DNA from: Lachnospiraceae bacterium
GTDB lineage: Bacteria > Bacillota > Clostridia > Lachnospirales > Lachnospiraceae
DNA: 32,196 bases
Reading direction: 5' to 3'
NCBI GenBank assembly: GCA_017461045.1
Contig: JAFTZJ010000002.1
Location: 1-32,196 of the forward strand
This document shows, piece by piece, positions 1-32,196 of the stretch (position 1 is its first letter; each line of letters begins with the position of its first letter). The notes beneath the pieces are model-generated. The model saw only the letters and a program-made list of their open reading frames with translations. It was not told where the DNA came from and made no database searches. The translations under genes were made by a program, and so were the position numbers.

Positions 1-193
1 GGGGTAATGACTACTTTTTGACCACTAAAAGTCAAAAAATCGTGGAAGAGTAAGTAAGAGTATGAAATGCGAGAATGCCCGAAAAATAAGGGTTTACAAG
101 CATTTGCAAGAGTGAAAAAAAGCTCCGAAAAAGCTCCCGACAATGAAGAGTTTAGATAAATAAGTAGCCATACACCGGAATGAGGTGATAAAT

Positions 194-652
194 GTGGTAA
201 ATGAAGACAGAGTCAAGCTTATGACGAAGCTTGCAGTTTATGAATCCACAAAAGGAAAGAAACAACTAAATATCAGTAAATACTATAAACGGGATTATGT
301 GCGATATAATATGTTCAAGACAGCAGTGGCAGCAACCCTCGCATTCTTTATGATATTGGGTATATATATTCTGTTGAATGCAGAAGAATTGATGTATGCA
401 CTGACTGACATGGATATTATGGGTGAGGCTACCAAAATCGGAATTGCGTATGCGGTTTTTGTGGTAGGATATATGGTATTTGCCCGGCTCTTTTATGCTC
501 GTAAGTATGAGAAGGTAAAGCCGGATGTAATTCAATATAATCAGAATTTGAAGAAATTAAAAGAAATGTATGACAAAGAAGAAAAAGAACTGGAAGAAAA
601 ACGGACGGGAAGGAGTGTGACCTTAGACAATGACAACTTTAATAACTATTAG
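194..652 (+). CDS. Small two-TM membrane protein of unknown function, first gene of the cdaA operon
   Basis: About 152 residues. I place the start at the GTG at 194 because AGGTG (183-187) lies 6 nt upstream; a GTG at 185 is also in frame but sits inside that ribosome site. The protein has a short basic N-terminal part, a hydrophobic segment at about residues 40-58, a second at about 80-100, and a charged Lys/Glu-rich C-terminal tail that should form a helix or coiled coil in the cytoplasm. I recognise no family. Its end overlaps the next membrane-protein gene by 23 nt, so the two are probably translationally coupled and may form a complex. Position at the head of the operon suggests a link to cyclic-di-AMP or envelope physiology, but that is inference only. 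Confidence 0.75.
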   Translation: MVNEDRVKLMTKLAVYESTKGKKQLNISKYYKRDYVRYNMFKTAVAATLAFFMILGIYILLNAEELMYALTDMDIMGEATKIGIAYAVFVVGYMVFARLFYARKYEKVKPDVIQYNQNLKKLKEMYDKEEKELEEKRTGRSVTLDNDNFNNY

Positions 653-1601
653 AGATACAATTAAAGGCTTCATAGGACGGTATGAAAAATTCGTTATACC
701 GGTAGTGAAGTTTATTGCAACGATTTTAGTTTTAGTGTCCTTCAATTGCTTAATGGGATACTCCTCTCAGATGAAGAGCCCGGCAATTATGTTTATTGTG
801 GCGCTGATTAGTGCATTTGTGCCGGTACAGTTGATTGTACTCTTGACCGGCTTGGTAGGGCTTTTGCATATGTATGCAGTATCAATAGACATTGCACTCG
901 TATACTTGGGATTGTATGTGTTAATGTACTTACTGTATATGCGATTTGCACCAAAGTATGGTTGGATTATTATGCTGTTACCATTGCTGTATATGCTGAA
1001 GCTTCATTATATGATGCCGATTGTAATCAGTATTTTCGTAGGACCGATTGGTATTATTCCGATGATATTTGGTGTTGTGTTCTATTATTTGATGTTCCAT
1101 GTAAGTGAATATGTGGATTTACTGGCAGGAGCTTCGGAAGAAGCAAGCATTCAGGGATTCTCATATGTTCTGAACGGAATGCTGAACGATAAAGCCATGT
1201 TGTTAACGATTATCGTGTTCATATTAGTAATTGTGGTAACATATATTATCTATCGTCAGCCATTTGCGTATTCATGGCTCGTTGCTATTGGTTCAGGTGC
1301 AGTTATGGGCATTGTTTTGTTCCTGGTAGGTGGTATCGTATTAGAGGCCGACATTAACATATTAGTTATTTTCCTTGGAACCGTAGGCGGTGGATTGTTA
1401 GCAGTCGTTGCACAATTCTTTAAGGGAATTCTAGACTATAGCCGGACAGAAGTGGTACAGTTTGAAGATGACGATTACTATTATTACGTAAAAGCAGTAC
1501 CGAAGATTCGTGTAGCTGAACAGAATGTAAAGGTGCAGAAAATCAGCGAGCAGAAGGTGCGGACTGAGCAGAAAGCACAGGCAGAACAGGCAAAGAATTA
1601 G
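630..1601 (+). CDS. Polytopic membrane protein of unknown function upstream of cdaA
   Basis: 323 residues. The ATG at 630 is the first possible start after an in-frame TAG at 624-626; a GGAAGGAG run at 607-614 is rather far upstream, which fits coupling to the overlapping upstream gene. Most of the protein is hydrophobic, with about seven to nine membrane segments between residues 20 and 265. A hydrophilic cytoplasmic tail follows, with an acidic and tyrosine-rich patch (FEDDDYYYY) and then a Gln/Lys/Glu-rich repeat-like end. I do not recognise the family. It lies 39 nt before cdaA with no terminator between, so it is very probably co-transcribed with it. Confidence 0.8.
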   Translation: MTTLITIRDTIKGFIGRYEKFVIPVVKFIATILVLVSFNCLMGYSSQMKSPAIMFIVALISAFVPVQLIVLLTGLVGLLHMYAVSIDIALVYLGLYVLMYLLYMRFAPKYGWIIMLLPLLYMLKLHYMMPIVISIFVGPIGIIPMIFGVVFYYLMFHVSEYVDLLAGASEEASIQGFSYVLNGMLNDKAMLLTIIVFILVIVVTYIIYRQPFAYSWLVAIGSGAVMGIVLFLVGGIVLEADINILVIFLGTVGGGLLAVVAQFFKGILDYSRTEVVQFEDDDYYYYVKAVPKIRVAEQNVKVQKISEQKVRTEQKAQAEQAKN

Positions 1602-1640
1602 TTTGGTTTAAGCATGATACAGTAAACAGAGGTGATAGGA

Positions 1641-2513
1641 ATGGAAAATATCTTAAATGCGTTTAGCAGCTTTTTCAAAACTATATATTTTCCCCAGATT
1701 CATATAACAGATATTCTGGAAATACTCATTATTTCATTTTTGCTGTATCAGATTATTGGCTGGTTTAAGAAATCCAGAGCATGGACATTGTTCAAGGGAA
1801 TTGCCGTATTGGCGATTTGTTGGCTGTTTGCAGCGGTGTTTGACTTGAACACGATTCTTTGGATATTCCGTAACACCATTAGTGTTGGTATTATTGCAAT
1901 TATTATCATTTTTCAGCCGGAGCTTCGTAAGGCATTGGAGCAGCTGGGAAAGCAGAACTTTGTGTCTTCTCTGTTTGATAGTGGTGCCATGGAGAAGAAG
2001 GAGCGATTCTCTGCTAAGACAACCAACGAATTGGTAAAAGCAGTCTATGAAATGTCAAAGAACAAGACAGGTGCATTAATTGTCATCGAGCAGAATGTTG
2101 GTTTGGGCGATTACGAACGAACCGGTATTCCGATTGATGCAATGGTATCCAGTCAGTTGTTAGTGAATATTTTTGAGCATAATACACCATTGCATGATGG
2201 AGCGGTAATTATGCGGAATAATCGTATTGTAGCGGCTACTTGTTATCTGCCTTTGTCAGATAACTTAGAAATTAATAAAGAGTTAGGAACCAGACATCGT
2301 GCGGCAATCGGAATCAGTGAAGTGTCAGATAGTATGACGATTATTGTTTCTGAGGAAACCGGTGCCGTATCCGTAGCAGTTGGTGGTGAACTGTTCCGTG
2401 GATTGGATGCAGATAATTTGAAGAAGAAATTATCCTACATTCAGAACAAGTCCTTAGATGTGAAGCGGTTCCGATTATGGAAGGGTAAAAAGAATGAAGG
2501 AAAAACTTCTTAA
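1641..2513 (+). CDS. cdaA: Diadenylate cyclase CdaA (DacA), membrane-bound c-di-AMP synthase
   Basis: Makes cyclic di-AMP from two ATP at the inner face of the membrane; c-di-AMP controls potassium and osmolyte uptake and wall homeostasis in Firmicutes. 290 residues from the ATG at 1641, which has AGAGGTGAT 6-8 nt upstream; an in-frame GTG at 1632 lies inside that site. Three N-terminal membrane helices (about residues 24-40, 50-67, 74-92) precede a DAC domain with both catalytic motifs: DGA at 186-188 within LHDGAVI, and RHR at 218-220 within GTRHRAAIG. Length and layout are typical. It overlaps cdaR by 20 nt, the usual cdaA-cdaR arrangement. The glmM gene that commonly follows cdaR is absent here. 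Confidence 0.96.
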   Translation: MENILNAFSSFFKTIYFPQIHITDILEILIISFLLYQIIGWFKKSRAWTLFKGIAVLAICWLFAAVFDLNTILWIFRNTISVGIIAIIIIFQPELRKALEQLGKQNFVSSLFDSGAMEKKERFSAKTTNELVKAVYEMSKNKTGALIVIEQNVGLGDYERTGIPIDAMVSSQLLVNIFEHNTPLHDGAVIMRNNRIVAATCYLPLSDNLEINKELGTRHRAAIGISEVSDSMTIIVSEETGAVSVAVGGELFRGLDADNLKKKLSYIQNKSLDVKRFRLWKGKKNEGKTS

Positions 2514-3807
2514 AAATTGGGGTCTGAAAATGATGGCTGTCCTGATTGCCTTTCTGGTATGGTTTCTGGTAGCTAACATTGAGGATTACTCCATTACAAG
2601 GACAATTACAGGGATTCCTGTAGAAATATTGAATGAAGAAGCAATTACAGGTCAGGAAATGGTCTATGAGATTGTTCGGGGCAAAACGGTTGACATAAAA
2701 GTGGAAGGACGTCGCTCTGTAGTAGAGAAGCTTTCTGCTGAGGACTTTATTGCGTCAGCAGATTTGTCGGAATTATCTATTACTAATTCTGCCCAGATTA
2801 CAGTAGATGCGGCAAGTGCTACTGTTCGTAGAGAGGTTAATATCTCCATTGTGGATAGCATGATGAAGGTAGAAATCGAAGAACGAGGCGAGAAAAAACT
2901 TCCGATTAGTGTTGTTACAGTAGGCGCGACTCAGGAAGGATATGCTGTTGTAAGTGCAGCGGCTACCCCGAACATGGTTACCATTACCGGAGCAGCTAGT
3001 AAAGTAAAGGATGTTAAGACTGTTCGGGTAGAAGTAGATGTAGAAGGGTTGAATACCGGAATTACGACCAGAGGCGAGTTGATTCTGTTGGATGCAGAGG
3101 GAGAAGTTGTAGAAGCAGAAAAGATTACAACCAATCTATCAACCGTTGCTGTACGTGTATTGATTCAAAAGACCAAGGAAGTGCCGATTGAAATTATCCC
3201 GAAAGGGGAAGTGGCAGAAGGATATAGCATTGCCGGTGATATTGAATATCAACCAACCACAGTGCTGATTGCCGGTGATGAAGAGGTGCTTAGAAGCGTT
3301 CGTTCCATTGTAATTGATGATATTGATGTAATGGATAAGAACAGTGATTTTGAAACAACCGTTGATATTAATCAATATTTGCCGGAAGGTGTTGTAGTAG
3401 CAGATACGACTCAGGATATTGCAATAAAGATAACCATTGAAAAGCTTGTTGAAAAGACAATGACCATTCGGGTAAATGACATTCAGTTTGCAGAGCAGGC
3501 AGAAGACCTGGCATATGAAATCGATGCAAACGAAAGCCAATTCACCTTGACCGTTGTTGGACTGAAACGAGACTTGGATGCGTTAACGGTAGAGGATTTA
3601 GAACCGGTTATTGATGTTTCTGCATATACAAGTGAAGGAACCTATCAGGCAACAATAACCTTGAAAGAACTGGAAAATATTCAGTATACCGAAGAACTTA
3701 CTACGAATGTAAAAGTGACGAAAGTGGAGGTTACAACAGAAAGTACTACGGAAAGTACCACGGAAGCCACTACAGAAGAAGTGAGTGAGGATACAACCGA
3801 AGAATAA
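2494..3807 (+). CDS. cdaR: CdaR (YbbR-domain) regulator of the c-di-AMP synthase
   Basis: 437 residues. A single N-terminal membrane segment (about residues 9-28) anchors an extracytoplasmic region of repeated YbbR-like beta domains of roughly 80 residues each, spanning about 35-415. The last 20-odd residues are a low-complexity Thr/Glu/Ser tail. The gene starts inside the end of cdaA and the family is known to bind and modulate CdaA through the membrane. The family is recognised from position, topology and recurring motifs of the type V-x-V-x-G ... V. The Thr-rich tail could be a wall-spanning or glycosylated stretch. The gene ends at a strong terminator. Confidence 0.92.
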   Translation: MKEKLLKNWGLKMMAVLIAFLVWFLVANIEDYSITRTITGIPVEILNEEAITGQEMVYEIVRGKTVDIKVEGRRSVVEKLSAEDFIASADLSELSITNSAQITVDAASATVRREVNISIVDSMMKVEIEERGEKKLPISVVTVGATQEGYAVVSAAATPNMVTITGAASKVKDVKTVRVEVDVEGLNTGITTRGELILLDAEGEVVEAEKITTNLSTVAVRVLIQKTKEVPIEIIPKGEVAEGYSIAGDIEYQPTTVLIAGDEEVLRSVRSIVIDDIDVMDKNSDFETTVDINQYLPEGVVVADTTQDIAIKITIEKLVEKTMTIRVNDIQFAEQAEDLAYEIDANESQFTLTVVGLKRDLDALTVEDLEPVIDVSAYTSEGTYQATITLKELENIQYTEELTTNVKVTKVEVTTESTTESTTEATTEEVSEDTTEE

Positions 3808-3848
3808 AAAATAAGCATTACAGAATCGATTCTGTAATGCTTATTTTT
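3807..3848. terminator. Bidirectional intrinsic terminator between cdaR and the GH13 gene
   Basis: A perfect 21-bp inverted repeat (3807-3827 with 3828-3848) is centred on ATCGAT. It is flanked by A-rich sequence on the left and T-rich sequence on the right, so it can act as a Rho-independent terminator on both strands. It begins in the stop codon of cdaR and ends 2 nt from the stop of the convergent GH13 gene. Confidence 0.92.
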
Positions 3849-3849
3849 A

Positions 3850-5163
3850 TTAACACTCGGTTTTCCAGAAGTATGCGCTATATGGCGGTAATTCACTTCC
3901 GCCACCAAAGTCGTGGTCTTCTCCTGTAATTAAATCCACTGCTCGACCGGCTCTGGCATCGAAGTGAGCAGTAAATGGGTTTTCATCTGCATTAACAGCA
4001 ACCAAAACCCGTTCGCCTTCCCATTCTCGCTCGAAAATGCATTGCTTATTGGTCAGTACGATGGATTTGAAGGAACCGTAATTTAAGGCTTTGCTGTTCT
4101 TCTTTGCTTCTGCAAGTTTTCCAATCCACTGACTCAATTCATTTTCTATCGGAGCATCAAAGCATGCCCGCAATGCAGGGTCTCCTTCGTTCTTATGTGC
4201 TTTTGCTCCCCATTCACTTCCGTAGTATACACAAGGAATTCCCGGCATACCGAAGGCCATAGCATAAATGAGCGGCAAATGCTTTTCGTTGGTTAAGTTG
4301 CTGGCAATTCGGGTTACATCATGGTTGTCTACAAAGCTCAACATGTGTTTTCCGCGATAGAGAGTCCAATTCTCCGGTCCGAATTGGCGGAGAAGAGAGT
4401 GTACAATTTCGAACATGTTCATGCTGTTAAAGCTGGAGAATAATCCTTTGTAGCATTCGTAATTAGTAGCACTGTGGCACATTTCATCATTTACAAACTG
4501 ATTATAATCTCCGTGTAATAATTCACCCAGTAATAAGAACTCCGGTTTTAATTGATTGGTAAAACCTCGAAGACGTCTTAGGAAATCCTGATCTAAGCAG
4601 TAGCACACATCCAGTCGGAGTCCGTCAATATCGAATTCATCTACCCAGCCCTGAACGCTGTTTAACAGATGCTGAATGACTTCTTCATTTCTTAGATTCA
4701 GTTTGACTAAATCATAGTTGCCTTCCCAGCCTTCGTACCACAAGCCGTCGTTATAGTTAGAGTTGCCATCGAAGGCAATTCTTGCAAACCAGTCCTTGTA
4801 GCGGGAATTCTCCCGGTTTTTTAATACGTCCTGAAATGCCCAAAAGCCGCGACCAACGTGGTTGAATACACCGTCTAATACTACCTTGATACCTGCGTCA
4901 TGCAAAGCCGAACAAACCTTCTTGAAATCTTCGTTGGTTCCGAGACGGCAATCAATCTTCGAATAATCTCTGGTATTATAACCATGCGTATCAGATTCGA
5001 ATACCGGTGAAAAATAAATTGCATTGATTCCCAACTTCTGCATATGAGGAATCCAGTCTATGACCTTCAGAATTCTGGATTCCTGAACACCATCATTTTC
5101 AAAAGGTGCACCACAGAATCCCAAAGGATAAATTTGATAAAATACACTTTCATAAGCCCACAT
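3850..5163 (-). CDS. GH13 alpha-amylase-family glucan hydrolase, cytoplasmic
   Basis: 437 residues, a compact (beta/alpha)8 GH13 enzyme with no signal peptide, so it probably acts on intracellular alpha-glucan or imported maltodextrin. GH13 conserved regions are visible: DGVFNH at 97-102, GLRLDV at 181-186 with the nucleophile Asp185, GE at 213-214 with the acid/base Glu214, and FVDNHD at 277-282 with the transition-state Asp282. There is no N-terminal neopullulanase module. The exact specificity (alpha-amylase, cyclomaltodextrinase, oligo-glucosidase) cannot be read from sequence. A ribosome site (TAGGAGGA on the minus strand) lies close before the ATG. Transcription starts from a promoter that contains a TetR-type operator and faces away from the tetR-glgB transcript, so the three genes are probably one regulon. 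Confidence 0.93.
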   Translation of the reverse strand: MWAYESVFYQIYPLGFCGAPFENDGVQESRILKVIDWIPHMQKLGINAIYFSPVFESDTHGYNTRDYSKIDCRLGTNEDFKKVCSALHDAGIKVVLDGVFNHVGRGFWAFQDVLKNRENSRYKDWFARIAFDGNSNYNDGLWYEGWEGNYDLVKLNLRNEEVIQHLLNSVQGWVDEFDIDGLRLDVCYCLDQDFLRRLRGFTNQLKPEFLLLGELLHGDYNQFVNDEMCHSATNYECYKGLFSSFNSMNMFEIVHSLLRQFGPENWTLYRGKHMLSFVDNHDVTRIASNLTNEKHLPLIYAMAFGMPGIPCVYYGSEWGAKAHKNEGDPALRACFDAPIENELSQWIGKLAEAKKNSKALNYGSFKSIVLTNKQCIFEREWEGERVLVAVNADENPFTAHFDARAGRAVDLITGEDHDFGGGSELPPYSAYFWKTEC

Positions 5164-5193
5164 AAGTAAGTCCTCCTATTATCTGATATTGTT

Positions 5194-5222
5194 AGTATAC
5201 CAATCGGTATACGGTTTGTCAA
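5194..5222 (-). promoter_or_regulatory. Sigma-A promoter of the GH13 gene
   Basis: On the minus strand, TTGACA (5222-5217), a 17-nt spacer and TATACT (5199-5194) form a near-consensus promoter. The 18-bp operator 5195-5212 covers its -10 box and part of its spacer, so bound repressor should block polymerase. Confidence 0.85.
5195..5212. promoter_or_regulatory. Operator 1, inverted repeat for the adjacent TetR regulator
   Basis: An 18-bp operator with GTATAC at both ends around CAATCG. Its reverse complement matches the second operator (5239-5256) at 17 of 18 bases. Two matching copies in opposite orientation, each over a promoter in a tetR intergenic region, point strongly to binding by the neighbouring TetR protein. 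Confidence 0.87.
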
Positions 5223-5228
5223 TTAGCG

Positions 5229-5257
5229 TTGACAAGAAATATACCGATTGGTATACT
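5229..5257 (+). promoter_or_regulatory. Sigma-A promoter of tetR-glgB
   Basis: TTGACA (5229-5234), a 17-nt spacer and TATACT (5252-5257). It mirrors the GH13 promoter. Because the -35 box lies at 5229, any translation start proposed at that TTG would lie in untranscribed DNA. Confidence 0.88.
5239..5256. promoter_or_regulatory. Operator 2, inverted repeat for the adjacent TetR regulator
   Basis: An 18-bp site with TATACC and GGTATAC flanks, covering the spacer and -10 box of the tetR promoter. It is a near-exact inverted copy of operator 1, and its placement implies autoregulation of tetR and repression of the glgB transcript. Confidence 0.87.
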
Positions 5258-5300
5258 AGGTAATATAGGCTTATTATATATGAAAACGGAGGGATACAGT

Positions 5301-5894
5301 TTGGAGGATAAAACAGATAATCGGGCGAAGATTTTGTCCTGTGCGATTCATTTGTTTTACCAGAAGGGCTATGATGCGGTAGGTGTACAGGAGATTGCTA
5401 CAGCTGCCGGAATTACGAAGCCAACCCTATATTATTATTTTAAGAGTAAGCTGGGTTTGTTGGAGGCTTTGTTGCAGGAAAAATGTGAGCCCATTTGTGC
5501 AAGGCTGGAGGCTATAGCGAATTCATATCAGGGAGAACCGAAGGATACCCTTTATGCATTAGCATGTGCCCTTGTAGATATTGCAAAGGAAGACAGAGAA
5601 TTCTATTTTTTGCTGTTGAGTCTGAATTATTCTGCCCGGGAGAATGAAGCATTTAAGGCTGTTTCTCCTTATATGAAGCAAATGTTTCAGATATTAACGG
5701 AATTCTTCTTGCGGGCCGGCGATAAAATCGGTAATATGAATGGTAGACAGGAACAATTTGCTATTGCATTTCAAGGAATAATTAGTCATTATATTCTTGT
5801 AATGGATGAGCGGGGGCCTTCCCTGGAGGAAGCAACGGATCCCCATGCTATATGGGAACTGGTAAGACAATTTATGTATGGAATTTATTCATAG
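5301..5894 (+). CDS. TetR-family transcriptional regulator of the glucan genes
   Basis: About 197 residues when started at the TTG at 5301, which has GGAGGG (5288-5293) 7 nt upstream. An in-frame ATG at 5280 lacks a ribosome site, and the longest frame would begin in the promoter. The N-terminal TetR helix-turn-helix is clear: LFYQKGYDAVGV, then EIATAAGITKPTLYYYFKSK with the recognition helix at about 38-47. The rest is the usual all-helical ligand-binding and dimerisation domain, in which I cannot see the effector. It is probably a repressor of itself, glgB and the divergent GH13 gene through the two operators. glgB follows 32 nt later with no terminator. Confidence 0.93.
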   Translation: MEDKTDNRAKILSCAIHLFYQKGYDAVGVQEIATAAGITKPTLYYYFKSKLGLLEALLQEKCEPICARLEAIANSYQGEPKDTLYALACALVDIAKEDREFYFLLLSLNYSARENEAFKAVSPYMKQMFQILTEFFLRAGDKIGNMNGRQEQFAIAFQGIISHYILVMDERGPSLEEATDPHAIWELVRQFMYGIYS

Positions 5895-5926
5895 AATGAG
5901 AAGGTAAAGGAAGCGAGGTATATAAC

Positions 5927-8161
5927 ATGAATGAGAAGTTACAGCGTTGGATTAACTGGGTGCAATATGATGAATTGATTGCAGGTAAGAATAATAATCC
6001 GGGTAAATTATTGGGTGCACACGATTATTATGATGGACAGGTAATTACAGCTTATAAGCCACACGCAGTTAGTGTTAAGGTTATGAGTAATACAGGCAAG
6101 AATGTAAAAGAGATGGAAGCCATTGGAGAAAATGGATTTTTCGGTTTGTACTTGCCAAAGAAGACCTATAAGAAATACGTATTTGAGACAACCTATGAAG
6201 ATGGCAGCACAGTAACATTGGCAGATCCGTATTCCTTTGAACCACAGATTAGTGATATGGACATTTATTTGTTTGCAGAAGGCAAGCATTATCAGATATA
6301 TGAGAAGCTGGGTGCACATCCGATGAAGATTGATGGTGTGGAAGGTACATACTTTGCAGTATGGGCACCGAATGCCCGTCGGGTAAGTGTAGTAGGCGAC
6401 TTCAACATGTGGGATGGTGCGTTGCATCCAATGAACATGCTGAGTTCCTCCGGTATTCATGAATTGTTTATTCCGGGAGTAACAGAAGGAGCGGTTTATA
6501 AGTTCCAGATTCTGACCCGGTTTGACGAATTGATTTACAAGGCAGACCCATATGGTAACTGCTGTCAGTTCCGTCCGGACAACGCTTCGGTAGTTGCGGA
6601 TATCGGAAAATATAAGTGGAAGGATACAAGCTGGATTGCTAACCGTCAGAAGACTCAGAGAACGGATTCCTTGCGGAAACCGATGGCGATTTATGAAATG
6701 CATCTGGGCTCTTGGAAAAAGGCTGTGGAAGACAGCGATAACGGCTTCTATAATTATCGGGAATTAGCACCGATGGTAGCCTCTTATGTTAAGGAAATGG
6801 GTTATACCCACATTGAATTAATGGGTATTGCAGAATATCCTTTTGACGGCTCCTGGGGTTATCAGGTAACCAATTATTATGCACCAACCAGACGGTATGG
6901 TTTGCCGGAAGACTTTATGTACTTCGTAGACTACATGCATAAGAATGGTATTTATGTGATTTTGGATTGGGTTCCGGCACATTTTCCAAAGGATGCACAT
7001 GGTTTAGGCCGTTTTGATGGTATGCCGTTGTATGAGCATGCAGATCCGAGACGCGGCGAGCATCCGCATTGGGGAACCTATATCTTTGATTTCGGAAGAA
7101 ATGAAGTGCAGAACTTCTTGGTGGCAAATGCTTTATTCTGGTTAGAGAAGTTCCACATTGATGGCTTGCGTGTAGACGCAGTTGCTTCTATGTTATATCT
7201 GGATTATGGTAAAAATGATGGTGAATGGGTAGCCAACAAGGATGGCGGTAAGGAGAACTTGGATGCCATTGCATTTATGCAGCATTTGAACCATACCATT
7301 GAAGAACGGGTTCCGGGTGCTTTGATGATTGCCGAAGAATCTACTGCATGGGCAGGGGTTACCGCACCGGCTTCCATGAATGGCCTTGGATATTTGTATA
7401 AATGGAACATGGGTTGGATGAATGACTTCATTGAATATATGAAGCTGGACCCATACTTCCGTTCCTTTAATCATAATCGTTTAACCTTTAGCTTGATGTA
7501 CACCTATTCAGAGAACTTCATTCTGGTTATGTCTCATGATGAGGTAGTACATTTGAAGTGTTCTATGTTATATAAGATGCCGGGTACTATGCCGGAGAAG
7601 TTTGCAAATCTGAAGACTGCATATGGCTTCATGTGGGCACATCCGGGTAAGAAGCTATTGTTCATGGGTCAGGAATTCGGACAGTCCAGAGAATGGAGCG
7701 AGGCAAGAAGTCTGGACTGGTTTGCATTAGAAGAACCGGGTCATAAGGGCTTACAGAACTTTGTAAAGAAGTTAAATATGCTGTATAAGAAGTACGATGC
7801 ATTCTATTACAATGACTGCGACCCAATGGGATTTGAGTGGATTAATTGTAATGACAATGAGCATAGTCAGGTTTCCTTTATTCGTCGGGGTTCAACAGCC
7901 AAGGATCAGATTTTGGTAGTATGCAACTTTACGCCGGTAGAACGGAAAGATTTCTGGGTAGGAGTACCTTGTATGGGAACCTATACGGAAATTCTGAATT
8001 CGGATGATGTGGAATTCGAAGGAGAAGGCAGAGTGAATAAGAAGCCAATCAAGGCAGTTCAGGGGGCTTGTGATGGCAGAGAACAGTATATTTCCTTTGA
8101 TATGCCACCATTGTCTGTGGTAGTATTTAAGTATAACTATTCAGATAAGCCTGCAAAGTAA
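5927..8161 (+). CDS. glgB: 1,4-alpha-glucan branching enzyme
   Basis: 744 residues. Introduces alpha-1,6 branches into glycogen in the cytoplasm. Domain order: an N-terminal module (about 1-110), a CBM48/branching-enzyme beta-sandwich (about 125-225, GTYFAVWAPNA ... VGDFNMW), the GH13 catalytic barrel, and a C-terminal beta domain. Catalytic signatures present are DWVPAHFP (region I), GLRVDAVASMLYLDY with the nucleophile Asp (region II), IAEES with the acid/base Glu (region III) and MSHDEVVH (region IV). These distinguish a branching enzyme from the neighbouring amylase-type enzyme. It is co-transcribed with the TetR gene. No other glg gene is in the window. Confidence 0.96.
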   Translation: MNEKLQRWINWVQYDELIAGKNNNPGKLLGAHDYYDGQVITAYKPHAVSVKVMSNTGKNVKEMEAIGENGFFGLYLPKKTYKKYVFETTYEDGSTVTLADPYSFEPQISDMDIYLFAEGKHYQIYEKLGAHPMKIDGVEGTYFAVWAPNARRVSVVGDFNMWDGALHPMNMLSSSGIHELFIPGVTEGAVYKFQILTRFDELIYKADPYGNCCQFRPDNASVVADIGKYKWKDTSWIANRQKTQRTDSLRKPMAIYEMHLGSWKKAVEDSDNGFYNYRELAPMVASYVKEMGYTHIELMGIAEYPFDGSWGYQVTNYYAPTRRYGLPEDFMYFVDYMHKNGIYVILDWVPAHFPKDAHGLGRFDGMPLYEHADPRRGEHPHWGTYIFDFGRNEVQNFLVANALFWLEKFHIDGLRVDAVASMLYLDYGKNDGEWVANKDGGKENLDAIAFMQHLNHTIEERVPGALMIAEESTAWAGVTAPASMNGLGYLYKWNMGWMNDFIEYMKLDPYFRSFNHNRLTFSLMYTYSENFILVMSHDEVVHLKCSMLYKMPGTMPEKFANLKTAYGFMWAHPGKKLLFMGQEFGQSREWSEARSLDWFALEEPGHKGLQNFVKKLNMLYKKYDAFYYNDCDPMGFEWINCNDNEHSQVSFIRRGSTAKDQILVVCNFTPVERKDFWVGVPCMGTYTEILNSDDVEFEGEGRVNKKPIKAVQGACDGREQYISFDMPPLSVVVFKYNYSDKPAK

Positions 8162-8182
8162 GGGGTTTGTAGTAAGAGAAGA

Positions 8183-8214
8183 AAAGCCGGATGTAGTTTG
8201 GTCCGGCTTTCTTA
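8183..8214 (+). terminator. Probable terminator after glgB
   Basis: A 9-bp perfect stem (AAAGCCGGA at 8183-8191, TCCGGCTTT at 8202-8210) with a 10-nt loop, followed by the short pyrimidine run CTT. The T-tract is weak, so some readthrough into 8227 is possible. Confidence 0.65.
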
Positions 8215-8226
8215 ATAGGGAGAAGT

Positions 8227-8820
8227 ATGACAGATAGAGAATTATATCGTTATGAAATGAATCAGGAAGAACTCATCACTTGGAATGCTGTTCGCAGACG
8301 AATTTTGTCAGACTGTAAAACACTTCCATGTAGGGAAGAATTCGAAGAATGGATTGTCCTGCAGCTGAAGGAAAAGAATTGGGAGCATGCAGTTGGGTAC
8401 AGCAATGAAGTGGGATATTATTTTATTGAAGCGGGGGAACGAAGTGCACTGGTGATTCATTGCCAGACCTTGGAGGAAGAAGAATTCCGCTGGTTTATGC
8501 TGAAGCGGATTACCAAGCATATTGGACAACGCTTGGAATTGAAGCATCGGGAAACGGAAGCGAAGAAATGGCGGTATGTAACCGATGACCTATCAGCCGG
8601 TTGTCCTATGATATGGAAGGAAAACCGTAATTGGATATATGACACCCGTGAGGATACACGAAAGTACTGGTTTGAATATATGCTGCAGTCGCTGAATGCC
8701 ATATTTGGCAAAGAACGGGTGGAGCCTATGGTAGCAGAATATACGGACGCAATGAACCTTTGGTTTGAGGAAGCCCATTGGCGGTTCGATTGGGCTCGCA
8801 TGGAATTCGTAGAAAACTAG
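8227..8820 (+). CDS. Hypothetical soluble protein, tryptophan-rich
   Basis: 197 residues starting at an ATG with AGGGAGA close upstream. It has no signal peptide or membrane segment, is acidic, and is rich in Trp, Tyr and Glu; many aromatic residues fall in the second half (KKWRY, NWIYD, KYWFEY, LWFEEAHWRFDW). It looks like a compact intracellular alpha/beta protein. I do not recognise the family; the general look is reminiscent of small immunity-type proteins, but I cannot support that. It lies between the glgB terminator and the amidase gene. Confidence 0.75.
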   Translation: MTDRELYRYEMNQEELITWNAVRRRILSDCKTLPCREEFEEWIVLQLKEKNWEHAVGYSNEVGYYFIEAGERSALVIHCQTLEEEEFRWFMLKRITKHIGQRLELKHRETEAKKWRYVTDDLSAGCPMIWKENRNWIYDTREDTRKYWFEYMLQSLNAIFGKERVEPMVAEYTDAMNLWFEEAHWRFDWARMEFVEN

Positions 8821-8849
8821 AACCGGAATCACCGAAATGACCGATGAAT

Positions 8850-8868
8850 CATATCATATAATGATATG
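8850..8868. promoter_or_regulatory. Short inverted repeat upstream of the amidase gene
   Basis: CATATCAT and ATGATATG (8-bp perfect arms, 3-nt spacer) lie 24 nt before the amidase start. It could be an operator or part of a sporulation-type promoter. No T-run follows on the plus strand, so it is not a terminator. Confidence 0.35.
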
Positions 8869-8891
8869 GTAAAATATGTGAGGAAATCAAA

Positions 8892-9662
8892 ATGGCAACA
8901 AGGATTGCAATTGATGCAGGTCATGGCGGAAGTGATAGCGGAGCCGTATACAACGGACGGCGGGAAAAAGATGACAATTTGAAATTAGCACTGGCGGTTG
9001 GTAATATACTGGAACGGCAGGGATATGATGTGGTATACACCCGAACAGAGGATGTATTCGATTCCCCTACGGAGAAAGCAAGAATAGCCAATCGTTCCGG
9101 TGCTGATTTTTTTGTGTCTTTTCATCGGAATGCCAGTCCTTATGCAAATACCTACAGCGGAGTAGAAACCTTAGTTTATACAGATAGTGGTGTACGGGCA
9201 GAATTGGCACGTAGTGTGAATGAAGAACTGGAAAAGGCAGGTTTTAATAATCTGGGTGTTCAGGAACGGAAGAATCTGGCAGTGTTAAGACGGACACAGA
9301 TGCCGGCGATTTTAATTGAAGCAGGATTCCTGAATACAGATGCCGATAATCGGACCTTTGATAATAATTTTGATGCCATTGCCAATGCCATTGCTACGGG
9401 AATTACCAACGTGGTGAGCACTGGTAATGGAAGCGGAACAGGTAACCGAACCTATCGTGTACAGACCGGTTTGTTTCGGCGATTCGGGAACGCACAGTTT
9501 ATGTTGCAACGGTTAATTGAAGATGGTTACGAAGCTGAAATTGTGGAAAGTGGCGAATTCTTTGCAGTGCAGGCAGGAAACTATACCAGCTTGGAAGACG
9601 CAAGAAATGCCCAGACGCAGTTACGCAATCTGGGCTATGATACCTTAATTGTAACAGCCTGA
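8892..9662 (+). CDS. N-acetylmuramoyl-L-alanine amidase (Amidase_3) with C-terminal SPOR domain
   Basis: 256 residues. A zinc-dependent amidase that cleaves the amide bond between N-acetylmuramic acid and L-alanine in peptidoglycan. The catalytic domain covers about residues 1-175 with the zinc ligands His11 (DAGHGG), Glu25 and His78 (FHRN), and the catalytic Glu143 in LIEAGFL. After a Gly/Ser/Thr linker (about 176-186), residues 187-256 form a SPOR domain that binds denuded glycan. There is no signal peptide. This is the layout of CwlC-type autolysins, which accumulate in the sporulating mother cell and act at lysis, so a sporulation role is likely but inferred. The start has TGAGGA upstream. 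Confidence 0.93.
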   Translation: MATRIAIDAGHGGSDSGAVYNGRREKDDNLKLALAVGNILERQGYDVVYTRTEDVFDSPTEKARIANRSGADFFVSFHRNASPYANTYSGVETLVYTDSGVRAELARSVNEELEKAGFNNLGVQERKNLAVLRRTQMPAILIEAGFLNTDADNRTFDNNFDAIANAIATGITNVVSTGNGSGTGNRTYRVQTGLFRRFGNAQFMLQRLIEDGYEAEIVESGEFFAVQAGNYTSLEDARNAQTQLRNLGYDTLIVTA

Positions 9663-9706
9663 GGAAAGGCTTCGTTATGTTCCTGAATCTGTCAGAATCC
9701 ATTCAG

Positions 9707-10381
9707 CTAAATGTTTTCAATCTGCCAGTCAATAGGTTCTAAACCATGCTCTTGCAAGAATGCATTTGCCTGACTGAAATGCTTACATCCAAAGAATCCC
9801 CGGTATGCAGATAATGGACTTGGATGTGGGGCTTTTAATATCAGGTGATTTGGGTTGTTTAACATGGCTGCCTTGGTTTGTGCCGGCTTGCCCCATAAGA
9901 GAAATACCATTGGACGATCCTGTTCGTTCAAAATACGAATGGCAGCATCGGTAAATTGCTCCCAACCAATTCCCTGGTGAGAAAATGCCTGATGTGCCCG
10001 TACAGTTAACAGGGTGTTCAGCATAAGGACACCCTGCTTGGCCCATTTGGTTAAATAGCCGTTGTTCGGAATGGAACAACCAAGGTCAGATTCCAGTTCC
10101 TTATAAATATTTACCAGAGAAGGAGGCGTTGCGATTCCCGGCTTTACGGAGAAGCAAAGACCGTGTGCCTGCCCTTCATCGTGATAAGGGTCTTGTCCCA
10201 GAATAACAACCTTTACTTGACTTAAGGGGGTCAGGTGAAAGGCGGTAAAAATCTCCTCAGAGGGAGGGTAAACGGTGTAATTCTTATATTCTTCTACAAT
10301 TCGGTTGTACAAATCCCGATAATAGGGTTTCTTATATTCCGGACGCAAAGGTGCATCCCAATCATTACTTATCTGTGCCAT
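9707..10381 (-). CDS. ung: Uracil-DNA glycosylase, family 1
   Basis: 224 residues. Removes uracil from DNA as the first step of base-excision repair. The start is the ATG at 10381 (minus strand), preceded by AAAGGAG at the right distance; an upstream in-frame ATG at 10420 lacks one. Family 1 motifs are intact: GQDPYH at 62-67 with the water-activating Asp64, a central LNT/LLWG region, and HPSPLSAYRG near the C-terminus with the catalytic His. Its 5' end overlaps the upstream gene on the same strand by 17 nt, so the pair is an operon. It converges with the amidase gene, and I see no strong terminator in the 44 nt between them. Confidence 0.97.
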   Translation of the reverse strand: MAQISNDWDAPLRPEYKKPYYRDLYNRIVEEYKNYTVYPPSEEIFTAFHLTPLSQVKVVILGQDPYHDEGQAHGLCFSVKPGIATPPSLVNIYKELESDLGCSIPNNGYLTKWAKQGVLMLNTLLTVRAHQAFSHQGIGWEQFTDAAIRILNEQDRPMVFLLWGKPAQTKAAMLNNPNHLILKAPHPSPLSAYRGFFGCKHFSQANAFLQEHGLEPIDWQIENI

Positions 10382-10760
10382 TGTGGCTCCTTTCTGTTTT
10401 AACCAACATTTGTCCTGCAATGTAGCCGTCCCATTCTTCCTTTGGAAAGCAAAATGTGCGAAGGGTTCTTCCCGGAATGAAATGCCGTTCTTCCCGTTCT
10501 TCCCAGATATCTACTTCCATGGTTCCTACCGGCAAGCCTTCATTGGAATAGACTTCTAAGGTGTCTCCGTTTTTTAACTGCCCCTTTCCTATTTCACCGA
10601 TTAAGACCGGACGATGATGCACCAAATCCTTGGTGACTTCATCTATATAGAAAATGACTTTCGCTGTTTTGTGAAGCTCCATTAACCGGACCTTGGAGGC
10701 TTCGTATCGTTCTTTTTGTTCTAATTCCTCCGGTGTCAGAGGCTTCTTAAATAATCCCAT
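10365..10760 (-). CDS. Small protein resembling a stand-alone EF-Tu domain 2 beta-barrel
   Basis: 131 residues, starting at an ATG with GAAAGGA upstream. After a charged helical N-terminus (about residues 1-32), residues 33-75 read like a translation-factor domain 2: VIFYIDEV, then VLIGEIGKGQLKNGDTLEV, matching the pattern V-x-G-x-[VI]-x-x-G-x-[IL]-x-x-G-D-x-[IV]. A second part continues with VGTMEVDIW and a basic, aromatic end. No GTPase domain is present. The role is unknown. It is the first gene of a two-gene operon with ung. Confidence 0.75.
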   Translation of the reverse strand: MGLFKKPLTPEELEQKERYEASKVRLMELHKTAKVIFYIDEVTKDLVHHRPVLIGEIGKGQLKNGDTLEVYSNEGLPVGTMEVDIWEEREERHFIPGRTLRTFCFPKEEWDGYIAGQMLVKTERSHNGTDK

Positions 10761-10809
10761 GCTGTTCCTTTCGTATTGGTTGGTTTATCCAATCAGATTT
10801 AATAATAAA

Positions 10810-10838
10810 AATATAGCATGATTTTCTGATTGTTGCAA
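10810..10838 (-). promoter_or_regulatory. Sigma-A promoter for the minus-strand ung operon
   Basis: On the minus strand, TTGCAA (10838-10833), 17 nt, then TATATT (10815-10810) preceded by an extended TGC. It lies 50 nt before the first gene. Confidence 0.7.
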
Positions 10839-10890
10839 TTCGTCATGAGAGGAAGCAGTTTGGCAAAATAATACTTGGAAAAGGAAGGGA

Positions 10891-10918
10891 TTGATTCTTG
10901 GAAAAATTGTGCTACAAT
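10891..10918 (+). promoter_or_regulatory. Promoter of the MATE exporter gene
   Basis: TTGATT (10891-10896), 16 nt, TACAAT (10913-10918) with an extended TGC just before it. The transcript would have a leader of about 40 nt. Confidence 0.65.
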
Positions 10919-10966
10919 GCTTGGAAGAACAATATATGATTTCGTTTGTGAAAAGAGGCGATAGAA

Positions 10967-12313
10967 ATGGCAAGTAAACAAATGGACATGGTACATGGTT
11001 CACTATGGAATAAAATATTGTTGGTAGCGTTGCCCTTGGCGGCAAGCAGTATGCTCCAGCAATTATTTAACTCTGCCGATGTGGCAGTAGTAGGGCGATT
11101 TGCAGGCAGTGATGCATTGGCAGCGGTTGGCGGAAACAGCTCGGTTATCAATCTGTTAATTAACCTGTTTGTAGGGTTATCCGTTGGAGCCAATGTAGTA
11201 ATTGCCAATTACATCGGTCAAAAGAGAATGGATAAGATACAGGAAGTAGTGCATACGGTTATGATTCTGGCAGTGGTTTGTGGTGTATGCATGATGCTTT
11301 TGGGAATTGGTATGGCAAGGCTGGTACTGACGTGGATGAATACACCAATCGGAATTCTGGATGATGCGGTTTTGTATTTACGGATTTATATGTTGGGAAT
11401 GCCGTTTATAATGGTATATAACTTTGGTTCGGCAATTCTTCGGAGTATTGGAGATACCAGACGGCCATTGATTTGTCTCACCATATCCGGTGTTGTAAAT
11501 GTGGTGTTGAACATTGCACTTGTAGTTGGCGTGGGCCTGGAAGTGGAAGGTGTAGCAATTGCCACAGTGGTATCCAATATTGTAAGCTCCGGTATTATAG
11601 TTTTGATTCTTACGCATGAAGATGAAAGTATCCGTTTGCATCTGAATAAGCTAAGGATAAATGGTAAGGATTTGTTGAAGGTATTGCGAATCGGCGGACC
11701 GGCAGGCATACAGGGAATGGTGTTTTCGCTGTCGAATGTATGTATTCAGTCAGCCATTAATGGCTTTGGACCAGATGCCATTGCAGGCTCATCGGCAGCA
11801 TTGAATTTTGAATACTGCACCTACTTCGTTATTAGTGCATTTAACCAGACTACGGTTACCTTTACCAGTCAGAATTATGGTGCTAGGGAAGCAGAACGCT
11901 GTAAGAAGGTATACCGGCTATGTATGCTTATGGGTATGGGAATCTGTGCAGTAGTGAGTACCACCTTTATTCTGGGAAGACATACGTTTATACAGATATT
12001 TACCAATGACCCGGCAGTAATCGAGTATGCAATGATACGAATGACCCATGTTATGCTGTTGGAATGCTTAACCGGAACCTATGAGATTTCGGGAGCAGCC
12101 ATGCGTGGAATGGGATATTCCCTATTGCCTACAGTATTTACGATTCTAGGTTCCTGTGGATTCCGGATTCTGTGGCTCTATACCGTATTCCGAGTATTCC
12201 CGACCTTTGACTGGCTGATGAATGTATATCCGGCTACCTGGGTGCTCACCGGAACGGCAATGATAACTGCATATTTATTGATTCGGCGTAAGGCACTGCG
12301 AATCATCGAATAA
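10967..12313 (+). CDS. MATE-family multidrug/metabolite exporter
   Basis: 448 residues with about twelve membrane helices in two MatE halves (roughly 15-220 and 235-435). Typical MATE features are the N-terminal LPLAASSMLQQLFNSAD segment and repeated internal glycine-rich helices, with a second-half sequence GPAGIQGMVFSLSN that mirrors the first. It should exchange a cation or drug for Na+ or H+; the substrate cannot be inferred. It is transcribed alone from its own promoter, divergent from the ung operon. Confidence 0.93.
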   Translation: MASKQMDMVHGSLWNKILLVALPLAASSMLQQLFNSADVAVVGRFAGSDALAAVGGNSSVINLLINLFVGLSVGANVVIANYIGQKRMDKIQEVVHTVMILAVVCGVCMMLLGIGMARLVLTWMNTPIGILDDAVLYLRIYMLGMPFIMVYNFGSAILRSIGDTRRPLICLTISGVVNVVLNIALVVGVGLEVEGVAIATVVSNIVSSGIIVLILTHEDESIRLHLNKLRINGKDLLKVLRIGGPAGIQGMVFSLSNVCIQSAINGFGPDAIAGSSAALNFEYCTYFVISAFNQTTVTFTSQNYGAREAERCKKVYRLCMLMGMGICAVVSTTFILGRHTFIQIFTNDPAVIEYAMIRMTHVMLLECLTGTYEISGAAMRGMGYSLLPTVFTILGSCGFRILWLYTVFRVFPTFDWLMNVYPATWVLTGTAMITAYLLIRRKALRIIE

Positions 12314-12360
12314 AACCTCGAAAAAGCAGTTAAAAAGCTAACGCAAATCATGAAATGTGG

Positions 12361-12389
12361 TTGAATATACAGACAATTTGCTGTAAAAT
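12361..12389 (+). promoter_or_regulatory. Likely promoter of the EF-G-like gene
   Basis: TTGAAT (12361-12366), 17 nt, TAAAAT (12384-12389). Transcription would start near 12396, upstream of the hairpin at 12409-12442, so the gene's own leader would contain that hairpin. Confidence 0.6.
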
Positions 12390-12408
12390 TGAATATAGAC
12401 GGACGAGA

Positions 12409-12445
12409 ATGCGTTATTGAACAAAAAAGTTCGATAACGCATTTT
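12409..12445 (+). terminator. Terminator hairpin in the leader of the EF-G-like gene, possible attenuator
   Basis: A 14-bp stem (12409-12422 with 12429-12442, one G:U pair), loop AAAAAA and a T5 run. It could simply end the MATE transcript. However, no promoter is visible between it and the gene 35 nt downstream, so it may be an attenuator. TAACGCA at 12339-12345 is repeated in the 3' arm (12435-12441), so the 5' arm has an alternative pairing partner in transcripts arriving from upstream. Confidence 0.75.
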
Positions 12446-12479
12446 TAGGTGAAGGATATAGAAACGGGAGGTAACGATT

Positions 12480-14570
12480 ATGAACATTTACACAACTGAC
12501 AAGATTCGAAACGTAGTGTTATTAGGTCATGGTGGAGCCGGTAAGACCAGCTTGGTAGAATCCATGGCATATCTGGCAGGTATTACAACCAGAATGGGTA
12601 AAGTAGAAGATGGTAATACCATAAGTGATTTTGGAAAAGAAGAACAGAAACGTCAGATTTCCATTAGTACTTCCGTAGTTCCGATTGAGTGGAACGGTAT
12701 GAAAATTAACCTATTAGATACACCGGGTTATTTTGATTTTATTGGTGAAGTTGAAGAAGCAATCAGTGCAGCAGATGCGGCAATCATTGTAGTATCCGGA
12801 AAAGCCGGTGTAGAGGCAGGAACCGAGCTTGCCTGGGAGTTATGCGAGAAGTATAAGTTGCCGCGAATGATTTATGTAACCGGTATGGATGCAGATAATG
12901 CCTCCTTCAAAAATGTAGTAGAGACCTTAACGGAGATGTATGGTAAGAAGATTGCACCATTCCATTTCCCAATTCGAGAGAATGAAAAGTTCGTAGGATA
13001 TATTAATGTGATTAGTGAGACCGGTAATCGTTGGCAGGGCAAAGAGGTTATTGAATGTGAAGTGCCGGATTACAGCAAGGAGAACCTTGCTTTATATAAG
13101 GACACCCTGATGGAAGCGGTGGCAGAAACCAGTGAAGAATTCATGGAGCGTTATTTTGGTGGAGACACCTTCTCGGAAAATGAGATTCGTGCGGCATTGC
13201 GAATGAACGTAATTGATGGCTCGTTGGTGCCAATTACCATGGGCTCGAATACATTATGTCAAGGTACATATGCATTGTTAGATGATATCGTAAAATATAT
13301 GCCAAGTCCGGAGAATAAGGAAATGGTTGGTTTCAATATGAAGACCAATGAAGTCTTTCTGGCGAATTATGATTTCTCCAAGGCAAAGTCTGCTTATGTA
13401 TTCAAGACCATTGTAGACCCATTTATCGGGAAATATTCGCTAATTAAAGTATGCTCCGGCGTATTAAAGTCGGATGACGTTATCTATAACAAGGATAAGG
13501 ACATTGAGGAGAAAGTCAGCAAGCTCTATGTGTTACAGGGTAGCAAGCCAATTGAGGTATCGGAATTGCATGCCGGTGATATCGGTGCCATTGCCAAGCT
13601 GACGGCGGCAAGAACCGGCAATACCTTGTCTACCAAGGCTACGGTAATTGAATACGGTAAGTTCGAAATCTCGAAGCCGTATACCTTCATGCGATATAAG
13701 GTTCCGAATAAGAACAATATTGACAAGGTAGCACAGGCTCTCCAGAAGTTGACTCATGAAGACCAGACCTTGAAGGTGGTAAATGATACAGAGAATAGCC
13801 AGTTGCTGCTATATGGAATTGGTGAACAGCAATTAGAAATCATTCAGAGCCGATTGCTAAATGAATATAAGTGTGAAATTGAATTGAGTAAGCCAAAGAT
13901 TGCTTTCCGGGAAACCATTAAGAAGAATGCGGATGTGGAATATAAGTACAAGAAGCAGTCCGGCGGACACGGACAATATGGACATGTTAAAATGCGTTTC
14001 GAGCCATCAGGAGACTTGGAAACACCGTATGTATTTGAACAGGAGGTTGTTGGTGGAGCTGTACCAAAGAACTTCTTCCCGGCAGTGGAGAAGGGCTTGC
14101 AGGAATCGGTTGCCAAGGGGCCCCTTGCGGCTTATCCGGTAGTGGGTATTAAGGGAATCCTCTATGACGGTTCTGCTCATTCCGTGGATTCTTCCGAAAT
14201 GGCATTCAAGATGGCAGCTATACAGGCGTTTAAGAAGGGTGTTATGGCAGCAGGTCCGATTCTGTTAGAACCGATTATGAGTCTGAAAGTCATTGTGCCG
14301 GAGAAGTACACCGGTGATGTAATGGCGGATTTGAACAAGCGTCGTGGTCGGGTGTTAGGAATGAACGCCGTTGGCAAGGGTAAGCAGATAATTGAAGCAG
14401 ATATACCGATGATGGAATTGATGGGATATTGCACAATTCTTCGTTCCATTACCGGAGGACGGGGAGAGTACTCCTATGAATTTGCCAGATATGAGCAGGC
14501 TCCAAGTGACATTCAGGCAGCAGAAGTAGCGGCAAGAGCCAACAAAGTTGCGGAGAATGACAAAGAGTAA
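12480..14570 (+). CDS. EF-G-like translational GTPase
   Basis: 696 residues with the full EF-G architecture: G domain (about 1-270), domain II, domain III, domain IV and a C-terminal domain V. G1 is GHGGAGKT at 16-23 and G3 is DTPG at 80-83. The switch-I motif reads RQISI where housekeeping EF-G has RGITI, and the G4 position reads TGMD (134-137) rather than NKMD. Domain IV carries a GGHGQYGHVKMRFEP-type segment and domain V ends in LRSITGGRGEYSYEFARYEQAP. These deviations place it in the EF-G-like/FusA2 group rather than as the main fusA; its ribosomal role is not established by sequence. GGGAGG lies just before the ATG. Confidence 0.9.
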   Translation: MNIYTTDKIRNVVLLGHGGAGKTSLVESMAYLAGITTRMGKVEDGNTISDFGKEEQKRQISISTSVVPIEWNGMKINLLDTPGYFDFIGEVEEAISAADAAIIVVSGKAGVEAGTELAWELCEKYKLPRMIYVTGMDADNASFKNVVETLTEMYGKKIAPFHFPIRENEKFVGYINVISETGNRWQGKEVIECEVPDYSKENLALYKDTLMEAVAETSEEFMERYFGGDTFSENEIRAALRMNVIDGSLVPITMGSNTLCQGTYALLDDIVKYMPSPENKEMVGFNMKTNEVFLANYDFSKAKSAYVFKTIVDPFIGKYSLIKVCSGVLKSDDVIYNKDKDIEEKVSKLYVLQGSKPIEVSELHAGDIGAIAKLTAARTGNTLSTKATVIEYGKFEISKPYTFMRYKVPNKNNIDKVAQALQKLTHEDQTLKVVNDTENSQLLLYGIGEQQLEIIQSRLLNEYKCEIELSKPKIAFRETIKKNADVEYKYKKQSGGHGQYGHVKMRFEPSGDLETPYVFEQEVVGGAVPKNFFPAVEKGLQESVAKGPLAAYPVVGIKGILYDGSAHSVDSSEMAFKMAAIQAFKKGVMAAGPILLEPIMSLKVIVPEKYTGDVMADLNKRRGRVLGMNAVGKGKQIIEADIPMMELMGYCTILRSITGGRGEYSYEFARYEQAPSDIQAAEVAARANKVAENDKE

Positions 14571-14602
14571 TCTTAAAATAGTTAAAGAAATGGAAATAAT
14601 TC

Positions 14603-14631
14603 TTGAAGGTGGTACATGAATCTGTTATTAT
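14603..14631 (+). promoter_or_regulatory. Promoter of the hydrolase/acyltransferase/ACP/ligase operon
   Basis: TTGAAG (14603-14608), 17 nt, TATTAT (14626-14631) with an extended TGT. It gives a leader of about 48 nt before the ATG at 14686 and separates this operon from the EF-G-like gene. Confidence 0.7.
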
Positions 14632-14685
14632 TAATTTGTTTTTAGAAAACAGAAATAAGAATATACATAAAAAGAGGTAGAAAGA

Positions 14686-15633
14686 ATGATTCCGTTTTTA
14701 ATCGTTTTAGGAGTGATTTTGTTGTTGGTACTGGGTGAATTTGCCATTGCACGGTATTTCTTCAAACGAACCATGATTCGTTCCAATGCGAAGCGTGAGA
14801 AGACACAGAAGATGGCAGGTACCAACTGGGATGCATACATACCACATATTCGGGAGTGTAAGGCGAAGCTTGCTGAATGCCCACAGGAGGATTTGTTTAT
14901 TACATCGGAGGACGGATTGAAGCTTCATGCAACTTATTTCCCATGTGAAGGGTCTAAGAAGGTTGTAATCTGTTTTCACGGTTATACCAGTGAGGGTTTG
15001 AATGATTATTCTACACTGGCGATTTTCTATATGAAGCATGGCTATAACCTGTTATTGGTAGACGAGCGTGCTCATGGAAAGAGTGAAGGTACTTATATTG
15101 GTTTTGGCTGTCTGGATCGGTTTGATGCGAAGCTGTGGATTCAGGAAATGATAAAGCGTCATGGAGAAGATTGCAAGATTCTGCTTCATGGAGATTCTAT
15201 GGGTGGTGCTACCGTATTAATGACCACGGGATTGGATTTGCCGGTACAGGTAAAGGCGGCAATTTCAGATTGTGCATTTACATCAGCTTGGGATGTATTC
15301 TCATCCGTATTAAAGAACATGTATCATTTGCCGGCGTTTCCGTTAATGCAGTTGTCCAGTCAGATGGTATATAAGAAGGCCGGTTATAAGTTGGATGAGT
15401 GTGATGCCCGAGTAGAAGTGGCAAAAGCAAAGATTCCGGTGCTGTTCATTCACGGCGATTCCGATACCTTCGTGCCATGCTCAATGGTATATGAACTATA
15501 CGAAGCATGCCAGACAGAGAAGAAGCTGGTAGTGGTGGAAGGAGCCGGACATGTAGAGTCTTGCTACCGGGATGCAGACCTTTATGAGGGCGCAATTGAA
15601 TCCTTTATTTTCCCAATTATGGAACGAGCATAA
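14686..15633 (+). CDS. Membrane-anchored alpha/beta hydrolase
   Basis: 315 residues. An uncleaved N-terminal hydrophobic segment (about residues 3-22) followed by Arg/Lys suggests a membrane anchor with the catalytic domain on the cytoplasmic side. The alpha/beta-hydrolase triad is intact: Ser171 in GDSMGG, an Asp in HGDSD (258 or 260) and His289 in GAGHVE, with HG at 98-99 as the oxyanion region. It could act as a thioesterase, lipase or acyltransferase. It is the first gene of a four-gene operon with a condensation-type acyltransferase, a carrier protein and an adenylating ligase, so a thioesterase or acyl-release step is plausible (inference). Confidence 0.9.
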   Translation: MIPFLIVLGVILLLVLGEFAIARYFFKRTMIRSNAKREKTQKMAGTNWDAYIPHIRECKAKLAECPQEDLFITSEDGLKLHATYFPCEGSKKVVICFHGYTSEGLNDYSTLAIFYMKHGYNLLLVDERAHGKSEGTYIGFGCLDRFDAKLWIQEMIKRHGEDCKILLHGDSMGGATVLMTTGLDLPVQVKAAISDCAFTSAWDVFSSVLKNMYHLPAFPLMQLSSQMVYKKAGYKLDECDARVEVAKAKIPVLFIHGDSDTFVPCSMVYELYEACQTEKKLVVVEGAGHVESCYRDADLYEGAIESFIFPIMERA

Positions 15634-15663
15634 TCATTGCCAAAAGGCAGGAATGGAGTATAT

Positions 15664-17067
15664 ATGAAGACGAGAAAAGGCAACAAAGTGTATCAATTAA
15701 CATCAGCACAGAAGCTGCATTATTACAGTATGAAGTACTGTCCGAAGAAGCAGGTGCTGAACATCGGAACCGGCATGACCATCCAGGTAGAACTGGAACG
15801 GGATAAGCTGGAGGAAAGTATTCGGGAGGCAATCGCACGTTGTGAGTGCTTGCGGGTACAGTTTACAGAAGACAAGGAAGGCAATGTGTATCAGTATGTG
15901 GCAAAAGATCAGGAGCCGGTTATCCGTCATTTTGATTTTGGCCATTGGAAGGAAGAGGATGCACATGACCTTATGACAGAATGGACAAGCACTCCATTCG
16001 AATTGTATGATTCCCCAATGTACGAAATCGTTATGATTCGTATGCCGGAGGATTTTTATGGATTGTATGTAAAGGTAAATCATTTAATTATGGATGCACA
16101 GGCATTGATTGCATTCATGAAGGATGTTATGGAAATCTATAGCGGCAAAGTGCTTCAGGATATTCCATTCCCTAAGGATATGTCCTCTTATGTAAAACAG
16201 TTAGAGAAGGATTTGGCTTATGAGGCAGGAAGCAACAGTAGCCAGAAGGATCGGGAATTCTTCCAGAATTTAATTGCATCTTCGGAGCCAATCTTTACGG
16301 ATATTTACGGAACGGCTAAGTTGGAGGCAGAACGGAAACGAACCGGTAATCCGAATCAGAGAGCGGTTATTAATACTTCAGATAATGTAGATGCCAATTT
16401 GGCAAGCTTCTATTTGGAAGAGGATGCAGCGAATGATTTGATGAAGTTCTGTGAGGAACAGCATGTATCGTTGACTTGTTTATTATTAATGGGTCTTAGA
16501 ACTTACTTACAGAAGGAAAACGGAATTGATGATGTGTCCATTTCTACCACCATTGCAAGACGTGCAACCTTAATGGAAAAGCGTTGTGGCGGTACCAGAA
16601 TTCATAGTTTCCCATTCCGGACAATTGTGTCCAGAGAAGATACCTTCTTAGAGGCGTTATACAAGATTCGGGATATGCAGAATCAGTATTTCAGACATGC
16701 CAATTATAGTCCGGCTGAGTATTATGCATATCGGAAGCAGTATTACAATCTGGAAAACGGACAGACTTATGAGCCTCTTGCGTTGACCTATCAGCCGGTG
16801 TTGATGAAGTATTCGAATGAGGCAATGGATAAAATGGATGATATCCAGTATAATGTGCGTCGATATACCAATGGCGCATGTGCACATACCTTGTACTTAA
16901 CAGTTAGCCATAGACCAATGGGTGGATTGGATTTCTGTTTTGAGCACCAGACCGGTGTTGTTACATACGAGAAGTTGCAAGAAGTGTATTTCTACTTATG
17001 TAGAATTATGTTCCATGGTATTGAGGATTGCTCAAGAACCGTAGGAGAAATTATTGATTGGTCATAG
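15664..17067 (+). CDS. Condensation-domain-like acyltransferase (HxxxD type)
   Basis: 467 residues from the ATG at 15664, which has AGGAATGGAG upstream; the frame is open to an earlier TTG without a ribosome site. The sequence VNHLIMDAQA places the catalytic His140 and Asp144 of an HxxxD motif, as in condensation domains of nonribosomal peptide synthetases and in CoA- or ACP-dependent acyltransferases. N- and C-terminal halves of similar size fit the two-lobed chloramphenicol-acetyltransferase-like fold. The downstream carrier protein and ligase are its likely partners: it would transfer a carrier-bound acyl group onto an amine or alcohol. The acceptor is unknown. It is a free-standing domain, not part of a synthetase megaprotein. 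Confidence 0.82.
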   Translation: MKTRKGNKVYQLTSAQKLHYYSMKYCPKKQVLNIGTGMTIQVELERDKLEESIREAIARCECLRVQFTEDKEGNVYQYVAKDQEPVIRHFDFGHWKEEDAHDLMTEWTSTPFELYDSPMYEIVMIRMPEDFYGLYVKVNHLIMDAQALIAFMKDVMEIYSGKVLQDIPFPKDMSSYVKQLEKDLAYEAGSNSSQKDREFFQNLIASSEPIFTDIYGTAKLEAERKRTGNPNQRAVINTSDNVDANLASFYLEEDAANDLMKFCEEQHVSLTCLLLMGLRTYLQKENGIDDVSISTTIARRATLMEKRCGGTRIHSFPFRTIVSREDTFLEALYKIRDMQNQYFRHANYSPAEYYAYRKQYYNLENGQTYEPLALTYQPVLMKYSNEAMDKMDDIQYNVRRYTNGACAHTLYLTVSHRPMGGLDFCFEHQTGVVTYEKLQEVYFYLCRIMFHGIEDCSRTVGEIIDWS

Positions 17068-17079
17068 GAGGACAAGAAA

Positions 17080-17304
17080 ATGTTAGAAGAAATGAGAGAG
17101 ATTATTTGCCAGTATGTGGACGTAGAGCCTGAGAAGGTAACAGAGGATGCCAGATTCATGGAGGATTTGGGTTTTAACTCCTTCGATTTCATGAGCTTAG
17201 TTGGTGAAGTGGAAGACCGTTTTGATGTGGAAGTAGAGGAACGGGATGTAGTTAAGATTCGTACTGTCAAAGATGCAATGGATTACATTGAGTCATTGAA
17301 GTAA
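17080..17304 (+). CDS. Acyl/peptidyl carrier protein
   Basis: 74 residues. Four-helix carrier protein with the phosphopantetheine site DLGFNSFDFM; Ser34 is the attachment serine (FNS in place of the common LDS). Very acidic, as usual for ACPs. It starts 12 nt after the acyltransferase and 20 nt before the ligase, so it is the dedicated carrier of this operon rather than the fatty-acid-synthesis ACP. Confidence 0.93.
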   Translation: MLEEMREIICQYVDVEPEKVTEDARFMEDLGFNSFDFMSLVGEVEDRFDVEVEERDVVKIRTVKDAMDYIESLK

Positions 17305-17324
17305 TGGTAAATATGGAGGATAGT

Positions 17325-18833
17325 ATGGCAGTTGAGAATTTAAGAGACATTGTATGCTACAGTGCAGAAAATCACGGTGATCGGATAGCATATCGTTATA
17401 AGGTTAAGAAGGAAGTTGTAGATAAGACATTTATTCAGATGAAGCAGGACAGTATGGCAATCAGCCGTATGGTAGAAGCACTGGGTATGAAGGGAAAGCA
17501 TACTGCAATTATTGGTGCAACTACTTACCAGTGGATTACCAGCTATTTTGGTGTTACCAATAGTGCCAGCGTAGCGGTACCGATTGATGCACAGCTTCCG
17601 GCAGAGGCAATTTGTCAGTTGTTAAATCGTGCTGATATTGAGATGATGATTTTTGATGAAATTCGTGCAGATGTAGCGGCAGCAGCTAAGGCGGCTTGCC
17701 CACAGATTAAGTATATTATTTCTATGCAGGCAGAGACAGAAGCAGATGGTATTCTTGCCTGGGGGGAAATGGTTGCAAAGTATCAGGGTGAATATGAAAC
17801 TGAAATTGATGCAGACCAGTTGTGTACCATTTTATTCACATCCGGTACAACCGGCGTGAGCAAGGGTGTTATGCTGTCTCATAGAAACTTGGCTGACAAT
17901 GCAACCTGTCTGGATATGAAGATTCCGGTAGGGAATGTGTCTCTTACTATGTTGCCAATCAATCATGTATATTGCTTAACTATGGATGTTATTAAGGGCT
18001 TGTTTATTGGCTCAACCGTATGTATTAATGATTCTCTTATGCATTTGCAGAAGAACATACAATTGTTCCAGCCGGATATGATTCTTATGGTGCCATTGGT
18101 AATTGAATCCCTGTATGCGAAGCTACGGGCAGCAGGAGACCAGTTACCGAAGGAACAGGTTGCCAAGATGGCGTTTGGTGGTAACTTAAAGACCATTTGC
18201 AGTGGTGGTGCTTATTTGAATCCGGATTATGTGGCAGGCTTTGCAGAATACGGCATTACAATTCTGCAGGGTTACGGAATGACAGAGTGCTCACCGGTTA
18301 TTTCGAACAATCTGGAATGGGATAATCGTGTAGGTTCTGTTGGTAAACTGCTTCCGAACTGTGAAGGTAAGGTTGTGGATGGCGAACTTTGGGTAAAGGG
18401 TAGCAGTGTAATGATGGGCTACTATAAGATGCCGGAGGAGACAGCTGAGGCCTTAGAAGACGGTTGGTTAAAGACCGGTGACCTTGGTTATGTAGACGAG
18501 GATGGTTATGTATATCTTACCGGTAGAAAGAAGAACTTGATTATTCTTGCAAATGGTGAGAATGTATCACCGGAGGAAATTGAAAATCAGATTGGCAAGG
18601 CTGATTTGGTAAAAGAAATTATCGTTCGCGAGAAGGATCAGGTGATTCAGGCAGAAATCTTCCCGAACTATGATTATGCAGAAATGGCCGGTATTACAGA
18701 TATTCCTGCAAAGCTACAGGAAATCATCGATGCATATAATAATGATGCACCACTTTACAGAAGAGTTGTAAGTATGCTGATTCGTGAGACGGAATTCGAG
18801 AAGAATACTTCGAAGAAGATTAAGAGACAGTAA
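17325..18833 (+). CDS. Acyl-AMP ligase (ANL superfamily) dedicated to the adjacent carrier protein
   Basis: 502 residues from the ATG at 17325, which has GGAGG 5 nt upstream; ATGs at 17304 and 17313 are in frame but worse placed. ANL motifs are clear: the phosphate loop TSGTTGVSKG near 172-181, YGMTECSPV, the TGDLGYVDEDGY ribose-binding Asp motif, GRKKN at the hinge, and a C-terminal TSKKIKR holding the catalytic Lys. It should adenylate a carboxylic acid and load it onto the neighbouring carrier protein. Overall it looks more like long-chain fatty acyl ligases than amino-acid adenylation domains, but the substrate is not determined. Confidence 0.92.
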   Translation: MAVENLRDIVCYSAENHGDRIAYRYKVKKEVVDKTFIQMKQDSMAISRMVEALGMKGKHTAIIGATTYQWITSYFGVTNSASVAVPIDAQLPAEAICQLLNRADIEMMIFDEIRADVAAAAKAACPQIKYIISMQAETEADGILAWGEMVAKYQGEYETEIDADQLCTILFTSGTTGVSKGVMLSHRNLADNATCLDMKIPVGNVSLTMLPINHVYCLTMDVIKGLFIGSTVCINDSLMHLQKNIQLFQPDMILMVPLVIESLYAKLRAAGDQLPKEQVAKMAFGGNLKTICSGGAYLNPDYVAGFAEYGITILQGYGMTECSPVISNNLEWDNRVGSVGKLLPNCEGKVVDGELWVKGSSVMMGYYKMPEETAEALEDGWLKTGDLGYVDEDGYVYLTGRKKNLIILANGENVSPEEIENQIGKADLVKEIIVREKDQVIQAEIFPNYDYAEMAGITDIPAKLQEIIDAYNNDAPLYRRVVSMLIRETEFEKNTSKKIKRQ

Positions 18834-18880
18834 GTTGAATGGATGCATATTTTAATTGTGTAATTCACAAAATAGACTAG

Positions 18881-18909
18881 TTGACAAACAGATTGGGTTT
18901 TGCTATTAT
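18881..18909 (+). promoter_or_regulatory. Promoter of the aspS-gatC/gatA-like/gatB operon
   Basis: TTGACA (18881-18886), 17 nt, TATTAT (18904-18909) with an extended TGC. It sits just before the T-box leader and predicts a transcript start near 18916. Confidence 0.82.
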
Positions 18910-18915
18910 CGAAAT

Positions 18916-19130
18916 CGGAGACTCGGCTTTTTTGGAAAGTCTGACAGGGAGAATGCGTCATGGACTGAAAGCGCATTTCAGATGAGTAGTAAGCTTGGGA
19001 ACACTCTGGTTTGCAATAATTAAATAGGAAAGAGGATACTTTTCGTATCAATGCGGGTGGCACCGCGGGTTAATTTATGTTTACTCGTCCCGGGAATATA
19101 TTATATATTCTCGGGACTTATTATTTTTAT
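18916..19130 (+). promoter_or_regulatory. T-box riboswitch leader, probably reading tRNA-Asn
   Basis: The T-box core TGGCACCGCGG is at 19058-19068. A strong terminator follows (19087-19100 with 19104-19117, 14-bp stem with one G:U pair, then a T-rich tail to 19130). The UGGC of the T-box would pair with a tRNA ending GCCA, meaning a G73 discriminator as in tRNA-Asn and tRNA-Asp. The base of stem I can form between CAGGG (18945-18949) and CTCTG (19004-19008). That places AAC (19000-19002, followed by A) in the specifier position and suggests tRNA-Asn; GAC at 18963-18965 is in a distal loop and is less likely. Uncharged tRNA should promote readthrough into the operon. Confidence 0.92.
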
Positions 19131-19143
19131 AGGAGGTTTTATT

Positions 19144-21219
19144 ATGTATAGAACACTGTATTGTAACGACATACGTGATGAACATGTCGGTAATACGGTT
19201 GAGCTTGCCGGATGGGTGGATGTTGTGCGTGACCATGGTGGCGTAATCTTTATTGATTTGCGTGATTACACCGGTGTAACACAGGTGGTTGTCCACAATG
19301 AGGAGTTACTGAAGAATGTAAACCGTGAAACTGTTATTACGGTAAGCGGTATTGTAAATAAGCGTGATGAAGAAACGGTAAATGAGAAAATCGCAACCGG
19401 TTATGTGGAGCTGGTAGCAGACTCATTACAGGTATTAGGTAAGAGTAAGAATATGTTGCCGTTTGAAGTACGGAATTCTCATATGAGCAAGGATGATATC
19501 CGTCTCAAGTATCGTTATCTTGATTTGCGTAATCCGAAGAATCATGACAACATCGTTATGCGTTCTAAGATTATCCGTTATATGCGTAATAAAATGGAAG
19601 AGAAGAATTTCTTGGATATGCAGACACCGATTTTGACTGCATCTTCTCCGGAAGGTGCCCGCGACTTCCTGGTACCAAGCCGTAAGCATCCGGGTAAATT
19701 CTATGCGTTACCACAGGCACCACAGCAGTTCAAGCAGCTTCTTATGGTGTCCGGTTTTGACCGTTATTTCCAGATTGCACCTTGTTTCCGTGATGAGGAT
19801 GCCAGAGCAGACCGTTCACCGGGTGAGTTCTACCAGTTAGACTTTGAAATGGCATTTGCAACACAGGAAGAAGTTCTTGAGGTGTGTGAGGATGTAATCT
19901 ACGATACATTTAAGGAATTTACAGATAAGAAGGTAACCGAAAAGCCATTCCGTCGTATCACATATGCAGATGCAATGATGAAATACGGTTCCAATAAGCC
20001 GGATCTTCGAAATCCATTGATTATCTGTGACTTGACTGCGTTCTTTGCAGATGTAGAATTCCCTGCATTTAAGGGAAAACCGGTTCGCGGTATTGTAGCA
20101 AATTGTGCAGGCAAGTCCAAGAAGTTCTTCGAGGATTCCTTGAAGTTCGCAACCTCTGCTGAGGTTGGTCTTGGTGGCCTTGGTTATATTACCCTGAAGG
20201 AGGGCGTTTTTGCCGGTCCGATTGCCAAGTTCTTAAGTGATGAGAAGAAGGCAGAAATTATTCAGCTTACAGGTGTGAAGGAAGGAGAAACACTGTTCTT
20301 CATCTGTGATGATAAGAAGAGTGATACAGAAAAGAAGGCCGGTCATATCCGTTCATGGCTTGCAAGAAAAGAGCAACTTGACCTGATTCGGGATGATGCA
20401 TTTGAATTCTGCTTCATCGTAGATTTCCCAATGTATGAAATCGATGAAGAGACCGGAGATACCATTTTCACTCACAATCCATTCTCAATGCCACAGGGCG
20501 GTATGGATGCATTGATGGGCGAGGACCCAACAGAAATTCTGGCTTACCAGTACGACCTGGTTTGTAACGGTATCGAATTGGCTTCCGGTGCAGTTCGTAA
20601 CCATGATATTGATATTATGAAGAAGGCATTTGAAATCGCAGGTTATTCTGAGGATGAATTAAAGAGCCGTTTCAATGCACTTTATACAGCGTTCCAGTAT
20701 GGTGCACCACCACATGCCGGTATGGCTCCGGGTGTTGACCGTACGGTAATGCTTCTGACCGGTGAAGAGAAGATTATGGAAGTAATTGCATTCCCATTAA
20801 ACGGAAATGCCCAGGATCTGTTGCTTGGTGCACCGGGTGAGGTTACCAATCAGCAGTTAGAGGATGTACACCTTCTTGGCAGCGGAAGTGCTCTTGCAGC
20901 GCGTGGAGTGCCAAGCGGAAGTGGCAGAGCTCATAGTGAGAAACGTTCCACATTCTCGAATTCACAGCAGTTAAACCAGTTGTCCCTTTCCGAGCAGGAA
21001 GAAAGTGATATGCAGAACATTTTCACAATGATGAAGGCACATGAAGAGCAGTTGAAGAACATTGATACAGAAAATGTAGAAGAAATGGTGCATGTCATGC
21101 CGATGACCAACGTGTTGCGTGATGACGTAAGAGACCAGAAATTCTCAAGAGAGAGTTTGTTGGAAGGTGCTCCTGAACGTAGTGAAGATAGTTGGCAGGT
21201 GCCACGACTTGTAAAGTGA
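19144..21219 (+). CDS. aspS: Aspartyl-tRNA synthetase fused to GatC (predicted non-discriminating AspRS)
   Basis: 691 residues from the ATG at 19144 (AGGAGG 7 nt upstream). Residues 1-577 are a bacterial AspRS: anticodon-binding OB fold, class II core with motif 2 FRDEDARADRSPGEF, the inserted GAD domain, and motif 3 GMAPGVDRTVML. His31 in RDHGG matches the residue linked to relaxed tRNA choice in known non-discriminating AspRS. Normal AspRS ends near EVTNQQLEDVHL. Here a Gly/Ser-rich linker (about 578-605) leads into a GatC-like domain (about 606-691) with LSLSEQEES, the IDTENVEEM segment, NVLRDDV and a final APERSEDSWQVPRLV. The fusion would tether amidotransferase to synthetase. The core looks closer to alphaproteobacterial-type AspRS than to typical Firmicute AspRS (impression). 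Confidence 0.93.
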   Translation: MYRTLYCNDIRDEHVGNTVELAGWVDVVRDHGGVIFIDLRDYTGVTQVVVHNEELLKNVNRETVITVSGIVNKRDEETVNEKIATGYVELVADSLQVLGKSKNMLPFEVRNSHMSKDDIRLKYRYLDLRNPKNHDNIVMRSKIIRYMRNKMEEKNFLDMQTPILTASSPEGARDFLVPSRKHPGKFYALPQAPQQFKQLLMVSGFDRYFQIAPCFRDEDARADRSPGEFYQLDFEMAFATQEEVLEVCEDVIYDTFKEFTDKKVTEKPFRRITYADAMMKYGSNKPDLRNPLIICDLTAFFADVEFPAFKGKPVRGIVANCAGKSKKFFEDSLKFATSAEVGLGGLGYITLKEGVFAGPIAKFLSDEKKAEIIQLTGVKEGETLFFICDDKKSDTEKKAGHIRSWLARKEQLDLIRDDAFEFCFIVDFPMYEIDEETGDTIFTHNPFSMPQGGMDALMGEDPTEILAYQYDLVCNGIELASGAVRNHDIDIMKKAFEIAGYSEDELKSRFNALYTAFQYGAPPHAGMAPGVDRTVMLLTGEEKIMEVIAFPLNGNAQDLLLGAPGEVTNQQLEDVHLLGSGSALAARGVPSGSGRAHSEKRSTFSNSQQLNQLSLSEQEESDMQNIFTMMKAHEEQLKNIDTENVEEMVHVMPMTNVLRDDVRDQKFSRESLLEGAPERSEDSWQVPRLVK

Positions 21220-21229
21220 GGTGCGTAGG

Positions 21230-22414
21230 ATGAATAAGTATACAGTAACATTAGCAGATAATGGAAATATTGCAGTAGATGATACCATATTGGTAAAGGG
21301 AGCACAGGCAGCAGCCGGTTCCCGGATTCTGGAAGGCTTCCGACCACTTTTTAGTGCAGAAGCAGTTACCCGTCTGGAACAGGCGGGATACGTAATGGCA
21401 GGCAAAACTCATGTAGGTGAGTTTGGCTTGGATCTGGTAGGAGAATTCTCGTACTATGCAGAGCAAACAGAGGAATTAAAGGGTGCTGCAGCTGAAGCAG
21501 TTGCACAGAAAGAAGTAAAGGCAGCACTTGGTGTTGATATGAACGGAGCAACCCGTAGAGCCGCAGCTCTTTCCGGTGTTGACTTCTTGAAGCCTACCTA
21601 TGGTACCGTATCCCGTTACGGAATTATTTCCTGTGCAGCATCCGGCGAGCAGTTGGGTGTCTATGCTGCAGATGTAGAGGGCGTAAAGGAAATCATGGAG
21701 GTGATTGCCGGACATGATGAGAAGGACGGTACCTCGTTAAAAGAAAATTCGTATTCCTATGTAACCAACCAGGATGTAAAGGGAAAACGCGTATGCGTGA
21801 TTAAGGAACTGCTGGAAAAGGCAGATGCAGAAGTAGCAGCTAAGGTAAATGCTTATGCGGACCAGCTTCGCAAGCAGGGCGTAGTTGTAGAAGAGGTTTC
21901 CTGTGATATGTTCGATATTGCCAATACCACATGGCAAATACTGATGACAGCAGAAACCTGTAATAACGTATCCCGTTATGATGGTGTAAAGTACGGATAT
22001 CGGACAGAAACTTATAAGAATATTGATGAGTTATATGTGAATTCCAGAACAGAAGGATTTAATTTCTTAACAAAAGCAACCATTCTTTACGGTTCTGATG
22101 TATTGTCAAAGAATCGTTATGATGACTGCTACGGAAAATCACTTCGTGTGCGTCGTGTGGTTGCAGAGAAATTCGCAAAGCTGATGGAAGACTATGATGC
22201 AGTTCTTACTCCTGTATGTAGTAAGAGTGCATATACTGCATACGGTATGGATAAGGCATTCCAAACTGTATTTGAAGAGAGTGTATTTACTGCAGTTGCC
22301 AACCTGATTGGTGTGCCTGCACTGGTTAGCGGTGGTGTGCAGTTCATGGGCAAAGCATTTAACGAAAGTATGCTTCTTAGCCTGGCAGGATGTGTAGAAA
22401 GGGCAGGTGAGTAA
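21230..22414 (+). CDS. GatA-like subunit lacking the amidase active site (pseudo-amidase)
   Basis: 394 residues from the ATG at 21230 (AGGTG upstream); normal GatA is about 485. GatA homology is plain in GKTHVGEF, the LKPTYGTVSRYGI segment, SRYDGVKYGYRTE, SRTEGF and the C-terminal GGVQFMGKAFNE. The first 60-odd residues of GatA are missing. The catalytic Lys of the usual VKDN motif is Asp17 (VDDT), the PGGSSGG cis-Ser loop is replaced by an Ala/Glu-rich stretch (about 82-97), and the GSDTGGSIRQPA nucleophile loop reads GVDMNGATRRAA, with Ala107 at the nucleophile Ser position. Glutamine hydrolysis should be impossible. The open frame and its place between aspS-gatC and gatB argue for a retained structural or regulatory role. 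Confidence 0.87.
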   Translation: MNKYTVTLADNGNIAVDDTILVKGAQAAAGSRILEGFRPLFSAEAVTRLEQAGYVMAGKTHVGEFGLDLVGEFSYYAEQTEELKGAAAEAVAQKEVKAALGVDMNGATRRAAALSGVDFLKPTYGTVSRYGIISCAASGEQLGVYAADVEGVKEIMEVIAGHDEKDGTSLKENSYSYVTNQDVKGKRVCVIKELLEKADAEVAAKVNAYADQLRKQGVVVEEVSCDMFDIANTTWQILMTAETCNNVSRYDGVKYGYRTETYKNIDELYVNSRTEGFNFLTKATILYGSDVLSKNRYDDCYGKSLRVRRVVAEKFAKLMEDYDAVLTPVCSKSAYTAYGMDKAFQTVFEESVFTAVANLIGVPALVSGGVQFMGKAFNESMLLSLAGCVERAGE

Positions 22415-22416
22415 TT

Positions 22417-23841
22417 ATGAAATATGAAATCGTAATCGGACTTGAGACTCATGTGGAATTAAGTACAGAATCCAAAATCTTCTGTTCCTGTGGCGGACAT
22501 TCTGCAGCAAAGGAAGCAAATGATTGTGTGTGCCCTGCTTGTAGCGGTATGCCGGGTATGCTTCCGGTTATGAATAAACGTGTAGTAGAGCTTGCAGTAA
22601 CAGCAGGTCTTATGCTGAACTGTGAGATTAGCAGATATACAACATTTGATAAGAAGAACTATTATTACCCGGACCTTCCTTGTGCATATCAGATTACACA
22701 GTTGAATCATCCGATTTGTACCAATGGTCTGGTAACCCTGAAGACCTCAGAAGGAACAAGAGATATCCGTATTAAGCAGATTCACATGGAAGAGGATGCA
22801 GGTAAATTAGTACACGTAGGTAAGGCGTCCTTGGTGGACTTCAACCGTACCAGTGTACCATTGATTGAAATCGTTACCCAACCGGATTTCCGTAGTGCAG
22901 AAGAAGTTCTGGTATATTTGAATAAGTTAAAAACTATGTTCCGCTCCGGTGGTATTTCAGAGTGTGAAGAAGGCGCAATGCGTTGTGACGTAAATATTTC
23001 CGTACGTCCGGAAGGCAGTGAAGAGTTCGGTGTTCGTTCAGAGATTAAGAATATGGCTTCCTTTGAATCAATTGAACGTGCAATCCGTTACGAAGCACAG
23101 CGTCATATTGATGCCTTGGAATTCGAGACCGAGGAGCTGGTACAGGAAACCAGACGATTTGACGATGTAAGCGGTAAGACCTTCGCAATGCGTAACAAGG
23201 AAACCGAAGCAGATTATCGTTACTTCCCGGATGCCAACCTTATGCCGATTATTATTGATGACGAATGGTTGGGGCAGATTAAGGCTGCAAAACCGGTAGA
23301 AATTGATGAGAAGGCAGAGCAGTATCGGGATGCAGGTATTTCGGATAAGGAAATCGATATCTTGATTCATAACCATAACGTAAGCAAGCTCTTGGATGAT
23401 GTAGTGGCTAAGGGCTGTGACGCAAAGAATGCGGCTGGCTGGATTCTGACAGACTGTGCCGGTATTATGCGTAAGAACGGTAAGTTAATCAGTGATCTTG
23501 AGATTACACCGGAGGAGCTTACAACCATTATCAAGATGGTAGACAGCGGAGATGTAAACCGTATGAGCGGTCGTAAGATTCTGACTGCTGTTATCGAAGA
23601 AGGCGTTGATCCGGTTGCATATTGCAAGGAAAACGGCTTAGATAACAAGGTAGACGCATCTGTAATCGAAGGTGTTATGGATAAGGTATTCCAGGAAAAT
23701 GCACAGGCAATTACCGATTACAAGAATGGTAAGGTAAAGGCAAAGCAGGCGCTCTTCGGTGCTTGTATGCGTGAATTGAAGAATACAGCAGATACAGCAG
23801 TTATCAAAGAAATATTGGAAAAGAAGTTGGCGGATTTGTAA
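22417..23841 (+). CDS. gatB: Asp-tRNA(Asn)/Glu-tRNA(Gln) amidotransferase subunit B
   Basis: 474 residues, full length. GatB phosphorylates the carboxylate of mischarged Asp-tRNA(Asn) or Glu-tRNA(Gln) and amidates it. Cradle-domain motifs are GLETHVEL at the N-terminus, a Cys cluster for zinc (CSC ... CVCPAC), HMEEDAGK, QETRRFDD and DYRYFPDAN, followed by the helical and YqeY-like tail domains that hold the tRNA. Two deviations stand out: the usual DLPKGYQ reads DLPCAYQ, and the segment before EEGAMRCD is about two residues shorter than usual. It starts 2 nt after the GatA-like gene, so the operon is tightly coupled. Given the dead GatA partner, GatB might use free ammonia or another GatA. 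Confidence 0.95.
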   Translation: MKYEIVIGLETHVELSTESKIFCSCGGHSAAKEANDCVCPACSGMPGMLPVMNKRVVELAVTAGLMLNCEISRYTTFDKKNYYYPDLPCAYQITQLNHPICTNGLVTLKTSEGTRDIRIKQIHMEEDAGKLVHVGKASLVDFNRTSVPLIEIVTQPDFRSAEEVLVYLNKLKTMFRSGGISECEEGAMRCDVNISVRPEGSEEFGVRSEIKNMASFESIERAIRYEAQRHIDALEFETEELVQETRRFDDVSGKTFAMRNKETEADYRYFPDANLMPIIIDDEWLGQIKAAKPVEIDEKAEQYRDAGISDKEIDILIHNHNVSKLLDDVVAKGCDAKNAAGWILTDCAGIMRKNGKLISDLEITPEELTTIIKMVDSGDVNRMSGRKILTAVIEEGVDPVAYCKENGLDNKVDASVIEGVMDKVFQENAQAITDYKNGKVKAKQALFGACMRELKNTADTAVIKEILEKKLADL

Positions 23842-23868
23842 TTGTAGTTAAGAAAAGAGAGGTGCCTT

Positions 23869-24189
23869 ATGTTCCCATTAATCAACAAACGAGAGACTGG
23901 TGTTAACTTACGCAGAATCATGGATATGCGTGGAATTACGCCCAAAGATGTGCAAGAATATCTTGGACTTGGTTGTGTGCAGAGTGTATATCGTTGGACG
24001 GATGGCACAAATATGCCAACTATAGACAATCTGTATGCACTGAGTGAATTGTTCCAAGTTCCCATTGATGAACTTGTGCGAGGAAACAGGGCGCCGATTA
24101 CACCGAGCATACAATTAGAGACGTTGGATGCACGAGAAAGAAGATTGTATGCATATTGTGAAAAATTAAATGAATTGAAAGCTGCTTAA
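23869..24189 (+). CDS. Small XRE-type helix-turn-helix regulator (copy A)
   Basis: 106 residues with an AGAGAGG ribosome site. An N-terminal HTH covers about residues 12-70: NLRRIMDMRG, then DVQEYLGLGCVQSVYRW as turn and recognition helix, then LYALSELFQVPIDELV. A short charged helical C-terminus follows. It closely resembles the protein at 31065-31400. It lies 27 nt after gatB with no terminator and could be co-transcribed, but its partner is more likely the downstream gene, from which it is separated by a hairpin that embeds that gene's ribosome site. Confidence 0.85.
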   Translation: MFPLINKRETGVNLRRIMDMRGITPKDVQEYLGLGCVQSVYRWTDGTNMPTIDNLYALSELFQVPIDELVRGNRAPITPSIQLETLDARERRLYAYCEKLNELKAA

Positions 24190-24221
24190 AATTGAATTAC
24201 AAGTTCAATGACAAACAGAAC

Positions 24222-24283
24222 AACCTCCCTTAGAATTGTTTTAGAGACAAAGATACAGAAACAGTTTTAAGGGAGGTTTTTTT
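24222..24283 (+). promoter_or_regulatory. Long hairpin containing the Shine-Dalgarno of the next gene, terminator-like
   Basis: A stem of about 21 bp (24222-24242 with 24258-24278, three G:U pairs) ends in a T7 run that touches the ATG at 24284. The 3' arm contains AAGGGAGG (24269-24276), the only ribosome site of the next gene, so the fold would both hide the ribosome site and look like an intrinsic terminator. A small inverted repeat (ATTGAA/TTCAAT, 24191-24209) just after the XRE gene could be an operator. Confidence 0.8.
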
Positions 24284-24946
24284 ATGAGCGAAAAAATGTT
24301 AGTAACACAGGCCTTGGATGAAAGAGACTTGTTAGTAAAGAAAATTACAGACAAAATCGGAAAAGCAAGCTTTGTAGACACCACGAAACCAAATGAAGAC
24401 AAGGTGTATGAAAAGCGAATCAGCAAAGAAGACTATGCGAAAGAAGCGGAATCTGCATATCAGCAGATTATGGATTTGATTGAACGATATCAGAAGATTG
24501 ATGCGGCCATAGTCGCTTCCAATGCACAGACGGAAATTACAACTTCATATGGCACATTTACTGTAGCCGGTGCCATTTCTCTCAGAAGCAGACTTCGTGG
24601 TGCCAGTGCTTATGAAGGTGACGCAGACTTCGAAGGCAGGCTTCAGAAAAAAATGGCAAATGAATACAGTGAGCGGGTACAGTTTTGCGAACGGAAGAAC
24701 AGCCAACTGCAGAATACCGCAGAAGAAATGCGTCTGAGCATTCTGGGAAAAGATAGCAAGACCAAGGACGAAAAACCGCTAAGCGTGGTAGATGCATATG
24801 TAAAAGAGAATACAACCGAATTGGTTGATCCTCTGGATGTTAAGAAGAAGGTAGAAGCCTTGGAAGAAAAGCGCAGCACCCTTCTGACGGAATTGGATAC
24901 ACAGATAAAGGTATCGAATGCAACGACCTTTATTGAAGTAGTCTAA
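24284..24946 (+). CDS. Helical cytoplasmic protein, tentatively DIP1984-family
   Basis: 220 residues, almost entirely charged helices, with no signal peptide or membrane segment. The opening QALDERDLLVKKITDKI and the closing heptad-like stretch up to LDTQIKVSNATTFIEV resemble proteins annotated as DIP1984 family, whose function is not known. A central part (about 75-110) contains a less helical TSYGTFTVAGAISLRSRL segment. Expression is probably controlled by the hairpin that contains its ribosome site and perhaps by the XRE regulator upstream. Confidence 0.65.
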   Translation: MSEKMLVTQALDERDLLVKKITDKIGKASFVDTTKPNEDKVYEKRISKEDYAKEAESAYQQIMDLIERYQKIDAAIVASNAQTEITTSYGTFTVAGAISLRSRLRGASAYEGDADFEGRLQKKMANEYSERVQFCERKNSQLQNTAEEMRLSILGKDSKTKDEKPLSVVDAYVKENTTELVDPLDVKKKVEALEEKRSTLLTELDTQIKVSNATTFIEVV

Positions 24947-25055
24947 ATTGAATATTGATTTCCTGCATTACGAAAACCTCGAATCCGGCTTCCCTGTAAC
25001 AGGGTTACGTTACAAGTACGGCTATTACCAATTCTGATTAAATTGGGTTGCTACT

Positions 25056-25126
25056 TAAAGAATGGCGTAATGGTAACGCTCATGATTAGTGATCATGCAT
25101 TGTAGGTTCGAATCCTACTTCTTGTA
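25056..25126 (+). pseudogene. tRNA-like element, anticodon position AGT, mismatched acceptor stem
   Basis: A 71-nt cloverleaf can be drawn: D arm GCGT/ACGC with loop AATGGTA (25065-25079), a perfect 5-bp anticodon stem CATGA/TCATG with loop TTAGTGA (25081-25097), variable CATT, and T arm GTAGG/CCTAC with loop TTCGAAT (25102-25118). The acceptor stem (25056-25062 with 25119-25125) pairs at only five of seven positions, failing at the end, and no CCA is encoded. The anticodon position AGT would read Thr ACU, but unmodified A34 is rare in bacteria. It is probably a decayed tRNA, a mobile-element tRNA or a tRNA mimic. An inverted repeat (CCAATT/AATTGG, 25028-25046) precedes it. Confidence 0.55.
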
Positions 25127-25370
25127 AAAGTGGTTTATTTTGATGAAAGCAAACATCTCCAATTTAACCGTTTTGTGTTTTGTTTGAACCGTCAAAGGTA
25201 AATGGTTAAGGATTTTTGTGTGTCAATGGTTTTGTATAACTGTAGAACTTTCGTGTAGACATAGAAATGTGTTGAAATCCACGAAGAAGGTTAATGCGTT
25301 AAGTCGGTTGGCTGGAGGAGATCCTCGTGGCTGTAATGTGGGCAGATAAAGTTAATATAGCAGATGGAAA
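25127..25370 (+). other. Gene-free stretch, possible non-coding transcript
   Basis: I see no convincing protein gene here. TTAACC (25164-25169) and GGTTAA (25204-25209) enclose a smaller hairpin (TTTGA/TCAAA) and are followed by TTTTT, so this may be a terminator for the tRNA-like element. A GC-richer block at about 25300-25350, with a GAGG/CCTC hairpin, leads to the strong terminator at 25371-25418. An RNA of under 200 nt ending there is possible. I could not match it to a known RNA family. Confidence 0.3.
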
Positions 25371-25418
25371 AACTCTCTTAAAATTGATGGGAAAGATCGA
25401 TTTCAAGAGAGTTTTTTT
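25371..25418 (+). terminator. Strong intrinsic terminator with no protein gene just upstream
   Basis: A stem of about 18 bp (25371-25388 with 25396-25413, two G:U or mismatched positions), 7-nt loop, then a T7 run. The nearest upstream protein gene ends 425 nt earlier, which suggests that something non-coding is transcribed into it. Confidence 0.8.
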
Positions 25419-25732
25419 GGTTATGAAAACGTGATATAAATATTGAAAAATAGTGCAAAAAGCGATGAAAATGACCAAATATGTGAAAAACAGGTCTAAT
25501 TATGCTGGTAAACGGGAAAATTCGATGTTTTGTGATATAATGTGTCAATTGCTAGTTTTGGTGCTAGGGGGAGGAGGAAATTTTAAAAGTGAAATGAGAA
25601 CGGTGGTAATGTTGGTGGGTTTGAGGTTGATGAAATGAATGTTTGGGCATGGCACGGCAAGAATGTGCTTTTTTAGAAAAATCCAGTAAATACGAGGGTT
25701 GTAGAGGAGAAAAAGTGGATTTTTAATACTGG

Positions 25733-25738
25733 TATAAT
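25733..25738 (+). promoter_or_regulatory. Extended -10 promoter element of a possible small RNA
   Basis: TGG followed by TATAAT (25733-25738), with no good -35 box. A second TATAAT lies at 25536-25541, also without a clear -35. A transcript from about 25745 would run about 115 nt to the terminator at 25817-25863. Confidence 0.4.
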
Positions 25739-25816
25739 ACATTTTTTTAGAGTTTGGGTTGTGACATGGCGAAAAATTAAAGTACAATTTAAAATGATAT
25801 AGAACATGACTTGATG

Positions 25817-25863
25817 GAATCTGGTCGGCTGAACTGAAAAGGGGAGCTTGACCAGATTTTATA
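25817..25863 (+). terminator. Terminator hairpin upstream of the STAND-like gene
   Basis: AATCTGGTC (25818-25826) pairs with GACCAGATT (25850-25858), extended by a G:U pair, and is followed by TTTATA. It lies directly before the promoter of the 1241-residue gene and could end a small RNA started near 25745. Confidence 0.65.
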
Positions 25864-25867
25864 ACAA

Positions 25868-25896
25868 TTGAGAGAATGCGTACATTTTGATATAAT
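25868..25896 (+). promoter_or_regulatory. Promoter of the STAND-like/kinase operon
   Basis: TTGAGA (25868-25873), 17 nt, TATAAT (25891-25896) with an extended TGA. It predicts a leader of about 58 nt, with GAGGAGA before the ATG at 25961. Confidence 0.82.
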
Positions 25897-25960
25897 TTGA
25901 ATGAAAATTAATTATGAATATGATTATGTACTGATAATAAATATATGAGGAGAGATTAGT

Positions 25961-28900
25961 ATGATTGAACAATTATTTACAGCTATTGTTTCTCTTGGAT
26001 CTTCTGGAGCACAGAATTTGTTGTTTTCAGTAGGAGAGAGTGTAGGAGCAAAATTTAAAGAATCATATGCGTGGAAAAAAATATTTGCTGATACAGGAGA
26101 ATTCTTTATTAAAAATGAGCAGGAAGAAAACTCGTTTTTTAATGATTTAGAACGTGTACTGTCAAAAGAGAATTTGTCAGAGATTGCAAAAGATTTAAAA
26201 ACAGAAGACGGGTACGTTTTGAAACAAAAATTGTATAAATCTCTTATGCAATTAATGAGAAGATATGAGATACCTTATGAAATTGCAGAAGATTATACAA
26301 TGAAGATTATTTATGTAGTTCTTGAACAATTAAAAACCATTGATCCTAAAAAGTATGAACATTATTTTTTGCAGGAATGGAGAGACGAACAGGAACATAG
26401 TTTTTTAGAACTTCAAAAAAGAATCGAAAAGATGTCAAAGGAGCTTGCGATTTACAACCGTGAAGAAGTGGCAATAGTGTCTTCAGGACAAATGGATATC
26501 GAACTTAGAAGAAGTACTCAGAGTCCATCCATTGGAATTGAATTTTTTATAGTTGATGATGAGAATTTTCAAGATGAATTCGAAGAACTGCGATATGAGG
26601 ATTTGGTTTACATTAGGGGGCGTAATAGGGAAGAGACTATTTATTGCATTTTAAATGAATTATGGAGATTAAATGATAAGCGTCCTATTTATGTTGTTAA
26701 GAGTTTGGAATCTTGGAATAAACTTCAGACAATGAAAAACGAGGGTAATATTTATATTCCATGGTTTTACGCTGATGAGATTATTGCAATCGAGAACAAC
26801 ACCAATATTTTTGTCCTAGACGAAAACACTCCTGTATTTAACAAGAGTGTTTTAGAACTGCGCCCTAGAACCTATGCTACATTATCAAGATGCTTAGAAG
26901 AAGCAGGGATGGAGTATGATAAAGCATATGCTCTTTTAGCAGATACGCATGGTTTATTTATACAAATCAAAAAAAAGCTGTTTAGAGGAGAGTATTTAAA
27001 ACAGCCTTCTTGGATTAGCGGTGTAAGCGAAAACGCAAAGAAAACTTGCTTGCTTATTGGAAGTTGGGAAGAAATAGAAGGTGACAAATTAATTATAGAA
27101 TCAGTGTATGGTGATTCATATGATAGATTTTTAGGGGAAGTTCTCCCATATACTAAAGGAGAAGATCCTCTATTATATATGACGAAGCGAAATGGAACTA
27201 TTTCCTATTATTTGGCAAGTGTAGAGAATGTATGGAGCTATCTAAATGTTTTGACTAATGAACATATTTGGGAAATATTTGTTGTTGCTGTACTGGAAGT
27301 AATTAACGAATCAGAAAATCTTTTTACTTATGATGGGCGAAAAAGACTGCTTGCACAGTTTAAAGGAGAAAGATTATTCTGGTCTGAAACAATACGCAAA
27401 GGTATGTTGAAGACATTATTAATTAAAGCGGCGTATCAAAAGGATCAGGAAACACAGATTGCATTAAATAGATTAGTAGAGAAAATTTTAGAGTGTGTGA
27501 AAACAGAAAAACAGTGGAACTATATAGCAAGGTTTTGGGGAGAACTATGCGAAATATCTCCTGTAGCGACACTAGAAAGACTTGAACAAGAGTTGGGTGA
27601 AGATACAGGGCTATTATCTCTCTTTAGAAATCAATCTAGTGATTTTATTTTTGGCAGGAATGCATATATTGATATTCTGTGGGGAATTGAACAATTTCTT
27701 GTGCAAAAAGTGTATTTTTGGCAAGCGTTTAAATGGCTTTTGAGATTGGATTCGTACCGTTTCGAATACAAATCGAATTCACCTAAAGATATTTTCACGA
27801 AGATTTTTTGTACTTGGGTAAATTTCTGTGCTATTGAGACAGCAGAGGAAAAACTAATTGCTGCTGAATTAGCTTTTGAAAACAATTATGATAATACATG
27901 GGAGTATTTGTATGAGGCAATTAATAATAAAGGGCGGAGTATATTTGGTGGAATATCATCGCCTAAATATAGGGAGTATGAAAAAACAAGATCTACTACG
28001 ATAGGAGAGATGCAAAAGGCTCATTTAGGTTATTTTAATCTTCTTATAAAACATATGGATTTCTCGGTTGAACATTGGGAAAAAATAGTGAATTTATCGG
28101 ACGATTTACCAGATGACTTAAGAAAAGAAGTGTTTGAGCAACTTTTATATGAAATTGGTCAGATGTCTGATGAAGAAGTAATGCAAATTAAAAATGAAGT
28201 TCGACATCTTATATATAGGCATAGATATTTTGCTTCTTCTGAGTGGGCTATGCCTGAGAAAAAACTCGCTGAATATGAAAATCTTCTAAACTGTATTAAC
28301 ATAAATACACCGGAATATGAATATGTCTATTTATTCAAAAATGGTTGGGAGCATCCACTTTTACATCCAGTTCCTCACGATGAGAAAGGACAAAGAGGCG
28401 ATAATGAAACTGCTACACATGCACTGATTCAAGAAAAGCTTATTGAGTTTCAAAAATGTGGTTATAGGCTAGCTGTATTGGCAAAGATTTGTGGACAAGA
28501 AACATATTCTACTTTGGGAAATTATCTTGCTAAGTATTGGAATGATGGGAAATGGGAGTTCGAAACGTTCAAAGAACTTATATCGGTTCAGGAATCAGGT
28601 GCGATTGCAATAGATTATTTAGGGAGTTTTGCAAGCAGTGAACATTTGCCATATAGTATGATTATTGAAGAATTATCAAAATCTGGTGTTTCAATTGATA
28701 TTTTGTCAAATACATATAGGATAGAAGCAGTCAGAACTCAAGATATTCCCCTTGTTACATACGCATCTGAACAGGTTAAAACAGCATTTTGGAGAAACAG
28801 TATTATTTGTGAGGAACAGAATATATCATGGGTCTTAATAGAATGTAAGAAATATGCGTCTCTTGATGTATATTTGGACCAGGTATATCGAATTCATTAT

Positions 28901-29686
28901 CGGAATCCTTTGCCAGCCGAACAGATATTATGCTGTTTTGATGAGATTGAAAGTATGCCACATTCAGACAGTAATCAAATGACAAAATATCATGTTGAGC
29001 AGCTTATGGAAGTAATTCAAGATGCATATGTGGGTGATGCAGTAAAAAGTGTCAGAATTGCACATCTAGAGATTCTCTTTATGAATTTGTTAGAGTGGGA
29101 AAATATGAGATGTTTTCATCGTATGATAAAACAGTCACCTGAATTATTTGCTCAGCTTGTTGCCTGTGTATTTAAAAAAGATCATGGTGGTAATGAAGGA
29201 ATATCTAAAAATCAAACATATTTTCATAATATGTATACGATTTATGATAAAGCACATTTTTGTCCTACGGAAAATAACGGAGAAGTTTTGGAAGAAGAGC
29301 TAGAAGAATGGCTAGAGAAATATCGCCAGTTGCTAATTGATAGTGATCAAGAGAGTTTGTTTACTGCTACACTAGGACGTTTATTTTCATTTTCTCCGAT
29401 AGGAGCCGATGGGCATGAACCATGCGAAGCGGTTCGTAAAGCGATTGAAAAATATGGCGATGATAAGATGATTAGTCGTTATCAGACTGCTGTATATAAT
29501 AGGCGAGGTGTGTTTAGTCCTTCTGCGGGAAAAGAAGAGCTGAGGATGGCGGAAGAATTTAAAACAAATGCGCAATATTTAGAACCTCGCTATCCAATGA
29601 CAGCAAAGATTTTCTATGGTTTGTATGAAACCTATAAGAGAGAATCAGATAGAGAAAGGATGGATGCTGAAAATGGCTGGTATTAG
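25961..29686 (+). CDS. Large STAND/Avs-like protein with degenerate nucleotide-binding motif
   Basis: 1241 residues, no signal peptide or membrane segments. Region 1 (1-140) is a helical N-terminal domain, followed by a predicted coiled coil (about 140-165). Region 2 (about 190-345) resembles a STAND-type ATPase module: the P-loop position reads VYIRGRNREET (216-226), with the usual GK replaced by EE, then RPIYVV, NIYIPWFYADEI and IFVLDENT, and an ELRPRT segment. A winged-helix-like part follows (about 348-440), and 450-1241 is a long helical solenoid rich in Trp, Tyr and Glu. The layout (N-terminal module, ATPase-like core, helical sensor) resembles antiviral STAND proteins such as Avs, but I cannot assign a named family. 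Codon usage is AT-richer, with many AGA and ATA codons. It overlaps the kinase gene. Confidence 0.7.
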   Translation: MIEQLFTAIVSLGSSGAQNLLFSVGESVGAKFKESYAWKKIFADTGEFFIKNEQEENSFFNDLERVLSKENLSEIAKDLKTEDGYVLKQKLYKSLMQLMRRYEIPYEIAEDYTMKIIYVVLEQLKTIDPKKYEHYFLQEWRDEQEHSFLELQKRIEKMSKELAIYNREEVAIVSSGQMDIELRRSTQSPSIGIEFFIVDDENFQDEFEELRYEDLVYIRGRNREETIYCILNELWRLNDKRPIYVVKSLESWNKLQTMKNEGNIYIPWFYADEIIAIENNTNIFVLDENTPVFNKSVLELRPRTYATLSRCLEEAGMEYDKAYALLADTHGLFIQIKKKLFRGEYLKQPSWISGVSENAKKTCLLIGSWEEIEGDKLIIESVYGDSYDRFLGEVLPYTKGEDPLLYMTKRNGTISYYLASVENVWSYLNVLTNEHIWEIFVVAVLEVINESENLFTYDGRKRLLAQFKGERLFWSETIRKGMLKTLLIKAAYQKDQETQIALNRLVEKILECVKTEKQWNYIARFWGELCEISPVATLERLEQELGEDTGLLSLFRNQSSDFIFGRNAYIDILWGIEQFLVQKVYFWQAFKWLLRLDSYRFEYKSNSPKDIFTKIFCTWVNFCAIETAEEKLIAAELAFENNYDNTWEYLYEAINNKGRSIFGGISSPKYREYEKTRSTTIGEMQKAHLGYFNLLIKHMDFSVEHWEKIVNLSDDLPDDLRKEVFEQLLYEIGQMSDEEVMQIKNEVRHLIYRHRYFASSEWAMPEKKLAEYENLLNCININTPEYEYVYLFKNGWEHPLLHPVPHDEKGQRGDNETATHALIQEKLIEFQKCGYRLAVLAKICGQETYSTLGNYLAKYWNDGKWEFETFKELISVQESGAIAIDYLGSFASSEHLPYSMIIEELSKSGVSIDILSNTYRIEAVRTQDIPLVTYASEQVKTAFWRNSIICEEQNISWVLIECKKYASLDVYLDQVYRIHYRNPLPAEQILCCFDEIESMPHSDSNQMTKYHVEQLMEVIQDAYVGDAVKSVRIAHLEILFMNLLEWENMRCFHRMIKQSPELFAQLVACVFKKDHGGNEGISKNQTYFHNMYTIYDKAHFCPTENNGEVLEEELEEWLEKYRQLLIDSDQESLFTATLGRLFSFSPIGADGHEPCEAVRKAIEKYGDDKMISRYQTAVYNRRGVFSPSAGKEELRMAEEFKTNAQYLEPRYPMTAKIFYGLYETYKRESDRERMDAENGWY

Positions 29687-31007
29687 TATCTGTCCCGAAG
29701 TAGGTTTGATAGTAGTAGGAAAATATGGACAGTACTTAGTGAAGAATCATATTGATGGTGGTGGAAACGGAGAAGTGTTTGAAGTTGATGTCATTAGTGG
29801 AGGTGAGTTGTTACCAAAAAAAGGTGGATATGTAATTAAATTCTTAGTAGTTAAAGCAAAGGACACCAATGAATCTGAAAAGAGAGTAGCTAGGTTTAAA
29901 AAGGAAATTCAGGAGGTTCTTTTGTTTCAAAACAAAGTAGATAAAATTATTCCTATATACGATACCTCTAGCTATTGTGAAGAGGAGCAGGAATTTTTGT
30001 GGTATTTAATGCCAAAAGCAGAAAAATATAATCCTAGAAGCTTTTCTGTTATGCAGAAACTGGAACATATGCTTTGTTTGGGGAATTGTGTAAAGCAATT
30101 GCATAAACTTGGTTATGCACACAGAGACATTAAGCCAAAGAATCTTCTTGTATTTGAAGGGGAAGTGTGTCTTGCAGATTTTGGATTGGTCTGGAATATT
30201 AATGATACAGGTGAACATATTACGGAGGTAAATGATCGTTTAGGTCCTCAGGCAATTCGTCCACCTGAACTTCAGCCAGTTGAAAAAATTGATGATATAG
30301 ATTATAGAAAATCAGATGTGTATCTATATGCTAAAACTGTTTGGATGGTATTACATTGTAATAACAGAGGGTTTTCTTTAGAATATTCTCGAATTGCTGA
30401 TGATATTTATATATCTAAAGAGAAATTTGGGTTTGAAACGGCAGAACCATTACATCGTCTCATGGAGGAAGCTACTAAGCACAAGTATTGGGAAAGAGCT
30501 GATATTGAAAATTGTATTAACTACATAGAAAACCAATTAAGGGTTATCAAGGGAGATATTAGTCAAGATGTGTTGCGAGAATTGAAATATTCAGAAGAAT
30601 CAAAAAGAATTGATGCAACAGTAACTTCTGATGAAAAAATATTTAGAGATTCAGCTGCTATTTTGAAAATATTGAATAACATGTCTGGGTTTGTTGAATT
30701 AGTATTTATGGAGACGGAAAAAGAATATTGTAGATGCCCGCTTAGGAAAGCAAGATATATCCAAGACAAGCTTTTTGAAATTGAAATTCAAAATCCATAC
30801 AATAGTGGAAAGAAAAAAATAATTTTACTGGCAATAGATAATATTTGCATGAAAAAGGATAAAGAGCTGATATATGAAATTCAGTTGACTTCATATTGCT
30901 TGGATGATAAATTAACACCAATATATACAAATATTACTAATGCTTTGGAAAACTTAAGTAAGAGAGTTTGCTTAAATGCAGGATATATAGTTAGAATGGT
31001 TCATTAA
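29673..31007 (+). CDS. Hanks-type serine/threonine protein kinase with extra C-terminal domain
   Basis: About 444 residues if started at the ATG at 29673; the ATG at 29664 is also possible, and both overlap the upstream gene by 14-23 nt. Kinase motifs are intact: glycine loop GGGNGEVF (29-36), catalytic Lys56 in VIKFL, a helix-C Glu near 78 or 81, HRDIKPKN (150-157) with the catalytic Asp152, and DFG (169-171). A PPE-type motif follows at 197-199, so it is probably active. No transmembrane or PASTA region is present, so it is cytosolic and unlike PrkC. Residues about 290-444 form an unrecognised alpha/beta domain. Overlap with the STAND-like gene implies coupled translation and a shared function. 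Confidence 0.9.
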   Translation: MAGISICPEVGLIVVGKYGQYLVKNHIDGGGNGEVFEVDVISGGELLPKKGGYVIKFLVVKAKDTNESEKRVARFKKEIQEVLLFQNKVDKIIPIYDTSSYCEEEQEFLWYLMPKAEKYNPRSFSVMQKLEHMLCLGNCVKQLHKLGYAHRDIKPKNLLVFEGEVCLADFGLVWNINDTGEHITEVNDRLGPQAIRPPELQPVEKIDDIDYRKSDVYLYAKTVWMVLHCNNRGFSLEYSRIADDIYISKEKFGFETAEPLHRLMEEATKHKYWERADIENCINYIENQLRVIKGDISQDVLRELKYSEESKRIDATVTSDEKIFRDSAAILKILNNMSGFVELVFMETEKEYCRCPLRKARYIQDKLFEIEIQNPYNSGKKKIILLAIDNICMKKDKELIYEIQLTSYCLDDKLTPIYTNITNALENLSKRVCLNAGYIVRMVH

Positions 31008-31064
31008 CTGTTTGAGACGGTTTGCATTAAAGTACCGAGTGGAAGAAGATTAGGAGGAGACAGG

Positions 31065-31400
31065 ATGTCAAAAAGAATTACATACCCAAACATAGACATG
31101 CAACGAACCGGAAGAAAATTAAAACACATGCTCGAATCTGCAGGTTATACACCTCGTATAATCCAAGACTATTTGCATTTATCATGTGTACAGCCTATTT
31201 ATCGTTGGTATATGGGTAAGATATTACCATCGGTGGACCATCTGTTTATGCTCAGTGAATTGCTGAATGTACATATGGAAGACCTCTTGGTAAAGAAGAA
31301 TGTAGTACCGATAATATATGATATAGAGCAGCGTAACGCTCAGGCTGCGCAGAAACGATTTATAGCATATTACAAGAAAATATATCAGTCAGTGGCATAG
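31065..31400 (+). CDS. Small XRE-type helix-turn-helix regulator (copy B)
   Basis: 111 residues with an AGGAGGAGA ribosome site. It is clearly related to the protein at 23869-24189: the shared frame includes QDYLHLSCVQPIYRW (copy A: QEYLGLGCVQSVYRW), LPSVDHLFMLSELL (copy A: MPTIDNLYALSELF) and a similar charged C-terminus. The HTH spans about residues 18-80. It starts 57 nt after the kinase. As in copy A, a short inverted repeat (TTGGAC/GTCCAA, 31407-31423) and a hairpin containing a ribosome site follow. Confidence 0.85.
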   Translation: MSKRITYPNIDMQRTGRKLKHMLESAGYTPRIIQDYLHLSCVQPIYRWYMGKILPSVDHLFMLSELLNVHMEDLLVKKNVVPIIYDIEQRNAQAAQKRFIAYYKKIYQSVA

Positions 31401-31444
31401 ATGGCTTTGGACTAACCGTCCAATGAAAATACTATTGACAAATG

Positions 31445-31494
31445 ATATCCTCTTATCAAAGCCCGCAAAGGGACTATGATAGGAGGATATTTTT
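31445..31494 (+). promoter_or_regulatory. Hairpin containing the Shine-Dalgarno of the RhuM-like gene, terminator-like
   Basis: A 14-bp stem (31445-31458 with 31477-31490, one G:U pair) closes on a loop with CCC and GGG that can pair further. The 3' arm holds AGGAGG (31481-31486), and a T-run (31490-31494) leads directly into the ATG at 31495. It has the same design as 24222-24283. Confidence 0.8.
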
Positions 31495-32070
31495 ATGACT
31501 AAAGAAAATGAAATTGTATTATTTGAAACTGATGACAAAAAAATCTCATTAAATGTGTCGGTAGAGGATGAGACGGTATGGCTAACACAGTCACAAATGG
31601 TGGAGTTGTTTCAAAGAGATGTGTCTGTTATTTCTAGGCACATAAGAAATGTTTTTAAAGAAGGGGAGTTAGAAGAGAAAAGCAATTTGCATTTTTTGCA
31701 AATTGCAAATTCGGATAAACCAGTAGCATTCTATAGCTTGGATGTCATCATCTCCGTCGGCTATCGTGTGAAATCCAATCGTGGCGTAGAATTTCGTCGA
31801 TGGGCCAATTCTGTATTAAAACAATATATATTACAAGGCTACGCAGTTAATCAAAAACGTATTCAACAATTGAGTGAAGTAATACGTATCATGAAACGCA
31901 CAGAGAATGAATTGGATAGCAAGCAGATTTTGTCTGTTATTGAGAGATACAATAATGCATTAGACTTATTGGATGCATATGATCACCAGACGATGAAGCG
32001 TCCAAAAGGAAATGAAGCAATGTATGTGCTGGCATATGAGGAGTGTGTCGAAGTATGTAAATACCGATAA
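31495..32070 (+). pseudogene. RhuM-like protein truncated by an insertion sequence
   Basis: 191 residues are readable. The N-terminal RhuM/KilA-like DNA-binding segment is intact (VWLTQSQMVELFQRDVSVIS, then ISVGYRVKSNRGVEFRRWA), followed by a helical region ending in LLDAYDHQTMKRPKG and AYEECVEV. In relatives the protein continues after this point, often into a Fic/DOC domain. Here the family sequence stops near 32055, and the last four codons (C-K-Y-R) come from a different sequence that looks like the end of a mobile element. A RhuM-Fic protein of the mobile-element or toxin type is the best guess for the intact gene. Its ribosome site lies in the upstream hairpin. Confidence 0.75.
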
Positions 32071-32196
32071 CTTAGTGCACACTGCACGGTGTTTTAGTGC
32101 ACGCTTTCCGGTGATTGAGTGCATCCTTTCCGCTACATAGTGCATTGCTATATTTTAGTCCTATAATTAGATTGGCACACGTTTGTGTGACTATCA
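32056..32196 (+). mobile_element. Left end of an insertion sequence (IS21-like guess), runs off the window
   Basis: From TG at 32056 the sequence changes character and contains four AGTGCA repeats starting at 32074, 32096, 32118 and 32139 (spacing 22, 22, 21), two of them followed by CTTTCCG. Regular repeats at an end are typical of transposase binding sites in IS21-type elements. No transposase start is visible before the window ends. The exact boundary is inferred from where RhuM similarity stops. Confidence 0.6.

Follow-up and report, generated by a model that had tools for sequence, protein, structure and literature searches.

A T-box operon of Clostridia with an AspRS-GatC fusion and an amidase-dead GatA homologue: a likely Asp-tRNA(Asn) amidotransferase fed by outside ammonia

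The window, that is the whole stretch of 32,196 nucleotides analysed here (contig JAFTZJ010000002.1, 1-32,196), contains an operon in which a GatA homologue without amidase active site is encoded between an AspRS-GatC fusion and an intact GatB, downstream of an Asn-type T-box leader. Judging from sequence, this operon is likely to encode an Asp-tRNA(Asn) amidotransferase whose ammonia does not come from its own GatA.

Results

Organization of the operon

All elements lie on the + strand, tightly packed in the order leader, AspRS-GatC fusion, GatA homologue and gatB:

18895..19129, + strand: T-box leader with Stem I, specifier AAC (19000-19002) and core GGGTGGCACCGCGGG (19055-19069)
about 19087-19117, + strand: terminator hairpin of the leader, with a T-rich run after it (from sequence and fold)
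19144..20874, + strand: AspRS part of the AspRS-GatC fusion, above the cut-off of aspartate--tRNA ligase models
20986..21219, + strand: GatC domain at the C terminus of AspRS, up to the stop codon (PF02686, TIGR00135)
21230..22414, + strand: amidase-dead GatA homologue of 394 aa (Asp17 codon 21278-21280, Ala107 codon 21548-21550)
22417..23841, + strand: GatB, above the cut-off of GatB models, with active-site residues kept and a four-Cys site

The whole fusion gene runs from ATG 19144, which has AGGAGG ahead of it, to 21219; the start chosen by the ORF caller (19051) falls within the leader and ATG 19144 was preferred. The frame of the GatA homologue is open from 21221 to 22414 and its likely start is ATG 21230, in agreement with the preliminary description, where an intact frame from this position had been claimed. 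Pfam recognizes the tRNA-synt_2, OB fold, GAD and GatC domains in the fusion protein, Amidase in the GatA homologue and both GatB domains in the gatB product. The AspRS, GatC and GatB of the operon all pass their NCBIfam models, whereas the GatA homologue does not. The fusion of GatC to AspRS, previously proposed by eye, was borne out by the PF02686 match (E 1.5e-11) and by a TIGR00135 score of 55.3 bits against a cut-off of 47.1.

Downstream of the operon, two short proteins that look alike by eye, an HTH protein (23869-24189) and one with no Pfam match (31065-31400), flank a tRNA-Thr, a protein of 1241 aa that matched nothing in Pfam or PADLOC, and a protein kinase similar to the PD-T4-6 defence kinases. 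Further on, at 31495, a RhuM-like protein is encoded. The region 23869-32070 next to the operon may be a mobile or defence island. In 19 of the 83 sources described below, an AlaX-like alanyl-tRNA editing gene comes after the operon (for example L163, 11657-12823); DHHA1 and tRNA_SAD were found in the one tested.

Loss of the GatA active site

In the alignment of the window protein to solved GatA chains, IAVDD lies under IAVKD and MNGA under TGGS, so that the catalytic Lys is replaced by Asp17 and the nucleophile Ser by Ala107, and a gap falls at PGGSSGG, the cis-Ser loop. These are the three losses that had been proposed from the sequence, and the alignments made showed no alternative Ser-cisSer-Lys triad elsewhere in the protein. 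Both glutamine-binding residues, Arg 358 and Asp 425 in S. aureus numbering, which presumably correspond to R334 and D418 of the yeast protein, are also missing. The protein is still a clear member of the Amidase family (PF01425, 207.2 bits against a gathering score of 27, E 6.5e-61). The match spans only profile positions 52-445, which means that about 50-60 N-terminal residues are absent, close to the 60 first estimated. The NCBIfam equivalog model for GatA, TIGR00132, was not reached (281.1 bits, cut-off 481.1). In the available text of a study on yeast GatFAB, R334 and D418 are the residues that bind glutamine (PMC4027206).

The comparison was then extended to 83 sources, namely the window, 80 loci from a genome scan (see below) and the genomes G353 and G267, from which 79 dead GatAs were compared; one protein truncated at a contig end (L088) was omitted, together with three for which the ORF picker took another frame, direct translation giving an open frame (L148, L161 and L165). 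The catalytic Lys column holds Asp in 79/79 dead GatAs, as opposed to Lys in 53/53 canonical ones, a contrast that chance does not explain; none of the 79 has the cis-Ser loop, while triad and loop are present in all 53 (canonical ORFs were chosen by GGSSGG, and 0 of 53 loci were lost through that choice). The column of the glutamine-binding Arg contains Val (75) or Thr (4), and that of the substrate-binding Asp contains Ser (67), Gly (11) or Asn (1). Thus both features that define GatA, the Ser-cisSer-Lys triad with PGGSSGG and the glutamine-binding Arg and Asp, are lacking throughout the family. The nucleophile column is less uniform, with Ala in 49, Ser in 26 and Thr in 4 proteins; the earlier reading of Ala107 is therefore correct for the window but does not hold as a family trait. 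Annotation as GatA does not guarantee a glutaminase.

A rebuilt active site that still frees ammonia from glutamine or another amide might be suggested by the Ser or Thr found at the nucleophile position in 30/79 proteins, and by D20, D21, N108 and C247 (397-aa numbering), which do not vary among the 36 dead GatAs aligned. We regard such a site as quite unlikely, given that none of the 79 has the Lys, the cis-Ser loop or either glutamine-binding residue and that most carry Ala at the nucleophile position.

Distribution, conservation and selection

A scan of a species-genome collection returned 190 stretches encoding relatives of the dead GatA, and the best 80 of these were taken as the analysed loci. 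Their record titles name Clostridia lineages or simply Bacillota, and 51/80 name ruminant caecum, colon or rectum, which sampling may explain; gut contents are rich in ammonia. In the family to which the window belongs, the dead GatA was found in 6/397 genomes (E 1e-76), spread over six genera, and in 7 other genomes of the same genus only ordinary GatA was found. Plasmid records gave 320 matches, none of which reached 60% identity; the five best, at 34-35%, are at the level of ordinary GatA.

The arrangement of the operon is conserved. Of the 80 sources in which the ORF picker located the dead GatA, 77 have GatB directly after it and 71 have the AspRS-GatC fusion directly before it, with shorter pieces in 7 more. 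Among near-complete genes, G267 left aside, the fusion is 78-93% identical to that of the window, the dead GatA 65-83% and GatB 72-92%. All 79 dead GatAs form one clade (support 0.975). For pairs with dS between 0.3 and 1.0, the median dN/dS of the dead GatA was 0.114 (range 0.07-0.24, 53 pairs), as compared to 0.054 for GatB (35 pairs) and 0.070 for the fusion (62 pairs). The dN/dS check advised in the preliminary description thus points to purifying selection.

These data also decide on the view that the operon is a duplicate in decay or an artefact of the assembly. A normal GatCAB does occur in the window's genome, the dead GatA is rare in its family and absent from the other genomes searched in its genus, and the frame of the fusion is split in 2 of 83 sources (L107 and L164). 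However, an open frame with common losses across 79 sequences of a single clade, the dN/dS values and the presence of the gene in a single-contig genome (G353) refute this view; the decaying pseudogene named at the outset as a possible refutation of the proposal did not materialize.

A distant source, G267 (L050), encodes a separate GatC, a dead GatA of 411 aa and GatB, with neither fusion nor T-box core, and carries an unlinked AspRS. Its GatA already lacks Lys, loop and nucleophile. Since the residues are lost where GatC and AspRS are still unfused, the loss of the active site probably predates the fusion, and the G267 arrangement likely represents an earlier stage.

The AspRS-GatC fusion and GatB

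The AspRS part of the fusion is 59% identical to the unfused AspRS of G267 and 41% identical to the other AspRS of its own genome. Motif 2 is kept in 72/72 fusions longer than 600 aa. The same 72 and two unfused sisters have RDHGG, where the other AspRS of the window's genome has RNTGG; we take the His of RDHGG to be linked to tRNA(Asn) charging.

GatB had been described as largely intact, and this holds well beyond the window. Residues 1-471 of the window protein align with the solved GatB 2df4_B, and the active-site residues Glu10, His12, Glu125, Glu126, Glu151, Asn193 and Ser195 are kept; GLExH, HxEED, IEIVT and NIS, the motifs tested for GatB membership, were all found. Among operon GatBs longer than 440 aa, seven of the eight active-site positions are invariant in 77/77 proteins, and the eighth is Thr in 74 and Ser in 3.

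An Asn-type T-box leader

At Rfam gathering scores no T-box was detected at the operon, and the leader surfaced only when an E-value threshold was applied (RF00230 at 18909-19095, 39.3 bits, E 1.6e-7, gathering score 93). The same family matched 4/4 relatives searched, with 41.9-49.1 bits. The structural hallmarks are in place, namely the core, Stem I with an unpaired specifier and a terminator hairpin, which overlaps the 3' partner strand of the core. Of the 72 loci having enough sequence, 67 carry a T-box core ahead of the operon; it was not found in the remaining five (L095, L096, L102, L107 and L050). The specifier is AAC, an Asn codon, in 65 of the 67 core-bearing leaders (64 by Stem I pattern and L140 by eye); L100 and L118 have the core but no AAC Stem I. 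In the consensus fold of 22 leaders, AAC and the following purine are unpaired on the 3' side of the specifier loop, and 17/42 pairs show changes on both sides. The base that follows GGGTGG is C in 66/67 leaders, the complement of a discriminator G such as the G73 of tRNA(Asn) and tRNA(Asp). A tRNA(Asn) was sought for its discriminator base in 60 loci and none was found. On these features, the leader is an Asn-type T-box.

In two genomes (G353 and G020, loci L066 and L067) the canonical gatCAB is itself preceded by a synthetase of about 450 aa and a T-box core in which T occupies the position that pairs with the discriminator; these genomes may have two differently tuned T-box amidotransferase operons each. 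The L066 synthetase, the only one of the two that was classified, is an archaeal-type AspRS. Synthetases of this size near some operons or normal gatCABs had been considered as candidate AsnRSs, and those of L203, L204, L205 and L066 were all assigned by model to archaeal-type AspRS. In two related genomes such a gene lies just upstream of the T-box operon (L114 4254-5603 and L117 4255-5589), and that of L114/L205 being an archaeal-type AspRS, two unlike AspRS genes stand side by side.

Other routes to Asn-tRNA(Asn)

PF01425 proteins and AsnRS were searched in 50 of the 80 genomes, most of them metagenome-assembled and without completeness values, so that absences are uncertain. Half of them (25) also have a canonical GatA and 25 show the dead GatA only. 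AsnRS was above the cut-off in 7/50 genomes, 5 of which belong to the dead-GatA-only group (one AsnRS gene, in G438, has an internal TGA). Consequently, in 20/50 genomes neither canonical GatA nor AsnRS was found, and there, within the limits of such assemblies, no way to Asn-tRNA(Asn) other than the operon is visible. As a control of assembly completeness, matches of LysRS span, which were not classified further, occurred in at least 18 of these 20. The dead-GatA-only state is scattered over a tree of 70 operons and does not form a single clade.

The window's genome (67.5% complete) has a canonical GatCAB with intact triad, the second gatCAB that it had been suggested to look for, and a second AspRS. 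No AsnRS was seen among its PF00152 matches; LysRS is missing too, hence this absence is uninformative. A contig-edge fragment in the same genome is GlnRS, so GatCAB is probably not needed for Gln in that organism.

These counts bear on two other explanations. The operon might use the GatA of the normal GatCAB, or GatCAB might amidate while the operon only adds Asp-tRNA(Asn). This could apply to the window's genome and to the 25/50 genomes with normal GatA; borrowing a second GatA was indeed one of the uses first proposed. It cannot be a general answer, because searches of the other 25/50 turned up no further amidase-family protein, and the operon GatB keeps its tested catalytic residues, so that we judge this explanation unlikely. 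The second explanation is a regulatory or holding complex, binding Asp-tRNA(Asn) or sensing charging without amidation. The five dead-GatA-only genomes with AsnRS, in which the operon is unneeded for charging and yet retained, speak for it, and inactive-enzyme homologues often turn into regulators. Holding as the sole role fits badly with the 20/50 genomes that show no other Asn route, with the intact GatB residues and with a T-box control resembling that of a supply gene, and we consider it very unlikely.

An asparaginase-like neighbour

The commonest neighbour of the operon is a GatD/asparaginase-like gene, present beside it in at least 23/83 loci (21/83 by clustering, plus L161/G473 and L105) and directly after gatB in 15/20 sources with countable position. 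In L105 an apparent GatB-asparaginase fusion was rejected, as the 834-codon frame crosses an N stretch between the genes and shows adjacency only. The best match of the one neighbour tested against solved structures was archaeal GatD 2d6f (E 2e-12), with which it shares LSENM; the corresponding motif of ordinary AnsA is LDSSN or LDSTN. Seven neighbours scored 69-104 bits against NCBIfam GatD models with cut-offs of 310/324, and are thus outside GatD proper; their match begins at profile position 56 or later, the N-terminal domain being absent. With respect to type I asparaginase, the GGTI Thr and the HGTD Thr-Asp are kept, the score is below the TIGR00519 cut-off, and the position of the catalytic Lys is not Lys (Gln or variable by alignment). 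G448 (contigs C15 and C44) has a full asparaginase-like gene away from the operon and a remnant of such a gene next to it, as if the gene had been moved or replaced.

A profile search of the 50 genomes separated a close group (at least 300 bits, 14 genomes) from a distant one (117-235 bits, 22 genomes), the 117-bit limit being fixed after the scores were known (gap from 95 to 117). The adjacent gene occurs in 11 of the 20 genomes lacking both AsnRS and canonical GatA, as compared to 1/30 of the others (p 4e-5, relatedness ignored), and a close-group gene anywhere in 12/20 vs. 2/30 (p 6e-5, relatedness ignored). Either group is present in 36/43 genomes without AsnRS and in 0/7 with it (p 3e-5, relatedness ignored, post hoc limit); counting every match at E 1e-5, the figures are 41/43 and 1/7. 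The AsnRS genomes sit at about six places in the tree, each without the asparaginase-like gene. One copy, in G455, has an in-frame TAA inside the matched stretch.

It is conceivable, though we find it doubtful, that the operon forms a hybrid amidotransferase in which AspRS-GatC, dead GatA and GatB work with this GatD-like asparaginase partner, free asparagine or another amide being the ammonia source. The association with dependent genomes is in its favour. On the other side, the catalytic Lys position of the neighbour is Gln or variable, the G455 copy carries a stop codon, neither group was detected in the dependent genome G444, and seven further dependent genomes have the distant group only. 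Beyond the 50 genomes, the adjacent gene coexists with canonical GatA in G020 and G353, and the only asparaginases of G422 and G267 are AnsA-like. Moreover, asparaginase destroys the substrate of AsnRS, which is a simpler reason for the AsnRS contrast. For these reasons free ammonia is the plainer source.

Discussion

An intact GatB, an Asn-type T-box and the position of the operon as sole visible route in 20/50 genomes make an amidotransferase working on outside ammonia the best supported of the three uses first proposed, whereas borrowing a second GatA fails as a general answer and holding Asp-tRNA fits poorly as a sole role. In the scheme that we infer for subunit assembly, ammonia entry and Asn-tRNA formation, the AspRS part would charge tRNA(Asn) with Asp; GatB, tethered to AspRS via the fused GatC, would phosphorylate the Asp side chain, as its intact residues suggest; and outside ammonia would be taken in to give Asn-tRNA(Asn). 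The free pool may supply the ammonia, or a partner may do so, for instance the asparaginase-like protein encoded next to the operon. The dead GatA may be retained as a scaffold and perhaps also as an ammonia entry port. Use of ammonia has a precedent: in the available text of the yeast study, GatFAB amidates with NH4Cl, and truncation of the GatF N-terminal domain raises the use of NH4Cl and lowers that of Gln (PMC4027206).

If this proposal is true, the channelling of glutamine-derived ammonia is dispensable for coded asparagine, translation is tied directly to cellular ammonia or asparagine, and the operon provides natural parts for probing how GatB accepts ammonia. If the hybrid with the asparaginase-like partner were true, bacteria would have reinvented the archaeal GatD/GatE arrangement atop a retired GatA.

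Comparison with known systems

AspRS-GatC fusion annotation (PRK12820), GatCAB, GatDE and transamidosomes are already known. A literature search, mostly at the depth of titles and abstract openings, returned no description of this operon or of an amidase-dead GatA family, and to our knowledge all known GatCABs carry their own glutaminase. Like the GatCABs of S. aureus, A. aeolicus and T. thermophilus, the operon has three subunits, with an intact GatB, a GatC and a GatA clearly homologous to solved GatA (best E 1.1e-60); unlike them, its GatA has no triad, cis-Ser loop or glutamine-binding Arg and Asp and is short by 50-60 N-terminal residues, and its GatC is fused to AspRS.

The control of the operon recalls Firmicutes T-box synthetase operons, which share Stem I, specifier loop, T-box core and terminator; here an amidotransferase is controlled, with specifier AAC. 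A T-box with an amidotransferase has reportedly been found in C. acetobutylicum, after a 2008 survey. With respect to PRK12820 bifunctional AspRS/GatC (NCBIfam NF009460), the domain order, AspRS then GatC, is the same, but the window fusion scores 453 bits against a cut-off of 1379 and is not that equivalog. In the available text of the 2008 survey, no T-box is identified upstream of amidotransferase genes (PMC2494555).

Archaeal GatDE likewise pairs a GatB relative with an asparaginase-type ammonia donor, and the neighbour shares LSENM with its GatD; in contrast, the operon is bacterial and retains a dead GatA and GatC, and the neighbour, not seen beside most operons, has no conserved Lys at the catalytic position and is without the N-terminal region of GatD. 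Finally, the T. thermophilus Asn transamidosome (AspRS, GatCAB and tRNA-Asn; PDB 3kfu), which serves Asn-tRNA formation, also unites AspRS with the amidotransferase, whereas in the operon described here the link is covalent and there is no working glutaminase.
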